A stretch of DNA of 64,000 nucleotides, taken from Desulfomicrobium baculatum DSM 4028. GTDB taxonomy: Bacteria > Desulfobacterota > Desulfovibrionia > Desulfovibrionales > Desulfomicrobiaceae. The translations under genes and the position numbers were made by a program. Location of the stretch: positions 684,501 through 748,500 of the forward strand of contig NC_013173.1 of assembly GCF_000023225.1 (NCBI RefSeq), read 5' to 3'. Below, one piece after another: positions 1-64,000 of this stretch. The first letter of the stretch is position 1. The number at the start of each line of letters is the position of its first letter. The notes beneath the pieces are model-generated. The model saw only the letters and a list, made by a program, of their open reading frames with translations. It was not told where the DNA came from and did not search any database.

Positions 1-258
1 CGGTATCCGCAATTGCAGCCCATCATGGGCGCCATCCCCGGATTCAAAGCCTTTATCGCGGCTGTTGTCGGCGGTATCGGCTCCATTCAGGGGGCCGTCA
101 TCGGTGGCCTGCTCCTTGGCTTCATCGAAATCATGACCGTGGCGTTTTTCCCGGATCTGGCAGGCTATCGTGATGCCTTCGCCTTCATCCTGCTCATTGG
201 CATGCTGCTGATCAAGCCCACCGGCATCATGGGCGTCAAGACGGAGGACAAGGTCTGA
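1..258 (+). CDS. livH: Branched-chain amino acid ABC transporter permease LivH, C-terminal part
   Basis: The gene is open at the left edge, so only its last 85 residues are visible. They contain the glycine-rich loop typical of LivH permeases (PGFKAFIAAVVGGIGSIQGA), followed by hydrophobic segments and a short polar tail. LivH and LivM form the inner-membrane channel for branched-chain amino acids. The stop codon overlaps the ATG of livM by one base, so translation is probably coupled. The order livH-livM-livG-livF is the standard operon; the binding protein gene should lie upstream, outside the window. Substrate is inferred from family only. Confidence 0.9.
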   Translation, partial: RYPQLQPIMGAIPGFKAFIAAVVGGIGSIQGAVIGGLLLGFIEIMTVAFFPDLAGYRDAFAFILLIGMLLIKPTGIMGVKTEDKV

Positions 259-1295
259 TGAACCGCAATACAACCATACTTCTCAATTTCGTGCTGGTGG
301 GTTGCCTGGGACTTTTTCTGTGGTGGGCCGAAGGGAATCTGGACGGCTACAAGATCCAGATCCTGAACCTCATCGCCGTGAACATCATCCTGGCCCTGTC
401 GCTGAACCTCATCTACGGCTTCACCGGCATGTTCAGCCTGGGCCATGCAGGCTTCATGGCTATCGGCGCCTACGTCTGCTCCATCCTGATCATGACTCCG
501 GACCAGAAGGCCACGCTCTTCATACTGCAGGAGGCCTTTCCTCTGGTGCAGAACTCCCACGCCCCTTTTCTGGTGGCGGTGATCGCGGGCGGGCTCGTGG
601 CGGCTCTGTTCGGTATTGTCATCGGCGCGCCCCTCCTGCGTCTGGGAGACGACTATCTGGGCATTGCGACCCTGGGTTTCGCGGAGATCGTGCGCGTCAT
701 CGGCAACAACATCCCGCGCGTGACCAATGGGGCGCTCGGCTTCAAGGGCATCCCGGATCACGCCAACCTGTGGTGGAATTTCGGCTGGTGTCTGCTGACC
801 CTCTATTTTGTCATCCGCATCGTGAACAGCAACACGGGCAACGTCTTCAAGGCCATCCGCGACGACGAGACCGCAGCCAAGGCCATGGGCATCAACGTCT
901 TTAAGATCAAGCTCTTGTCCTTCACCTTCGGTGCCTTTTTCGCAGGGGTGGGCGGGGCGCTGCTGGCGAGCCTTCTGACCACCATCGACCCCAAGATGTT
1001 CCTCTTCACCCTGACTTTTAGCGTGCTCATGATCGTGGTCACCGGCGGGCTTGGCTCCATCACCGGCTCTATCCTGGCGGGCACCGGCATCACCGTGGTG
1101 CTTGAATGGCTCCGGATCGTCGAGAATCCCATCACCATCGGGGATTGGAGCATGGATGGCATCCCCGGAATGCGCATGGTCGTCTTTTCCCTGGTGCTCA
1201 TTCTGGTCATCCTTTTTCGCCGGGAAGGTATCATGGGCATGCGTGAAATCACCTGGGACGGCGTGGCCCGGTTCATGAAGAGAGGTAAGGCATGA
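258..1295 (+). CDS. livM: Branched-chain amino acid ABC transporter permease LivM
   Basis: A 345-residue polytopic inner-membrane protein with the LivM signature region (NLIYGFTGMFSLGHAGFMAI) near residues 50-70 and the permease loop GDDYLGIATLGFAEIVRVI near residues 130-150. It is the second channel subunit of the LIV-type importer. Length matches the family. It starts one base inside the livH stop and its own stop overlaps the livG start (ATGA), indicating one coupled operon. The most C-terminal residues are charged and cytoplasmic. Confidence 0.95.
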   Translation: MNRNTTILLNFVLVGCLGLFLWWAEGNLDGYKIQILNLIAVNIILALSLNLIYGFTGMFSLGHAGFMAIGAYVCSILIMTPDQKATLFILQEAFPLVQNSHAPFLVAVIAGGLVAALFGIVIGAPLLRLGDDYLGIATLGFAEIVRVIGNNIPRVTNGALGFKGIPDHANLWWNFGWCLLTLYFVIRIVNSNTGNVFKAIRDDETAAKAMGINVFKIKLLSFTFGAFFAGVGGALLASLLTTIDPKMFLFTLTFSVLMIVVTGGLGSITGSILAGTGITVVLEWLRIVENPITIGDWSMDGIPGMRMVVFSLVLILVILFRREGIMGMREITWDGVARFMKRGKA

Positions 1296-2071
1296 GCACG
1301 ATTCTCGAAACCAAAAATCTGACCATGCGTTTCGGCGGCCTTGTCGCCGTGTCGGAATTCAGTGCCTGCATCCCCCAGGGCAGCATCACCGGGCTTATCG
1401 GCCCCAACGGCGCGGGCAAGACTACCTGCTTCAACATGGTCACGGGCTTTTACCGGCCAACTGAAGGCCAGGTTTTCTTCGAGGGCAAGGAACTGACGGG
1501 AAAGTCCCCGCATCAGGTCTGCCGGGCCGGAATCGCCCGCACCTTCCAGAACATCCGCCTGTTCGGTAACGAAACTGCGCTTGAAAATGTCATGATCGGA
1601 AACTTCGTACGCCAGCGCACGGGCTGGATCCAGTCCGTGCTCATGACGCCCGCGTCCCTGCGCGAAGAGCGCGAGATCCGCAAGCGCTCCATGGAGCTTC
1701 TCGAAGTGGTCGGACTTGGGGACATCGCCGGGGAAAAGGCGAGCAGTCTGCCGTACGGCGCGCAGCGTCGTCTGGAGATCGCCCGCGCCCTGGCCACCTC
1801 GCCTCGCTTTTTGCTGCTCGACGAGCCTGCGGCAGGTATGAACCCCCAGGAATCCATGGAACTCATGGCTTTCATCCGCACTATCCGCACCCGTTTCGAC
1901 CTGACCATCCTGCTCATCGAACACGACATGAAAGTGGTCATGGGCGTGTGCGAACATATGTGGGTTCTGGACTACGGAGTGACCATCGCCGAGGGCGACC
2001 CTGAATCCATTCAGTCCAACCCCAAGGTCATCGAAGCCTATCTGGGTGAGGAGTACGTGAAATATGCTTAA
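1292..2071 (+). CDS. livG: Branched-chain amino acid ABC transporter ATP-binding protein LivG
   Basis: A 259-residue cytoplasmic ATPase. Walker A (GPNGAGKTT) is at about residues 37-45, the LivG-type signature LPYGAQRRLEIARAL is near residue 150, and Walker B (FLLLDEPAAGMNP) is near residue 172. The long insertion between Walker A and the signature, and the C-terminal extension ending in EAYLGEE, are typical of LivG rather than LivF. It drives the LivHM channel together with LivF. The ATGA overlap with livM and an 8-base overlap with livF show translational coupling. Confidence 0.96.
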   Translation: MSTILETKNLTMRFGGLVAVSEFSACIPQGSITGLIGPNGAGKTTCFNMVTGFYRPTEGQVFFEGKELTGKSPHQVCRAGIARTFQNIRLFGNETALENVMIGNFVRQRTGWIQSVLMTPASLREEREIRKRSMELLEVVGLGDIAGEKASSLPYGAQRRLEIARALATSPRFLLLDEPAAGMNPQESMELMAFIRTIRTRFDLTILLIEHDMKVVMGVCEHMWVLDYGVTIAEGDPESIQSNPKVIEAYLGEEYVKYA

Positions 2072-2768
2072 GATCAGTGACTTGCATGTATATTACGGGG
2101 GCATTCACGCCCTCAAGGGGATCTCGCTGGATGTGCCCACGGGCAAGATCGTGACCCTCATCGGGGCCAACGGCGCGGGCAAGAGCAGCACGCTCAGAGC
2201 CATCTCAGGGCTTATCAAGAACAAGAAAGGCACCATCACCTACAACGATCGCGATATCACCACCCTCGACCCGGTGGAGATCGTCAAAGGCGGAATCGTC
2301 ATGGCCCCCGAAGGCCGGCGCATCTTCCCGCATCTTTCGGTGGCCGAGAACCTGTACCTGGGCGCTTTCAGCCGCAGCGACAAGGACGGGATCGAGCGCG
2401 ACAAGGAGTGGGTCTTCGACCTCTTCCCGCGCATGCGCGAGCGTCAGAATCAGAAGGGCGGGACCCTGTCCGGCGGTGAACAGCAGATGCTGGCCGTGGG
2501 CCGGGCGCTGATGAGTGCGCCGGATGTGGTCATGCTCGACGAGCCGTCCCTGGGACTGGCTCCGCTGCTGGTCAAGGATGTCTTCGAGATCATCAAGGTC
2601 ATAAATGCCCAGGGCAAGACCGTCGTTCTGGTTGAGCAGAACGCTTTCGCGGCCCTCAAGGTGGCCCACTACGCCTATGTGCTCGAAACCGGGGCCATCG
2701 TCCTGCAGGGCACGGGAGAAGAGCTGTTGAACGACGAGCGGGTCATCCAGGCCTACCTGGGCGGGTGA
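2064..2768 (+). CDS. livF: Branched-chain amino acid ABC transporter ATP-binding protein LivF
   Basis: The second ATPase of the LIV transporter, 234 residues as usual for LivF. Walker A (GANGAGKSS) lies at about residues 34-42, the signature LSGGEQQMLAVGRAL near 134, Walker B (VVMLDEPSLGLAP) near 155, and the family C-terminus ends in VIQAYLGG. It is the last gene of the operon: its start is inside livG and a strong intrinsic terminator follows about 60 bases after its stop. Confidence 0.96.
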   Translation: MLKISDLHVYYGGIHALKGISLDVPTGKIVTLIGANGAGKSSTLRAISGLIKNKKGTITYNDRDITTLDPVEIVKGGIVMAPEGRRIFPHLSVAENLYLGAFSRSDKDGIERDKEWVFDLFPRMRERQNQKGGTLSGGEQQMLAVGRALMSAPDVVMLDEPSLGLAPLLVKDVFEIIKVINAQGKTVVLVEQNAFAALKVAHYAYVLETGAIVLQGTGEELLNDERVIQAYLGG

Positions 2769-2820
2769 AGCCGGGAACGAAGTGCTGCGAATACGGTCCG
2801 GGCCGTCTTTGTATGGATAT

Positions 2821-2866
2821 GTGAACGCCCTCCCTCTTTCTTGAGACGGAGGGCTTTTTCGTTCAC
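2821..2866 (+). terminator. Intrinsic terminator after livF
   Basis: A stem of GCCCTCC (2827-2833) pairs with GGAGGGC (2848-2854) and is followed by TTTTTC. Outside it, GTGAACG (2821-2827) can also pair with CGTTCAC (2860-2866), so the whole element is nearly a perfect inverted repeat. Its position just after livF fits termination of the liv operon. Confidence 0.85.
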
Positions 2867-3086
2867 TGTCCGGAGCGACCATATGAAGAAAAATCAGGTG
2901 AGTCCGGCTACATATGGGGTTAAATTGCACTTCTCATGGCGGGCGCAACCGGTTATGGGGAAGTTCTGACGCGTTGGGCGGAGCCGGTTCGCCGGCCCGG
3001 TGCGGGGAGTACCCGATGATCGAGGCGACTGCGGAACATCCATCGTCACGGTCCGCATTTTCACCAGTGTTACGGGAGACAATGGA
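2867..3086 (+). other. Leader region before nfnA, no gene seen
   Basis: The gap between livF and nfnA is 318 bases including the terminator. After the terminator I see no convincing coding frame: an open frame entering nfnA from 3000 lacks a good ribosome site, whereas ATG 3087 has GGGAG eight bases upstream. The nfnAB promoter must lie here, but I could not pick a convincing -35/-10 pair. Confidence 0.5.
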
Positions 3087-3920
3087 ATGTTCAGAATAAT
3101 CAAGCGCGAGGAAATGGCCGGCGGAACGGTCGTGCTGAATGAGATCGAGGCGCCGCGCATCGCCGTCAAGGCCCGGCCCGGACAGTTTGTCATCTTGAAG
3201 GCCAACGAGGACGGTGAGCGCATCCCCCTGACCATGGCCGAGACCGATCCGGCCAAGGGCACGATCACGGTCATCTACATGGTGGTCGGCAAGAGCACGG
3301 AACTGTTTTCCCGGCTTCAGGTCGGGGACTCCTATCAGAACGTCATCGGCCCGCTGGGCCAGCCGACGCATATTGAGGGCGGCAAGAACGTCGTCTGCGT
3401 GGGCGGCGGGACAGGGGTGGCGGTGCTGCATCCCATCGCGCGCGGCATGAAGGACGCAGGGAGCACGGTGACCTCCATCATCGGAGCCCGCAACAAGGAC
3501 CTGCTTATCCTGGAAGACAGGATGCGCCAGGCCTCTCATGAACTGCACATCTGCACCGATGACGGCTCCCACGGTCGCAAGGGGTTCGTGACCGAAGTGC
3601 TGCGGGAGCTCTTGGAGCAGGGCGGCGTAGACCAGGTTGTGGCCATCGGGCCCGTGCCGATGATGAAGTTCGTCTCTCTTCTGACCAAGGAATTTAATGT
3701 CCCGACGCTGGTCAGCCTCAACCCGATCATGATCGACGGCACCGGCATGTGCGGTGGATGCCGGGTCTCTGTCGGCGGCGAGACGAAGTTCGGCTGCGTG
3801 GACGGCCCTGAGTTCGATGGACACAAGGTGGATTTCGACGAACTGATCCTTCGCCTGCAAGCCTACACGGAACAGGAAAAGCTCAGTCATCACAAGTGCA
3901 AATGCAAAGGAGAACTGTAG
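3087..3920 (+). CDS. nfnA: NADH-dependent reduced ferredoxin:NADP+ oxidoreductase small subunit NfnA (SudB-like)
   Basis: A 277-residue flavoprotein subunit of the dihydroorotate dehydrogenase electron-transfer/ferredoxin-NADP reductase family. It has an FAD-binding beta-barrel at the N-terminus, the NAD-binding glycine motif VGGGTGVAVLHP near residues 107-118, and a C-terminal [2Fe-2S] region (GTGMCGGCRVSVGG, then FGCVDGPEFDGH) near 218-240. With NfnB it reversibly couples NADH and reduced ferredoxin oxidation to NADP+ reduction by flavin-based electron bifurcation, a reaction typical of sulfate reducers and clostridia. ATG 3087 was chosen for its GGGAG ribosome site. Its stop abuts the nfnB start directly. 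Confidence 0.9.
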   Translation: MFRIIKREEMAGGTVVLNEIEAPRIAVKARPGQFVILKANEDGERIPLTMAETDPAKGTITVIYMVVGKSTELFSRLQVGDSYQNVIGPLGQPTHIEGGKNVVCVGGGTGVAVLHPIARGMKDAGSTVTSIIGARNKDLLILEDRMRQASHELHICTDDGSHGRKGFVTEVLRELLEQGGVDQVVAIGPVPMMKFVSLLTKEFNVPTLVSLNPIMIDGTGMCGGCRVSVGGETKFGCVDGPEFDGHKVDFDELILRLQAYTEQEKLSHHKCKCKGEL

Positions 3921-5321
3921 ATGGGGGCCGCGAACCAGAAGTCACGTCAGGCCATGCCCGAACAGGATCCTCACGTTCGGGCCAGAAATTTTGAAGAAGT
4001 GCCCTTGGGCTACACGCCGGAAATGGCCATCGCCGAGGCGAGCCGCTGCCTGCAGTGCAAGAATCCGCTCTGCGTGCAGGGGTGCCCTGTGGGCGTCGCC
4101 ATTCCCGAGTTCATAAAGCATATCGCCGACGGAAAATTCGATCTGGCCATCGGCAAGATCTGGGAGCGCAACAGCCTCCCGGCGGTCTGCGGCAGGGTCT
4201 GTCCGCAGGAGGTCCAGTGCGAAGGCAACTGCATCCTTGGCCGCAAGGGCGAGGCCGTGGCCATCGGCAACCTGGAGCGGTTCGCTGCGGACTGGGAGCG
4301 GGCCAATCATGCCTGCGAATTGCCGTCCCGTGAAAAGGCCACGGGCAAGAAGGTGGCCGTGGTCGGTTCCGGCCCTTCCGGCCTGACCGTTGCCGGAGAC
4401 CTGATTTTAAAAGGGCACGAGGTCACCATTTTCGAGGCCTTTCACAAGCCCGGCGGGGTGCTGGTTTACGGCATCCCCGAGTTCAGGCTGCCCAAGGAGA
4501 TTGTCGCGTCCGAAGTGTCCTGTCTGCAGGCCCAGGGGGCCAGGATCGAGTGCGACGTGGTGGTGGGTCGCACCGAGACGGTGGACGAGCTTTTCGAGCA
4601 GGGCTTTGACGCGGTTTACCTGGGCGTGGGCGCTGGTCTGCCCCGGTTCATGAACATCCCCGGCGAAAACATGATCGGCGTGCTCTCGGCCAACGAATAC
4701 CTGACCCGGGCCAATCTGATGAAGGCCTACCTTTTCCCGCAGGTGGACACGCCCATTCCCCACGGCCGCAATGTGGTCGTGCTTGGAGCCGGAAACGTGG
4801 CCATGGACAGCGCGCGCACGGCCATGCGCCTGGGCGCGGAGAAGGTCAGCATCGTCTATCGTCGCTCACGGGCGGAGATGCCGGCCCGAAGCGCGGAAAT
4901 CCACCACGCCGAGGAAGAGGGCCTCCATTTCGAGTTGCTGTCCAACCCGGTGCGCTATCTGGGTGACGAGAAGGGTCGCCTGACCGGGATCGAGTGCGTG
5001 CGCATGGAACTTGGCGAACCTGATGCATCCGGACGCAGGCGCCCGGTGGTTGTTCCGGGTTCGGAGTTTGTCATCGAGTGCGATCTGGCCATCGTGGCCA
5101 TAGGTTCGGGGGCCAACCCGCTGCTGACCCGCTCGACCCCCGACCTGCCTCTGGGCAAATCGGGATACATCATGGCCAACCCGGAGACCGGCAAGACCGG
5201 GAAAAAAGCCGTGTGGGCCGGAGGCGACATCGTCACCGGAGCGGCCACGGTCATCCTGGCCATGGGCGCGGGCAGAAAGGCCGCCGACTCGATCCATGAA
5301 TACCTGACCTGGGGCTGGTAG
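3921..5321 (+). CDS. nfnB: NADH-dependent reduced ferredoxin:NADP+ oxidoreductase large subunit NfnB (GltA/SudA-like)
   Basis: A 466-residue homologue of the glutamate synthase small subunit. Two cysteine clusters for [4Fe-4S] centres are visible: CLQCKNPLCVQGCP near residues 43-56 and CGRVCPQEVQCEGNC near 90-104. An FAD-binding motif (VVGSGPSGLTVAG) follows near 146 and an NADP-binding motif (VLGAGNVAMDSA) near 288. It carries the bifurcating FAD. The absence of a glutamate synthase large subunit and the immediate contact with nfnA make the Nfn role much more likely than glutamate synthesis. Confidence 0.92.
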   Translation: MGAANQKSRQAMPEQDPHVRARNFEEVPLGYTPEMAIAEASRCLQCKNPLCVQGCPVGVAIPEFIKHIADGKFDLAIGKIWERNSLPAVCGRVCPQEVQCEGNCILGRKGEAVAIGNLERFAADWERANHACELPSREKATGKKVAVVGSGPSGLTVAGDLILKGHEVTIFEAFHKPGGVLVYGIPEFRLPKEIVASEVSCLQAQGARIECDVVVGRTETVDELFEQGFDAVYLGVGAGLPRFMNIPGENMIGVLSANEYLTRANLMKAYLFPQVDTPIPHGRNVVVLGAGNVAMDSARTAMRLGAEKVSIVYRRSRAEMPARSAEIHHAEEEGLHFELLSNPVRYLGDEKGRLTGIECVRMELGEPDASGRRRPVVVPGSEFVIECDLAIVAIGSGANPLLTRSTPDLPLGKSGYIMANPETGKTGKKAVWAGGDIVTGAATVILAMGAGRKAADSIHEYLTWGW

Positions 5322-5360
5322 AAACTGTTTTCTTAAAGAAGACCGTCATCTCGATGACAA

Positions 5361-5427
5361 AACGCTGCCCCGGGCAGGCGCCACGGCGGATGTATCCGAT
5401 CTGTGGACGCTTGACCGGGGCAGCGTT
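5361..5427 (+). terminator. Large inverted repeat after nfnB, possible terminator
   Basis: AACGCTGCCCCGG (5361-5373) pairs perfectly over 13 bases with CCGGGGCAGCGTT (5415-5427), with a 41-base loop, followed by a moderately T-rich stretch. Just upstream, GTCATC-TC-GATGAC (5345-5358) is another small palindrome. Position fits nfnAB termination, but the long loop is unusual. Confidence 0.5.
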
Positions 5428-5574
5428 GTTTCAATTTTCGTTCGTCATCCGCTACGCGAGGGCCTCTGCCTGATCCTTTTTTCTGCGCATCATGATCCTG
5501 CTGCCCAAAGCCGTATCCCTCTTGAAGGAGATGGCTTTCAAGCACCCGAAAAGACAGAAATAAATATGCCTTGA

Positions 5575-5624
5575 ACAAGCCGCCCTAGACGGAAATGGCT
5601 TGTCGCGGCAGTTCGCGACTTTTT
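5575..5624 (+). other. Two adjacent hairpins ending in a T-run, possible RNA 3' end
   Basis: ACAAGCC near 5576 can pair with GGCTTGT near 5597. It is followed at once by GTCGCG (5602-5607), loop GCAGTT, CGCGAC (5614-5619) and TTTTT. The second hairpin looks like an intrinsic terminator, yet no plus-strand gene ends here. It may mark the end of a small RNA or of nfnAB readthrough. An antisense frame over this region (5452-5685) is discussed among rejected items. Confidence 0.35.
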
Positions 5625-5714
5625 GCAGCGCCTCCAAGTATAGCGCAGTCAGGATTTCTGTCTTTTTCAGCTGAACAATTTTCATTTTTACGATAGAAAT
5701 GCAGTATAATGGTG

Positions 5715-5726
5715 ATGAATATTCAT
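5715..5726. promoter_or_regulatory. Palindrome ATGAATATTCAT
   Basis: A perfect 12-base palindrome at the upstream edge of the AT-rich region before dctP. It could be an operator, but short AT palindromes also occur by chance. Confidence 0.3.
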
Positions 5727-5760
5727 TTCAAAGAAAACTTCTTATTCTGAAAACGGTTTG

Positions 5761-5778
5761 TGTCCGATAAATCGGACA
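5761..5778. promoter_or_regulatory. Candidate operator TGTCCGAT-AA-ATCGGACA
   Basis: A perfect inverted repeat with 8-base arms and a 2-base centre. It lies four bases upstream of a TTGACA -35-like box (5783-5788), where a dimeric regulator would be expected. The half-site contains GC pairs inside an otherwise AT-rich region, which makes chance less likely. No regulator gene is adjacent, so the protein is unknown. Confidence 0.5.
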
Positions 5779-5936
5779 TATTTTGACAAAGATAGAGCTC
5801 TTTTTTTTATGTATTACAAAATTAATTTCAGTAGTATGTGTTAATTGTTATTTAAAACATAAAGATTATATTTTTTTTAAACCCAATCTTTCAAGATTAA
5901 GCTAAAAAAAATTGTAATCAAAATAATTATACGTTT

Positions 5937-5960
5937 TGATAAATTTATCACGAGCGTGAT
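5937..5960. promoter_or_regulatory. Overlapping palindromes, CRP/FNR-like candidate operator
   Basis: TGATAAATTTATCA (5937-5950) is a perfect 14-base palindrome and shares four bases with a second one, ATCACG-AG-CGTGAT (5947-5960). Half-sites of the TGAT/ATCA type resemble CRP/FNR-family operators. They lie about 140-165 bases before the dctP start. Confidence 0.4.
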
Positions 5961-6076
5961 TGGTTGTGCGAACAGTTTAAGAAATAGTTTTTTTCGTTCA
6001 TTTATGAAAAAAAAAGATAATTTATTCATAAATTCTTGCCGCACAGCTTCTCTGGGGGTAGTCGATTTCAAACTAA

Positions 6077-7090
<1,014 letters not shown>

Positions 7091-7102
7091 TCCCGTCAGA
7101 TC

Positions 7103-7651
7103 ATGAATACATTCATCAACAAAGTGGAGGAGGGGATTATTTCCCTCCTCCTTGCTTCCATGACGCTCCTTGTCTTCATGGAAGTGCTCATGCGGTACGG
7201 GTTCAACGTGGGCATCCACTGGTCCCAGGAATTAACCCTGCTCTTGTCGGGCTGGATGGTCATGTTCGGGGTTTCCTACGGCATCAAGGTCGGGTCGCAT
7301 ATCGGTGTCGACGCCTTGGTCAAGCTGTTCCCGGCGCATGTGCGCAAGGCCATCTCCATCGTGGCGATTTTGCTGTGTCTCACCTATTGCGGGCTTTTTC
7401 TGGTGGGCAGTTGGGCGTATCTCGGGAAGCTCAAAAGCATAGGCATCCACCTTGAGGACATTCCTGTTCCCAAATGGATCGCCAACAGCATCCTTTTTGG
7501 CGGCATGGTCATGCTCGCCATCCGGCTTCTGGATCTTCTCTGGGCGGTCATCCGGGGCCGGCAGGAAGGTTTCAAGCTTCTGGATGAGGCCAAGGAGAGC
7601 ATGTATCTGGCGCAAAAAGAGGGTACTTCCCTGGATGGAGACGACGAATGA
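7103..7651 (+). CDS. dctQ: TRAP transporter small membrane subunit DctQ
   Basis: A 182-residue inner-membrane protein with four predicted membrane segments and the conserved WSQELTLLLSGWMVMFGVSYGIK region near residues 36-58 (family motif around the E-x-x-x-L-L and the GxSYxxK). It holds the substrate-binding protein and DctM together. The C-terminal about 40 residues are charged and longer than in some relatives. It starts 12 bases after dctP and its stop overlaps the dctM start (ATGA). Confidence 0.9.
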   Translation: MNTFINKVEEGIISLLLASMTLLVFMEVLMRYGFNVGIHWSQELTLLLSGWMVMFGVSYGIKVGSHIGVDALVKLFPAHVRKAISIVAILLCLTYCGLFLVGSWAYLGKLKSIGIHLEDIPVPKWIANSILFGGMVMLAIRLLDLLWAVIRGRQEGFKLLDEAKESMYLAQKEGTSLDGDDE

Positions 7652-9045
7652 CAACTGCGGCACTGTTCACCCTGCTCTTCCTCTTTATTGCCACGGGGAT
7701 GCCCATCGCCATTGCGCTGGGCCTTTCGAGCATCACCACCATCCTGTTTTTTTCCAACGATTCTCTGGCATCCATTGCCCTCAAGCTGTTTGAATCGGTT
7801 TCCGAACACTATACCCTGCTGGCCATTCCGTTCTTCATTTTGTCCTCCCAGTTTTTGTCCACGGGAGGCGTGGCCAAGCGGCTTATCAACTTCGCCCTCG
7901 ACTGCATCGGGCACGTCAAGGGCGGCCTGGCCATGGCCTCGGTCCTGGCCTGCATGCTCTTTGCCGCCGTGTCCGGATCTTCGCCGGCCACGGTGGCGGC
8001 CATCGGCAGCATCGTCATCGGCGGCATGGTCCGTTCGGGCTACCCCGAGAGCTTCGCGGCCGGTGTCATCTGCAACGCCGGGACGCTGGGCATCCTCATT
8101 CCGCCGTCCATCGTTATGCTCGTGTACGCGGCGGCTACCCAGGAATCGGCGGCACGGCTGTTCATGGCCGGTTTCATCCCCGGCATCTGCCTGGGGCTGC
8201 TCCTGATGATCGCCATCTACATCGTGGCTCGCATCAAGAATTATCCGGCCCTGGCCTGGCCCGGGTTCAAGCAGGTCTTCAAGTCCGGGTTCACGGCCAT
8301 GGGCGGCCTCATGCTGGTCGTCATCGTGCTGGGCTCCATTTACGGCGGCATCTGCAGCCCCACGGAGGCAGCGGCCATTTCGGCCGTGTATGCCTACTGG
8401 ATCGCCGTCTTCGTCTACCGCGACATGGGGCCGCTCAAGGAAGTCCCCCTGCGCAAGGTCGACGAGCCTCTGGCTTCGGCCCTGTTTCGCGGATTGTGGC
8501 AGACTCTCGTAGCCATCCCCAAATCCTGGTATCATCCGGAAGTGCGGCACGTCGTGCTCGATGCGGCCAAGGTCAGCATCATGCTGCTTTTCATCATCGG
8601 CAACGCCATGCTCTTCGCCCACGTGCTGACCACGGAGCGAATCCCCCATCTCATTGCCGAGACCATCGTCGGCTGGGGCTTGCCGGCCTGGGGTTTTCTT
8701 ATCGTCGTCAACATCCTGCTTCTGATCGCCGGCAACTTCATGGAGCCTTCGGCCATCACCATGATCATGATCCCGATCCTCTTTCCCATCGCGGTCAAGC
8801 TCGGCATCGATCCCATTCATCTGGGCATCATCTGCGTGGTCAACATGGAGATCGGACTGATCACCCCGCCGGTGGGGCTCAATCTCTTTGTCACGGCGGG
8901 CATCACCAAACGCGACCTGACCTGGGTCGTGCGCGCGGCGACACCGTGGCTCATGATTCTGCTCTTCTTCCTGATCCTCGTCACCTACATCCCGCAGATA
9001 TCCCTGTGGCTGCCCGAGTATATCGACAAGCTCAAAGGGTATTGA
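7648..9045 (+). CDS. dctM: TRAP transporter large permease DctM
   Basis: A 465-residue protein with about twelve membrane segments, the sodium-coupled transport subunit of a TRAP system. Family motifs include LLAIPFFILSSQFLSTGG near residue 55, FAAVSGSSPATVAAIGS near 108, LIPPSIVMLVYA near 150, and the C-terminal NMEIGLITPPVGLNLFV near 400. A polar insertion around residues 250-300 is longer than usual. Coupled to dctQ by ATGA overlap, followed by a terminator. Confidence 0.93.
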   Translation: MTTAALFTLLFLFIATGMPIAIALGLSSITTILFFSNDSLASIALKLFESVSEHYTLLAIPFFILSSQFLSTGGVAKRLINFALDCIGHVKGGLAMASVLACMLFAAVSGSSPATVAAIGSIVIGGMVRSGYPESFAAGVICNAGTLGILIPPSIVMLVYAAATQESAARLFMAGFIPGICLGLLLMIAIYIVARIKNYPALAWPGFKQVFKSGFTAMGGLMLVVIVLGSIYGGICSPTEAAAISAVYAYWIAVFVYRDMGPLKEVPLRKVDEPLASALFRGLWQTLVAIPKSWYHPEVRHVVLDAAKVSIMLLFIIGNAMLFAHVLTTERIPHLIAETIVGWGLPAWGFLIVVNILLLIAGNFMEPSAITMIMIPILFPIAVKLGIDPIHLGIICVVNMEIGLITPPVGLNLFVTAGITKRDLTWVVRAATPWLMILLFFLILVTYIPQISLWLPEYIDKLKGY

Positions 9046-9072
9046 CGGATTTGGTGGGCAAAACCGCATTGC

Positions 9073-9103
9073 AACCGGGCTTCGAGAGAGGCCCGGTTTT
9101 TTT
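9073..9103 (+). terminator. Intrinsic terminator after dctM
   Basis: AACCGGGC (9073-9080) pairs with GCCCGGTT (9091-9098), with a run of seven T bases from 9097. It ends the dctPQM operon and faces the convergent zur gene. Confidence 0.88.
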
Positions 9104-9126
9104 ATATGTTTCTGCCTGAATGAGGA

Positions 9127-9606
9127 TTATGAATCAGATTTGTCAGGTGGCGTCGAATCATGCGGCCCGCGCAGCTTTTTCTGGCAGGCCGGGCAGATGC
9201 CTTCAAGGCGGATGTCGACATGGCGGATGTCGAGGGAGAGGTCGTCCAGGGCCTCGCGGTCCAGCGGCATGTGCGGGACATTCAGGCAAAGGTAACAGTC
9301 GCAGCGGGTGCAGTGGAAGTGCGGATGCTCGTCTTCATGGGCGCCCCGCAGGCAGAAGCGCTGGGATTTCTCGCCAAGCCCAAGCCGGTTCAAGACGTGG
9401 TGCTCCACCAGCAGATCCAGAATGCGGTACACCGTGACCCGGTTGATGTCCTTTTTGGCGCTGATCTTTTCCAGAACATCCTGTGCGCTGGACGGGTGCG
9501 CCGTGTTGCCTACGGCCATAAGCACCTGCACGCGGTGCTCGGTGATTTCAAGTCCAGCCTCTCTGAGCCTGCCAAGGGCCGCCTTTTCAGTCATGCGCGC
9601 CCTCAT
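9127..9606 (-). CDS. zur: Fur-family zinc regulator (Zur)
   Basis: A 159-residue Fur-family repressor. The winged-helix region includes INRVTVYRILDLLVEHHVL near residues 54-72. Metal-site residues follow: HPHFHCTRCDCYLC near 94-107, and a second CPAC pair at about 138-141, which with C99/C102 would form the structural zinc site. Assignment as Zur rests on its place as the last gene of a znuACB operon. ATG 9606 overlaps the znuB stop (ATGA); ATG 9594, with GAGGG five bases upstream, is an alternative start. PerR or Fur function is less likely in this context. Confidence 0.88.
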   Translation of the reverse strand: MRARMTEKAALGRLREAGLEITEHRVQVLMAVGNTAHPSSAQDVLEKISAKKDINRVTVYRILDLLVEHHVLNRLGLGEKSQRFCLRGAHEDEHPHFHCTRCDCYLCLNVPHMPLDREALDDLSLDIRHVDIRLEGICPACQKKLRGPHDSTPPDKSDS

Positions 9607-10411
9607 GTCCGCCGCCAAAGAGATTTGAAACCCCAGGCCAGAACGTATCCGATCGTGGCCACAGCGATGATGGACGCGCCTGAGGTCAGGTCCAGATGAT
9701 AGGAGATCGCAAGCCCGCAGAGGCAGAAAAAGAGGCTCGCCAGGGTCGCAAGGGCCATGGTCTTCCAGAGGGAATTGGTGAACAGTTCGGCCAGCATGGG
9801 AGGGATGGTCAAGAGCGCGATGACCAGAATGAGCCCTGCGATCTGGATGACCATGACAACGGTCACGGCGGTCATGACCTGCATCAGCACGTAGAGCAGA
9901 CGCACGGGAACGCCCGTTGAACGCGCGAATTCCATGTCGAAGGACAGGGACAGAAAGTCTTTGTACCAGAACAGAACCACGGCCAGGATGAAGACATCAA
10001 GCAGAAGCATGAGCCAGATGTCGCTTCTGGGAACTGCCAGGAGGCTGCCGAAGAGGTAGCTCATCAGGTCGACGTTGTAGCCCGGAGTCAGGTCCAGCAG
10101 GATGATTCCAAAGGCCATGCCCGCAGCCCACATGATGCCGATGATGCCATCGCTGCGTTCGCTGCGGCCAAAAGAGGCCAGGGCCATGATCAGAGCGGCC
10201 AGGACCGTGAAGCCCACGGCGCAGGGCAGCACCGGGAGGCCCAGGAAAAAGGCCAGGCCCACTCCGCCGTAGGCTGTGTGGGCCACGCCTCCGGCCATGA
10301 AGACCTGCCGGTTGACGACCACCAGCGAGCCGATGACGCCCAGGCCAGGCTTGCCAGCAGGCCCGCTATCAGGGCGTTCTGCATGAATTCCATGCCGAGA
10401 ACAGAGCTCAT
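9603..10411 (-). pseudogene. znuB: Zinc ABC transporter permease znuB, interrupted by a one-base frameshift
   Basis: The expected start overlaps the znuC stop (ATGA) and encodes MSSVLGMEFMQNALIAGLLAS, the usual ZnuB N-terminus. After about 24 codons, near 10340-10343, the reading frame is lost; the rest (VVVNRQVFMAGGVAHTAYGG and onward, about 240 residues with several membrane segments) continues in another frame to a normal C-terminus. Restoring one base in the TGGGC region would give a 269-residue permease. Both flanking genes overlap it as in an intact operon. A sequencing or assembly error is a realistic alternative to a true mutation. A GTG inside the second frame could start a truncated protein lacking the first helix. 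Confidence 0.85.
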
Positions 10412-11292
10412 ACGGAACTCCTTGGCCCGGTCTGGCCGAAGATGGAGGACACGCCCTTGATGTACTCGTCCAGGGGGCAGGATGCGTCGTGAGTGCCGTA
10501 GATGAGTTCGAGCATGGCGGGGGTCAGCTCCCGGCTCCTGTTCTGGATGAGTTTGCGGTTGACCACGGCCACGCTTGAGATGCGCGTGGAGGCGGAGATG
10601 AGGTCGTGGCTGACCATGACGATGGTGATGGAGGAACTCAGCGCCGAGAGCAGGTCGAAAAGGCAGACCTTGCCCTGGGGGTCGATGTTTGAAGTGGGCT
10701 CGTCAAAGAGCAGCAGCGCCGGGTCCGAGACCAGGGCCCGGGCCACCAGGACGCGCTGCTTCTGCCCGCCGGAGAGGGCGTCGAAGCGGCGCGTGGCCAG
10801 ATCGGCCATGTCCACCATGCGCAGGGTCTCCACTGCTTTTGCCTTGTCCCGGGCGTGGTAGCCGGGCCAGCGCGCAAGCGAGAGCAACCCGCCCTGGCGG
10901 CGCAGTCCCAGCAGGACCACTTCCTGCACCGTGACCGGAAAACTTGGCTGGATAAGCGCGTGTTGCGGCACATAGCCCACAGCGGGTCGCACGGAGAGCG
11001 GATCGGCCCCGAGCACGCGCACCGTCCCGGACTTGGGCGCGAGCAGTCCGAGGATAAGCTTGACCAGGGTGGTCTTGCCCCCGCCGTTGGGACCGATGAC
11101 GGCCATGAAGTCGCCGCTTGAGATCTTCAGATCGACGCCCGAGAGCACTTCCCGTTCGTCGTAGGCGAAGCTGACGTCCTGAAGCTCGATGACCGGGACC
11201 CCGGTGCCGGGCAAGGGTTTGAAATGCGGCTCCGGTATGAGCGGATGGCCGTGTCCGGTGCAGGTGGGGCAGGAATGGTCGTGGGCGTGCAT
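10408..11292 (-). CDS. znuC: Zinc ABC transporter ATP-binding protein ZnuC
   Basis: An ABC ATPase with Walker A GPNGGGKTT, signature LSGGQKQRVLVARAL and Walker B LLLFDEPTS, followed by the ZnuC-type switch region VSHDL. The chosen start gives 294 residues and a metal-binding-like N-terminus MHAHDHSCPTCTGHGHP, rich in histidine with a CPTC pair, which is unusual for ZnuC. An upstream ATG at 11346 in the same frame adds 18 residues but lacks a ribosome site. It powers zinc import through ZnuB and overlaps znuB by four bases. Confidence 0.9.
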   Translation of the reverse strand: MHAHDHSCPTCTGHGHPLIPEPHFKPLPGTGVPVIELQDVSFAYDEREVLSGVDLKISSGDFMAVIGPNGGGKTTLVKLILGLLAPKSGTVRVLGADPLSVRPAVGYVPQHALIQPSFPVTVQEVVLLGLRRQGGLLSLARWPGYHARDKAKAVETLRMVDMADLATRRFDALSGGQKQRVLVARALVSDPALLLFDEPTSNIDPQGKVCLFDLLSALSSSITIVMVSHDLISASTRISSVAVVNRKLIQNRSRELTPAMLELIYGTHDASCPLDEYIKGVSSIFGQTGPRSSV

Positions 11293-11364
11293 GCGGGTCC
11301 TGGTTTGTGTTGATGGGGGCCGTGCTTTACGGCTGCCCGGCGTCATGGTTTTTTTAAGGATTCT

Positions 11365-12297
11365 TTATTCCAGGGCGTCGGCAAAGGCGCGGGCCGCGCT
11401 GCGCAGGTTTTCGGCCCAATCCGCGGCCAGGGGGTCGAGGCGAACAATCCTGGCTCCGATCTGTTTGGCGATGACGGCGGCGCTTTTCTGCGAAAACTGG
11501 GGCTGAACAAAAACAACCTGCGCCCCCGATTCCTTGCCGGCGGCGATGATCCGCGCCAGATCCTTGGGGCTTGGCTCCTTGCCGTCCACCTCGATGGAAG
11601 CCTGGGTCAGACCATAGGCTTTGGCAAAATAGCCCCAGGAAGGATGGAAGACAAGAAACGTGCGCTTTTCCTGCGGCAGCGGCTGCAGAATGGAACGGAT
11701 TTCCCGGTCCAGCGCGTCCAATTCCTGCTCAAAGGCGCGGGCATTGGCGGCGTAGAGGTCCGCCCGCTCAGGGTCGACAGTGGAGAGGCCGTCGCGGATG
11801 CTGGCTACCTGAATCTTGACCAGCGCCGGGTCGAGCCAGATGTGCGGGTCCAGCGTGCCGTGATCGCGGTCGTCGTGATCAGGGTTCCGGGCTTCATAGG
11901 CATCGTGCGGCTTACCCTCGTGTCCGTCCCCGGCGTGCTCTTCCCCATGGCCATGTTCTTCTTTCATGGGAATTTTGGTGATACCCTCGGCCGTGTGCAC
12001 CACGGTCATTCCTGGGCTTGCGCTCGTGATCCGCTCAAGCCAAGTCTGATCGAAGCTGTCGCCGATGGTGAAATAGATGCTTGCCGTGGCCAGTTCGGCC
12101 ATCTGTCTGGGACGTGGTTCGTAAGCGTGGGGATTGGCCCCGGGCTCGACCATGATCGAAACGGGAACCTCGCCGCCGCTGACCTTGTCGACGAAGTATT
12201 TTTGCGGGGTGATGGTCACGAAGGCGAGCGGCCCGGCCTGAGCCGAGGCTGAGATCACGCTCAAGAACAGTGTGAACAGGCAAAGAATTTTTCTCAT
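11365..12297 (-). CDS. znuA: Periplasmic zinc-binding protein ZnuA
   Basis: A 310-residue cluster-9 metal-binding protein. A signal peptide of about 21 residues is followed by PLAFVTITPQKYFVDKV. Probable zinc ligands are His57 (PGANPHAYE), the histidine in DPHIWLDP near 153, and the one in FHPSWGYFAK near 220. A histidine/aspartate-rich loop at about 112-150 separates the first two, as in zinc-specific rather than manganese-specific members. First gene of znuA-znuC-znuB-zur on the minus strand, behind two Zur-like boxes. Confidence 0.93.
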   Translation of the reverse strand: MRKILCLFTLFLSVISASAQAGPLAFVTITPQKYFVDKVSGGEVPVSIMVEPGANPHAYEPRPRQMAELATASIYFTIGDSFDQTWLERITSASPGMTVVHTAEGITKIPMKEEHGHGEEHAGDGHEGKPHDAYEARNPDHDDRDHGTLDPHIWLDPALVKIQVASIRDGLSTVDPERADLYAANARAFEQELDALDREIRSILQPLPQEKRTFLVFHPSWGYFAKAYGLTQASIEVDGKEPSPKDLARIIAAGKESGAQVVFVQPQFSQKSAAVIAKQIGARIVRLDPLAADWAENLRSAARAFADALE

Positions 12298-12326
12298 TTT
12301 TCCTCCATGCTTTGGGAAGGAAATCT

Positions 12327-12373
12327 ATGCAACAGGATTGCATGAAGTCAAGGACCATGCAGTAAGGTTGCGC
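12327..12373. promoter_or_regulatory. Two Zur-like operator boxes between znuA and the nitroreductase gene
   Basis: ATGCAA-N5-TTGCAT (12327-12343) is a perfect inverted repeat. A second, weaker copy in the same layout, ATGCAG-N5-TTGCGC (12357-12373), lies exactly 30 bases on, so both face the same side of the helix. They sit in the divergent promoter region of znuA and match the general form of Zur sites in this group as I recall it. They probably mediate zinc repression of znu, and perhaps of the divergent gene. Confidence 0.65.
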
Positions 12374-12440
12374 ACTTGTGCATCCACCGATCAGGCCGTA
12401 GGAGGAAAAGTGATCGCCGACCATGACTTTTGGAGGAAGC

Positions 12441-13280
12441 ATGCTTGATTTTATCATCGATGAAACCCGCTGCATACAGTGCGGAGAATGCGCAGCCGAC
12501 TGCCCCGTGTCGATCATCGACATGGATGGCGGCTTGCCGCGCATACCCGAGCACCGGGAATCGTATTGCATTGGTTGTCAGCACTGCCTGGCCGTCTGCC
12601 CCACAGCAGCCCTTTCCATTCTGGGCAAGGACCCGGATCAGAGCGCCCGGATTCTGCCGCCGTCCCCGGGTGCGCTGGAAAATCTGATCAAGAGCCGCCG
12701 GTCCGTGCGCCGTTTCAGCCCTGAGTGTGTTGACGGGAAGGTCCTGGACCGGCTCATGGATGTGGTCGCGCATGCGCCTACCGGCAAGAATCAGCGCAAC
12801 CTTCGCTTCACCCTGGTCGATGACCGGGATGTGATGGAGGAAATCCGCGTCCGGACCATGGAAGGCATCCGCAAGGCCGTGGCGGATGACAGCCTGCCCG
12901 ACGGCATGGAATTCTTCGCCAAGATGGTCGCCCCTTACGATCAGGGCCGGGACATCATCTACCGCAAGGCCCCGCACATGATCATCGCCTCCGCGCCCAG
13001 GGACTCGGCCGCTCCGGATGCGGACCCGTTCATCGCCCTGTCCTATTTCGAGCTCATGGCCCACAGTCTGGGGCTGGGCACGGTGTGGTGCGGTTTTGCG
13101 CGCTGGGCCCTGCAGAGCGTGGTTCCAGAGTTGGGCCGAGCCTTGGGCATCCCGGCCGATCACCGCTCCATGTACGCCATGATGTTCGGCTACCCGGCGG
13201 TTCAATACGCCCGGACCGTGCAACGCGACGTATCGGGCGTGTACAGGGTCTGCCTGGCCGATCTGGAGGGTGGACGGTGA
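12441..13280 (+). CDS. Ferredoxin-nitroreductase fusion protein
   Basis: A 279-residue protein. Residues 1-60 form a two-[4Fe-4S] ferredoxin module (Cys11, 14, 17, 21 and Cys43, 46, 49, 53). The rest is an FMN-dependent nitroreductase-family domain beginning at IKSRRSVRRFSPE, with the conserved arginines for FMN phosphate, APTGKNQRN, and a C-terminal GLGTVWCGF segment. It probably passes electrons from the clusters to FMN to reduce an unknown substrate. ATG 12441 has GGAGG just upstream; ATG 12423 does not. Its stop overlaps the GTG start of the next gene. Confidence 0.88.
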   Translation: MLDFIIDETRCIQCGECAADCPVSIIDMDGGLPRIPEHRESYCIGCQHCLAVCPTAALSILGKDPDQSARILPPSPGALENLIKSRRSVRRFSPECVDGKVLDRLMDVVAHAPTGKNQRNLRFTLVDDRDVMEEIRVRTMEGIRKAVADDSLPDGMEFFAKMVAPYDQGRDIIYRKAPHMIIASAPRDSAAPDADPFIALSYFELMAHSLGLGTVWCGFARWALQSVVPELGRALGIPADHRSMYAMMFGYPAVQYARTVQRDVSGVYRVCLADLEGGR

Positions 13281-15076
13281 AGAAGCATATCATGACCGTT
13301 CTGGGCGAGCGGGTGGTAGTGGCCGACGGGGCCATGGGCTCGCTGCTGTTTGATCGCGGCGTGGACAGCTCGTCCTGTTACGACGCCTTGAACCTGACCG
13401 AGCCGGCCCTGGTGCAGTCCATCCACAAGGCCTATGCGGACGCGGGCGCGGAGATCCTCGAGACCAACACCTTTGGGGCCAACAGGGTCAAGCTCGGGCG
13501 TTATGATCTGGCGCACACGACCCGCGAGATCAACCTGCGCGGCGCGGAACTGGCGCGCGGCGAGGCCGGGGCAGGGCGCTGGGTGGCCGGAGCCATGGGG
13601 CCCCTAGGCCGCATGGGCCTGGATGCGGTCAGCCAGGAGGAAATGGAGGATGTTTTCAGCCAGCAGGCCCTGGCGTTGGTGGAAGGGGGCGTTGATTTCA
13701 TCATGCTTGAGACCTTTGCCAGCCTGTCCCTCCTTTTGACCGCCCTGCGCGGGGTCAAGGCATGCGTTTCCGTGCCCGTGGCCGCGCAGATGGTTTTTAC
13801 CCAGCGCGGACGGACCCATTCCGGACACACGGCCCGTGAATGTTTCGATGCGCTGATCCGGGCCGGAGCCGACGTGGTGGGACTCAACTGCGGAATCGGA
13901 CCCAAGAATGCCCTGGAGGTAGTGCAGGGACTGGGCCCCGTGACCGTTCCGCTCTCGGTGCTCCCTAACGCGGGATTTCCGGAGTCCTCGGGCGATCGGC
14001 TTATCTACGCTTCCTCGCCCGAGTATTTCGCTCGCCGCACGGCGGCTTGCGCGACCTATGGCGCGCGCCTTCTGGGTGGTTGCTGCGGCACCGCGCCGGA
14101 GCACATCGCGGCCCTGGTGCGCGCCCTGGACGCGGGTTCGCCGGAGGCGCGGATCATTTCCGTGTCGCCGGACGAGATCAAAACGCAGACGGCCGCGCCG
14201 ACGCGCCTTTCCCGCCGCCTGGGCGAGGGCAAGGTCATCCTGGTGGAGCTCGACCCGCCCAAGCATCTGGATGTGGAGCCGGTCCTGGCGGCGGCCGAGG
14301 CCTTGAGCGCCGCGGGCGTGGACGCCATCACCATCGCCGAGAATCCGCTGGCCGTGCCGCGCCTGTCCAATATCGTGCTGGCAGGCATGGTCCGGGCCAG
14401 GACCGGGGTGGATGTGGTGGTGCACATGACGGGCCGCGACCGCAACCTGGTCGGCATGCAATCGACCATCATGGGGCTGGCCGCTTCAAAGCTGCACAAC
14501 GTATTGGCCGTGACCGGGGACCCGCCCTCGGCCGGGAGCGCGGAGCGGGTCTCGGGTGTGTACGACCTGCGCTCTCTGGAGCTCATGGAACTCCTGGCCG
14601 GGTTCAATCAGGGACGCAACCACTATGGCGACTCCATGCGCCTGCCCGTCAATTTCTGCATTGGCGGCGCCTTCAACCCCAACACCCGCAACATGGCCCT
14701 GCAGGTCGGACGCATGGAGAAAAAGATGGCGGCCGGTGCGAGCTATTTCCTGACCCAGCCCGTCTATTCCAGGGCGCGCGTGGACGAGATCCTGGCAGCC
14801 ACGAGGCACATAAAAGCGCCCATTGTGCTTGGCATCATGCCGCTGGCCAGCAGCCGCAACGCGGAGTTTCTGCACAACGAGTTTCCAGGCATCGAGATTC
14901 CGCTTGAAACCCGCGAGCGCATGGCCCGCGCCGGAGACCACGGCCAGGAGGAGGGCGTCGACATTGCCTGGGAACTTCTTGAATATGCCTGGTCGCATTT
15001 CGCCGGGGTCTACATCATCCCTCCCTTCAATCGCCACGGCATGGCCCTTGAACTGATGCGCCGCCTCGGGCGCTAA
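13277..15076 (+). CDS. Bifunctional homocysteine S-methyltransferase / 5,10-methylenetetrahydrofolate reductase
   Basis: A 599-residue fusion. Residues about 1-300 form the homocysteine-binding barrel (VVADGAMGSLL at the start; zinc cysteines in GLNCGIGP near 205 and GGCCGT near 268). Residues about 315-599 form the methylenetetrahydrofolate reductase barrel (HMTGRDRN, FNPNTRN, YFLTQPVY). It joins the last step of methionine synthesis with supply of methyl-folate. The cobalamin and activation domains of full MetH are absent. GTG 13277 overlaps the upstream stop (GTGA) and has GGAGGG six bases before it. Confidence 0.92.
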   Translation: MKKHIMTVLGERVVVADGAMGSLLFDRGVDSSSCYDALNLTEPALVQSIHKAYADAGAEILETNTFGANRVKLGRYDLAHTTREINLRGAELARGEAGAGRWVAGAMGPLGRMGLDAVSQEEMEDVFSQQALALVEGGVDFIMLETFASLSLLLTALRGVKACVSVPVAAQMVFTQRGRTHSGHTARECFDALIRAGADVVGLNCGIGPKNALEVVQGLGPVTVPLSVLPNAGFPESSGDRLIYASSPEYFARRTAACATYGARLLGGCCGTAPEHIAALVRALDAGSPEARIISVSPDEIKTQTAAPTRLSRRLGEGKVILVELDPPKHLDVEPVLAAAEALSAAGVDAITIAENPLAVPRLSNIVLAGMVRARTGVDVVVHMTGRDRNLVGMQSTIMGLAASKLHNVLAVTGDPPSAGSAERVSGVYDLRSLELMELLAGFNQGRNHYGDSMRLPVNFCIGGAFNPNTRNMALQVGRMEKKMAAGASYFLTQPVYSRARVDEILAATRHIKAPIVLGIMPLASSRNAEFLHNEFPGIEIPLETRERMARAGDHGQEEGVDIAWELLEYAWSHFAGVYIIPPFNRHGMALELMRRLGR

Positions 15077-15110
15077 AAAAACGGCAGAGACATTACCCCG
15101 CCGTTTTTTT
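15075..15110. terminator. Bidirectional intrinsic terminator
   Basis: AAAAAAACGGC (15075-15085) pairs with GCCGTTTTTTT (15100-15110). The A-run and T-run flank the stem symmetrically, so it can serve both the methyltransferase gene and the convergent SH3/DUF6515 gene. Confidence 0.88.
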
Positions 15111-15130
15111 AGGAGTTTCAGGGAACTGTC

Positions 15131-16279
15131 TCAGCCTTGGGCGCTGTTGGCGCTGACATAGCGGTCCATGACCCATCCGCGCAGATCGTCTCCCTCCACT
15201 TCCACGTAGAGCCATCCGGGGGCACTGCCAAGAACCCGCAGGGTCGTGTAACGGTCGACCTGAGCGATGACCTCCTCGCTTGCTTCCGGGCCGTAGCGGA
15301 CGTTCAGCAGGTCGATGATGACCTCCACCCGGTCCGGCCGGTTTGCGGCGTGGCTGCGGATCGGCTCCACGACCTGATAGCCCATGGGCACCCGGCGGTA
15401 ATAGACGTCACCGAAGACATGGTAGGTGATGCCGGCCGAGAGGACCATGCGGCTGCCCAGCGGAATGTTCAGTACGACCAGCCCGAGCGGCGGGCGCACC
15501 AGGATGAAGCCGCTGTTCCAGGGGCGGTAGAACCTGCCGGAATAATAATGATATCTGTCCCGGCCATGCATGACGACCGCATGGCGCGAAGGGATCTTGT
15601 GGATCACGTGTTTGACGACTGCGGGCCGGTGGCGCGGGCCGTTGTCGTGGCGCACCTGCGGCGAGTGCCTGCGACTGTCTCCGCCTGTCCTGTAATCCTT
15701 GCGGTAATCGACCTGCGGCCGCCTCACATCGCGGCGGCCATCATGCCTGTCTGCGTCGCGGTTCAAAACAAGGCTGTTGTGCACGGAACTTTTCTGCCGG
15801 GGCTGCACGACATGATCAGCGCGGCGGTCTTTGTTTCGGCGCTGTACGGAAGAGTCATGCCTGGCCCGTTCCGGCTTCGGGTCCAGGCGCAGGAGATCGG
15901 CCGGGGGCGTCACCGTGCCAAGGTCTTTGGATGTCGGAATCCGGCCCAGTGAGCCAGGTCTGTCATTGACAGCGCGCTGCGCGGCGGAAGGCGCTTTGGG
16001 CCGGGTCTGGCCCTGATGGTCGATTTTCTCTTTTCGGCGCTGTGAATGCTCCTTATTTTTCCGGCCTTGCCTGTCATGGTCGCCGGCATCTTTGGTGGTC
16101 TCTATGACGGGGCGGCTCTGACCGTCCGCGCGGGAACCCCTTTTCCTGATTTCCTGTTCGGCAGGGTGCTGCGATTCCCGGGGCAATCCCTGTGCGCCCT
16201 GGACCGGCACGGCAAGAAAATGAAGGCAGAGCAGGGTCATAAGGAGCGGCAGTCGTGTATTTTTGAATAAGGCGTTCAT
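15131..16279 (-). CDS. Exported DUF6515-like protein with C-terminal SH3-type domain
   Basis: A 382-residue protein with a signal peptide (about residues 1-29, ending in VQGA). Residues 30-230 are very rich in Arg, His, Asp and Ser and look disordered. Next is a repeat-like aromatic region (YHYYSGRFYRPWNSGFILVR, later GDVYYRRVPMGYQVVEPI) of the DUF6515 type. The end is a bacterial SH3-like module (LLNVRYGPEASEE to LRGWVMDRYVS). Probably periplasmic or outer-membrane associated, with cell-wall contact; function unknown. AGGAGG lies upstream of ATG 16279. Confidence 0.75.
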   Translation of the reverse strand: MNALFKNTRLPLLMTLLCLHFLAVPVQGAQGLPRESQHPAEQEIRKRGSRADGQSRPVIETTKDAGDHDRQGRKNKEHSQRRKEKIDHQGQTRPKAPSAAQRAVNDRPGSLGRIPTSKDLGTVTPPADLLRLDPKPERARHDSSVQRRNKDRRADHVVQPRQKSSVHNSLVLNRDADRHDGRRDVRRPQVDYRKDYRTGGDSRRHSPQVRHDNGPRHRPAVVKHVIHKIPSRHAVVMHGRDRYHYYSGRFYRPWNSGFILVRPPLGLVVLNIPLGSRMVLSAGITYHVFGDVYYRRVPMGYQVVEPIRSHAANRPDRVEVIIDLLNVRYGPEASEEVIAQVDRYTTLRVLGSAPGWLYVEVEGDDLRGWVMDRYVSANSAQG

Positions 16280-16429
16280 GGTTTTCCTCCTGGGATTATT
16301 GGAGGATTCCATCGCAAGGGGCGTGCCAAGAGGCGGAAGCGACGTCTGGCGGGGAACGCGCCACCAGACGACGGCAATGACATGGGCGGCGGGTGTATAA
16401 AATTTATGCAGCGCGGGTGTGCCTGAGCA

Positions 16430-16451
16430 TTCTTTTCACATCCGAAAAGAA
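16430..16451 (-). terminator. Inverted repeat after the response regulator gene
   Basis: TTCTTTTC-ACATCC-GAAAAGAA is a perfect 8-base-arm repeat a few bases past the regulator's stop. There is no strong T-run on the minus strand, so termination here is only a possibility. Confidence 0.3.
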
Positions 16452-16455
16452 GCCC

Positions 16456-17796
16456 TTATTCAAGCCCGAGACGCTTGAGCTTGTAGATGAGCCCGCGTCT
16501 GGTGATGCCGAGCAGCTGGGCCGCGTGGGTGCGGTTGCCTTTGGTGTGCTTGAGGGCGGCGGTGACGGCTTCGATTTCGTGCTGTTCGAGGGTCTTGGTC
16601 TGGGCCGGGGCATCTTGCTCCACGGGAATGCGGGATTCCGGCGCTGCCTTGCCGGCAGACTTGCGCACGGCCGGGGGCAGATGTTCGGGCAGGATGACGT
16701 CGGTCTGGCTCAGGAGCCGCACATGGGCCATGGCGTTGGCCAGTTCGCGCACGTTGCCCGGCCAGGGGTGGCTGATGAGGGTCTGCATGGCCGCGCGCGA
16801 GAGGCGCCGTGCTTCGGTTTTGTCCTTGTTCAGGAAGAGGCGTGCCAGGGGCGGGATGTCCTCGGGGCGCTCCCGCAGGGGCGGGATATCGATGGTGATG
16901 ACGTTCAAGCGGTAATAGAGGTCCTGGCGAAAGCGGCCCTCGGCCACGTCGGTTTCCAGGTCATGGTTGGTGGCCGCGATGAGCCTGCAGTCGATGACGG
17001 TCTCCTTGTCCGAGCCCACCGGGGTAATGCGGCCCGTTTCCGTGGCCCGTAGCAGGGACGGCTGCAGTTCCAAGGGCATGTCGCCGATTTCGTCGAGAAA
17101 AAGAGTCCCCTCGTGGGCTTCGCGGAAATATCCCTTGCGTTTGGTCACGGCCCCGGTGAAGGCGCCTTTTTCATGTCCAAACAGCTCGCTGGCCAGCAGG
17201 GTCGGGGCGATGGCCGCGCAATTGACCGGAACCAGCGGCTTGGCGCTGCGGGCGCTGTGCCGATGAATGAACTGCGCCACGATCTCTTTCCCGCTGCCGC
17301 TCTCGCCGGTCAGCAGGATCGTGGCGTCGCTGGGGGCCACGCGGTAGGCGTCGCGCAGCACGGAGCGCATGGCCAGGCTTTCGGCCACGATGCCCGTCAG
17401 TGACGCGGCGGGGATCTCTCCTCCGGCGCCGGCGCCCACGCCCAAGGTGTCGCGCACGGCGGCGAGCAATTCGTCCAGATCCACGGGCTTGGCCAGGTAA
17501 TCCACGGCCCCGAGCTTGAGGGCGTCCACGGCCTCGCGCACATCGGCATAGGCCGTGACCAGCAGAAAAGGCAGCTCCGGTTTTTCTGCCCGTACCCGGC
17601 GCAGCAAATCGAGCCCGCTCTCTGCCGGCATGCGCACATCGCTTACGACCATGTCCGGAGTCCGGCGGTCCATAAATTCCAGGGCGTCGGCCGCGCTCCC
17701 GGCTTCATGCACGTCAAATCCCGCATCGCGCAGCACGCGGGCGTAAAGTTCACGGTAGCGGATCTCGTCGTCGACAACCAGGATGGATCTGTTCAT
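16456..17796 (-). CDS. Sigma-54-dependent response regulator (NtrC family)
   Basis: A 446-residue protein with three parts: an N-terminal receiver (SILVVDDE; phospho-acceptor Asp in VVSDVRMP), a central AAA+ domain (Walker A GESGSGKE, the sigma-54 contact loop GAFTGA, LFLDEIGDMP), and a C-terminal Fis-type helix-turn-helix (NRTHAAQLLGITRRGLIYKL). It should activate sigma-54 promoters when phosphorylated. ATG 17796 overlaps the stop of the kinase gene upstream (ATGA), so the pair is one two-component system. Confidence 0.93.
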   Translation of the reverse strand: MNRSILVVDDEIRYRELYARVLRDAGFDVHEAGSAADALEFMDRRTPDMVVSDVRMPAESGLDLLRRVRAEKPELPFLLVTAYADVREAVDALKLGAVDYLAKPVDLDELLAAVRDTLGVGAGAGGEIPAASLTGIVAESLAMRSVLRDAYRVAPSDATILLTGESGSGKEIVAQFIHRHSARSAKPLVPVNCAAIAPTLLASELFGHEKGAFTGAVTKRKGYFREAHEGTLFLDEIGDMPLELQPSLLRATETGRITPVGSDKETVIDCRLIAATNHDLETDVAEGRFRQDLYYRLNVITIDIPPLRERPEDIPPLARLFLNKDKTEARRLSRAAMQTLISHPWPGNVRELANAMAHVRLLSQTDVILPEHLPPAVRKSAGKAAPESRIPVEQDAPAQTKTLEQHEIEAVTAALKHTKGNRTHAAQLLGITRRGLIYKLKRLGLE

Positions 17797-19100
17797 GAAG
17801 TCTCTCTTGCGGGTTTGATACCGGAAATGGTCATGGTCGTGCCTTGGCCCCGTATGGACCGGGCGCTTATCTTCCAACCATGAGCCTCGACCACGCGTTT
17901 GACAATGGCCAGTCCCAGTCCGTGCCCGGTGGCCGAGCCGCTGACGTAGGGCTTGAAGATGTCCGGGAGCAGTTCGGCGGGGATGCCGCGCCCCTGATCC
18001 TCCACGCAGAGTTCCATCCTGCGCCCCTGCCTGCCGAGCACTATTCGTACGGTCGTGCCTGCCGCCGAGGCGTGCAGGCTGTTTAAAAGCAGATTGACCA
18101 GCACCTGGCGCAGCATGACTTCGTCGGCGTAGATGCTGGTGGCCTTGACCTGGCTCAGAAGCTCGACTCCGCCGGCTTCGAAGTCGGGGCCGAGGATGTG
18201 GGCAACTTCATGGCAGAGTCTGTCGATGCGTACGGGCGCGAGGCTGGGCTTGCGCTGACGGGCGAAGTTCATAAAATTGCCCAGCCGCGACGAGGCCTTG
18301 TCCACCTCGTCCATGATGTATCCGAGCATGGCCCGGCTTTCGGCCGGGATATCGTGCCTGGCCTCGATCTGCTGGGCCATGCCCATGATGATGCCGAGCG
18401 GGTTCTTGGTCTCGTGGGCCAGCCCTGCGGCGGCCAGGCCGAGTTCTTCCAGATGGGCGCTGCGGATGCGCTCGGAGGCCAGTTCCCCGGCCAGGATGCG
18501 GCGGCGGATGCCCGTGATCCAGACGGCCGTGACGGCGAGGATGCAGACCAGGGCGGAGGCGAAGATGGGGGCCTGACGCTGCCAGAACCAGGAAGAGGTG
18601 AAATTTTCCGTGCTGCTGCGAAAACCCAGGTACATGACCGGGTTGCTGCGTGGCCACAGGCCAAGGCCGAGGTTGATCGATTCGAGCGCCTCGGTCCAGT
18701 TGGCGGGGATATGGGAGGGTTGCAGGGGGGACCACATGACAAACAGGTCGTCCGTTTGAATTTCGCCCCGGGTGCTGTTGGTCATCAGAAACTCCGGCAT
18801 CGTCCCGGTCTGGACCAGACGACCGTGGCGGCCCTGGACCACGACAAAGAGGGTGCGCGAACCGCGGATGACGCTTGAGAGCACCGTCTCGATCTGTTTC
18901 CAGTCGGTCAGTTCTCCGTTGCTCATGGACGCGATGACCGCGTTCAGGGTGGCGAAGCTGTCCTGGGCGCGTTGGCGGCGCCAATCCATGGAGCGCTCGG
19001 AATATCCCTGCCAGGACCATAAGATCCAGACGCCAAGAGCCATGATCAGCCCCATGGCCGTCATGAGCGGGATGCGGTACAGGCGCGTGTCGTGTTTCAT
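17793..19100 (-). CDS. Membrane sensor histidine kinase (NtrB/ZraS-like)
   Basis: A 435-residue kinase. Membrane segments lie near residues 10-30 and 170-190, bracketing a periplasmic sensor domain of about 140 residues that I do not recognise. Then come the phospho-acceptor helix (GLAAAGLAHETKNPLGII, near residue 220) and a C-terminal ATPase domain with N, G1 (VEDQGRGIP) and G2 (GHGLGLAIV) boxes. AAGGAGG precedes the ATG. It lies 46 bases after the ABC ATPase gene on the same strand, so co-transcription is possible. Confidence 0.92.
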   Translation of the reverse strand: MKHDTRLYRIPLMTAMGLIMALGVWILWSWQGYSERSMDWRRQRAQDSFATLNAVIASMSNGELTDWKQIETVLSSVIRGSRTLFVVVQGRHGRLVQTGTMPEFLMTNSTRGEIQTDDLFVMWSPLQPSHIPANWTEALESINLGLGLWPRSNPVMYLGFRSSTENFTSSWFWQRQAPIFASALVCILAVTAVWITGIRRRILAGELASERIRSAHLEELGLAAAGLAHETKNPLGIIMGMAQQIEARHDIPAESRAMLGYIMDEVDKASSRLGNFMNFARQRKPSLAPVRIDRLCHEVAHILGPDFEAGGVELLSQVKATSIYADEVMLRQVLVNLLLNSLHASAAGTTVRIVLGRQGRRMELCVEDQGRGIPAELLPDIFKPYVSGSATGHGLGLAIVKRVVEAHGWKISARSIRGQGTTMTISGIKPARETS

Positions 19101-19146
19101 TTTTCCTCCTTGCCGGTTTATGACATAGCAAAGAGTGTGCTGAAGA

Positions 19147-19938
19147 TCAGCCCAGCAGCATCCGGTCCGAAACTTCCGCGTCCGCCTGGCTCTGGAACTT
19201 GTCCAGCAGGTCCTCCACGGTCAGCCCCGCCTTTTCCTTTCCGCGCACGTCGAAGATGATGCGGCCCCGGTGCATCATGATCAGCCGGTTGCCGAGGGTC
19301 AGCGCCTGATGCATGTTGTGGGTGACCATGAGCGTGGTCAGGCCGTGCTCGGTGACGATGTTTCGGGTCAGCTCCAGGATCTGGCTTGCGGTCTTGGGAT
19401 CAAGGGCCGCGGTATGTTCGTCCAAGAGCAGCAGTTCCGGTCGAACTAGAGTGGCCATGACCATGGTCAAGGCCTGGCGCTGTCCGCCGGAGAGGAGGCC
19501 CGCCCGGTCCTGGAGGCGGTCTTCAAGCCCAAGCCCAAGGGGGCGCAGGAGCAGGCGAAAGGCCTCCTTGTCGGCCGCCTTGACGCCCCGGGACAGGCCG
19601 CGCCGCTGTCCGCGTTTCTGGGCCAGGGCCAGGTTCTGGGCAATGGAGCCGCTCCCGCAGGTGCCCATCAACGGGTCCTGGAAGACCCGGCCGATGAAGC
19701 GGGCGCGCTTGTGTTCGGGCCAGCGGGTCACGTCGGTTTCGGCCATGGCGATGCTCCCGGAGTCCAGGGAGTGGGTTCCGGCCAGACAGGACAGAAAGGT
19801 CGATTTGCCCGCGCCGTTGGAGCCGATGATGGTGACGAAGTCGCCCTGCTCGATGTCGATGGACAGGTCCCGAAGGCTGTGCACTTCGTTCACGCTGCCG
19901 CGGTGAAAATACTTGTTGATGGCGTGGACGCGGATCAT
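19147..19938 (-). CDS. ABC transporter ATP-binding protein (TrpZ/COG1101-like)
   Basis: A 263-residue ATPase with Walker A IGSNGAGKST near residues 38-47, signature LSGGQRQALTM, and Walker B LLLLDEHTAAL. The His in place of Pro after DE, and the general sequence, match the ATPase of the uncharacterised ABC importer family that includes proposed tryptophan/tyrosine transporters. It overlaps the permease gene by four bases. The usual substrate-binding protein gene is not nearby. Confidence 0.85.
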   Translation of the reverse strand: MIRVHAINKYFHRGSVNEVHSLRDLSIDIEQGDFVTIIGSNGAGKSTFLSCLAGTHSLDSGSIAMAETDVTRWPEHKRARFIGRVFQDPLMGTCGSGSIAQNLALAQKRGQRRGLSRGVKAADKEAFRLLLRPLGLGLEDRLQDRAGLLSGGQRQALTMVMATLVRPELLLLDEHTAALDPKTASQILELTRNIVTEHGLTTLMVTHNMHQALTLGNRLIMMHRGRIIFDVRGKEKAGLTVEDLLDKFQSQADAEVSDRMLLG

Positions 19939-20819
19939 CGGGTGAACCTCTGCTTGAGCATGGGCGAGGTCAGGGCCACGATGACCAGAAAGGCGGTGAT
20001 CAGATTCAGGTCGCTGGGGGTGAAGGAAAAGCTGCCGAGCCTGGATCCCAGCGCCAGGGCGATGGCGGTGCGGTAGAGGATGGAACCGACGATGACCGCG
20101 ATGCAGGCCCTGGCGATGGTCGCCTTGCCGAAGACCGTTTCGCCGAGGATGACGGAGGCCAGTCCCGCGACAATGGTGCCCACGCCCATGTTCACGTCCG
20201 CCGCGCCCTGGTTCTGGGCGATGAGCGCACCGCTGAAGGCGACCAGAGCGTTGGAGAGGCCCACGCCGAAAATGATGACATTGTCCGTGTTCACGCCCTG
20301 CGAGGTGATCATCTGCCGGTTGTCGCCGGTGGCCAGCATGGCCTGCCCGTATTCGGTGTGCAGAAACCAGATCAGGCCGGTCGTGATGAGGGCTGCGACA
20401 ACGAAAAAGAACACGGGGGTGAGCTGATAGAGTGGCAGTCCCAGATTCTCGAGGTCCGTCAGCACCGACGGCGTGCCGAGAAGCGCCACATTGGGACCGC
20501 CCATGATCCTGATATTGATGGAATAAAGTGAGATCATGGTCAGGATGGAGGCCAAGAGGTGCAGAATTTTGAGCTTGGTGTTCAGGATCGCGGTCACCGC
20601 TCCGGCCAGAAATCCTGCCATCGAGGCCAGCAAAAGGGCCAGGTACGGGCTGTGCCCGGCGGTGATGGTCACGGCGCTGACCGAAGCCCCCAGCGGCAGG
20701 CTGCCGTCCACGGTCAGATCCGGAAAGTCGAGGATGCGAAAGGTCAGGTACACCCCGAGGGCCATGATGCCGTATAAAAAACCCTGTTCCAGGGCTCCGA
20801 GAAAGGCGTAGAGGGTCAT
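19935..20819 (-). CDS. ABC transporter permease (TrpY/COG4120-like)
   Basis: A 294-residue inner-membrane permease with about eight to nine hydrophobic segments. The N-terminal EQGFLYGIMALGVYLTFRIL and LDFPDLTVDGSLPLGASVSA motifs are characteristic of the COG4120 permease family. ATG 20819 starts at the conserved N-terminus (MTLYAFLGALEQG); the frame is open 39 codons farther upstream, with no clear ribosome site at either place. Substrate is unknown: an amino acid is inferred from family only. Confidence 0.83.
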   Translation of the reverse strand: MTLYAFLGALEQGFLYGIMALGVYLTFRILDFPDLTVDGSLPLGASVSAVTITAGHSPYLALLLASMAGFLAGAVTAILNTKLKILHLLASILTMISLYSINIRIMGGPNVALLGTPSVLTDLENLGLPLYQLTPVFFFVVAALITTGLIWFLHTEYGQAMLATGDNRQMITSQGVNTDNVIIFGVGLSNALVAFSGALIAQNQGAADVNMGVGTIVAGLASVILGETVFGKATIARACIAVIVGSILYRTAIALALGSRLGSFSFTPSDLNLITAFLVIVALTSPMLKQRFTR

Positions 20820-20939
20820 GTTGTGTTGGTGCTGGATGTGGATGGAAAAGGGCGTCGTCTGCCCGATGTGCGGGACATACATGGGGCCGGGGGGAAGGAC
20901 AAGCCTGCGGCTGCGTCCCGGTCTCGGCCTGTGCAAGGC

Positions 20940-22904
20940 TCAGTCGTAGCGGGTACTGATCTTCATGAACTCATGCCGAGACTGTTCGAATGCGTCGACC
21001 ACATCCGGGTCGAAATGGGAGCCGCGCCCATCCAGGATGATTTGACAGGCCTCTTCATGCGTCATGGCGTCCTTGTAGACGCGTTTTGTGACCAGCGCGT
21101 CATAGACGTCGGCCAGCGCCATGAGCCTGCCTCCAAGAGGGATGTCCTCTCCTTTGAGCCCCTGGGGATAACCGCTGCCGTCCCATTTTTCATGGTGGGA
21201 GAGGGCGATTTCCCGCGCCAGGCCGAGGAAGGAACGGTCGCCGCTGTCCGTGCTCTGGCGTTCCGCCTCGGCCAGGGTTTCGGCCCCAAGGACAGTGTGG
21301 CGCTGCATCTCCGTGAACTCTTCGCGGGTCAGCATGCCCGGCTTGAGCAGGATGCTGTCGGCGATGCCGACCTTGCCGATATCGTGCAGGGGGGCGGATT
21401 TGTAGAGCAGTTCGATGGTCTCCCGGTCGAGATGCTTTTTGAATTTTGTTTTCCTGGCCAGGACGCTGGCGAGAACGAGGATATACTCGCGAGTGCGCCG
21501 GATGTGCCCTCCGGTTTCGGGGTCGCGGGTTTCGGCCAGCGCGGTGAGGCTCATGATGGTGGCGTCTTGGGCGTGCAGCAGTTGTTGGCTGCGGATGCGC
21601 AGTTCACGCTCCTCCATGCCGTATTTGACGAGGCTTAAAAGAGCCATGTTGCCGAGCAGGATTATTTCCGTGGACAAGGGTGAAATCCAGTAGCCGGGTC
21701 CGTTCAGCAGCCAGAGGCTGGCGCTCCACACCCCGGTCGCTCCCAGGACCAGACCGGCCGCGCAGGCCAAGGGACCGGCGGACATCATCAGCAAGCTCGA
21801 CAGGAGGCCGACTAGCACGATGGCGCATGCTTCCGCCCCGATGGCCCAGGCCGGGCGGATCAGGGTGTCTTTCTGGAGCAGGTTGTCGAGCAGGGTGGCG
21901 TGGACCTCTATGCCCGGAAAGACGCGGTCCACGGGGGTCGGATGATTGTCGCCAAGCCCTGAGGCGGTGGGGCCGACAATGGCCACGCGACCATGTAAAT
22001 CGGGCAGGGGGGCGCTGAGGATATCGGTCGCGGAGTACGTGGTGAAGGTGCCGCTGGGGCCGCGATATCTGAGCAGCACATTGCCCTGGGCGTCGATGTG
22101 CGTACGCTTGCGTCCAAACTGCACGAAGCCGCCGTCGGCGTCCTGCCCCAGGCCAATGGCGGTTTCACCCCGGGTCATGACCGTGGCCAGGATCAGGCTT
22201 GGCAGCAGTTCGCCTGCGTGCAGCGCCATGAGCGGGGTCCGCCGGATGACTCCGTCGGAGTCGGGCAGGGCGTTGATGAAACCTGAATTTGTCGCGGCCG
22301 CGTTCAGGATCGTCAGGGGGCAGACGGCGTTCTCGGCCGCGTGCAGTGAAAACGCGGCAGATATGGTTTGTCCGGAGAGGATCGGATGAACGTTGCAGAA
22401 GGGTTCGTCGCTGCCGGTGGGGGTAAAGAGCAGTTTGTAACCCAGAACGGTCGGCATTTTTGCCAGCGCTTCTGCCAGCAGGTGGTCATGGTCCAGTCTG
22501 GTGCGAGGCAACCCTTCAAGATCAATTGAGAATCCCGTGTCTCGGCGCAGCTCTTCCTGGATCAGCAGCGGGGAGGTCCTGTCGCGTGCCGAGAGGATCA
22601 GGTCCAGGGTCACGATGTCTGCGCCGGCTTCATGCAGGCGGGTGATCAGGCGTGCCAGCACATGTCGCGGCCAGGGCCATTGCCCGAGATCGGCCAGGGA
22701 TTTGTCGTCGATGGCGATGAGCACGGGCACAGGGCTCGGGGGGCGCTGACGGCTTTGGGACAGCAGTACATCGTAGACCTTGCGCTCGAAATGGACGAGC
22801 AATTCCGGGCGTGCGACATGCAGGATCACGATGCAGATCGTGATGACGCATCCGGTGCCCAGCAGGCGAAGAATGTCCCGGCGGCGGTATCTGTGTCGCT
22901 TCAT
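20940..22904 (-). CDS. CHASE2 sensor / HD-GYP phosphodiesterase
   Basis: A 654-residue membrane protein. After one N-terminal membrane helix (about residues 12-32) comes a periplasmic CHASE2 domain (VPVLIAIDDKSLADLGQWPW onward). Two or three helices near 345-420 lead to a cytoplasmic HD-GYP domain with HDIGK and HHEKWDGSGYPQGL. HD-GYP proteins hydrolyse cyclic di-GMP; key histidines and aspartate are present. Most CHASE2 proteins carry cyclase or kinase outputs, so the HD-GYP output is notable. It is the third gene of a FecR - OmpA - CHASE2 set. Confidence 0.9.
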   Translation of the reverse strand: MKRHRYRRRDILRLLGTGCVITICIVILHVARPELLVHFERKVYDVLLSQSRQRPPSPVPVLIAIDDKSLADLGQWPWPRHVLARLITRLHEAGADIVTLDLILSARDRTSPLLIQEELRRDTGFSIDLEGLPRTRLDHDHLLAEALAKMPTVLGYKLLFTPTGSDEPFCNVHPILSGQTISAAFSLHAAENAVCPLTILNAAATNSGFINALPDSDGVIRRTPLMALHAGELLPSLILATVMTRGETAIGLGQDADGGFVQFGRKRTHIDAQGNVLLRYRGPSGTFTTYSATDILSAPLPDLHGRVAIVGPTASGLGDNHPTPVDRVFPGIEVHATLLDNLLQKDTLIRPAWAIGAEACAIVLVGLLSSLLMMSAGPLACAAGLVLGATGVWSASLWLLNGPGYWISPLSTEIILLGNMALLSLVKYGMEERELRIRSQQLLHAQDATIMSLTALAETRDPETGGHIRRTREYILVLASVLARKTKFKKHLDRETIELLYKSAPLHDIGKVGIADSILLKPGMLTREEFTEMQRHTVLGAETLAEAERQSTDSGDRSFLGLAREIALSHHEKWDGSGYPQGLKGEDIPLGGRLMALADVYDALVTKRVYKDAMTHEEACQIILDGRGSHFDPDVVDAFEQSRHEFMKISTRYD

Positions 22905-22930
22905 GTGTTGATGCCTGGACGCGCGGGTGG

Positions 22931-23527
22931 TCAGCGGACCAGCACCTCCACGCGGCGGTTCCTCGGTTCGGGGGTATCGTCGGCGGTGGGGATGAGGAGG
23001 TTGCCCTCACCATGGGAAAAGACCTGCATGATGGACGGGTCGATACCTTCTTTGATCAGGATGTCCCGCGCGCCCTCCGCCCGTTCCAGGGAAAGGCGGG
23101 CGTTGTCCTCGCGCTGCCCGATCGTGTCCGAGTGGCCGTTGATGCGTACATCGCGGGAATTTCGGCGGGTGATGGCTTCAATGATCATGGGCGGAACGGG
23201 TTTCGATTCGGCGGTCAGTTCCGATCTGCCGAATTCAAAATAGAGCAGAAAGGTCTCGGGAGGAGTGGGCATGGCCTGAAGAACCGGACCGTACTCGCGT
23301 TCAATCTTTTTTTGGTCAAGGGTGCGCAGGGCGTCCGGCGTGGCCGAGGAGTCGCTGACCCGTGTGCTGTGCCCGGCGGCGGACAGATGTTGCGTTCCGG
23401 CCGGAGTGCTGACCTGGACCTGTCCTACCGAGCCGTCAAGGTCTTCGAGCAGGACCACGGTTGTACCTTTGGTTGCGCAGCCGGCAAAGGCCAGGCAAAG
23501 GATGAGCAGAAGAATGCGTGCGATCAT
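22931..23527 (-). CDS. OmpA-family lipoprotein
   Basis: A 198-residue lipoprotein: the signal sequence ends in a lipobox (LAFAGC, Cys17). The C-terminal half is an OmpA-like peptidoglycan-binding domain (LLYFEFGRSELTAES, then INGHSDTIGQREDNARLSLERA and NRRVEVLVR). It probably tethers the outer membrane to the cell wall and reports to the CHASE2 protein encoded next. Its start overlaps the stop of the FecR gene (TAATG). Confidence 0.88.
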   Translation of the reverse strand: MIARILLLILCLAFAGCATKGTTVVLLEDLDGSVGQVQVSTPAGTQHLSAAGHSTRVSDSSATPDALRTLDQKKIEREYGPVLQAMPTPPETFLLYFEFGRSELTAESKPVPPMIIEAITRRNSRDVRINGHSDTIGQREDNARLSLERAEGARDILIKEGIDPSIMQVFSHGEGNLLIPTADDTPEPRNRRVEVLVR

Positions 23528-23967
23528 TATTCCACCACCCGGACCAGAAAGCGCGTGCCGTGCACGGCGATGACCGCGTCCGGGGTTTCGATGTGAACTT
23601 TTTCGGGGGCAAGGCGGCCGATGACCCCGGACATATAGGCAAAAGAGCCTTTGAGCAGACGTATGGCGATGGAAAATTTTTCTTCCTGGGGCGCAAAGGC
23701 GAAGTCGCTCAGTTCGAGACGGCTGTTTGGACCAAGGGAGATGACCGTGTCGTCTTCCAGCATGATTCCGAGCGTGCTTTGATCGGAGGTGGTGACAGTG
23801 TCGCTTACATACAGGACGTCCCCAATCCCGGCCGCAATGACATCACCCGCGCGCAGTATTTGTCCGCTCCCTTCGGTGGTCTTGATGAAGCCCGCCACGT
23901 CTGGTTCCGCGTGGGCGGTGCCTGTGTGCAGAATGAAACTCAGGACGAGAAGCATGAAGAGATGCAT
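23527..23967 (-). CDS. FecR-domain periplasmic protein
   Basis: A 146-residue exported protein with a signal peptide (about residues 1-20, ending in AHA) and a single FecR domain (LYVSDTVTTSDQSTLGIMLE, then VHIETPDAVIAVHGTRFLV). Such small FecR proteins lack the anti-sigma part and commonly occur with OmpA and CHASE2 genes. Role probably structural or sensory in the periplasm. GGAGG precedes the ATG, and a good -35/-10 pair lies upstream. Confidence 0.85.
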   Translation of the reverse strand: MHLFMLLVLSFILHTGTAHAEPDVAGFIKTTEGSGQILRAGDVIAAGIGDVLYVSDTVTTSDQSTLGIMLEDDTVISLGPNSRLELSDFAFAPQEEKFSIAIRLLKGSFAYMSGVIGRLAPEKVHIETPDAVIAVHGTRFLVRVVE

Positions 23968-24006
23968 GTGTTTCCTCCGGGGGTGCAGGGTGTCAACAAT
24001 TCTTTA

Positions 24007-24035
24007 AACATATCCTACTCTTTGATATTGTTCAA
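24007..24035 (-). promoter_or_regulatory. Sigma-70-type promoter for the FecR-OmpA-CHASE2 genes
   Basis: Read on the minus strand: -35 TTGAAC (24035-24030), 17-base spacer, -10 TATGTT (24012-24007), about 40 bases upstream of the FecR start codon. Confidence 0.55.
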
Positions 24036-24039
24036 GCAA

Positions 24040-24438
24040 TGCGTGCAGGAGCGTGCGCGTCGTTGTCGCCGGGCGGTGATGATGACGGCTGATGGCCGAT
24101 GGCCGTGATGCCGCATTTCGCTGGTGAACGCTTGATTCTTGATCCTGCGCGTGCGCCGATTTTCAAGGCTGCGGGGCCGGCGGGCAGACTCCTTGCATTG
24201 ATTCCGCGCCGGGTCTAAAAACCTTGATCCGCGCGGGTTCTTGTCGCCGGAATCATCCGGCAGCCCGCAATTATTCCGTGGATGGTCGCGATAAAGCCAG
24301 CATAGGCATATTTGGTGGAACGCAGTGCCTATCCGGCGGGATTAAAGAGGATATTCCGCCGCTCAGACCTGCGTACTTTGACAGAAGCTCCACGCTTTGA
24401 GTAGGGCAGAGCCCAAATCATCCTTGACCGAGGTCTTC
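24040..24438. other. Intergenic region between the FecR cassette and recQ, no gene seen
   Basis: About 400 bases between divergent genes. No frame with a plausible ribosome site and protein-like composition stands out. A short hairpin, GCCGGA-ATCA-TCCGGC (24246-24261), has no T-run. TTGACA occurs at 24378-24383 but without a -10 match at normal spacing. The recQ promoter should be in here. Confidence 0.4.
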
Positions 24439-26685
24439 ATGCCCAAACCTTGTGATATTCTGCGTACGGTTTTTGGTTACGACGGGTTCGTCGGACCGCA
24501 GGAAGCCATTATCAAAACCCTGCTGGCCGGTCGCGACGCCGTGGTGCTCATGCCCACCGGCGGGGGAAAGTCCCTGTGCTACCAGATTCCGGCCCTGATC
24601 CGGCCCGGCACCGCAGTGGTCGTGTCGCCGCTCATCGCGCTCATGCGCGACCAGGTGCAGAGCCTGACCCAGAACGGGGTGCGCGCCGCCTATCTCAACT
24701 CCTCGCTTTCGGCGGCCGAGGCCCGTAGCGTGGAGGCCGAGCTGCTGGCCGGACGGCTGGACCTGATTTATGTCGCCCCGGAGCGACTGTTCCTGCCCGG
24801 TTTTCTGGAACAGCTCGGGCGCATCCCGCTGGCGCTTTTCGCCATTGACGAGGCGCACTGCGTGTCCCAATGGGGCCACGATTTTCGGCCGGAGTACACC
24901 CGCCTCGGGATGATTGCCGAGCGTTTTCCGGATGTGCCGCGTCTGGCCCTGACCGCAACGGCGGATGATTTGACCCGGGCGGACATCATCCGGCAGCTGC
25001 GTCTGGAATCGGCGCAGGTCTTTGCCTCGGGCTTTGACCGGCCGGGCATCCGCTATCTCGTCGCCCTGAAGGATCACCCGGAGCAGCAGCTCGCGAATTT
25101 CCTGCGCTCGCAGTCTCCCGGCGAGGCGGGCATCGTCTACCGCATGTCCCGCAAGAAGGTCGAGGCCACGGCCGCGAGCCTGTGCAAGCAGGGTTTTGCG
25201 GCCCTGCCCTATCATGCCGGGCTGGATCCGGCCACGCGCGAGCGCAACCAGGAGCGTTTCATGCGCGAGGACGGGGTGATCATGGTCGCCACCGTGGCTT
25301 TCGGCATGGGCGTGGACAAGCCCAACGTGCGTTTCGTGGTCCATCTCGATCCGCCCACCAGCCTTGAGGCCTATCATCAGGAGACGGGCCGCGCCGGGCG
25401 CGACGGTTTGCCCGCCGTGGCCCTCATGACCTACGGCCTGGGCGACATCGCCATGCTGCGCCGACTGGTGGCCATGGACGCGGGATCATCCCGTCTCCCC
25501 GTCGATATCGGAGAAGGGCGCGGCGAAAGCCGGGCGCGGCACGAGCGGCTCAAGCAGCAAAAACTGACCTCTCTCTTGGGGTACTGCGAGACCACCAACT
25601 GCCGGCGGCAGGTGCTGCTGCGCTATTTCGGGGAAGACCTGCCCCGGCCCTGCGGCAACTGCGACATCTGCCTGAATCCCGTTGAATCCTGGGACGGGAC
25701 GGTAGCGGCCCAGAAGGCTCTGTCCACCATTTACCGGGTCAAGGAAGGTTTTGGCGCAGGGCATCTGGCCGATGTGCTGGTCGGCAAGCAGACGCGGGCC
25801 GTTGAGCGCTGGAGCCATGAGACGGTCTCGACGTTCGGCATCGGCACGGAGCTCTCCCGGCCGGAGTGGCTGAGTGTCTACCGCCAACTGGTGGCTGCGG
25901 GTCTGGCCGACGTGGACATGGAGGGGTATGGAGCCTTGAAGCTCAATGCCCAAAGCTGGGAAGTCATGAAGGGCGGGCGGACTGTCGCGCTGCGCCGCGA
26001 CCCGGTCCCGGTGAAGGGGGGACAAAAGTCGCCTGTGTCCAAGGTGGCGGAGGTGTCCTCGCCCGAGGCCCGCGAACTCTGGGAAAGTCTGCGCGCATTG
26101 CGGCTGGAGATTTCCCGCGAACAGGGCGTGCCGCCCTACGCGGTTTTTTCGGATCGGACTCTTTTGGAGATGGTGCGCTACAGGCCGCGAGGCGTCGAGG
26201 ATCTGCTTGGCATCAGCGGGGTGGGGCGGATGAAGCTTACGGCCTATGGGGAGCGTTTTGCCGAGGTTCTGCAACGCCATGAGTCCGAACACGGCCGTCC
26301 GAATGACGTGCCGGATGCTCCCGCGCCGCGCGTGCAGAAGACAACGTCCGGGGCGCAGGTCCTGTCTGTCACGGAACAGACCAGCCTGGAGCTGTTTCGG
26401 GAAAACGGGACCGTCGAGGCGGTGGCCGGGGCCAGGGGGCTGAAGCCTGCCACCATTTACGGGCATCTGGTCAAGGCCATCGCCCAGGGACATGTCTCGG
26501 CGGCGGAGGTTACGGGGCTGACCCGCGGCCAACTCTCCCGCATCGAGGAGAGCATCGGGTCCATGCGGCTGCGCGGCGCGGCCTCTCTTGGCGCGGTGAT
26601 CGAGGCGCTTGACGGAGAGTTCAGCTTTGAAATCCTGCGTTGCGTCCAGGCCCAGATGCTGCGCGAGCACGCGGAGCAGGCATGA
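24439..26685 (+). CDS. recQ: ATP-dependent DNA helicase RecQ
   Basis: A 748-residue superfamily-2 helicase. Walker A is in [13 protein letters not shown] near residue 38 and the DEAH box in [20 protein letters not shown] near 134. The zinc-binding RQC region carries four cysteines (CETTNCRR then CGNCDIC) near 385-415, followed by an HRDC domain around 560-620. A C-terminal helix-turn-helix of the helicase-associated type is also present. ATG 24439 has GAGG five bases upstream; an in-frame TTG at 24397 is less likely. Its stop overlaps the cca start. Confidence 0.95.
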
Positions 26686-27785
26686 AAATCTATCTTGTCG
26701 GCGGGGCCGTGCGTGATCAGGTGCGGGGCCAGGAACCCGTGGATCTTGATTTCGTGGCCATCGGCGGGGACGAAAGGGAACTGCGGCAACGGGTGCCGGG
26801 CCTGACCAGGGTCGGCCAGGGCATCCCGGTCTTTGTGCGCGGGTCCCGCCAGTACACCCTTTCGGATTTTTCGAGCATCGAGGACGATCTTTGTTCCCGT
26901 GATTTGACCATAAACGCCCTGGCCAGGGACGAGTCCGGCGAGATTGTGGCCCATCCCCGGGCGCTTTCGGACCTGCATGAAAAGATTCTGCGCCCCGTGG
27001 CCCCGGCCAATTTTCTGGCCGATCCCCTGCGGGCGATCCGCGCGGCCCGTTTTGCCGCTGCATTTCCCGATTTCGCGGTGCATGCGCAGCTCGTGGAGGC
27101 CATGCGCGGCGTCACGGTCGAAGCGCTCGCTCAGGTGGCGGCGGAAAGAGTCGGACAGGAGGTCTTGAAGGCCTGCGCCGCCTCTGTGCCGGGAAATTTT
27201 CTGCGCGTGCTGCAGGCCGGGGACAAGCTCGCGCCGTGGCTGGCCGAGTTCAGGGACGCGCACGCGATTCCGGCCGGTCCGCCCCGGTTTCACGATGCGA
27301 GCGTGCTGGAGCATACCGCCAGGGTCATGGACCGGTGCGCCGGAGACGGCCTTGGGGTCTGGATGGCGCTGTGCCACGACCTGGGCAAGACCGTGACGGC
27401 CCCCGAACTTCTGCCCCATCATCACGGGCACGAGGCGGTCGGTCCGGACATGGCCCAAAGCCTGGCTCGGCGCTTGCGTCTTCCGAACCGCCATGGCGCG
27501 GCCGGGCGTCTGGCCGCGCGCTGGCACATGGCCGCCGGATGTTATGACGGCCTAAAACCTTCGACGCGGGTGCGCCTGCTGCTGGAACTCGACAAGGCCG
27601 GGATAATGGAGAGTTTTTTTCGGATGGTGGCGGCGGACCAGGGCGGCGAGCAGCTGGAGCGGGCGCGGCGCGAACTGGAGCTGATCACGTCCGTGCGCCT
27701 GCCCGAGAAGCATCGTGATCTGGGGCCCAAAAGCGCGGAGATCCTTTTGATGATGCGTTGCGAGGCGCTTTCCGCCGAGTCCTGA
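26682..27785 (+). CDS. cca: CCA-adding tRNA nucleotidyltransferase
   Basis: A 367-residue class II nucleotidyltransferase of the E. coli Cca type. The head domain shows [11 protein letters not shown], the metal-binding DLDFVA pair, [11 protein letters not shown], and [12 protein letters not shown]-terminal HD region follows ([27 protein letters not shown]), which in relatives has phosphatase and phosphodiesterase activity. It adds or repairs the 3' CCA end of tRNAs. The start is within the recQ stop (ATGA). Confidence 0.94.
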
Positions 27786-27849
27786 AGGGGCTGGGCTGTG
27801 ACGGGACAGGATGGTCGGACATGCCGGGACGAGTCCCGCAGGAGGTTTT

Positions 27850-28845
27850 ATGAGGCGGTCTGTTTCAAGCGCTGCGGCAGTGCTGGCTCTTGTTTTTTGT
27901 CTTTTTGCGCTGACGGCCGGTGCCGCCTCCGATGGACTGTCGAAGGTCCCGCAATCGCGCGGCGCGGCGGATGACGTTCTGATCTATGAGCGTCAGGGCT
28001 GGATCTGGAGCTGCGATGGCGAGGGCGGGAATCAGAAGCGGCTGATCCGGGGCGCACGACCCGGGTCATGCGCGGACGGTCGGCTGATCGCCTTTTTCCG
28101 GCCGAGCGAGGGCAAAAATCCCGAGGAAATGTCCGATTTGTGGATTTATGATGCAAAGAGCGCAGCTGAGAGGAAGATCGCGTCTGCGCTTTTCGCCGCG
28201 TCTTCTCCGGTCTGGTCCGGGCAGGGCGCCTGGGTCGCCTTTTTGGCCCGCGACGCTCGCTCGCTGACCAGAATCGTGGTCCTGGCGGCCGACGGTTCAG
28301 GACTGCGCGTCCCTTTGCGCGAAGGCGACGAGGGCGCGGGGTTTCTCTGCGCCCTGTCCATCACGCCGCAGGACTCCCTTTTGGTGCACGACATGAGCAA
28401 CGCCTACTGGGTGGACCCTGCCGGCGGCGTGCTCAAAAGCGTGCCGCTGGAGAAGATCATGGGTTCACTGGCCACAGGCGTCACCAGTTCGGACACGTTT
28501 TCGGTCTGCCCGGCGGACGAGACGGTGCTTGTCTTCAGCCATGCGGTTCGCGGAACAGCCCGTTTCGAGAAGATCATGCACGAGCCAAGCTCCGCTCTGT
28601 CCCTGCATGACAGCTGGGTCGGGGTTGGAAAAAACATGCAGATCACGCCGCAGGACGTTACCGCTTTCGATCCGGTCTGGTCCCGGGACGGCAAGCGGAT
28701 CTATTTTATCGGCTACAAGGATACGCAGGCCGCCGATGCGGAGTTGTTCCGGGTGTTGCGGGTCGATCGTTTCGGTTCGGGACTCAAAGAGCTGGTGCCG
28801 GGGGAGGGTGTCGCGGTGGGCGCCGGGTCTGCGGGCGCGCGTTGA
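27850..28845 (+). CDS. Exported TolB-like beta-propeller protein
   Basis: A 331-residue protein with a signal peptide (about residues 1-26). Several propeller-like repeats follow: DLWIYDAKSAAERKIA, SSPVWSGQGAWVAFLARDAR, AFDPVWSRDGKRIYFIGYKD. The pattern W-S-x-D-G and the aromatic strand ends match PD40/TolB repeats. It is not TolB itself: the N-terminal domain and tol-pal neighbours are missing. Function unknown. AGGAGG precedes ATG 27850. Confidence 0.7.
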   Translation: MRRSVSSAAAVLALVFCLFALTAGAASDGLSKVPQSRGAADDVLIYERQGWIWSCDGEGGNQKRLIRGARPGSCADGRLIAFFRPSEGKNPEEMSDLWIYDAKSAAERKIASALFAASSPVWSGQGAWVAFLARDARSLTRIVVLAADGSGLRVPLREGDEGAGFLCALSITPQDSLLVHDMSNAYWVDPAGGVLKSVPLEKIMGSLATGVTSSDTFSVCPADETVLVFSHAVRGTARFEKIMHEPSSALSLHDSWVGVGKNMQITPQDVTAFDPVWSRDGKRIYFIGYKDTQAADAELFRVLRVDRFGSGLKELVPGEGVAVGAGSAGAR

Positions 28846-28852
28846 CGGGGAA

Positions 28853-29284
28853 TCAGGATTTGACCCGTCCCCTGCTGGACGCGAAGCACAAAAGGATTCC
28901 CGCCGCCAGCAGGGCGATTTTGCCAAGGTCGAAGGTCGTGTCTTTTTCGAGCGCGTTCACGTAGGGCAGCGCAGGCAGATAGTAGACGCCGCTTTTGCCC
29001 TTGGACATGCCCGCGCTCATGGCGCTGCCGATGGTCTTGGTGTTGCCGGCAATGATCCGTCCGTCGGGAAGGGGGAACTCATAGCCGACGGAGTAGCTGT
29101 AGCGGTTGGGTCTGGGGTCCTGGCGGTCGCCGAGTTCACGGCGGATGACCGTTATTTCGCCGCTCGCCCGTGCGCCGATGAAAGGCAGAAGGGGAATGAC
29201 CGTGCCGTAGATCGTCAGGAGCAGCCCCACCGCAAAGACGACGACGCGGGGAAGAAGGGGGCTTTTCTGCTGTGCTTTGGGCAT
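28853..29284 (-). CDS. DUF3592-like membrane protein
   Basis: A 143-residue protein with a membrane helix near residues 13-33 and another close to the C-terminus (about 117-135). Between them is a beta-rich domain (GEITVIRREL, YSVGYEFPLPDGRIIAGNTK, VYYLPALPYVNALEKD) like DUF3592 proteins. Function unknown. It ends eight bases from the convergent propeller gene and overlaps nothing if ATG 29284 is the start; a longer frame to 29344 would overlap the gene upstream. Confidence 0.65.
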   Translation of the reverse strand: MPKAQQKSPLLPRVVVFAVGLLLTIYGTVIPLLPFIGARASGEITVIRRELGDRQDPRPNRYSYSVGYEFPLPDGRIIAGNTKTIGSAMSAGMSKGKSGVYYLPALPYVNALEKDTTFDLGKIALLAAGILLCFASSRGRVKS

Positions 29285-29307
29285 GCCGTTATTTGCCGTA
29301 CGCAGGT

Positions 29308-30063
29308 TTATTTCTGGTACGCCCTGGGCATGGGCAGGTTCCATTTTTCATAGATCGGAGCCAGCTTGCCTTGATTTGCCAGGCTGCGCATGCCCTGCTC
29401 GAAGGTCGCGCGCAGCTTCTGCCCGCGCTCGGAGGTGGAAAAGACAGGGAAATATTGCCGGAATCCTATGGATTCGATGCTGAAGTCGTTTCGGTCAAGG
29501 GGTGTTTTGAGGGACTCTACGCTTTCCAAGATGAGGTTGCGGTCATCGATGTAAAAATCCGCTCCTCCCCGTACGACCCGTTCCAGGGCTTCGACGCCGG
29601 TAGTGGTTTCGCCATACTGGAAGGGAACGGGAAAATCTTTTGGGCTGTAATACCCGAGCCGCCACACAGCCCGCCTGTTCGCCATGGAGGTCACGCCATC
29701 CCAGTAGGGGAAGGCGGCTTTGCGGAAGAACGCATGGAACTCGCCCTCATACATGGGCTCAGCGGCCAGTTGCAGCCCGTCCACGGGCTCCGAGCTGCAT
29801 GTGTAGATGTCGACGGTGCCTTCGCGGACCATGATCAGTCCTCGCTTGGCCGGTACTTCCAGATGGCGGACCTTATTTCCACCGGGTTCGTAGATTGCCC
29901 GCAGCAGGTCGTGATAGAGACCCTGGCCGTCGAAGCTGGTGAATCCCTGCCAATACGGGGAAGCGCTCAGCACCTCCTCCGCGCGGATGGACACGGGAAG
30001 CAGAAGCATAATGAAGCTGGCAAGCAGCACTATATGCGGATTTCGGTGGCTGATCATGGACAA
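29308..30063 (-). CDS. Periplasmic solute-binding protein, family 3 (PBP2-like)
   Basis: A 251-residue exported protein with a signal peptide (about residues 1-28). The mature part matches amino-acid-type binding proteins: YWQGFTSFDGQGLYHDLLRAIY near the N-terminus and an end region RSLANQGKLAPIYEKWNLP. No permease or ATPase gene is adjacent, so it is an orphan, and may be a sensor-type protein rather than a transporter part. It is about 100 bases from the DUF3592-like gene's end and shares its strand. Confidence 0.78.
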   Translation of the reverse strand: MSMISHRNPHIVLLASFIMLLLPVSIRAEEVLSASPYWQGFTSFDGQGLYHDLLRAIYEPGGNKVRHLEVPAKRGLIMVREGTVDIYTCSSEPVDGLQLAAEPMYEGEFHAFFRKAAFPYWDGVTSMANRRAVWRLGYYSPKDFPVPFQYGETTTGVEALERVVRGGADFYIDDRNLILESVESLKTPLDRNDFSIESIGFRQYFPVFSTSERGQKLRATFEQGMRSLANQGKLAPIYEKWNLPMPRAYQK

Positions 30064-30138
30064 TTCACCTATCGCACCCTGTCTTCATGAACAAGCACAA
30101 TCTTGGGTTTTTCACGGTCAGAAGCCCCGGCGGACTTG

Positions 30139-30165
30139 CGTCCGTGGCCCGGACGTGTTTTGTCT
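30139..30165 (+). other. Hairpin in the deoC leader
   Basis: CGTCCG (30139-30144), loop TGGCC, CGGACG (30150-30155), then TGTTTTGTCTT. It resembles a weak terminator or attenuator about 110 bases before the deoC start. I recognise no known riboswitch fold. Confidence 0.3.
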
Positions 30166-30267
30166 TGCCTCGGGCCACAAGGAATGCACCGGCCTTTGCG
30201 GCCGGGCGAAAGGCAGGATCGCGTATTTTTCATCGTTCAATCCACAGCCAATTCACGGCGGGATGCC

Positions 30268-31014
30268 ATGCAGGATATATTGGATAGATCACGACAAATA
30301 GTCTCACTTCTAGATTTGACTTCGCTGACCGGTGTCGAGACCGATGCCGCCATAAGGGCGCTTTGCGCCAGAGCGTCGGGACCCTGCGGCCAGGTCGCGG
30401 CGATCTGCGTGTTCGCCCGGCACCTGCCTCTGGCGAAGAGTTGCCTTGCCCGGCTTGGCGCGGAGAGGGTCGCGCTGGCCACGGTGGTGAATTTTCCCGA
30501 GGGCGAGCTGGACCCCACAGGCAGTGTGCACGAGATCGAAGCGGCGCTGGCCCTGGGGGCCATGGAAGTGGACCTCGTCTTTCCGTACCGGGCGTTTCTG
30601 AGCGGCCTCGAAGAGCGTGTGGGCGCGTACCTGGACGCCTGCCGCCGGGCCTGCCCGGTGCTTCTCAAGATCATTCTTGAAACGGGAGAGCTCGGGACCC
30701 GGGAGGCGATCAGGGCGGCCAGCCTGCTGGCCGTGGAGCGGGGAGCGGATTTTCTGAAGACCTCCACAGGCAAATCGGCGGTTCACGCCACCCCGGAGGC
30801 GGCGCGGATCATGCTCGACGTCATCGCAGAGCGCGGCGGCACGGTTGGCTTCAAGGCCTCGGGCGGACTGCGCACCATGGATGACGCATTGGTGTATCTG
30901 CGGCTGGCGGAGGAGATCATGGGCCGGGACTGGATCAGCCCGCGTACGCTGCGTTTCGGGGCAAGCAGCCTGCTGGACGATGTGCTGGCCAGGGCCGTGG
31001 CGGAGCGCCGATGA
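30268..31014 (+). CDS. deoC: Deoxyribose-phosphate aldolase
   Basis: A 248-residue class I aldolase. Visible motifs: EVDLVFPYRAFLSG, the Schiff-base lysine region FLKTSTGKS near residue 165, and VGFKASGGLRT near 195 with the proton-relay lysine. It cleaves 2-deoxyribose 5-phosphate to glyceraldehyde 3-phosphate and acetaldehyde. ATG 30268 matches the family start; an open frame runs upstream to 30103 but is not protein-like. Coupled to deoB by an ATGA overlap. Confidence 0.93.
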   Translation: MQDILDRSRQIVSLLDLTSLTGVETDAAIRALCARASGPCGQVAAICVFARHLPLAKSCLARLGAERVALATVVNFPEGELDPTGSVHEIEAALALGAMEVDLVFPYRAFLSGLEERVGAYLDACRRACPVLLKIILETGELGTREAIRAASLLAVERGADFLKTSTGKSAVHATPEAARIMLDVIAERGGTVGFKASGGLRTMDDALVYLRLAEEIMGRDWISPRTLRFGASSLLDDVLARAVAERR

Positions 31015-32252
31015 GGCGGCTCTGCCTGCTGGTGCTTGATTCCCTGGGCGTGGGCGGAGCCCCGGATGCCGAGCTGTTTAATGATCGAGGCGCGGATACG
31101 TTGGGGCACATCGCCAAGGCCTGTGTCCAAGGGGTGGCCGACGACGGGCGCAAGGGACCGCTGAGGCTTCCGGTGCTGTCTTCGTTAGGCCTGGGGCTGG
31201 CCGCCGGGTTGTCCACGGGAACGGTTCCTCCCGGTCTTGGAATATGCGGGCAGGTTCGTGGCAGATATGGGTGCGCTTCGGAAATAAGCCGGGGCAAGGA
31301 CACTCCGAGCGGGCATTTCGAAATGACTGGAGCGCCGGTGCTTTTTGACTGGGGCTATTTCGCACCGGACACGAATTCCATCCCCCAGGCTTTGTTGGAC
31401 GAGTTGGCGGCCCGCGCCGTCCTGCCCGGGGTACTGGGCAACTGCAAGGCTTCGGGCACCGAAATTTTGACGCGGCTTGGCGAGGAGCATCTGCGCAGCG
31501 GTCGGCCCATCGTCTATACGTCGGTGGATTCCGTGCTGCAGATCGCGGCGCATGAAGAAGCCTTCGGCTTGGAGCGCCTGCTGGCTGTTTGCGCCATTGC
31601 CAGGGAGCTTGCGGACAAATACCGCATCGCCAGGATCATCGCGCGGCCTTTTGTCGGCAAGGACGCGGCCACGTTCGTGCGGACCGGCAACCGTCGAGAT
31701 TTTTCCATTCCGGCTCCTTCGCCCACGATTCTCGATCTCTTGACGGACGGGGGCGGTACAGTCTTGTGCGTTGGCAAGGTCGGGGATATTTTCGCTCATC
31801 GCGGGGTGAGCAGGACTATCCGGGCGCATGGCCACGACCGCCTTCTGGACGCGACTCTGGAAGCCTGGGACAGTGCCGGGGACAGGACTCTGGTCATGAC
31901 GAATTTCGTTGATTTTGATTCGGTTCATGGTCATCGTCGGGACGTGGCCGGGTATGCACGTGCATTGGAGGCCCTGGATGCCCGTTTGCCCGAGTTGCTG
32001 TCGCGGCTGATGCCCGGCGACGTGTGCATCCTGACCGCCGATCACGGCTGCGACCCGACCTGGCCCGGCACGGACCATACGCGGGAGCGGGTCCCGGTTC
32101 TGGTTTTTGGTCCGGGCCTTGCCGCCGGATGCATGGGCGTCCGCGATTCGCTGAGCGATATCGGGGCCTCGGTGGCGCATTTTTTTGGCATGACTGGAAC
32201 CGGACATGGCCGGTCTTTTTTTGCTCAGGATGAGCTCTCAAATCTTCCTTAA
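31011..32252 (+). CDS. deoB: Phosphopentomutase
   Basis: A 413-residue alkaline-phosphatase-superfamily mutase. Metal and active-site motifs are visible: VLDSLGVGGAPDA at the start, the nucleophile region KDTPSGHFEMTG near residue 100, DFDSVHGHRRD near 305, and TADHGCDPTWPGTDHTRE near 343. It converts ribose or deoxyribose 1-phosphate to the 5-phosphate, feeding DeoC. The start overlaps deoC (ATGA), so the pair forms a nucleoside catabolism unit. Confidence 0.95.
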   Translation: MRRLCLLVLDSLGVGGAPDAELFNDRGADTLGHIAKACVQGVADDGRKGPLRLPVLSSLGLGLAAGLSTGTVPPGLGICGQVRGRYGCASEISRGKDTPSGHFEMTGAPVLFDWGYFAPDTNSIPQALLDELAARAVLPGVLGNCKASGTEILTRLGEEHLRSGRPIVYTSVDSVLQIAAHEEAFGLERLLAVCAIARELADKYRIARIIARPFVGKDAATFVRTGNRRDFSIPAPSPTILDLLTDGGGTVLCVGKVGDIFAHRGVSRTIRAHGHDRLLDATLEAWDSAGDRTLVMTNFVDFDSVHGHRRDVAGYARALEALDARLPELLSRLMPGDVCILTADHGCDPTWPGTDHTRERVPVLVFGPGLAAGCMGVRDSLSDIGASVAHFFGMTGTGHGRSFFAQDELSNLP

Positions 32253-32261
32253 GGAATACTC

Positions 32262-33434
32262 ATGACCCCTGATTGCGGCCAAGGACCGACAAATGTAGCC
32301 GAACGGATCATGCCCGCGCTGATCAGAATTCTGGTCTGGGGCGGCGTGTTCGCGGTGGTATTCATCCTGCGTTCCTTTTTTCTGCTCCTTTTTTTGACGT
32401 TTGTTTTCGGGTATATCCAGAATCGCGGCGTGAACAGGCTGCAGGAGCTGATCCCGAATCGACCGCTCAGGGTCGTGTTGGTGGCGAGCATTTTTTTGGG
32501 CGTGCTCATCACCGTGGGCGTGTTTCTGGTGCCTCGGGCCAAGGATCAGACCGTCCTCTTCGTCACGCAGCTTCCTCAGTATGTGGAGCGCCTGGACCAG
32601 GAGCTGGGCGCGCTGGGTGAACGTTATCCCATGATTGCCAACGCCATACCCGAGCTTGGGGCTTTTGCGGATCACTCCGCGCCGGGCAACGGCAAATCCA
32701 GGGTCGCCGCTCTGGTGCAACAGATTTTCAGCATGGGCGACCCGCCCGACGGGCAGCACAAGGTCAATCAGCTGCTTGATCTGGTGCGCGGCGTGGGAGG
32801 CAGGATCGCGGCCATCGCCTCGGCCTTTCTCTTGGCACTGCTTTTCTCTTTTCTCATAGTGCTCGACCTGCCCCGTCTTTCAGCCAGCGTGTGTTCCCTT
32901 GAAAATTCAAAGCTTGGTTTCGTTTATCGCGAGGTGGCTGGCAGCATCAGGGATTTCGCCACTGTCCTGGGCAAAGCCCTGGAGGCGCAGTTCGTCATCG
33001 CTCTGGTCAACGCCGCTCTCACGGCCATCGGCGTGTCCTTGCTCGGCCTGGGTTCATCCATGGCTTTTTTGACCGTGATCGTCTTCTTGTGCAGCTTCAT
33101 TCCCGTCCTGGGTGTTTTCATCAGCTCTGTGCCGATCTGCCTCATCGCCTTGCAGGATTCGGGGCTGACGACCATGATACTGGGCATTGTCATGATCACG
33201 GTCATTCACCTGCTTGAAGGGTATGTGCTGAACCCGAGGATCTACGGTTCCTACATGCGCATAAACCCCGTCATCGTGCTCGTCATTTTGACTGTCGGAG
33301 CCAAACTTTTTCATATCTGGGGGCTGGTGCTGGGCGTGCCCATCTGCACCTATATTTTCGGACACGTCATTCAGCACAAAGAGACGGTGGCGGCGGCGCC
33401 CCTTCCGTGCCCCCGTGACGACGATACGGAATGA
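32262..33434 (+). CDS. AI-2E family transporter (PerM/UPF0118)
   Basis: A 390-residue protein with about seven or eight membrane segments, arranged as in the family: two or three N-terminal helices, a soluble stretch (about residues 95-175), then a C-terminal helical bundle with the PxxG region IPVLGVFISSVP and LLEGYVLNPRIYG. Family members have been linked to autoinducer-2 export or ion antiport; the actual substrate here is unknown. AAGGA lies upstream of the ATG, nine bases after deoB. Confidence 0.88.
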   Translation: MTPDCGQGPTNVAERIMPALIRILVWGGVFAVVFILRSFFLLLFLTFVFGYIQNRGVNRLQELIPNRPLRVVLVASIFLGVLITVGVFLVPRAKDQTVLFVTQLPQYVERLDQELGALGERYPMIANAIPELGAFADHSAPGNGKSRVAALVQQIFSMGDPPDGQHKVNQLLDLVRGVGGRIAAIASAFLLALLFSFLIVLDLPRLSASVCSLENSKLGFVYREVAGSIRDFATVLGKALEAQFVIALVNAALTAIGVSLLGLGSSMAFLTVIVFLCSFIPVLGVFISSVPICLIALQDSGLTTMILGIVMITVIHLLEGYVLNPRIYGSYMRINPVIVLVILTVGAKLFHIWGLVLGVPICTYIFGHVIQHKETVAAAPLPCPRDDDTE

Positions 33435-33527
33435 AGCCCGGTTGTTCCGGCGCAAGCCGTAGGCCGGGATTTTGCCGGAAGTCGCGAATTCACCGCAAGA
33501 ATGTAAATGTTTTTGATGGAGCCAAGA

Positions 33528-33941
33528 GTGGAAAATGAACTGAGTATCGTCATTGTCGAGGAGCCCTGCCTGTCGCGCAATGTTCTCGTCAAGGCGCTTG
33601 GGGCCTGGGGGTACTCGTGCGAGATCACCGAGGACGAGGATACGGCCTGGAAAGCCGCCCTGGCTGCGTCTGCTCCGGTGCTGATCCTGGCCGACTGGCA
33701 CGCGGACTTCATGGGATGTGATGAGTTTTTCTGGCGGGTGCGCAGCACGCAGGCCCTGCAAGGAGTCTATCTCCTGGGCGCGGTGCCGCGAGGGGCGGTG
33801 GGAGCGATCAGGCAATGCATCTCTTCCGGGGCCGACGATTTCGTGTATCGTCCCTACGACCTCGATGAAGTGCGCGTGCGTCTGCATCTGGCCTCCAAGA
33901 TCATGGGCCTGACCCCGGGCGGCGGCGTTTTTCCAGACTGA
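33528..33941 (+). CDS. Stand-alone atypical receiver-domain protein
   Basis: A 137-residue single-domain response-regulator-like protein. The phospho-acceptor position is kept (LILADWHAD), but the N-terminal acidic pair is EE (IVIVEEP), the conserved Thr is Gly (YLLGAV), and the conserved Lys is Arg (VYRPYD). It may bind partners without normal phosphotransfer. GTG 33528 has GGAG six bases upstream; ATGs at 33507 and 33516 lack one. No kinase gene is adjacent. A strong terminator follows. Confidence 0.7.
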   Translation: MENELSIVIVEEPCLSRNVLVKALGAWGYSCEITEDEDTAWKAALAASAPVLILADWHADFMGCDEFFWRVRSTQALQGVYLLGAVPRGAVGAIRQCISSGADDFVYRPYDLDEVRVRLHLASKIMGLTPGGGVFPD

Positions 33942-33970
33942 GCCGCCGCCCTTCGCGTTTTTTCCTTGTG

Positions 33971-34015
33971 GCGGAATCCGCCGGCCCAAGGCCGGCGGGT
34001 TCCGCTTCTTTTTTT
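33971..34015 (+). terminator. Strong intrinsic terminator
   Basis: GCGGAATCCGCCGGC (33971-33985) pairs with GCCGGCGGGTTCCGC (33991-34005) with one mismatch, followed by TTCTTTTTTT. It ends transcription from the receiver gene just before the convergent zinc-ribbon gene. Confidence 0.9.
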
Positions 34016-35228
34016 ACAGCGTCGTGGACCAGTAAAGCGCATTTTTCTGGATCGCCATGTTCATCTCGGGTTGCACGAATTCGTTTGGCCCTTCGACAAA
34101 GGGCAGATATTCGATGCTCGCCTCTCCTGGGCGCAATGATCCGCCCTGGATTTTGGGAAAGAGGTTCTTGCGGGCCGGGGCCAGGCGGCCAAGGACCACG
34201 GGCAGGGCCTGAAAGGCCTCTGTCCTGTGCAGGGTCACGGGATGCAGGGGCGTGCGGGGCAGGACCTCAAGCGTTGGAGCCTCCGGTTGGTACAGACTGA
34301 CCTGGGCGCTCAGGTTCAGAAAAAGTCCGGGCCTGATCTTGAAGGCCGGTACGCGAAAGGAAAAAGCCGTTGATTCCATCCAGGGCAGGAGTGCCCGCGG
34401 CAGGTTGGTCAGCCGGATCAGGTCGGCCCAGGTCTGCAGCCGGAACCCCTTGGCCTGGACGCGCAGGTTCCAGAAGGGCAGGTAGATGTCCGGCTTCTCC
34501 TGGGTGTGCAGAAAATGCGGGGTGATGGGCTGTCCGCCCTCGGGGCCGGCCTCCCACGCCGTGTCGCAGTGCGGGCAGGTCTGCACCAGGCTTTGGCGGT
34601 CTCCGATCAGGTCCCAGCCGCATTTGGGGCAGAGGGTCGAGGCGAACTTGAGATGGCTGCCGGCCTGTTGCGCGTCCGCCACGTCGATGCAGGCCGGTCC
34701 CAGATGCTCGCCGGTGATGGCGTCCACAAGCTCATGGCTTTGAAAGACGGGCTGATAGATCAGCGAGAGACTGTCGCCCACGCAGGCCGTGAGCTTGGGG
34801 CCCGGCTGGGCCGGCATGCCGGGGAGGGCGCGCAGGAGAAGCGACCTGAAACCCGAACTGGGTATGGTCGGGGGCAGGAAGAGGCCTTCGCTTTCCGGTT
34901 CCACGAAGGACAGGCTCATGGCCTGGGTGCGTAGGCCAAGGGAGGGCGGCAGGGCCGGATTGGTCACGGCCAGGAGGCTCGAATCGAGAATCTTGTGCTG
35001 CGTGACGTCTGGCCCGAGCACAAAGGCGTTGCCCCGGAATCTCCAGTACGGGATATGGATGAGCATGCCCGGATGGGCGATGCGAGGCTTCAGGCGATAT
35101 TCGAACGGTCCGCTGGAGTGGATGAACAGGCGGACCTGACAAAACGGACAGGAAAAAATCCTGTCCGTTTCCTCTAAAGCCACCGGAGCGCCGCATTGCG
35201 GGCATTGATGGGAGAGATGCGCGGTCAT
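34014..35228 (-). CDS. Zinc-ribbon protein linked to an SPFH protein, unknown function
   Basis: A 404-residue cytoplasmic protein. It has an N-terminal zinc ribbon (CPQCGAPVALEETDRIFSC, CPFC) at about residues 9-31 and a second one (CPKCGWDLIG then CPHC) near 200-225. The remainder is a beta-rich region without a motif I know. It starts two bases after the SPFH gene's stop, so the two are an operon and their products probably interact. ATG 35228 fits the domain boundary. Confidence 0.72.
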   Translation of the reverse strand: MTAHLSHQCPQCGAPVALEETDRIFSCPFCQVRLFIHSSGPFEYRLKPRIAHPGMLIHIPYWRFRGNAFVLGPDVTQHKILDSSLLAVTNPALPPSLGLRTQAMSLSFVEPESEGLFLPPTIPSSGFRSLLLRALPGMPAQPGPKLTACVGDSLSLIYQPVFQSHELVDAITGEHLGPACIDVADAQQAGSHLKFASTLCPKCGWDLIGDRQSLVQTCPHCDTAWEAGPEGGQPITPHFLHTQEKPDIYLPFWNLRVQAKGFRLQTWADLIRLTNLPRALLPWMESTAFSFRVPAFKIRPGLFLNLSAQVSLYQPEAPTLEVLPRTPLHPVTLHRTEAFQALPVVLGRLAPARKNLFPKIQGGSLRPGEASIEYLPFVEGPNEFVQPEMNMAIQKNALYWSTTL

Positions 35229-35230
35229 GG

Positions 35231-36361
35231 TCAGGCCATGCGCTCCCCGCAATGGTTGCAGAACGTGGACGAGGCCAGGTTTTCCTGGCCGCAGGACGGA
35301 CATTTCGCCGTCTCGCGTACGCTGCCCGCCTGTCTGCCGCAGCGGGGACAGAAACGCGTGCCCGGAGCCAGATTTTTCCCGCAGCCTTTGCACTGCTCAA
35401 AAACGACCAGCTGGTGCCCGCAGGAGGGGCAGAATTTGTCGTCCTGGCGGATCGACTGGCTGCATTCCGGACACGTGAGGGCGTTTGTCTGCGCGGCCGA
35501 TGCGGGCTGCCCAGTCAGCTGCATGGCCTGAGCCATGAGCGAGGGCATCATGAAGCCCACCCCGAGCCCCATGGACTCGCCCGCGCCGCCAGGGTTCGCG
35601 GCCGCCTTTTCCATGGCCGATGCAGCTTTGAGCTGCATCAGCTTGTTCATGTCGTCGAACATGCCGAGCTTGGTCTTGTCGTCCATGGCCTTCTGGACTT
35701 CGGGCGGCGGAGTGATGGCATTGATGAAGAGCTGGTTCAGGGACAGCCCGAAATGGCGGAAGTCGTGCTGCAGTCGTTCACGCAGGCCTGCGGACCATGC
35801 TTCGTAGCGGCTGGGCAGGTTCAGGATGGTGTCCATGTTTTCGCCCAGGTAATCATTGAACCTGGAGACGATGACCTTGCCCAGATAGTCGCTGAGGTCG
35901 GTCACGGAAAAAGAGGCCATGGTGCCCACAAGCGAGTTGATGAAGAGCAGGGGCTGCACGATCTGGATGTTGAACATGCCGTAGGCGCGCAGGCGGATCA
36001 GTCCAAGCTCCGAGTCCTTGAAGGCCACCGGCTCCCGGGTGCCCCACTTGAGGTTGGGGAAGACCTTGGTGTTCACCATGTAGGCTTCCGCCCGAAGCGG
36101 GCTCTCAAGACCCCAGGGAATGCCCATGATCTTGTTCAGGATGGGAATGTTGGCGGTTTTTAAGGTGTGCCTGCCCGGTCCGAAGACATGCACGGCCTTG
36201 CCGTTGTAGAAGAATATGCCGGCCTGGGATTCGCGCACGACCATCTGCGCGCCGTACTTGATCTCGCCGGAGCCTTCCTGGGGGAAGCGCCGGGCGAACT
36301 CCTGACCGCTGTCGTCAAACCATTCGATGAGTTCCAGAAAGAAAAGATTGTCGACTCCCAT
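35231..36361 (-). CDS. SPFH-domain protein with three C-terminal zinc ribbons (YdjI-like)
   Basis: A 376-residue protein. Residues about 10-250 form an SPFH/virion-core-like domain (QMVVRESQAGIFFYNGKAVH, FGPGRHTLKTANIPIL, KDSELGLIRLRAYGMFNIQI). A glycine/alanine-rich linker follows. The last about 85 residues hold three zinc ribbons, each with two CxxC pairs (CPECSQSIRQDDKFCPSCG and two similar). Family members such as YdjI act in membrane domain or stress functions; the role here is unknown. GGAGG is five bases from ATG 36361. Confidence 0.85.
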   Translation of the reverse strand: MGVDNLFFLELIEWFDDSGQEFARRFPQEGSGEIKYGAQMVVRESQAGIFFYNGKAVHVFGPGRHTLKTANIPILNKIMGIPWGLESPLRAEAYMVNTKVFPNLKWGTREPVAFKDSELGLIRLRAYGMFNIQIVQPLLFINSLVGTMASFSVTDLSDYLGKVIVSRFNDYLGENMDTILNLPSRYEAWSAGLRERLQHDFRHFGLSLNQLFINAITPPPEVQKAMDDKTKLGMFDDMNKLMQLKAASAMEKAAANPGGAGESMGLGVGFMMPSLMAQAMQLTGQPASAAQTNALTCPECSQSIRQDDKFCPSCGHQLVVFEQCKGCGKNLAPGTRFCPRCGRQAGSVRETAKCPSCGQENLASSTFCNHCGERMA

Positions 36362-36472
36362 TCGTCCTCCATGGCCCGATAATTTGTCCAAAGGGCTATA
36401 GGACGATTCACTTGCAATTACAACTTGGGGCACTTACTGAACATGGCTTGTCACATGAAACGGAGGGATCCC

Positions 36473-37003
36473 ATGCATCGCAGCAAGGAAATCATGGCTG
36501 CTCGCGATATCGAGCGCACACTTGACCGTCTCGCCTGCCAGATTCTGGAACAGATCACGGATCACGAGTCCATCGCCCTGGTCGGTATCCAGCGGCGCGG
36601 CGCAGACCTCGCCTGCAGGCTGTGCGGCCTTTTGTCGGAGCGCACCCGGCGGGCCATTCCCTGCGGAGAACTGGACATCAATCTGTACCGCGATGACTGG
36701 ACCTCCTCCACGGCGACTCCGAACATCAACGCCACTCGCATCGATTTTTCCGTGGAAGGCAAGACCATCATCCTCATCGACGACGTGCTGTTCACCGGCC
36801 GCACCATCCGCTGCGCGCTGGAGGCCATCCTGGATTTCGGCAGGCCGGAGGCGGTGAAGCTGCTGGTCCTGGTCGACCGTGGCCACCGCGAGCTGCCCAT
36901 TCAGGCTGATTTTGTCGGCAAGACCGTGGCCACGGAGCGAGATTCGCAGGTCAACGTCTTCCTGCAGGAGCGCGACGGCAAGGACCAGGTCGTGCTGAGC
37001 TGA
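36473..37003 (+). CDS. pyrR: Bifunctional pyr operon regulator / uracil phosphoribosyltransferase PyrR
   Basis: A 176-residue PRTase-fold protein with the PRPP loop TIILIDDVLFTGRTIRCAL near residues 97-115 and the PyrR motifs ALVGIQRRGADLA and LDINLYRDDW. In Gram-positive bacteria PyrR binds pyr mRNA; in proteobacteria the enzyme role is better supported. GGAGGG lies five bases before ATG 36473; earlier in-frame ATGs lack such a site. Monocistronic, with a terminator right after. Confidence 0.92.
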   Translation: MHRSKEIMAARDIERTLDRLACQILEQITDHESIALVGIQRRGADLACRLCGLLSERTRRAIPCGELDINLYRDDWTSSTATPNINATRIDFSVEGKTIILIDDVLFTGRTIRCALEAILDFGRPEAVKLLVLVDRGHRELPIQADFVGKTVATERDSQVNVFLQERDGKDQVVLS

Positions 37004-37023
37004 TTTTTTTTGCGTCAAAAAGC

Positions 37024-37060
37024 AAAGGCCGCCTCCCCATTGGGGACAGCGGCCTTTTTT
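37024..37060. terminator. Bidirectional terminator between pyrR and dapA
   Basis: AAAGGCCGC (37024-37032) pairs with GCGGCCTTT (37049-37057); inside it TCCCC pairs with GGGGA. A T-run follows on the plus strand and A bases flank the other side, so it can serve both convergent genes. Confidence 0.88.
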
Positions 37061-37079
37061 CATGTCGTGCGCTAAAGGA

Positions 37080-37958
37080 TCAGATCAGTTTCTTGTCCGC
37101 CAGGAACCCGCGCAGGGTTTCGCTGTTGGCCGGGCTCATGGGGGTCAGCGGGAGGCGCATCTCAAGGTTGATGCGGCCCATGAGGGAGAGGGCCGTCTTG
37201 ACCGGAATGGGGTTGGTTTCAATGAACATCATGCGGGAGAACGACGCCAGCAGGTAGTGCATCTCCCGCGCTTTGGGCAGATCGGCCGCAAACCAGGCGG
37301 AGCAGAGCGCGCTCATCTTGTCGGGCAGAATGTTCGAGACCACCGAGATGACGCCGCAGCCGCCCACGGACAAAAGGGGCAGCACCGTGAAGTCGTCGCC
37401 GGAGAGCACCTGGAAGTCGGGTCCGCAGAATTCCAGGACCTGCGACACCTGATTCAGATCGCCTGTGGCTTCCTTGATGCCGACCACGTCAGGGATGTCC
37501 TTGTTCAGCCTGGCCACCGTGGGCGGAAGTAGGTTGACACTGGTGCGGCCCGGAACGTTGTACAGGATGAAGGGCATGGACACTTCTTCGGCGATGCGCT
37601 TGAAGTGCTGGTAAAGGCCTTCCTGGGTCGGCTTGTTGTAGTAGGGCGTGATGAGCAGCGCGCCGTCGGCTCCCGCTTCCTTGGCGAAGCGGGTCAGTTC
37701 CACCGCCTCGGCAGTGTTGTTCGATCCGGCTCCGGCCAGGACCGGCACCCGGCCCTTGACCTGGTCCACGCAAATTCGGATCACCCGTTTGTGTTCGTCG
37801 TGGCTCATGGTGGCGGACTCTCCGGTGGTGCCGCAAGGCACTACGCCGTTGATCCCGCTTTGGATCTGCCATTCGATCAGTTTTCGATAGGCTTCTTCGT
37901 CAAGCTGGCCGTTTGAAAACGGGGTGACCAGGGCTGTAAACGCTCCTTTGAATTGCAT
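37080..37958 (-). CDS. dapA: 4-hydroxy-tetrahydrodipicolinate synthase
   Basis: A 292-residue lyase of the DHDPS family. Key motifs: [13 protein letters not shown] near residues 40-52, [12 protein letters not shown] with the catalytic tyrosine near 133, and [10 protein letters not shown] with the Schiff-base lysine near 161. It condenses aspartate semialdehyde and pyruvate in lysine and diaminopimelate synthesis. It lies 50 bases downstream of dapF on the same strand, so the two pathway genes are probably co-transcribed. Confidence 0.95.
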
Positions 37959-38008
37959 CGTTTCCTCCCGGATTGGGGCTGTGGTTGATACGCTGGCCGT
38001 CTGAAGCC

Positions 38009-38848
38009 TTAGAGGCCCAAGGCGGCGGGGCAGAACTCGCCCTTGTAGACGAGTTGGGCTTTGCCGCGCAGGAAAATATCCGAGCCGTGAACGCTGATCT
38101 CAAGCACCTCGCCACCCGAAGTGGTCACTTTGGCCTTGGATTCGCACAGACCCAGCGCGTGGGCCACGGCCACGGAGGCCGCAGCGCCCGTGCCGCAGGC
38201 ATAGGTTTCGCTCTCCACGCCGCGTTCGTAGGTGCGCAGCAGAAGCTCGCCTCGGCTGACGACCTGGATGAAGTTGGCGTTGGTTCCGGCCGGGGCGAAG
38301 TGGTCGTGATAGCGGACCTTGGCTCCAAGCCCTTTCACGTCGATGCTCTTGACGTCGGGCGTGACTATGACCGCGTGCGGGACGCCGGTGTTGGCGAAAT
38401 GGGCTGCAAAGGTTCGGTCGTCCAGATCAAGGGTGAAGTTCAGGGCCATGTCCCGCGCCGGGGTCAGCTGCACGTCCACTTCGCCTGCCTCGGGGAAGAC
38501 TTGTGCGTGCACCGTGCCCGCATCGGTGAGCATGAGGTGTTTGGCCGGGGCCATGCCCAGCATGTAGGCCAGGAGGGTGGCGCAGCGCGACCCGTTGCCG
38601 CACATCTCGGCCCTGGAGCCGTCGGCATTGAAAAAGTGCCAACGCGTTGCGGCCTGCCCGGAGTCGTCAATTTCCAGAAATATGATGCCGTCGGCGCCGA
38701 TGCTGAAAGCGTGAGGGCACAGCGTTTTGGCCCAGCGGGGCATGTCCTCGGGGGAGATGGTCTTGGCGCGGTTGTCGATGACGATGAAGTCGTTGCCGCT
38801 GCCTTGCATCTTGTAAAAAAACTGGGTCGGGCCGGTGAAAATGGTCAT
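38009..38848 (-). CDS. dapF: Diaminopimelate epimerase
   Basis: A 279-residue epimerase with both catalytic cysteines: EMCGNGSRC near residue 78 and [10 protein letters not shown] near 220. N-terminal [13 protein letters not shown] is also typical. It converts LL- to meso-diaminopimelate for lysine and peptidoglycan. It sits between the selenoprotein gene (70 bases upstream) and dapA on the same strand. Confidence 0.95.
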
Positions 38849-38918
38849 GAGTGTTCCCTGAAAAAATGTATTATGAGTGTCGAATTATGGGGAATTGCGC
38901 CAAAATGCAAGAAATTGG

Positions 38919-39773
38919 CTAGGGGTTGAAGATGGCGTTGATTGTCGGGTCCGCGGCGACCGTTCCGCCAAGGGGCACAGACTCGGTGAAAACCGTCGTT
39001 TGCGGTTCCCAGACCATCTTTGTGCCGGGCGCCGGCAGCGTGGGGATGGTCACACTGAGGATGCTTCTGCCTTTGGTGAAGGCCCGCGTCCAGAGCAGCG
39101 AGTTGTCGCGCAGGTAGAGCGCTGTATAGCCCGGGCCCTGCCCCGATCCGAGAATGATGTCGAAAGCCGCGCCGTGGCGGTCAATGAAGTCCTGCTCCCG
39201 GTTCGCTCCCCAGGTGCTGACCCCGATGATCAGATTGTGCTTGCCGTTCGTGCGCAGCGATTCGGCGAAATCGGCGGCCTTCCTTTCAATGTCCGGGTCG
39301 GGCTGGCCGCTGTCCGGGAAAAGGACAAAGGCCAGGCTGCCGTCCGGCACGTTCTTGACGACCAGCTTCGGCTCGCCCAAAGGGCCGCTCCACACCGGCC
39401 CGGCTTCCAAGCCTGCATGTTCAAAGACCGTTGCGTCGTTGGGAGCGCGCAGCGCGATGTCGTAGCCGAGCAGGTCGTAGGCTTTCTTGAGCTTGAAAAT
39501 GATGGAAGGGTGCCTGTCCCTCTCCAGGCCGAAAGGGGAAAACTCGTATCCGCCGCTGACAATGATGGTGTTTGCACCTTCGCGTGCGGCTTTGAAACTG
39601 GTGGCCCGCCGGGCCAACCCCCCGTAGGTTTTCCCCCCTCAGCTGGGACAGGGATCGAATTCACCCAGGCTGTTGGCGGTAAAGAGGATGGTTGTTTCAG
39701 CCCCGGCCAGGGCCGGCGAAAGGAGGCCAAGGGCCAGGACAAGCCAGAGCGCGGCATGGACGCGTATGTGCAC
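38919..39773 (-). CDS. Probable secreted selenoprotein, UshA/5'-nucleotidase-like (TGA at codon 45 read as Sec)
   Basis: Read through one in-frame TGA (39641-39639), the gene encodes 284 residues: a signal peptide from GTG 39773 (GAGG six bases upstream; cleavage near ALAGA), then TTILFTANSLGEFDPCPS, the TGA codon, and GGKTYGGLARRATSF. The frame and protein-like sequence continue unbroken on both sides. The motif is C-P-S-U, where relatives would have CPxC, and a stable hairpin follows the TGA. The rest resembles metallophosphatase/UshA-like proteins, though the usual DxH metal ligands are not at the N-terminus; the Cys/Sec pair may bind metal or be redox active. It starts 10 bases after the MinD-like gene. 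A pseudogene stop is the alternative. Confidence 0.82.
39600..39641 (-). promoter_or_regulatory. UGA(Sec) codon and bacterial SECIS-like hairpin
   Basis: The TGA is at 39641-39639. Nineteen bases later a stem forms: TGGCCC (39616-39611), loop GGC, GGGCCA (39607-39602), extended by GG/CC outside a bulged T. The G-containing apical loop about 28-30 bases past the UGA is in the range used by bacterial SelB-dependent elements. Confidence 0.65.
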
Positions 39774-39783
39774 GGGAGCCTCT

Positions 39784-40590
39784 TCAGATCAGGGGTTTGA
39801 GGATTGGGCTGCGGGAGATGAGATCTTTGAGCCGGGTTCGGCGGTCCATGATCTTTTTTGCGATTTCGCGGATGTCCTGGGCAGCCTGACAGCCGGGCGC
39901 GAATTTCAGCAGCGGGACCTGATGCCGGACGGACTCCGTGACCATGGGGTCGCGGTGCACCACGCCAAGCAGGCTGATGGGCAGGTTCAGGAAATGCCCG
40001 CAGGCCTGGGCCAGGCGCTCGTAGGCGTTTTTGGCCTCTTTGTGCGATTCGGCCATGTTTACGATGACCTGGAAATTCTTGATCTGATGCTGGGTGAAAA
40101 GCACCTTGATCAGGGCATAGCTGTCGGTCAGGGACGTGGGTTCAGGGGTGATGACCACGATCCGCTCCTGAGGCATGGCCGCGAATGAAAGCACCGTCGG
40201 GCTGATGCCGGCGCCCAGATCAAGGACCAGGAAGTTGTAGCGTCTGAACAGGGCGTCGAGCTTGCCCAGCAGCAAACTCTGCACGTCCTCGTCCATCTCC
40301 ACCAGCTCGGCCACTCCGGAGGCGGAAGGCAGCAGGACGAGTCCGTCTCCGGCCAGGGGGATGACCACGTTTTCGGCCGAGGCATCACCGAGCAGATCCT
40401 GCAGGTTTTTTTCAGGGGAGAGGCCAAGGAGCACGTCCAGGTTGGCCAGTCCCAGGTCGGCGTCCAGCAGGATAAGGGAATTGCCGAGGTCATGCAGGGC
40501 AAAGCAGAGGTTCAGGGCGAGATTGGTCTTGCCTACGCCGCCTTTGCCGCTGGCAACGGCGATGCTGAGTGTCGTATTGGCTTCTGTCAT
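39784..40590 (-). CDS. MinD/ParA-family ATPase, FlhG (YlxH)-like
   Basis: A 268-residue deviant-Walker ATPase: SGKGGVGKTNLALNLC near residues 15-30, LLDADLGLANLD with the switch region near 45-56, and LDLGAGISPTVLSF near 125. The GLANLDVLLGL stretch is typical of FlhG/MotR, which controls flagellar number and placement. No flagellar gene is nearby, so the target may differ. AAGGA precedes ATG 40590. It lies between the GGDEF gene (13 bases) and the selenoprotein gene (10 bases). Confidence 0.83.
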   Translation of the reverse strand: MTEANTTLSIAVASGKGGVGKTNLALNLCFALHDLGNSLILLDADLGLANLDVLLGLSPEKNLQDLLGDASAENVVIPLAGDGLVLLPSASGVAELVEMDEDVQSLLLGKLDALFRRYNFLVLDLGAGISPTVLSFAAMPQERIVVITPEPTSLTDSYALIKVLFTQHQIKNFQVIVNMAESHKEAKNAYERLAQACGHFLNLPISLLGVVHRDPMVTESVRHQVPLLKFAPGCQAAQDIREIAKKIMDRRTRLKDLISRSPILKPLI

Positions 40591-40603
40591 ATCGGTCCTT
40601 GTT

Positions 40604-41446
40604 CTACTCCGCGCCTGAAGAAGGGTCGGAGAATGAGGAAAAAAGAAAGCGTTTTTCGTTCTGGTGCACCAGTGACTGTTCCTCGCCATAGCCGAGGTCC
40701 AGGATGGGCGAGGTCTCGATCCTGTTCTTTCCGGTCCGCTTGGCGCGGTACAAGGCCTTGTCCGCCTCGGCCAGCAGCTTGACCGGATCAGGGGTCAGTT
40801 TGCCCCGATAGCTTGCCACACCCATGGACATGGTCATGGTGAGCCGTGCGTCGCCGCACGTGATTCTGGTCGCCTGAATGATCGACTGGATGCGCTGCAG
40901 CAGCTTCAAGGCCCGGGCCAGTCCCGTGCCGGGCAGCAGCAGGGCGAACTCCTCGCCACCGATGCGGGCCGCCGTGTCGATCATTCTCATTTCGTTAAGC
41001 AAGATTGACGCCACGGTTTTGATGACATCGTCTCCGCAGGGGTGTCCGTAGGTGTCGTTGACGGCCTTGAAGTTGTCCAGGTCCATGATGCACAGCGTCA
41101 GTGGCGTCTTGAAGCGCGAAGAGCGTTCGACCTCCATGACCATGGTCTGGTCGAATCCCCGGCGGTTGGCCAGGCCGGTCAATGGATCCAGGCCCTGCAA
41201 GACGGTCAGGTGCTCGATGTGTTCCTTGAGCCGCACCAGCGCCGGAAATTTGTCGCCGTGCAGGGGCACGACGACCCAATTCCCCAGATTCTTCTGGCGC
41301 AGCCGTTCGGGCCAGGACGGATCGGAGCGGATCAATCGAACCAGGGCGGCCACCCCGGAAATGACCGGGGAAAGCCGCAATTCCTGTTCCAGGACCTCAA
41401 GTTCGCCCAGCAGCGCCTCGTCAGGAGGAAGATTATGATTTGCCAT
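40604..41446 (-). CDS. GGDEF-domain diguanylate cyclase
   Basis: A 280-residue protein. The C-terminal GGDEF domain starts at LQGLDPLTGLANRRGFDQ (near residue 95), with substrate motif DLDNFKAVNDTYGHPCGD and active site ARIGGEEFALLLPG. An RxxD inhibitory site (RMID) lies five residues before GGEEF, so product feedback is likely. The N-terminal about 90 residues are helical with no known sensor. It should make cyclic di-GMP. The start overlaps the end of prfB by 14 bases. Confidence 0.88.
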   Translation of the reverse strand: MANHNLPPDEALLGELEVLEQELRLSPVISGVAALVRLIRSDPSWPERLRQKNLGNWVVVPLHGDKFPALVRLKEHIEHLTVLQGLDPLTGLANRRGFDQTMVMEVERSSRFKTPLTLCIMDLDNFKAVNDTYGHPCGDDVIKTVASILLNEMRMIDTAARIGGEEFALLLPGTGLARALKLLQRIQSIIQATRITCGDARLTMTMSMGVASYRGKLTPDPVKLLAEADKALYRAKRTGKNRIETSPILDLGYGEEQSLVHQNEKRFLFSSFSDPSSGAE

Positions 41447-42543
41447 GCAGGTACAAAAGATAATTGTGTATGAATGCGTCAATGTTGCCGTCGAGCACCG
41501 AGTCGACGTTGCTGGTGTCCGTGCCTGTGCGGTGGTCCTTGACCAGACGGTAGGGCTGCAGGGTGTAGGTCCTGATCTGGGAACCGAACGCGATGGCTCC
41601 CTTGGCAACATATTCGGCCTGCCGTTCGCTTGCGATTTTTTGCAGCTCGAGTTCGTAAAGGCGGGCTTTCAGGACTTTCATGGCCGCCTCCTTGTTCTTG
41701 TGCTGGGATTTTTCGTTCTGGCACTGGGCCACCAGCCCGGTGGGAATGTGCGTCACGCGCACCGCCGAGTCTGTCGTGTTCACGGACTGTCCTCCTGGTC
41801 CGCTGGAGCGGAAGATGTCGACGCGGACGTCCTCGTCCCGGATCTCGATTTCGATGTCCTGGCCTGCGTCGGGATATACGTCGACGGAGGCGAAGGAGGT
41901 GTGTCGCCGTCCGCTGGAGTCGAAGGGCGAAATGCGGATCAGGCGATGGGTCCCTTTTTCGCCTTTGAGCTGGCCGTAGGCATAGGGTCCGTGGATGTGC
42001 AGGGTCACGCTCTTGATGCCCGCCTCGTCGCCAGGCAGCAGGTCCAGAAGCTCGACCTTGAAGCCCACGCGTTCGGCGAACCGGCGGTACATGCGCAGCA
42101 GCATTTCGGCCCAGTCCTGGGACTCGGTGCCTCCGGCGCCGGGATGAATTTCGAGGATGGCCTCGCTCACATCCTCCGGATCGCTGAGCAGGGTCCGCAT
42201 CTGGGCGGCTTCGAGCTTGGCGCTCATTTCCTCCAGGGCTTCCTCCAGGGCCTGCAGCATCTCCTGGGTCTGTTCGGTGGAGGCCATCTCGACCCATTCC
42301 AGCGCGTTGTCCCTGGCTTGCAGGAGGGCTTCCCACTCATCGACCCGGCTTTCAAGCTGGGTCTTCTCCTGCAGCACCGGGGTCAGCAGTTCGGGCTTGT
42401 CCCATGCTCCGGGCGATGAGATCTGCTTTTCGATCTCATTCAGGCGTTCCTTGTTCCTGCGCAGGTCAAAGCCGCCTCCAGAAGTCGGTGAAGCGTTCGT
42501 CCAGTTGCGCGGCCTGGGCCTTAAGTTCTGAATATTGCAGCAT
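41433..42543 (-). CDS. prfB: Peptide chain release factor 2, expressed by +1 programmed frameshift
   Basis: RF2 recognises UGA and UAA. The first 25 codons (from ATG 42543) end in CGG CTT TGA; a +1 slip at CTT-T continues as GAC CTG CGC into the main frame, giving 369 residues in all. Downstream motifs are RF2-type: SPFDSSGRRHTSF (stop codon recognition) and SSGPGGQSVNTTDSAVR with the catalytic GGQ. An AGG-rich stretch precedes the slip site. The last codons overlap the GGDEF gene; lnt ends 11 bases upstream. Confidence 0.95.
42465..42477 (-). promoter_or_regulatory. prfB: RF2 autoregulatory frameshift site
   Basis: On the minus strand AGGCGG is followed by CTT TGA C: a Shine-Dalgarno-like AGG element, the slippery CTT, and the in-frame TGA followed by C. 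Low RF2 lets the ribosome pause at UGA and shift +1, as in most bacterial prfB genes. Confidence 0.9.
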
Positions 42544-42554
42544 GATGTTCTCGG

Positions 42555-44117
42555 TTACGTGTGATTTTTTCGACCTGTCCGCCAAAGAATCCCGAGGAGG
42601 GCAGACGCCAGCATGGGAAAGGTCATGTGAATGAAAAAGAAATGTTCGTGGTAAAAGGTCGTCTCTGTCAAGAGCGGTATGGCTGGGTCGTGCGCGATCT
42701 TGGTCGTGAAGAGGGCTGTTGGCCCGCGCAGGCTGCCATCGGGTCCGATAAAGGCGCTCACCCCGGAGTTGGTGGCGCGGATAATGGCCCGGTTCTGTTC
42801 CACGGCGCGCAGAATGGAGAGATGCAGGTGCTGCCACGGCGCCGACGAGCGGCCGAACCATGCGTCGTTGCTGATATTGACGAGCACGTTGGCACCGAGT
42901 TCGACTTGCTTCTGGGCCAGTTCCGGAAAGATTGCTTCATAGCAGATAAGAAGGCCCATGGCCAGCGGGCCGGTTTTGAGCGGCTCGGTGTTGCGGCCGG
43001 GCTTGAATTCGAATTGTCCGGGCACCAGCTTGGTGATGAAGGGCAGCCATTTGCCCAAGGGCACGTATTCGCCGAACGGGACAAGGTGCTCCTTGTCATA
43101 AAAGGCCAGGGACTCCCCGTTTGCGCTCAGCAGGTAGGCGCGGTTGTGTAGGACATACTGGGGCGCTCCGGGTCCGTCGGGAATGGAGTAGGCGGGCGCT
43201 CCGGCCAGGACCGGCACCTGCATCCGCGACACGCCCAGGCGCATGCCCGTGGTCAGGTCGGAAGGGTCCTGAAAATAGAAGGGCATGGCTGTTTCCGGCC
43301 AGACGACAAGGTCCGGCGCGTTTTCGGCGACGGCCTTGAACGAAAGGTCAAGGTACGTCCCGAGGATGCCCGCCTGCATGCCCTCATCCCATTTGAGGCT
43401 TTGATCGATATTGCCTTGGATCATGGATACCGAGGCCGTGGCCGCCGGGATCTGGGGGGAGCGCGTCAGCGCGGGCAGCAGGCACAGGCCGGCCAGGGGC
43501 AGCACGGCCAGACGCGTAAAACCCCTGCCAAGGACAAGGCAATGGCTCATGCCGACCAGCAGCGCGGACAGCCCGAAGCCGCCGATCCAGGCTGCCAGGC
43601 CCAGGGTTTGAGGCCAGGGCGCCATGGCCTGGGCCAGGGTCAACCATGAGAAGCCGGTCAGAAAGTGGTTGCGGAGCAGTTCCAGGCTGGCCCACAAGAG
43701 GCCCGAGGCGAGCATGGCCAAAAGATGGGAGATCCGGTGCCTGATCAGGTGCATGCCCATGCAGAACAGGCCGGCGTAGGCGGCGAGCAGGGCGCCGACC
43801 AGGACCGGGCAAGGCAGGGCCAGCGCCCAGGGCAGCCCACCGTGATCGTGGACGGGGATTGCCAGCCAGTAAAGGCTGGCGGCATAGCCGGGCAGCGCGG
43901 TCAGAAATCCGTTTTTGAAGGCCTGGGCAAAGCTTTGAGCCCGCAGCGTCGTCAGGATAAGCGCCGCGGGCAGAAGCAGGATGGCCAAGGGAAAGTGCAG
44001 AAGCGGGTTGGCGAAGCCGAACCAGGCCCCAACCAGGGCCATGCCCATGGGGCCGAAACGGTGCAAAGAATCAGGACGCTGGTTTGGAGACAATAACCCA
44101 TTGGATCTGTTTGACAT
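42555..44117 (-). CDS. lnt: Apolipoprotein N-acyltransferase
   Basis: A 520-residue inner-membrane enzyme that adds the third acyl chain to lipoproteins. N-terminal helices (six or so) precede a nitrilase-type domain with the catalytic triad: glutamate in VVWPETAMPF, lysine in YDKEHLVPFGEY, and cysteine in LLICYEAIFPE. NISNDAWFGRSSAPWQH is also conserved. ATG 44117 has AAGGA upstream and overlaps the end of the CBS gene by 47 bases; ATG 44048 would avoid the overlap but has a poorer ribosome site. Confidence 0.94.
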   Translation of the reverse strand: MSNRSNGLLSPNQRPDSLHRFGPMGMALVGAWFGFANPLLHFPLAILLLPAALILTTLRAQSFAQAFKNGFLTALPGYAASLYWLAIPVHDHGGLPWALALPCPVLVGALLAAYAGLFCMGMHLIRHRISHLLAMLASGLLWASLELLRNHFLTGFSWLTLAQAMAPWPQTLGLAAWIGGFGLSALLVGMSHCLVLGRGFTRLAVLPLAGLCLLPALTRSPQIPAATASVSMIQGNIDQSLKWDEGMQAGILGTYLDLSFKAVAENAPDLVVWPETAMPFYFQDPSDLTTGMRLGVSRMQVPVLAGAPAYSIPDGPGAPQYVLHNRAYLLSANGESLAFYDKEHLVPFGEYVPLGKWLPFITKLVPGQFEFKPGRNTEPLKTGPLAMGLLICYEAIFPELAQKQVELGANVLVNISNDAWFGRSSAPWQHLHLSILRAVEQNRAIIRATNSGVSAFIGPDGSLRGPTALFTTKIAHDPAIPLLTETTFYHEHFFFIHMTFPMLASALLGILWRTGRKNHT

Positions 44118-44892
44118 CGGCTTCCTTGATGAGAAACGTGTAGCCCTGCAGTTCCAGGGATTCGTCGGTCTCGGGAACACGGCCGAGCTGTTCGCTGATA
44201 TACCCGCCCACGGTTTCGACCTGCTCAGATTCCAGCAGGATGCCGCATTCCTCGTGCAGGTCCTCGAGGATGGTCCGTCCGGAAACGAGGAACGAACCTT
44301 CGTCTATGGGCTGGATGTCCTCGGGGCGTATGGGATCGTATTCGTCCTCGATGTCGCCGACGATTTCTTCCAGAACGTCTTCCAGCGTGACCAGGCCCGC
44401 CGTTCCACCATACTCGTCCAGTACAATGGCCATGTGCTGTTTGTTGCTCTGGAAATCAAGCAGGATGTTTTTGACGTTCTTGGTTTCCGGGATGAAATAT
44501 GGCGGCCGCAGGACGGAAGCCAGGTCCGTCGGGGCCTCTTCGTCGCCGACAAAAAAGCGCAGCAATTCTTTGCAGTGCAGTACGCCTACTATCTGATCCT
44601 TGGTTTCCTTGTAGATGGGCAGTCGTGAGTGCCCGCTTTCAAAGAATTTTCTGGCGACTTCCGTGATTGTTTCGTCGATTTCGGCACAGACGATGTCCGT
44701 GCGTGGAACCATGATTTCGTATGCTTGTTTGTCATCAAGCTGCAGAACGTTTAAAAGCATGGACATTTCGTCGTTCTGCAGTTCACCGCCGTCCTTGGCC
44801 TCTTGTATGGCTTCTTCCAGATGGCATTCGCCTCTGCGTGAAAAAAAGCGTCGAAGTGTGGTCCAAAGTCGACTGTCAGGGCCCTCGTCCAT
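44071..44892 (-). CDS. CBS-domain protein, CorC/HlyC family
   Basis: A 273-residue cytoplasmic protein: paired CBS domains (YEIMVPRTDIVCAEID, ARKFFESGHSRLPIYKET, then QHMAIVLDEYGGTAGLVTLE, VLEEIVGDIEDEYD) followed by a CorC-HlyC domain. Relatives (YbeX/CorC) neighbour lnt in E. coli too, so this order is conserved; roles in magnesium export or ribosome/envelope maintenance have been proposed. ATG 44892 follows GGAGG by 11 bases; an in-frame TTG lies at 44910. Confidence 0.88.
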   Translation of the reverse strand: MDEGPDSRLWTTLRRFFSRRGECHLEEAIQEAKDGGELQNDEMSMLLNVLQLDDKQAYEIMVPRTDIVCAEIDETITEVARKFFESGHSRLPIYKETKDQIVGVLHCKELLRFFVGDEEAPTDLASVLRPPYFIPETKNVKNILLDFQSNKQHMAIVLDEYGGTAGLVTLEDVLEEIVGDIEDEYDPIRPEDIQPIDEGSFLVSGRTILEDLHEECGILLESEQVETVGGYISEQLGRVPETDESLELQGYTFLIKEADVKQIQWVIVSKPAS

Positions 44893-44943
44893 AGATACGT
44901 TGTCCTCCAAGGGAAGGTTTACAGGTTAAAAACGCATGCTCGT

Positions 44944-45987
44944 CTAAACAATTTCCCGTTCCCGGTAAAGCTCCAGGTGGCGCTTGAAAACCCAGGTCAC
45001 CAGATCGTCGATGCCGCGTTCGGGATCGATCTTGACCCAGTCGATGGTTTCCGAGCCGTCGGTCGAGCAGCACTCCACGAACTCATAGCCAAGCATCATG
45101 ACCCCCAGGGCAGGGTCCTGGAGCTTGGTGCGCAGCCTGGCCGCCATGAAGTACGGCGGAAATTCCATGTCGTCTGTCTGTTCAAGCTCCAGGCGCATGA
45201 ACAGGACCGGATTTCTGGCCACGAAATCATCCAGCCCGTCATAGAGGTGCGGGTCGAAGGAGAGTTTGATGCCTCCGCCGGAAAGGTCAAGCACCTTTAA
45301 TTTGCTGGGGTCTTCACGGATGTAGACGGCCAGGGGTTCGGGCCAGTTTTTCGGGTCGGTTTCGAAATGAAAGCTCCCGTCCTCGGTTGCCGGCCAGATG
45401 CGAAAATCTTTAATGTCCTTGGGGGGCAGTTCCAGCCTGAGATGCTTGCGTTTCTGGCCCAGTTCGACCTTGGCGGGGATGCCGAGGATAACATAGGAGA
45501 TGTCTCCTTTTTTCCACACGCCGGTCACCTGGGAAACGAAAGTATAGTAGTAGGGTTGCTTGTTTTCCCGGGGGATGCGGAAATAGCAGACCATGAGTTT
45601 GCCTACCCAGGCATCGGAGGGATTCACGCCGATGGGCATCTCCAGGGTGATGCCCGTGTCCGCCAGCTCGAAAAGCGTGCACGAGATGGTCTGGCGGGAG
45701 GTGGTTATGGGGTGAAAGCTCATGTCGATGCGGCTACGCAGGACCATGGCCTGTTCCAGAATGGAGGAGATGTCCCTCGGCACGACGGTGGCTCCGGACT
45801 GCCGGTTCCAGGGCGCGCCCCCCCCAAAGCGTTTCCAGATGAGGTAGGCAAGGATGACCGCCCCGACCAGGACCGCCGTGGTCACGATGCGGCTTTCTTC
45901 AGGCTGGTGTCCGCCGGAATTGAAGAAGGCCAGGGATATCTGCCGTAGCGGATTATCAGAGGCCTGAAATGAAAACAGGTCGATCAT
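44944..45987 (-). CDS. Membrane-anchored PilZ-domain protein
   Basis: A 347-residue protein with one membrane helix near residues 35-52. A central YcgR-N-like domain (about 75-180) leads to a PilZ domain with RxxxR (QKRKHLRLE, near residue 180) and DLSGGGIKL (D-x-S-x-x-G, near 233), the two cyclic di-GMP binding motifs. It should act as an effector of the second messenger. It heads the gene string that includes the GGDEF cyclase and lies 51 bases before the CBS gene. Confidence 0.85.
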   Translation of the reverse strand: MIDLFSFQASDNPLRQISLAFFNSGGHQPEESRIVTTAVLVGAVILAYLIWKRFGGGAPWNRQSGATVVPRDISSILEQAMVLRSRIDMSFHPITTSRQTISCTLFELADTGITLEMPIGVNPSDAWVGKLMVCYFRIPRENKQPYYYTFVSQVTGVWKKGDISYVILGIPAKVELGQKRKHLRLELPPKDIKDFRIWPATEDGSFHFETDPKNWPEPLAVYIREDPSKLKVLDLSGGGIKLSFDPHLYDGLDDFVARNPVLFMRLELEQTDDMEFPPYFMAARLRTKLQDPALGVMMLGYEFVECCSTDGSETIDWVKIDPERGIDDLVTWVFKRHLELYREREIV

Positions 45988-46073
45988 CTTCTGTCTCGCT
46001 CAAGGTTGTTCCGGTCGGGTGAATGACTGCCGCCTCGCATGCGGGATTGTCCGCTGAGTGCTTCGCAGAGGCG

Positions 46074-46117
46074 AAAAAGGGGCCGTGTTCCGGCGCATTG
46101 CCGCGCGGCCCTTTTTT
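46074..46117. terminator. Bidirectional terminator
   Basis: AAAAAGGG(G)CCG (46074-46085) pairs with CGGCCCTTTTTT (46106-46117) with one bulge. It lies between the end of the radical SAM gene and the PilZ gene, both minus strand, and probably separates the two units. Confidence 0.75.
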
Positions 46118-46243
46118 ACGGTTGCGCAGGCCTTTTTGCATGTCCGGATATGCGAAAAAAAGCAAGAATTGAAGCAAACCGGTTCAGGAATCAAAGGGTT
46201 GTGCGCGGTCCGCCACGAAAAAACGCATGGGTTCAGGAGCAGC

Positions 46244-47122
46244 CTAGAGCAGGGCAGGCATTGCTCCGGGGGTGTTTTGGTCCAGCGCCCCGCACTCAAG
46301 CAGCTCGTCCAGTTCTTTGAGAAGCCTGCCTTTGTCCCGGGGCAGCCTGCCGGAAAGGGGCAGGATATTGGAGCTGTGATCGGCCCGGAACACCGTTCTG
46401 ACAAGATCAAGGTCCAGCAGGATGTCGCGCAGTTCGCGCACGGACTGCTCCTCCGTGAGCTGCCTGAAACGTTTGTCCGCGATGCTGCGTGCAAGCGCGG
46501 TGTCCCTGATGGGAACCAGACGCAGGCAGGACAGGAGGGCGGGCTGCATGGCGTTCAGCGCTTCCGCGGTCTGCCGGGCATGCAGCGCGGACAGTTCCTG
46601 CCCGCCGATGCCGATGAGCACCATGACCGACACGGACAGGCCCGCGCTTTGGGCGCGGATGCAGCCCGCGATCATTTCGCGGACCGTGCCGCCTTTGGCC
46701 ATGCGGCGAAGAACCTCCTCCGAGCCGCTCTCAAGGCCGAGATACAGCGTGTGCAGGCCGTTCTTGCGCAGCCGCGCCAGGTCCGCATCGCTTTTTCCCG
46801 CCAGGGCCTGCCCGGAGGCATAGCAGTTGACCCGTGCGAGTCTCGGAAAGGCCGTGCGCGCCTGCGTCAGGATCATTTCCAGCAGCTGGGCGGGAAGGGC
46901 CAGCGCATCACCGTCGGCCAGGAAAATCCGCCGTGCCTCGGGGTGCTGCGCGGCAGCCAGGGCGACGCGCCGGCTTATGGTCTCCTGGTCGTGCACGCGG
47001 TAGGGAATGCCCCTGTACATGGCGCAAAAAGCGCAGGAATTGTGCGGGCACCCATCGGCCACCCGGATGAGCACGCTGCCGGCTTCCGCCGGAGGGCGGA
47101 ACATGGTGTGCGCGCCGGTCAT
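46244..47122 (-). CDS. Radical SAM protein
   Basis: A 292-residue protein with the iron-sulfur motif GCPHNSCAFCAMY near residues 24-36, i.e. C-x4-C-x2-C instead of the usual C-x3-C-x2-C. Barrel features follow: IFLADGDALALP, TLYLGLESGSEEVLRRM, VMVLIGIGG. The substrate is unknown; the family is the COG1032-like group with short chains and no B12 domain. The start overlaps the stop of the hybrid kinase gene (ATGA), which links the two functionally or at least in expression. Confidence 0.85.
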   Translation of the reverse strand: MTGAHTMFRPPAEAGSVLIRVADGCPHNSCAFCAMYRGIPYRVHDQETISRRVALAAAQHPEARRIFLADGDALALPAQLLEMILTQARTAFPRLARVNCYASGQALAGKSDADLARLRKNGLHTLYLGLESGSEEVLRRMAKGGTVREMIAGCIRAQSAGLSVSVMVLIGIGGQELSALHARQTAEALNAMQPALLSCLRLVPIRDTALARSIADKRFRQLTEEQSVRELRDILLDLDLVRTVFRADHSSNILPLSGRLPRDKGRLLKELDELLECGALDQNTPGAMPALL

Positions 47123-49002
47123 GTCTGCCGCGGTCCGGGTAGTGAGCGCAGAAACCGTTCCAGGTCCCGGCGGGAGATGGGCTTGGGCAGGTGCCCGTTC
47201 ATGCCGGCGGCCATGAAGCGATCGCTGTCGGAGGAGAATGCGTGGGCGGTCATGGCCACGATGGGAGTCTTTCCGCCCTCGGATTCGGGCCAGGAGCGGA
47301 TGATGCGGGTCGCTTCCAATCCGTCCATTTCAGGCATCTGGATGTCCATGAGCACCAGGTCGAAAGATTCGCTGCGCATGAATTCAAGCACTTCCTGTCC
47401 GGTTGTGGCCAGGGTGGGCTCGTGGTTCATGGCTTCCAGAAATTTCATGGCGATGAGGCTGTTGACGGGGTTGTCTTCGGCCACGAGCACCTTCAAGGCA
47501 GACATGGGCGGCTCTGTTTCGGATTGGATTGGCGGCTCGTGCCGGGGCGGCTGCTGCGTCGCGGGGTGCAAGGGCAGGCAAACGGCAAAGAGCGATCCGT
47601 GCGGGCTCGATTCAAAGGCGAGGGACCCGCCCAGCAGTACGACAAGCTGCTGCGTGATGCTGAGGCCCAGGCCCGAGCCCTCGAATTTTCGGGTCTGGGT
47701 CGAGTCGGCCTGCGCAAAGGGCGCGAACAGGCCGGTCTGGGCCTGGTCGGGAATGCCTACGCCCGTGTCTTCCACCTCGATGTAGATGCGGTGCGCGCCG
47801 GATCTGGCCGGAGTCAGGCTGGAAACGCGGATCTCGACCTTGCCCCGCAGGGTGAATTTGACCGCGTTGCCGATGAGGTTGGTCAGGATCTGCCGGATGC
47901 GCACGCTGTCTCCGAGCAGGAATGGGGGAACATTCTCATCGACCGTGCTGCGCAGTGCAAGGCCCCGGTCCAGGACCACGGCCTGGAAGCTGTCCGTCAA
48001 TTCTTCCATGAGCTCACGAATGTTGAAAGGCTCTTCCACCACGGGCATGCGAGAGGCTTCGAGCCGGGAGAGGTCGAGAATGTCGTTCAGAAGACGCAGC
48101 AGGCTGCGCGAGGAGCGCATGGCCGTCTGCAGATATTTTTGCATGACTGCCGGGTCGGAGTTGTCCATGGCCAGCTCGAGCATGCCCATGATTCCGTTCA
48201 TGGGCGTGCGGATTTCATGGCTCATGTTGGCCAGGAATTGGGTCTTTGCCTGGGTCGCGCTTTCGGCCTGCTCTTTGGCCTGGGACAGCCGCGATTCGGC
48301 GATGCGCCTTTCTTCGACTTCCTCGCTCAGCTTGGTGAACGCATCCAGGAGTCCGCGCCGCATTTTTTCCAGTGACGCGGTGACCTGATCCAGCTCGTCG
48401 TCACGGTATCTTTTGCAAAGCGCGATGGGTTGTTCCAGGTTGGCGGGGGAGATGTCGCGGACCCGGGCGGCCAGGGCGTGCAGATGCATGCCCACCTGGC
48501 GGTGGAAAAGAAAAAGCAGGGCCGAGGCCATGAGCAGCGCGACAATGGCCTCGCCAAAGAGAATTTCCAGGAATTCGCGGCCGACCTGATCCCTGATCCC
48601 ATCCAGCGAGGCCACAAGCACCAGTTTGCCCAGTTCATACGGCTGATCGTTGAAGGAAAAGGTGAGGTCGAATTCGCGTCGTATGGATCTTTTGGCGTCG
48701 ACACGGCCCGCAGCGGCGATGGTCTTGCCGGATTGGACAATGGTTGCGTGCACGAAGTTCGGCCGCGCGACGAGTCCGTGCAGCTGGATGTCCAGCAAGG
48801 TGGTGTCGAGTTGCCACAGGCTCGCGGAGATGCTTTTGAGGTCGCCGGAGGCCACCAGGTCAAGGGATTCGTGTACGGCGGCAATGTTGCTCTTGTATTT
48901 GAAATGGAGCTGGACGGCGGCCAGGATTGTGCTGGCCGCCAGACTCAAAAGTCCCATTGAGATGATCAGGCGCAGGCTGAGGCTGCGGCGGGTAGAAAAC
49001 AT
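47119..49002 (-). CDS. Hybrid sensor histidine kinase/response regulator
   Basis: A 627-residue membrane kinase. Helices near residues 10-30 and 145-165 flank a periplasmic domain. A HAMP-like segment, a coiled coil, a HisKA domain (FLANMSHEIRTPMNGIMGML, near residue 235), and an ATPase domain (VEDTGVGIP, FEGSGLGLSI) follow. The end is a receiver (VLVAEDNPVNSLIAMKFLEA; Asp in LVLMDIQMPEMDG). It probably passes phosphate to an unlinked Hpt protein. AAGGA precedes ATG 49002. Confidence 0.92.
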   Translation of the reverse strand: MFSTRRSLSLRLIISMGLLSLAASTILAAVQLHFKYKSNIAAVHESLDLVASGDLKSISASLWQLDTTLLDIQLHGLVARPNFVHATIVQSGKTIAAAGRVDAKRSIRREFDLTFSFNDQPYELGKLVLVASLDGIRDQVGREFLEILFGEAIVALLMASALLFLFHRQVGMHLHALAARVRDISPANLEQPIALCKRYRDDELDQVTASLEKMRRGLLDAFTKLSEEVEERRIAESRLSQAKEQAESATQAKTQFLANMSHEIRTPMNGIMGMLELAMDNSDPAVMQKYLQTAMRSSRSLLRLLNDILDLSRLEASRMPVVEEPFNIRELMEELTDSFQAVVLDRGLALRSTVDENVPPFLLGDSVRIRQILTNLIGNAVKFTLRGKVEIRVSSLTPARSGAHRIYIEVEDTGVGIPDQAQTGLFAPFAQADSTQTRKFEGSGLGLSITQQLVVLLGGSLAFESSPHGSLFAVCLPLHPATQQPPRHEPPIQSETEPPMSALKVLVAEDNPVNSLIAMKFLEAMNHEPTLATTGQEVLEFMRSESFDLVLMDIQMPEMDGLEATRIIRSWPESEGGKTPIVAMTAHAFSSDSDRFMAAGMNGHLPKPISRRDLERFLRSLPGPRQT

Positions 49003-49170
49003 TCGAATCCTTGAAGTAGTGCTCCAACAGGTGGAAACGTCGGCCTGGCCGGGATGCGTCTCTTCAGAGACGGTGCACGCTAGCGTTTCATGTTTTTTTT
49101 GACAAGAGCGCAATTTTTGCCCTGCTCTCTCTTTTGCCAACAGGCCTGCGTGCTGGTAAGGCTGCTGGTC

Positions 49171-50658
49171 ATGAAACACGGCATGCGGCTTGGCGACTAT
49201 CTCGACCTTGAATGGTTCCTGGAAAAGGACAGGATTCTGGCTCCCGGAGAAATCCTGGACCGGGATCGAAAAATCGGCCTGGCGGCCAAAGCCGAGGCCG
49301 TGCCTTTGAAGCTGCACGCCGCATACTGGCTGGAACATCGCCGGCGCGCGGACGCCGGGGGGCTGCCTTCGCGTTCGCTACGCTCGGTCCTGGTCGTACT
49401 GCGCCTTGTGTTCGGGTTTGGCGGCCTGCTGGCGGGCATATCCCTGGTGCGTGCGCTGCTCCTGTATTCGGGCGTTCAGCCGGTCAATGTCTCCGTTTTT
49501 CTGCTGCTGGCGGTCTTTCCCCAGGCCGGGCTCAGCCTCCTTGCCGCAGGGCTCCTGGCATTGAGAAGGCTGCGCCGGAACGAATTTCACATTCCGCTTC
49601 ACTTCGTGTTCGATTTTATTTGGCGCAGACCAGGCAAACTTTCGCCCCAGGCCGGATTTATCCGCGCTCTTTTTCTGCAGCGGGGCTGGCCGGCGCGGAT
49701 GCTGGGTTGGGAGAGCCTGCGAATCATGCATCTGGGCGGCGTTTGCGTGGCTTTCGGCTCTGCGTCGGGGCTTGCGCTCAGTGTCGCGGTCACGGATCTG
49801 GCATTCGGCTGGCAGTCGACCCTGCAGGTCGGGGCGCAGGGCATGCATAGCCTCGTCTCGACTCTGTCCGCGCCGTGGTCCTGGCTGCCTGCGACGTGGG
49901 GGTTGGTGCCGACCCTGGTCCAGATCGAGGGCAGCCGCATCATCTTGAAGGATGGCATCGAGGCCCTGGCCAGCGCGGACCTTATCGCCTGGTGGCCATT
50001 TTTGTGCATGTGTCTGATGGTTTACGCCCTGCTGCCCAGATTTCTCTTGCTGGTGTCGGCCCACTGGATGCTGCGTCGCGCGGAGCAGCGGTTTGTCCAT
50101 CCTGACCTTGGGCGCATCCTTGATCGCATGCAGGCGCCGCTGCTCGGCTCGGCCAGGGCAGGAGAGACCCCGTCCGCGCCCTTGCCCCTTGGCGTCAAGC
50201 CGGCCGCGGGCGCGGAGCAATCCGGCCTGCAGCCCCAGGGCAATGTCGGCTGCGTGCTGGTTTTGCCGCCGGAGCTTGTGGGCCGGATCGGAGATGATCT
50301 TCTCTTTGACCTGACCCGGCGGGTCTGTGGGTATCCCGCTGGGCGCATCATTTCCGCTACCCTTGATCCGGATGATGTCCGGCAGGTGCTGGAAGACTGC
50401 GCCGGGCTGGACTGGGCCGGCGGGTTTGAGCGTTTCGTGGTGCTTGTCGAGGCCTGGCAGCCGCCCATCCGGGAGAACCTGCAGGCCCTCACGCTGCTTG
50501 GGCAGGCGGACGGGCGGCGCCTGATTCTTGTTTTTTGCGGCCGCCCGTCCGGCGGAAACTGGCTGACCGCCCCCGATGACGCCGAGCGGGAGGTCTGGAC
50601 CGATGCCATCGCGCGTCTGGCACCGCTGCGCGTCGATATTTTTGGAGCAACCACATGA
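49171..50658 (+). CDS. DUF2868-like membrane protein
   Basis: A 495-residue protein with about five hydrophobic segments in the middle (about residues 75-330) and a soluble C-terminal domain (about 340-495; VGCVLVLPPELVGRIGD onward). It matches the DUF2868 proteins that regularly accompany DUF3482 GTPases. Start uncertain: ATG 49171 begins MKHGMRLGDYLD, but the frame is open to 49090. The stop overlaps the GTPase start (ATGA). Function unknown. Confidence 0.75.
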   Translation: MKHGMRLGDYLDLEWFLEKDRILAPGEILDRDRKIGLAAKAEAVPLKLHAAYWLEHRRRADAGGLPSRSLRSVLVVLRLVFGFGGLLAGISLVRALLLYSGVQPVNVSVFLLLAVFPQAGLSLLAAGLLALRRLRRNEFHIPLHFVFDFIWRRPGKLSPQAGFIRALFLQRGWPARMLGWESLRIMHLGGVCVAFGSASGLALSVAVTDLAFGWQSTLQVGAQGMHSLVSTLSAPWSWLPATWGLVPTLVQIEGSRIILKDGIEALASADLIAWWPFLCMCLMVYALLPRFLLLVSAHWMLRRAEQRFVHPDLGRILDRMQAPLLGSARAGETPSAPLPLGVKPAAGAEQSGLQPQGNVGCVLVLPPELVGRIGDDLLFDLTRRVCGYPAGRIISATLDPDDVRQVLEDCAGLDWAGGFERFVVLVEAWQPPIRENLQALTLLGQADGRRLILVFCGRPSGGNWLTAPDDAEREVWTDAIARLAPLRVDIFGATT

Positions 50659-52061
50659 AGTCCATGCCCGTTTTTGCCGTTATCGGTCATCCCAACGAAG
50701 GAAAATCCTCCGTGGTGGCCACCCTGGTCGAGAACGACCAGATCCGCATCAGCCCTCGGCCGGGCGAGACCGTGGAGTCCATGACCTACCCGGTCAGCAT
50801 CGACGGACAGGACGTCATCGCCTTCGTGGACACCCCCGGTTTTCAGAACCCCGTGCAGACCCTGGGCTGGATGCGAAAATTCCGGGGGCCGGAAAGCGAG
50901 GTTTTCGCGGCGTTTCTGGCGGAATTCAGGGACGATCCGGGCATGGCTCACGAGTGCGAATTGCTGACTCCGGTGCGGGACGGGGCCGGGATCATCTATG
51001 TGCTCGACGCCTCACGGCCTCTGCGCCAGGTCGACAAGGCCGAGATGGAGATTCTGCGCCTGACCGGCAGGCCGCGCATGGCCATCCTCAACTGCAAGAC
51101 CGGCGAGGAGCAGTTTCTGGAGGAATGGAAGACCGAGCTGCGCAAGCATTTCAACATGGTGCGGACCTTCAACGCCTTGCGTGCGACCTTTGCCGAGCGC
51201 ATGCGCCTGCTCGAAAGCCTGCGCGCGCTGGAACAGGACTGGGAGGACGCGCTGGGGCTGGTGGTGGATGCCTTTGTGCGCGATTGGCAGCGCAGGAACG
51301 CGGAGTGCGCTGCCCTGGTCTGTGATTTCCTGCGGCGGGTGCTCGGCATGGTCGAGACGGCGCAGCTTGCCGATCCGGAGCGCAGGGCCGAAGTGGAGGC
51401 CCGCCTGGTCACGCGTCTGGAGGAGAGGATCCGGCGGGAGGAGGAGCTGCTGCTCGAGCGGGTCTGCCAGCAGTTTCGCCATGACAGCCGTTCCTTTGTG
51501 CTGCCGCAGCAGTCGGTCCTGCGTCAGGATCTTTTTTCCCGCACCACCTGGACTGTTTTTGGCCTGAGCAAGGGCAAACTCGTGGCTGCGGCCGTAGCCG
51601 CCGGAGGAGCGGCGGGAGTTGCGCTGGATCTGGCCACGCTGGGCAGCAGCCTGGGGCTTTTTGCCGCAGTGGGCGGAGCCACCGCCGGCCTCGCGGCCCT
51701 GCTTCAGGGAGAGCGGCTGGTGCGTGGCAAGGTGCTGGGGCTGGGCATCGGACGACGCAGCGTGCAGGTCGGTCCGCTGGACACCGTGCAGTGGATCTTT
51801 GTTCTGCTGGACCGCTTTCTGCTGCATTATTGGTACGTGATCCACTGGTCCCATGCCTGGCGGGGTGAGGATTTCGTGCCGGCGACCATCGACGAGGGTG
51901 GCAAGCAGGGCTTCAGCAGCATCTGGAGCCGGGAGGCGCGGGGCCTTTGCGCAGAATTCTTCAAGGTCAGCACCGCAGGCGATGACTCCAGGGCCATGAC
52001 TCTTGAAATGGACCTGCGCCGCTTTCTGGAAGAGGAGCTGGAACGGATGTCCAGGCTTTAG
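50655..52061 (+). CDS. DUF3482-type TrmE/Era-like GTPase
   Basis: A 468-residue protein with an N-terminal G domain: G1 VIGHPNEGKSS near residues 9-19, and G3 DTPGFQNP near 58. The expected NKxD G4 motif is replaced by a sequence like LNCKTGEEQ near 148. A long helical region follows. A glycine/alanine-rich hydrophobic stretch near 310-355 may insert into the membrane. With the DUF2868 protein it forms a conserved pair of unknown role. Its end overlaps the convergent rsmE stop by four bases. Confidence 0.82.
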   Translation: MKSMPVFAVIGHPNEGKSSVVATLVENDQIRISPRPGETVESMTYPVSIDGQDVIAFVDTPGFQNPVQTLGWMRKFRGPESEVFAAFLAEFRDDPGMAHECELLTPVRDGAGIIYVLDASRPLRQVDKAEMEILRLTGRPRMAILNCKTGEEQFLEEWKTELRKHFNMVRTFNALRATFAERMRLLESLRALEQDWEDALGLVVDAFVRDWQRRNAECAALVCDFLRRVLGMVETAQLADPERRAEVEARLVTRLEERIRREEELLLERVCQQFRHDSRSFVLPQQSVLRQDLFSRTTWTVFGLSKGKLVAAAVAAGGAAGVALDLATLGSSLGLFAAVGGATAGLAALLQGERLVRGKVLGLGIGRRSVQVGPLDTVQWIFVLLDRFLLHYWYVIHWSHAWRGEDFVPATIDEGGKQGFSSIWSREARGLCAEFFKVSTAGDDSRAMTLEMDLRRFLEEELERMSRL

Positions 52062-52792
52062 GGGGCTTGCCTGTGCTGCTGGGCGGCCCAGAGGTGCAGG
52101 GACAGGACCAGGACGGCGGCGGTCTCGAAGCGCAGGATGTTCGGACCAAGCCCCACCGGGGCAAAGCCGTGCTCCCGGAAAAGATCGGCTTCCTTTCGTT
52201 CCAGGCCGCCTTCCGGCCCCAGTACCGCGATGCTGCCCCGGCGATGGGCCAGCAGCGTGGGGTCGACGAACCCGTTCTCTTCCTGTTCCCAGCACAGCAC
52301 CTTGGATCCGAGATCAACGGCGGCGCTGATGACGTCGGCGGGTCCTGCAAAGGTCCGGATTTGGGGCAGCCGGCTCGCGCCGCACTGCTTGGCCGCAGCC
52401 GTGAGCTGCCTTTCCCATCCGTCCTTGCCTTCTTGGGGCACCTCGCCCTGGGAGCGGGCCGCCTGCCATAGCCAGACCTCCGCCGCGCCGAGTTCCACCG
52501 CTTTTTCCAGCAAAAAACCCCGCCGCAGCCCCTTGGACCAGCCCACGGCCAGGATCAGCGGGCAGGCCGGGGCGGGGGCTGTCTGCTCCGACAGGCGCTG
52601 GAGACTGGCGCTTTTCTTGGACAGATCCCGGATGCAAAAAATACCCCATCGGCCCCGGCCGTCAAAAAGGCGAACCGATTCCCCTGCCTTGGCGCGCAGT
52701 ACGCGGGTCAGGTGGTGGAACTCTTCCCCTTCGAGGGAAAAAGGCTCCCGCCACAGGGCGGGAGCCAGATAAAAGGAATTGAGACGCGCCAC
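52058..52792 (-). CDS. rsmE: 16S rRNA (uracil1498-N3)-methyltransferase RsmE
   Basis: A 244-residue SPOUT methyltransferase. N-terminal PUA-like part (EEFHHLTRVLRAKAGE) and the knot motifs (GWSKGLRRGFLLEKAVELG, AVLGPEGGLERKEADL, LGPNILRFETAA) are clear. It methylates the decoding-region uracil of 16S rRNA. It directly follows gcvT (no gap) on the minus strand. Confidence 0.93.
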   Translation of the reverse strand: MARLNSFYLAPALWREPFSLEGEEFHHLTRVLRAKAGESVRLFDGRGRWGIFCIRDLSKKSASLQRLSEQTAPAPACPLILAVGWSKGLRRGFLLEKAVELGAAEVWLWQAARSQGEVPQEGKDGWERQLTAAAKQCGASRLPQIRTFAGPADVISAAVDLGSKVLCWEQEENGFVDPTLLAHRRGSIAVLGPEGGLERKEADLFREHGFAPVGLGPNILRFETAAVLVLSLHLWAAQQHRQAP

Positions 52793-53875
52793 CTAGGCCA
52801 GCTTCCTGCGGGCCGTGCCCGCGGTGTAGAAGGGCATGTCCACGCGGACGGCTTCAAGGGTGGTCCGGGGCCCCTTGATCGTAAACGACTCCGTGTCGGC
52901 CATGTCCGCGCGCACAAAGGCCATGGCCACGCAATAGCCGAGGCTGGGCGCGATGGAGCCGCTGGTGACCATGCCGACCTTCTCCTCGCCGGCATAAACC
53001 TCGTCGTAATGGCGGGCGCTGCGGCGGCCGTCGATACACAGGCCGATCAGCTTCTCGCGCACGCTGCCAAGGCCTGATTTGCCGATGTAATCGGCCTCGC
53101 TCTTGAGCATGCCTCCGTAGCCTGCCTCCACCGGGGTGTGGTCCATGTCCAGGTCCTGGCCGTAGAGGGGCAGCCCCACCTCAAGGCGCAGGGTGTCGCG
53201 CGCGCCAAGGCCTGCCGGGCGGACAGCTTCATCGGCCATCAGCTTCTCCCACAGCACCTCGGCCTTGCCCCAGGGCAGGTAGAATTCGCAGCCCAGTTCG
53301 CCCGTGTAGCCCGTGCGGCTGACAATGACCTTGAATCCTTCGAATTCCACTTCACGGAATCCGAAATAGCCAAGGCTGTTCCAGTCCGCGGGCATGATGC
53401 GGGCCAGCACGTCAAATGATTCCGGTCCCTGCAGGTCGATCTTGGCGATGTCGAAGCTCTGGTTGACCAGGGTCAGGTTTGCCGGGAGGTGACTTTTGAT
53501 CCAGGCGAAATCGGAATCGATGCATGCGCCATTGACCACGAGCATGTATTTTTCCGTGTCCAGCCGGTAGACGATGAGGTCGTCGAGCACGCCGCCCTTT
53601 TCGTTCAGGAGGAAGCCGTAGCGGCACTTCCCCGGAGCAAGCGTGGCCAGGTTGTGGGTCACGACAGAGGCCAGGGCTTCGGTCGCGCCGTGCCCTTCGA
53701 GCAGGAACTCTCCCATGTGGGAGATGTCGAAGATGGACGCCTGACTTCTGGTGTGTTTGTGCTCTTCAAGGATGCCGACATATTGGACAGGCATGTCCCA
53801 GCCCGCGAAAGGGACCATTCTGGCCCCGTTGTTCTTGTGCCAGGCATGAAGAGGGGTGGTCAGCAATTCGGACAT
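52793..53875 (-). CDS. gcvT: Glycine cleavage system aminomethyltransferase GcvT
   Basis: A 360-residue T-protein: MVPFAGWDMPVQY, FDISHMGEFLLEG, the folate-binding GVLDDLIVYR, and the conserved RTGYTGELGCEFY. It transfers the methylene group from the H-protein intermediate to tetrahydrofolate. The P, H and L genes are not in the window, so either they are elsewhere or the protein has a wider folate role. It lies between the 570-residue unknown gene (30 bases) and rsmE. Confidence 0.92.
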   Translation of the reverse strand: MSELLTTPLHAWHKNNGARMVPFAGWDMPVQYVGILEEHKHTRSQASIFDISHMGEFLLEGHGATEALASVVTHNLATLAPGKCRYGFLLNEKGGVLDDLIVYRLDTEKYMLVVNGACIDSDFAWIKSHLPANLTLVNQSFDIAKIDLQGPESFDVLARIMPADWNSLGYFGFREVEFEGFKVIVSRTGYTGELGCEFYLPWGKAEVLWEKLMADEAVRPAGLGARDTLRLEVGLPLYGQDLDMDHTPVEAGYGGMLKSEADYIGKSGLGSVREKLIGLCIDGRRSARHYDEVYAGEEKVGMVTSGSIAPSLGYCVAMAFVRADMADTESFTIKGPRTTLEAVRVDMPFYTAGTARRKLA

Positions 53876-53905
53876 AGGTGTTTCCCGCTGTTAAATGGTG
53901 ATGAG

Positions 53906-55618
53906 TTACGCTTCGGCTTTTGTCTTGCGTATGGCTTTGAGTTCGTCAACCAGAGAGACCAGCCTGCGGTACAGTTTTCTGATCATCATCCCGTTTTTGG
54001 TCAGTTGATCTTCTTTTGGGGTCATGTAGGCCTTGATCAGATAGCGGTCGTTGAGCATGGACTCGGAAAAAAAGATGGCCTTTGTGACCAGCGGCTCGAA
54101 ATAATGGGCGAATTCAAATCTGAGGTCGGCCAGGACCGCGGTGCTCAGGCGCAGCATTTCCAGGTAGGAGATTTTTTTTCCTTTGTAGATACGGTCCTTC
54201 AAGTCTTCGAATTCTTTGATTTTTCTGGCCTGCTTGATGTAGCTGAACGTGGTCCAGACCTCGTGGTAGAGTTCGTGGTGCTCGCTGAATTCTTCGGCAA
54301 GGCTTGGGTCGCCCAGGTACCCGTCCAGCACGCGCACGATCTCGGCATAGAATTCATCCGAATATCCGATCATGCGCCGCTGATGTTTGCCGAGCCACGA
54401 GTGCAGGAACTTGAGGCGCTTTTCGTGGGTCTCGGTGTTCTCGACGATGTCGTTTTTCTTGTAGACCACCCGGCCGACAAACTCCCCGCGCACGATATCG
54501 TTGAGTTTGAGGCTCATGGTGTAGGTGTCTTTGAGCAGGTTGACGGAGGTGCAGACCTCCCCGGTCAGGGGGTGGATGATCTCTTGCCTCCAGACGGACA
54601 GGGCGCGGTCCTGGCGGACGTTGTTGGCGTCGAACTTGTGCTGGCGGTAGACCACCCGCAGGATGACGGTGCGCCGCTTGCGGTCGAAGAAGTAGCCCCC
54701 TTTGTCCAGATAATCGAGGACGTCCATGCCGCGAATTTCCACGGGAACCAGGGCGACTTTCTCCACCCGCGGATAGGCGTGTCCGGATTGAGTACTGAAA
54801 ATGGAGGTCAGGGTCCGGTCCGATTGGCCAAGAGCCTTGACCAGGAATTTTTCTCCCATCTTGTGCAGGCGCCTGGCAAAAATGGCGGCCGAGGTCTTGC
54901 GTTCCGAAGAGATGGGGTAGCCGTACAATTCCATGAGAAACTGGTACACGAATTCGCGGTTGTTTTCGTAAACGAGATTGTCGTTGGGCTTGAATTTGCG
55001 GCTCCTGAGCCCGAAACGCTTCAGTTCCGTGTCCAGGTCCGAGGGCAGGGACGCATAGATTCCGGAGAGGTAGAACTGTCCGTCGCAGTCCAGCGAAAGG
55101 ACATGGGCGCGGTCCATGCGGCTTAAAAAACCGATGAGCAAGGAATAGGAGGAGATGTCTGAGATCTGGTGATCCCTGGTCGCCTCCTTGAATTCCTCGC
55201 GCATTTCCTTGGACATGTGGGCCAGAAAACAGGCCAGGTTCTTGCTGTGCAACGAGGCTTCCAGCACGCAGCTGTTCCCCAGCACCCGGCAATCAGGGTC
55301 GCGGCAGGTATGCAGCAGGTCGAACTGGAAAATCTCATTGAAGTAGTCCAGGGATCGCCCGAGGGCGACCATGGAAAACCCCGGAAGCTCCGGGAATTCA
55401 GTCAAGGAGGGCTCAAACGAGGGCAAAAGGTCTCTGGCGTCGACCATGGGATAGCCCTTGATCTCGGTGTAAGGCTTGAGCAGGCAGAATTTGATATGGA
55501 TGAAATCCAGCAGACGACGAAGGTCATCCAGGTCACGCAATGGCGATTTCGGCAGCAGATGCCCGTTTTTCAGGGCTTTGAAGGCCGGGATTTTGGAGAA
55601 CGCGTTTTGCCATTTCAT
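53906..55618 (-). CDS. Conserved-looking protein of unknown function (570 residues)
   Basis: I do not recognise this protein. It has no signal peptide or membrane helix, and is rich in charged and aromatic residues. A cysteine cluster HTCRDPDCRVLGNSC lies near residues 103-117 and may bind metal. Regions near 150-235 and 270-400 look globular. The frame has normal GC-rich codon use and is followed 30 bases on by gcvT, so it is surely a gene. It is divergent from the GAF protein gene across a 200-base promoter region. Confidence 0.8.
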   Translation of the reverse strand: MKWQNAFSKIPAFKALKNGHLLPKSPLRDLDDLRRLLDFIHIKFCLLKPYTEIKGYPMVDARDLLPSFEPSLTEFPELPGFSMVALGRSLDYFNEIFQFDLLHTCRDPDCRVLGNSCVLEASLHSKNLACFLAHMSKEMREEFKEATRDHQISDISSYSLLIGFLSRMDRAHVLSLDCDGQFYLSGIYASLPSDLDTELKRFGLRSRKFKPNDNLVYENNREFVYQFLMELYGYPISSERKTSAAIFARRLHKMGEKFLVKALGQSDRTLTSIFSTQSGHAYPRVEKVALVPVEIRGMDVLDYLDKGGYFFDRKRRTVILRVVYRQHKFDANNVRQDRALSVWRQEIIHPLTGEVCTSVNLLKDTYTMSLKLNDIVRGEFVGRVVYKKNDIVENTETHEKRLKFLHSWLGKHQRRMIGYSDEFYAEIVRVLDGYLGDPSLAEEFSEHHELYHEVWTTFSYIKQARKIKEFEDLKDRIYKGKKISYLEMLRLSTAVLADLRFEFAHYFEPLVTKAIFFSESMLNDRYLIKAYMTPKEDQLTKNGMMIRKLYRRLVSLVDELKAIRKTKAEA

Positions 55619-55818
55619 GCGGATGCCAACTATCTCATTGTGTTTGTTACGGTAGTGTGTAGACTATTTTTCATGTTTTGCGTTGCCAGTAAACAGGATT
55701 TTCAGCTTGAGCTGCCGGCCCTTCCGGAGGTTGAAGAGCTTTCCCCTTGCCTGTATGTTGGAGTCTTTGCGATGAAGCGTGTTGTAAACCATAGGCACGC
55801 CGTGCGAGCGTTTATCCC

Positions 55819-56847
55819 ATGACCATGAAATATCCTTCCCTGGACAGATTGCTGGAGAGCATCGGTAGCGTTTTTGACGCCTATTCGGTGGTTCTCTTTT
55901 GCCGCAATTCCGCCGGGACCTTTGATCTGACCACCTCGTTCAGTCTCGGGGATTCCATCCGCAAGGGCACGAAGATCGAGCAGGGCCAGGGCCTGGTGGG
56001 CTGGATTCTCAAGAACAACTCGCCGCTTGTCGTCGAAAAATTCGACGAGAAGAACACTTTTCTGGGCTACTATGGCGCAGAACAGGACGAGCAGATCAAG
56101 GTTTTCGTGGGCTGCCCCCTGCCCGGCGGGAGGGGTGCCCTGTGCATGGACAGCAAGAAGACCTACGCCTTCACCTCCAAGGATCAGCGTCTGTTATCCC
56201 TCTTTGCCGTGGTCGTGGCCGCCATCATCGAAGATGTGGGCGAGGGCGGGGTCTCCAGCCGCGAACAGGCCCTGTATCGTGTGCTGCAGCAGGTGTACGC
56301 CTTGCGTGAGGCGCATCCCAAATGGACGGACTTTTTGAACCGCTATCTGGCGCTTCTGGCCGGGGCCAGCGGTTACGAATACGCCTTCCTCGTGGTCAGC
56401 GACGAATGGGGAAACAACTACCTCCTTGAAGGCAGCAACAAGCCCTTCATGCCCGAAAACGTCTCCGCGCGGCAGTCATTCAGCACGGGCAGCGGACTTT
56501 TGGGCTGGGTATTCAAGAAGAACCAGTCGGTCTTTTTCGGCGACGGCAAGAGCGAGCTGGGGCGCACGCCTCTTTTTGGCCGCGATATCCCGGGCCCGGT
56601 CTTGAACACGCTCATGGCCTTCCCCTTGAAAGTGCATACCCGTTGCCGGGGCGTTCTGGTCTTCGGGGATCGCGAAAGCCGCGTCATCAGCGCTGAAATC
56701 AAGGATTTTGCCAACATGGCCGCGGATTATCTGGCTCTTTTTCTGGAGAATCTGTATCTGAGGAACAAGGTCAGGCGTTTTGCTCCTCCAAGCGTTACCG
56801 ACCCGGGCGACGCCCCCGATTTCGACAATTCCGATTACCACCCTTAA
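55819..56847 (+). CDS. Tandem GAF-domain protein
   Basis: A 342-residue cytoplasmic protein with two GAF-like domains, at about residues 5-140 (GLVGWILKNNSPLVVEKFDE, IKVFVGCPLP) and 165-320 (SGLLGWVFKKNQSVFFGDGK, LMAFPLKVHTRCRGVLVFGD). No output domain follows. The tail is acidic and proline-containing. It ends 16 bases before mreB and may be co-transcribed, which suggests a sensor role linked to cell shape, though this is inference. Confidence 0.8.
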   Translation: MTMKYPSLDRLLESIGSVFDAYSVVLFCRNSAGTFDLTTSFSLGDSIRKGTKIEQGQGLVGWILKNNSPLVVEKFDEKNTFLGYYGAEQDEQIKVFVGCPLPGGRGALCMDSKKTYAFTSKDQRLLSLFAVVVAAIIEDVGEGGVSSREQALYRVLQQVYALREAHPKWTDFLNRYLALLAGASGYEYAFLVVSDEWGNNYLLEGSNKPFMPENVSARQSFSTGSGLLGWVFKKNQSVFFGDGKSELGRTPLFGRDIPGPVLNTLMAFPLKVHTRCRGVLVFGDRESRVISAEIKDFANMAADYLALFLENLYLRNKVRRFAPPSVTDPGDAPDFDNSDYHP

Positions 56848-56863
56848 GTCAGGCAGGGCGAAT

Positions 56864-57889
56864 ATGTTTTTCAGCAAGCTTTTCGGTTTTCTGGGCAAAA
56901 ATCTGGCCATGGACCTCGGCACGGCCAACACGCTCCTGTACTCTCCCAAGGACGGGATCGTGCTCAATGAGCCTTCGGTGGTGGCCCTCGACATCCGCAA
57001 CGACGCCATTCTGGCCGTGGGCCGGGAAGCCAAGGAATATCTCGGCCGCACCCCGGAACGCATCCGCGCCGTGCGCCCCCTGAAGGATGGAGTCATCGCC
57101 GATTTCGAGGTCACCAAGGTCATGATCGCCTATTTCATCAAGAAGGTCATAACCGGCATGCGCATCGTCAAGCCGCGCATGGTCATCTGCGTGCCTGCGG
57201 GGATAACCCAAGTGGAGAAGAGGGCGGTCATCGAGTCGGCGCTGCAGGCCGGCGCGCGGGAGGTCAAACTCATTGAAGAGCCCATGGCGGCGGCCATCGG
57301 CGCGGGTCTGCCCATCCACGAGCCCAGGGGGAACATGGTGGTCGACATCGGCGGCGGCACCACCGAGGTGGCGGTCATTTCGCTTTCCGCCGTGGCCTAT
57401 TCCGAATCCGTGCGCATTGCCGGGGATGAGCTCAACGACGCCATCCAGCGTTACGTGCAGGATGAATTCCAGCTTCTGATCGGCGAGAACATGGCCGAGG
57501 CGGCCAAGATCCATATCGCCTCCGCCGTGCCCCTGCCCGAACCCCTGCAGTACCGGGTGGCGGGCAAGAACCTGGTCGACGGCAACCCCAAATCCATCAT
57601 CCTGAACGACTCCCATGTGCGCGAGGCCATCAAGGAGCCTGTGGCGGCCATCGTCGCGGCCGTGCGCAGGGCCCTGGAAAAGACTCCGCCCGAGCTGGTC
57701 GCGGACATCGCCACCAACGGCCTGCTCCTGGCCGGCGGCGGGGCGCTTTTAAAAGGCCTGGACAAGCTCATCACGCAGCAGAGTTCGCTCATGGTGCATA
57801 TCGACGACGATCCCTTGACCACCGTGGTGCGTGGGACAGGGCGGTCTCTTGAGGACGAGGCGTGTTTTTCGAAGGTCTACATCAACTAG
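56864..57889 (+). CDS. mreB: Rod shape-determining protein MreB
   Basis: A 341-residue bacterial actin: LAMDLGTANTLLY (phosphate 1), MVVDIGGGTTEVAV (phosphate 2) near residue 163, and LLLAGGGALLKGLDKLI (adenosine motif) near 288. An N-terminal amphipathic start MFFSKLFGFLGK fits membrane binding. It organises side-wall synthesis. mreC and mreD do not follow; the next gene is convergent. Its stop overlaps that of the Nudix gene by four bases. Confidence 0.96.
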   Translation: MFFSKLFGFLGKNLAMDLGTANTLLYSPKDGIVLNEPSVVALDIRNDAILAVGREAKEYLGRTPERIRAVRPLKDGVIADFEVTKVMIAYFIKKVITGMRIVKPRMVICVPAGITQVEKRAVIESALQAGAREVKLIEEPMAAAIGAGLPIHEPRGNMVVDIGGGTTEVAVISLSAVAYSESVRIAGDELNDAIQRYVQDEFQLLIGENMAEAAKIHIASAVPLPEPLQYRVAGKNLVDGNPKSIILNDSHVREAIKEPVAAIVAAVRRALEKTPPELVADIATNGLLLAGGGALLKGLDKLITQQSSLMVHIDDDPLTTVVRGTGRSLEDEACFSKVYIN

Positions 57890-58407
57890 CTTCGGTCCGG
57901 GTGATGCAGGCGGGCGTTCCATACGGTCAGAAGCGCCGGGGAGAGCTGGTCCGGGTAGGATGCGGCCAAGGCGCCAAGTTCGTCCGGGTCCACGGCCAAA
58001 AAAGAGAGGTCCTGCAGCAGGAGCCGGGTGTCTTGGCTTGAAAGCCCGGCGGAAAAGACCTCCACGATTTCGTTGCCCGTTCCCGCCCCTTCGGTCAGGG
58101 TCAGCGCATGCCGCAGATTTCCGGTCAGGTCGGCCGCAACGGGGGGCAGATGCCGTTCGGCGGCCTCCTCTGCGGCCTCTTTGGCCCCGATGTGCCCGCA
58201 GCCCACGATGTCCCAGCGCCCCGGGTACAGGGGATGGCTTTTGCTCAACCTGCGCAGCATGAGGCGGCCTTTGACATCCGTCAGCATGAGCAGAAAACCC
58301 CTGTGCTTTAGTCCCTGCAGATGGACCTGCTCCGAAGCCATGATGGCCAGGGGCAGGTTGTTTTCGTCCACGACGTAGATTTTTTCCAGGCCTGTTTCCA
58401 ATGACAT
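57886..58407 (-). CDS. Nudix-fold protein with degenerate Nudix box
   Basis: A 173-residue protein with a Nudix fold resembling the YfcD/IPP-isomerase-like group (IYVVDENNLPL, RGFLLMLTDVKGRLMLRR, GRWDIVGCGHIGAKEAAEEA). The Nudix box begins normally (G-x5-E) but the REUxEE part reads RHLPPV, so the metal-binding glutamates are missing. Hydrolase activity is therefore doubtful; it may be a binding protein. It overlaps the mreB stop. Confidence 0.82.
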   Translation of the reverse strand: MSLETGLEKIYVVDENNLPLAIMASEQVHLQGLKHRGFLLMLTDVKGRLMLRRLSKSHPLYPGRWDIVGCGHIGAKEAAEEAAERHLPPVAADLTGNLRHALTLTEGAGTGNEIVEVFSAGLSSQDTRLLLQDLSFLAVDPDELGALAASYPDQLSPALLTVWNARLHHPDRS

Positions 58408-58432
58408 GAATTTCCGCTGTTACGAGGTGTGA

Positions 58433-58891
58433 ATGGTTGAGCCGGGTCTTGAGCTGCGTCTCTTGGGTCCGAAAGATGCTTCGGCGCTGGCCGCCCTGGA
58501 AGCCCAGGTCTTTGCCGACGCCTGGGACGCGGAGCATTTCCGGGCGCTGCTGGGGCAGGACCGTTTTGTGGCCGTGGGGGCTTTTGACCATGCCGGGTTG
58601 TGCGCGTATCTGACAGCGTACAGTGTGGCGGGTGAGCTTGAAATAGTCAACGTGGCGGTGGCCGCCGAGCTGCGCGGGCAAGGAATCGGCCGGTCGCTGC
58701 TGCTTTTTTTTCTGGAGCAGGGGCGATTGCGCGGCGCAGCCCGCGCTGTTCTTGAGGTCCGCAGCGGCAACGCTGCTGCCAGGGCTCTTTACGCGAGCTG
58801 CGGTTTTGTGCAGGTGGGGGTGCGCAGGGCGTATTACGCCGACAGTGGCGAGGATGCCCTGGTGCTGGAGTGGACGCCGTGCCCAGACTGA
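58433..58891 (+). CDS. rimI: Ribosomal protein S18 alanine N-acetyltransferase RimI-like
   Basis: A 152-residue GNAT acetyltransferase with the acetyl-CoA loop VAAELRGQGIGRSLL near residues 74-88 and the RimI-type VLEVRSGNAAARALYASCGF near 107-126. It probably acetylates the N-terminus of protein S18; some relatives modify other proteins. The end overlaps the start of the methyltransferase gene. Confidence 0.85.
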   Translation: MVEPGLELRLLGPKDASALAALEAQVFADAWDAEHFRALLGQDRFVAVGAFDHAGLCAYLTAYSVAGELEIVNVAVAAELRGQGIGRSLLLFFLEQGRLRGAARAVLEVRSGNAAARALYASCGFVQVGVRRAYYADSGEDALVLEWTPCPD

Positions 58892-59547
58892 TTAAAGATC
58901 CGCAGGCGTATTTTCGCGCCCTGGTCCCGGACCGGCCGCAAGGCGATCTGCTGCTGGCAGCGGCGGCCGCCCAGCGCGGGGTGCCGGTCATCGGGCCGGT
59001 CATGGGCAGCCTGCTTGCGCTTTTGTGCCGGGTCATGGGCGCGGTGCGCGTGCTCGAGCTGGGCTCGGCCGTGGGGTATTCCACGGCCTTTCTGGCCCGG
59101 GCCATGCGGGACACGGGCGGCTTTGCCTTGAGCGTGGACATGCACGAGGCACACTGCCGGGAGGCCCGCGCCAACCTTGCGTCTTTCGGGCTTGGCGAGC
59201 GTTGCGCCGTGCTGTGCGCCGACGCCCGTGCTCTGCCTTTTGGGCGCGCAGGCTTTGATCTGGTTTTTCTGGATGTGGACCAGCGTTACTATGCAGAGCT
59301 TGAGTCCGTCTGTTATCGCCTGCTGCGGCCCGGTGGGCTGCTGGTCGCGGACAACACCGCCTTTGCCGACGCCGATGCCTTCAACATGCTGATTCAGGAC
59401 GGCGGGCGCTGGGACGCGGTCAATATTTACGCATTTTTACCGAATCATGCGCCGGAACAGGACGGAATCTGTCTGGCGCGCAAGAAACAAACAGGAGAAG
59501 CAAAAAATGATAGTCATGGAAACTTCCAAAGGGACGATGAAGATTGA
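58879..59547 (+). CDS. Class I SAM-dependent O-methyltransferase
   Basis: A 222-residue protein of the caffeoyl-CoA O-methyltransferase-like family: [20 protein letters not shown] (SAM motif I), [17 protein letters not shown], and [16 protein letters not shown]. The substrate is unknown. GTG 58879 follows GGAG by eight bases; GTG 58870 is possible. The last about 13 residues run into the cyclophilin gene by 41 bases. Confidence 0.85.
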
Positions 59548-59992
59548 ACTTTTCGCGGACAAGGCCCCTGTGACCTGCGAGAACTTCCTTCATTACGTGC
59601 GCGAAGGCTTTTACGACGGCACGATCTTTCATCGCGTCATCCCCAACTTCATGATCCAGGGCGGCGGGATGACCGAGACCATGAGTGAGAAAAAGACGGG
59701 CAAGCCGATCAAGAACGAAGCCGACAATGGACTCAAAAACCAGCGCGGCACCCTGGCCATGGCCCGCACCCAGGCTGTGGACAGCGCGACCTCCCAGTTC
59801 TTCATCAATCTGCGCGACAACGTGTTTCTGGATCACGGTTCGCGGGATTTCGGCTATTGCGTGTTCGCCCAGGTGGTCGAAGGGATCGAGGTCATGGACG
59901 AGATCGCGGGCGTGCCCACGGGCAGCTTCGGATTTCACCAGGACGTGCCCAAGGAGCCGGTTATCATCACCCGCGTCAGCGTAGAGGAATAA
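59507..59992 (+). CDS. ppiB: Peptidyl-prolyl cis-trans isomerase, cyclophilin type
   Basis: A 161-residue cytoplasmic cyclophilin (no signal peptide). It shows [20 protein letters not shown] with the catalytic arginine, MIQGGGMTE, and [15 protein letters not shown]. It accelerates proline isomerisation in protein folding. GGAG lies eight bases before ATG 59507. The gene lies between the O-methyltransferase and the YheT-like hydrolase. Confidence 0.93.
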
Positions 59993-59995
59993 CAG

Positions 59996-60970
59996 GTGGT
60001 GCGGCTTGCGACCGCGTTTCCCTTTTCCTCGGGACATGTGCAGACCCTTTTTCCGCCTTTCTTCCGCCCCATGGCGGACGCGTGCTACGAGCGGGAGCGC
60101 TTTGAGACATCGGACGGCGATTTCGTGGATCTGGACTGGTCCCGGGGAGACGGGAGCGAAGGCCTTGCGTTCATCTTGCACGGCCTGGAAGGACACTCCA
60201 GGCGCAAGTACGTGCTCGGAATGGTCAAGGCTGCGCGCGAGCACGGACTTGACGCCGTGGCCATGAACTTCAGGGGCTGCAGCGGGGAGCCGAATCGCAA
60301 GGTGGCCATGTACCATTCGGGTTGGACCCGCGACCTGCATGAGGTCCTGCTCATGATTGCGTCCATGGGATGCTACCGGAGCGTGGACCTAGTCGGATTC
60401 AGCCTCGGGGGAAACGTCGTTCTCAAGTATCTCGGGGAGGATGCATTGATCATTCCCCAAATTGTGCGCGGGGCCGCGGCCATATCCGTGCCGTGCGACC
60501 TGGAGGATTCGGCCCGGGCTCTGGCGCGTCCCCAGTGCGCACTCTATACCCGCTATCTGCTTGACCAGTTGCGAAAGAAGATTATTGAAAAGAGTCGGCT
60601 TTTTCCGGGAGCGCTTGACGTGAAGGGCGTGGAGAAACTGCGCACCTTTCGCCAGTTTGACGACCGCTTCACGGCTCCCCTGCACGGATTCCGCGACGCG
60701 CTGGACTACTGGCGCCGCTCCAGTTCGCGGCAATATCTGTCCGGGATCGATCGGCGGACCTGTATCATCAATGCCGCCAACGATCCTTTCCTGGGGCCGG
60801 GCTGCTTTCCTCATGACGAGGTCCGCGCCAACGAAAGCCTCACCCTGTTTACTCCCCCGACCGGCGGGCATGTGGGTTTCGTGGGTTCGGGCCGGGGCGG
60901 GATGTACTGGTCGGAATGGATGACCATGCGATTTTTGCTGCAACGGCCCGCCGCGCGCGTGCAGGAATGA
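59996..60970 (+). CDS. Alpha/beta hydrolase, YheT family
   Basis: A 324-residue hydrolase with the oxyanion HG region FILHGLEGHSRRKY near residues 60-73, NFRGCSGEPNR near 91, the nucleophile elbow GFSLGGNV near 137, and a C-terminal histidine in TGGHVGFVG. These match COG0429 (YheT) proteins of unclear substrate. Two GTG codons (59996 and 59999) can start it; GAGG is eight bases from the first. Confidence 0.88.
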   Translation: MVRLATAFPFSSGHVQTLFPPFFRPMADACYERERFETSDGDFVDLDWSRGDGSEGLAFILHGLEGHSRRKYVLGMVKAAREHGLDAVAMNFRGCSGEPNRKVAMYHSGWTRDLHEVLLMIASMGCYRSVDLVGFSLGGNVVLKYLGEDALIIPQIVRGAAAISVPCDLEDSARALARPQCALYTRYLLDQLRKKIIEKSRLFPGALDVKGVEKLRTFRQFDDRFTAPLHGFRDALDYWRRSSSRQYLSGIDRRTCIINAANDPFLGPGCFPHDEVRANESLTLFTPPTGGHVGFVGSGRGGMYWSEWMTMRFLLQRPAARVQE

Positions 60971-61064
60971 GGCTCCGGTTGCACCTGCGTGGACAGATGT
61001 GCAGCCTCTTGCGCGTCGCCGTTCTGTGCAAGATTTTTTTCCTTTCCGATCAGGGGATTGGCTC

Positions 61065-61080
61065 TGGCATGATCGATGCT
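61065..61080 (+). promoter_or_regulatory. Sigma-54-like promoter before degP
   Basis: TGGCATGATCGATGCT places GG and GC at the -24/-12 spacing (10 bases between), 36 bases upstream of the degP start. Two positions differ from the usual TGGCAC-N5-TTGC form, so the match is suggestive only. Confidence 0.35.
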
Positions 61081-61115
61081 TTTTTCAAGCTGTCACTACG
61101 ATACGGAGGTCTCTC

Positions 61116-62537
61116 ATGAAATATGCACTTCGACTCTTTACCATTATGTTCGTGTTTCTGGCCTCGGCCTCCATGGCTGCGCAGTTGCCGGATTTCACGG
61201 AGCTCGCGGAAAAGTCGGGCCAGGCGGTGGTTAACATCAGTACGGTCAAGCTCGTGAAAAATCAGGGCAACATGCAGCAGTTTTTCCCGAGGGGGCCACA
61301 GGGACAGCACCCGTTCGGAGATTTTTTCGACCAGTTCGAGCGTTTTTTCGGAGAGCAGGGGCAAGGAACTCCGCGTGAACAGCGTTCTCTGGGATCGGGT
61401 TTCGTCTTCTCCGCCGACGGGTACATCGTCACCAACAATCACGTCATCGAGGGCGCGGATTCCATCAAGGTCAACCTCCAGGTCGACAAGAACGGAGACC
61501 GTTCCTACGACGCCGAGGTCATCGGGACGGACAAGGAGACGGATCTGGCGCTGCTGAAGATCAAGGCCGACAAGCCGTTGCCGTACCTCGCCTTTGGTGA
61601 CTCCGACGTGCTCAAGGTCGGGCAATGGGTCATGGCCATCGGCAACCCCTTTGGCCTTGATCATACCGTCACGGCCGGAATTGTCAGCGCCAAGGGGCGC
61701 ACCATCGGCGCCGGTCCCTACGACAACTTCATCCAGACCGACGCCTCCATCAACCCCGGCAACAGCGGTGGTCCGCTCATCGACCTGGACGGAAAGGTCA
61801 TCGGCATCAATACGGCCATCGTTGCTTCGGGTCAGGGCATCGGTTTTGCCATCCCCAGCGATCTGGCCAGACAGGTCATTGAGCAGCTCAAGGAATACAA
61901 GAGCGTGAAGCGCGGCTGGCTCGGCGTGTCCATCCAGAATGTGGACGAGAACTCCGCCAAGGCCTTGGGCCTTGACCAGGCCAGCGGCGCCCTGGTCTCG
62001 TCCGTGACTGTCGGAGACCCGGCGGAAAAGGCCGGAATCAAGGCAGGAGACGTCATTGTCGCGGTGGATGGAGTGTCGGTGGCCGACGCCGGCGATCTGA
62101 CCCGCAAGATCGGCGACCTCTTGCCCGGCGTGAAGATCACGCTTTCGGTCTGGCGCGAAGGCAAGACCGTCACGATCCCTCTGGTTCTGGGTGAGCGCAG
62201 CGCGGAGAAGGTCGCTCAGGGCCGGCCCGGCGCTCCTGGCAGCCAGGGCGAGGATGTCCTGGGCCTGAGCGTTCGGCCCGTGGCCGAGGCCGAGGCGAAG
62301 GCGCTGGAACTCGACCGGGCCCAGGGGCTTCTGGTGGTTGAAGTGAGCGAGGGATCCCCGGCTGCGCAAAACGACTTGAGCGCAGGGGATGTCATCCTTG
62401 AAGCCAACGGCAAGGCCGTGAACACGGTCAAGGCCCTCAAGGACGTGATCGAAGGCGATGGCAAGGAAAAGGGCGTCGTCATGCTGCTGGTCAAGCGCCA
62501 GGGTCGCAACGTGTTCCGCACCGTGCCCCTTTCCTAG
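61116..62537 (+). CDS. degP: DegP/HtrA-type periplasmic serine protease
   Basis: A 473-residue Do-type protease with a signal peptide (about residues 1-21). The triad is visible: His in IVTNNHVIEG near 108, Asp in KETDLALLKI near 145, Ser in INPGNSGGPLI near 216. Two PDZ domains follow (about 260-355 and 375-470). It degrades or refolds damaged envelope proteins. A glycine/phenylalanine-rich loop near 48-85 precedes the protease core. GGAGG lies six bases before ATG 61116; an upstream open frame from 60999 is not protein-like. Confidence 0.95.
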   Translation: MKYALRLFTIMFVFLASASMAAQLPDFTELAEKSGQAVVNISTVKLVKNQGNMQQFFPRGPQGQHPFGDFFDQFERFFGEQGQGTPREQRSLGSGFVFSADGYIVTNNHVIEGADSIKVNLQVDKNGDRSYDAEVIGTDKETDLALLKIKADKPLPYLAFGDSDVLKVGQWVMAIGNPFGLDHTVTAGIVSAKGRTIGAGPYDNFIQTDASINPGNSGGPLIDLDGKVIGINTAIVASGQGIGFAIPSDLARQVIEQLKEYKSVKRGWLGVSIQNVDENSAKALGLDQASGALVSSVTVGDPAEKAGIKAGDVIVAVDGVSVADAGDLTRKIGDLLPGVKITLSVWREGKTVTIPLVLGERSAEKVAQGRPGAPGSQGEDVLGLSVRPVAEAEAKALELDRAQGLLVVEVSEGSPAAQNDLSAGDVILEANGKAVNTVKALKDVIEGDGKEKGVVMLLVKRQGRNVFRTVPLS

Positions 62538-62564
62538 TTCGGACGCGCAGGGAGTTTTGCTACG

Positions 62565-63458
62565 ATGAGCACGGTCTGGAAGCTGCACGCCGGGTGCAAG
62601 GTCAACCTCTATCTGGACATCGTCGGGGTGCGGGAAGATGGCTATCATGAGATTGAGAGCCTCTTCTATCCGCTCCCCGCTCCCTGCGACATCCTGAATG
62701 TGGGGCTGACTCGCGGCCAGGGTCTGCGCCTGACCTGCACGGCCGCGGTACTGGAAACCGAGGAGAACATCCTGGCCAGGGCATACTCCGGATTTGCCGG
62801 GGCCACGGGCTTTGCTCCGGGCGTGTCGGTGCACCTCGATAAGAATATCCCCATGGGCGCAGGGCTTGGCGGCGGCAGCAGCGATGCGGCCGCTTTCCTG
62901 TCCTGGCTCAATGCCCGGGCCGGCGAGCTGGCCCTGTCCACGACCGAGCTGGCCAGGCTCGCGTTGACCCTGGGGGCCGATGTGCCCTTTTTTTTAGGCA
63001 AGGAGCCGGCCTGGGTCACGGGAATCGGCGAAAAGATCACGCCGGTGTCCTGCGATTTGGCGGACTACACGATGCTGGTGGTCAGCCCCGGGGTGCACGT
63101 CGACACGAGATGGGCCTACAGGCGCTGGGACGAGATGTTTGAAAGCGCAAGGGTGCGTCCAAGAAAAGAGTTGACACCCGAAAACAGCCCTATTATGAGT
63201 CTTTGCTTCACGAAACCGCCCAAGCTTTGGAATGGATTTGAAGAAGTTGTTTTTCATGAATTTCCAACGCTTTACGAGGTTAAAAAACACATACTGAATC
63301 ACTTTCCGGACGCCTGCGTCATGAGTGGAAGCGGTTCGAGTTTTGTGGCTCTTTTTTCTTCTCCGCAGAGTGCTGTCCGATGTGCCGGCGACATGCGGGC
63401 CAGGGGACACGCCTGCTTCGCGAGCAGATCTGGAGAGCCGCTTGTCATGGACTCGTGA
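62565..63458 (+). CDS. ispE: 4-diphosphocytidyl-2-C-methyl-D-erythritol kinase
   Basis: A 297-residue GHMP kinase: N-terminal HAGCKVNLYLDIVGVREDGYHEI, the ATP loop IPMGAGLGGGSSDAAAFL near residues 97-113, and the C-terminal MSGSGSSFVALF near 250. It acts in the MEP isoprenoid pathway. As in many bacteria it precedes prs, with a tRNA gene between. Confidence 0.95.
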   Translation: MSTVWKLHAGCKVNLYLDIVGVREDGYHEIESLFYPLPAPCDILNVGLTRGQGLRLTCTAAVLETEENILARAYSGFAGATGFAPGVSVHLDKNIPMGAGLGGGSSDAAAFLSWLNARAGELALSTTELARLALTLGADVPFFLGKEPAWVTGIGEKITPVSCDLADYTMLVVSPGVHVDTRWAYRRWDEMFESARVRPRKELTPENSPIMSLCFTKPPKLWNGFEEVVFHEFPTLYEVKKHILNHFPDACVMSGSGSSFVALFSSPQSAVRCAGDMRARGHACFASRSGEPLVMDS

Positions 63459-63476
63459 AGGGTGAAGGTCGGGCTG

Positions 63477-63508
63477 CGGGTCTGAAAACCCGGCGCTCTT
63501 TTTCTTTT
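63477..63508 (+). terminator. Weak terminator-like hairpin after ispE
   Basis: CGGGT (63477-63481) pairs with ACCCG (63488-63492) around CTGAAA, followed by a T-rich run (63498-63508). The stem is short, so partial readthrough into the tRNA and prs is likely. Confidence 0.4.
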
Positions 63509-63550
63509 ACTTGAGGAAGCCGCGGGCCGAACAGGCCGGGCGACCTATGT

Positions 63551-63626
63551 TGGGGCGTCGCCAAGCTGGCAAGGCAACGGATTTTGGTTCCGTCATCCGG
63601 AGGTTCGAATCCTCCCGCCCCAGCCA
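63551..63626 (+). tRNA. tRNA-Gln (anticodon TTG)
   Basis: A complete 76-base cloverleaf. The acceptor TGGGGCG pairs with CGCCCCA, the D-arm is GCC...GGC, the anticodon stem ACGGA/TCCGT holds loop TTTTGGT with anticodon TTG, and the T-arm is GGAGG-TTCGAAT-CCTCC. The discriminator is G and the 3' CCA is encoded. It reads CAA and, by wobble, CAG. It lies between ispE and prs. Confidence 0.97.
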
Positions 63627-63647
63627 TTTTTTATCAAAGGACAGATT

Positions 63648-64000
63648 ATGCCACGCATGGGCGAGCTGAAAATCGTCACGGGAACCGCCAATCCGGCTTT
63701 GGCTGCCCGCATTTGTGACCATCTGGGCTGCAAGTTGACTCATTCTCTGGTCGACAAGTTCAGCGACGGAGAGATCCGCGTCGAGATGGGCGATAACGTT
63801 CGGGGTGACGATGTGTACGTGGTGCAATCCACCTGCGCTCCGGTCAATCACAACCTCATGGAACTCTGTCTGATGCTCGACGCTTTGAAGCGTGCTAGCG
63901 CAGGCCGGGTCACGGCGGTGGTGCCGTATTTCGGCTACGCGCGTCAGGACCGGAAAGTCGTGCCCAGGGCGCCGATCAGCGCCAAGCTGGTGGCCGATTT
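63648..64000 (+). CDS. prs: Ribose-phosphate pyrophosphokinase (partial, N-terminal part)
   Basis: The gene runs off the right edge; 117 residues are visible. Characteristic motifs are [60 protein letters not shown] and [20 protein letters not shown], the ATP-binding region. It makes PRPP for nucleotide, histidine and tryptophan synthesis. AAGGA lies about seven bases before the ATG, 21 bases after the tRNA. Confidence 0.95.

Follow-up and report, generated by a model that had tools for sequence, protein, structure and literature searches.

A predicted UshA-like selenoprotein of Desulfomicrobium baculatum DSM 4028 with a nucleotidase fold lacking its metal ligands and a probable Cys-Sec redox role in the periplasm

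The window, i.e., the whole 64,000-nucleotide stretch of the Desulfomicrobium baculatum DSM 4028 genome analysed here, contains on its minus strand a gene (39773..38919) that is split by a single in-frame TGA codon at 39641-39639. Translation through this codon, which corresponds to residue 45, gives a coding sequence of 284 amino acids starting with GTG and ending with TAG; it reads VHIRVHAALWLVLALGLLSPALAGAETTILFTANSLGEFDPCPS, then the TGA, then GGKTYGGLARRA and onward through to the stop, with 239 codons of open frame after the TGA. Residues 2-17 form a hydrophobic helix in the predicted structure, and a signal peptide was assigned at the N-terminus (Table 1). Standard ORF finding, by contrast with the read-through frame, returned only a fragment of 232 amino acids that starts at an internal TTG (39617). 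A preliminary description of the locus had proposed that the TGA splits one gene with a signal-peptide-like start, and that simple gene calling loses the N-terminal part of its product; both proposals were borne out. In direct terms, the present analysis confirms the gene model for this strain, including the correct start and the Sec residue. A scan of the window for further TGA-interrupted genes yielded only apparent antisense or noise candidates.

Table 1. Features at the selenoprotein locus (coordinates in the window)
Feature	Coordinates	Strand	Basis or remark
UshA-like selenoprotein family 2 gene	38919..39773	-	NF049981, 252.2 bits, covering positions 2-261 of the 262-position profile
Predicted signal peptide, residues 1-25 (VHIRVHAALWLVLALGLLSPALAGA)	39699..39773	-	judged by eye
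Shine-Dalgarno-like GAGG, 5 nt 5' of the GTG start	39779..39782	-	sequence
C42-P43-S44-U45 (CxxU) motif	39639..39650	-	C42 and U/C45 invariant across the family
TGA, read as selenocysteine (predicted), residue 45	39639..39641	-	homologue codons TGA 68, TGC 9, TGT 1
SECIS-like hairpin TGGCCC-GGC-GGGCCA	39602..39616	-	spans the Leu53-Ala54-Arg55-Arg56-Ala57 codons
Truncated ORF from standard gene calling (TTG start, 232 aa)	38919..39617	-	
MinD-like ATPase, upstream gene of the conserved cluster	39784..40689	-	10 nt between its end and the GTG of the selenoprotein gene
Diaminopimelate epimerase (dapF)-like, downstream gene of the conserved cluster	38009..38848	-	name presumed

In most genomes, the gene was found in a cluster with the usual order lnt - prfB - GGDEF or other - MinD-like - (HU) - selenoprotein - dapF - dapA - pyrR, where lnt, dapF, dapA and pyrR, including the dapF-like gene of the window, are names that we assume from general knowledge of such sequences. 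This main cluster, composed mostly of housekeeping genes, gives no hint of a redox role. The prfB gene (RF2), located upstream at 42400-42560 (-), carries an apparent classical programmed frameshift site (GGAGGCGGCTTTGACC, CTT TGA C), and therefore the cluster would hold two different UGA recoding events approximately 3 kb apart.

A profile search against NCBIfam placed the read-through protein in NF049981, “UshA-like (seleno)protein family 2” (UshA_like_Sel_2), with 252.2 bits against a cut-off of 140. According to a 2026 review (PMC13188914), NF049981 is a GenBank-annotated selenoprotein family with the motif CxxU. The window gene shares with this family the CxxU motif, a length of approximately 280 amino acids, the UGA at the same codon and a match over the full length, and no difference from it was found. 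The gene is a member of an already known family. The UshA-like assignment made in the preliminary description is upheld by the match over the whole profile, as well as by the fold match to CD73 and UshA described below. An earlier UshA-like family with the motif CxU was reported from the GOS selenoproteome (PMC2398784), and is represented by the sister model NF041198 (UshA_like_PCGU; COG0737 UshA-like). The domain is homologous in the two families, and in both a single loop that follows motif I holds the Cys and the Sec. Nevertheless, NF041198 has CxU instead of CxxU, its members are longer and usually bear a C-terminal Cytochrome_C554 domain, and some of them, unlike the window protein, keep part of the metal site. 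The window protein, with CxxU and without CxxCH, gave a weak score of only 27.8 bits with NF041198 (cut-off 275), and no Pfam family, including Metallophos, matched it. A functional study of either family was not found in the literature.

The codon of residue 45 was compared in 78 distinct homologous genes, whose proteins were extracted from loci of relatives: it was TGA in 68, TGC in nine and TGT in one. The family scored above its cut-off in 85 of 150 relatives, and the loci missed by the extraction pattern gave the same codon picture, with one further Cys case. Members of most families of the order retain TGA, and every replacement is a Cys codon, even though many of the 78 homologues are 25-35% identical and the lowest alignment identity to the window protein is approximately 24%. 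Since the TGA recurs in independent genomes, it is not a sequencing error. In the family alignment, the invariant positions are Cys42, Cys/Sec45, Gly46, Gly51-Gly52 and Arg56, in agreement with the earlier proposal that CPxU mimics a CPxC pair: the partner Cys is invariant, and the 10 of 78 homologues that depart from TGA have Cys aligned with residue 45.

Four Sec/Cys changes are required on the tree. In five loci, all from one genus-level group (L026, L029, L032, L070 and L094), two copies stand in tandem, the first with Cys and the second with Sec. One genome that is 85% complete (G020) carries a Cys copy and no detected selA, and two others (G081 and G148) carry a Cys copy though selA is present. 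A copy at about 5109 of L054 (G019) reads NPLRA-TGA, without the partner Cys-Pro, and may represent a frameshift, an assembly error or a real exception.

The hairpin of Table 1, with its GGC loop, lies 22-37 nt 3' of the TGA; its core stem begins 22 nt past this codon, or 19 nt when three outer GGT/ACC pairs are counted. Taken singly, the window sequence gave no significant signal, either in folding of this GC-rich sequence (z = +1.24) or in a synonymous-codon test of the window gene (p = 0.16), and Rfam contained no known element matching the hairpin at the gathering or at a permissive threshold. Across homologues, stability compared with synonymous recoding also gave a weak signal (mean z -1.21 over the Sec genes; 15 of 68 with p<0.05), and the argument for the hairpin therefore relies on conserved pairing and on the choice of codons. 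For each stem pair, 62-66 of the 67 distinct Sec sequences retain pairing, and sliding the partner by 1-3 bases lowered the paired fraction from 88% to 29-49%. L023 and L058 show double changes that preserve pairing. In a set of 15 sequences with two compensatory pairs, 90 of 90 cells pair, and the covariation is matched by one of 500 shuffles. As for codon choice, the tenth codon past the TGA, which encodes Arg, is CGG in 62 of 68 Sec genes (background in the same genes, 21% CGG), and the second Arg codon of the hairpin is CGG or AGG in 61 of 68 (background 21% CGG, 12% AGG). The Ala codons of the hairpin are exclusively GCC or GCT in Sec genes. Most Cys genes use CGC for the second Arg and GCG for Ala, so that the stem is broken. 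The hairpin is significant across homologues, not from the window sequence by itself. The SECIS-like hairpin with a G-containing loop noted in the preliminary description is accordingly a conserved feature of the Sec genes that is degraded in the Cys genes. Alternative possible hairpins were seen by eye in a few lineages, e.g., one with a GGTCTG loop in L061.

The four sel genes that the preliminary description proposed to look for are all present in the D. baculatum genome: selA (625 bits), selB (362 bits), selC (anticodon TCA) and selD (324 bits). In four incomplete MAGs (G008, G032, G040 and G059), the TGA gene was found but selA was not detected, probably due to missing sequence. For D. 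baculatum, a study of a related strain has dealt with an active selenocysteine system (PMC3035215). The earlier selenoprotein call is sustained by the TGA/Cys interchange, the conserved hairpin and the full sel set, and selenocysteine insertion is strongly supported, about as well as sequence comparison allows. In the proposed mechanism, the in-frame UGA would be decoded as selenocysteine by SelB and tRNA-Sec, aided by the hairpin located just downstream. The selD gene (G000:C1:3136326-3137243; L097, L100) also contains an in-frame TGA, and likely encodes a selenoprotein itself.

The structure predicted with AlphaFold2 from a 53-member alignment (pLDDT 94.7, pTM 0.90) matched CD73 and UshA in a Foldseek search (best E 3.6e-15, query TM 0.67, target TM 0.39). 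The match is limited to the N-terminal domain; the window protein consists of one domain, and neither the model nor the Foldseek comparison contains the C-terminal substrate-binding domain of UshA/CD73. With the 5'-nucleotidases UshA and CD73 and with SoxB, the protein shares the N-terminal metallophosphoesterase fold and a GG(V/L)ARR segment, but it has lost the metal ligands and the C-terminal domain and has gained the CxxU loop. The ligand positions (D-x-H, GD, GNHE, H and HxH) are those that we take from general knowledge of UshA/CD73. A phmmer search of the single protein against the PDB gave nothing useful, and the family profile was needed for the alignment. In alignments of this profile with 2z1a and SoxB, and in the superfamily alignment, all aligned ligands of the dinuclear metal site are replaced: the motif I Asp by N34 and its His by residue 36, which is variable across the family (L36 in the window protein), and the motif II Asp by G75, while motif III GNHE is lost, the distal His is P/T187 and H-x-H has become x-G-x. 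Besides Cys42 and Sec45, the residues Glu77, Trp188 and Arg230 are conserved. Intermediate relatives keep some ligands (D-x-H in L143, GD plus two His in L146), so that family 2 seems to stand at the final stage of a gradual disappearance of the metal site, with the Cys-Sec loop as the part that stayed constant. The D. baculatum genome also encodes a second UshA-like paralogue (G000:C1:631131-631736; L098:2709-3905), which has no Cys or Sec in the loop and keeps the motif II Asp.

Many more UGA-containing UshA-like genes were found across the phylum. Long forms carry PCGU or CGC together with a C-terminal Cytochrome_C554 domain in the same polypeptide: a CxU/Cys UshA-like domain is followed by a multihaem (CxxCH) C-terminus in L145, L146, L147, L149, L150 and L154, and Pfam confirmed Cytochrome_C554 in all of these except L149. 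With regard to genomic context outside the main cluster, a Cys paralogue lies in a pseudopilin/ExeA/GspE-like operon in L068, L075 and L077. A Sec paralogue was found in an operon with genes for a metal-resistance protein, CcmF/NrfE, a TPR protein, a heavy-metal (Zn/Cd/Pb-type) P-type ATPase and an M23 peptidase, seen in two genomes only (L050:2156-10257 and L078:476-8960). No CcmH/NrfF-like gene was seen within these two operons, and it is suggested that the CxxU protein might occupy the place expected for NrfF/CcmH, a CxxC protein.

Taken together, the sequence comparisons and the structural model indicate that the gene quite probably encodes an exported NF049981 selenoprotein in which a nucleotidase fold that has lost its metal site serves a periplasmic Cys-Sec redox role. 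A single calcineurin-like/UshA N-terminal domain, deprived of the metal ligands and of the nucleotide-binding C-terminal domain, would not be expected to hydrolyse nucleotides. In the invariant Cys42-x-x-Sec45, which follows motif I of what was once the active site, the two residues are most likely joined by a reversible selenenylsulfide. The motif, its invariance and the fusions of relatives point to a periplasmic thiol/selenol oxidoreductase or electron carrier, which could plausibly exchange electrons with cytochromes of the c type or with the machinery that matures them. A redox-type CxxU is shared with thioredoxin-like selenoproteins (SelW-like, AhpD-like), but these have an unrelated fold, whereas here the motif sits on a phosphoesterase scaffold. 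The redox role is favoured because members of the sister family carry multihaem cytochrome c554-type domains in the same polypeptide; on the other hand, such fusions were found in the sister family and none in family 2. The Sec paralogue in the operon with CcmF/NrfE also speaks for this role, but that operon comes from two genomes only.

The CxxU pair could instead be metal-binding or structural, and metal handling is the main rival to the redox role. According to this alternative, the selenoprotein would bind or handle a metal ion, a metalloid or a haem-related thiol through its CxxU, with the scaffold acting as a binding protein. The persistence of Cys42, Sec45, Glu77, Trp188 and Arg230 after the loss of all UshA metal ligands would fit such a function, as would the operon in which two paralogues accompany genes for a metal-resistance protein and a P-type ATPase of the Zn/Cd/Pb type. 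It is nevertheless considered unlikely, as known CxxU pairs are mostly redox (PMC2398784), the cytochrome fusions of the sister family point elsewhere, and the metal operon is confined to two genomes. Much less probable still is an active UshA-like nucleotidase or phosphoesterase that carries selenocysteine incidentally. Despite the clear fold match to CD73 and UshA, the replacement of ligands by N34, L36 and G75, the replacement of motif III and of the distal histidines, and the lack of a Pfam Metallophos match all speak against it; given the replaced ligands and the absent C-terminal substrate domain, nucleotidase activity of the window protein is unlikely and this candidate was rejected.

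Two other explanations are a pseudogene, in which the TGA would genuinely terminate translation, and a sequencing error, in which the TGA would be a misread base; the downstream ORF would then be a remnant or an independent gene. They would agree with the output of standard gene calling, which shows the downstream ORF alone, and with a hairpin that is insignificant in the window taken singly. The comparison with homologues rules out these explanations, leaving them a negligible probability: 68 of the 78 distinct homologues, drawn from most families of the order, have TGA at this codon and the others encode Cys, the hairpin is conserved and the sel set is complete.

The main use of the proposed periplasmic redox role is that it gives an uncharacterised family of selenoproteins a function open to testing: with the catalytic metal site lost, no invariant reactive feature is left except the Cys-Sec pair, which relatives carry fused to cytochromes. 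If true, sulfate reducers would employ a dead nucleotidase scaffold in selenium-based periplasmic redox chemistry. A more far-reaching scenario is advanced only tentatively and seems rather doubtful as a whole. In it, a nucleotidase fold was converted into a periplasmic selenium redox module that exchanges electrons with multihaem c-type cytochromes and may, in the NrfE-TPR operon, substitute for CcmH/NrfF, the thiol reductase that acts in haem attachment, the metal ligands being lost as the Cys-Sec loop took over, and with UGA subfamilies (e.g., L101, L137-L143, L152) that fall below the profile cut-offs.

Among these subfamilies, short forms from other families of the phylum (L137-L141, L143 and L152) have an in-frame TGA in PC(P/H)xU, e.g., PCPSU, and reach 57-123 bits with NF049981 (cut-off 140) and 127-233 bits with NF041198 (cut-off 275). 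In G012, which belongs to the same genus as the window genome, a gene for 291 amino acids (L101:2550-3422) has an in-frame TGA in VEPCPGU and scores 45 bits with NF049981 and 35 bits with NF041198. By these profile scores, L101 and the short forms are covered by neither NCBIfam model, and L101 possibly represents an undescribed UshA-like selenoprotein subfamily.
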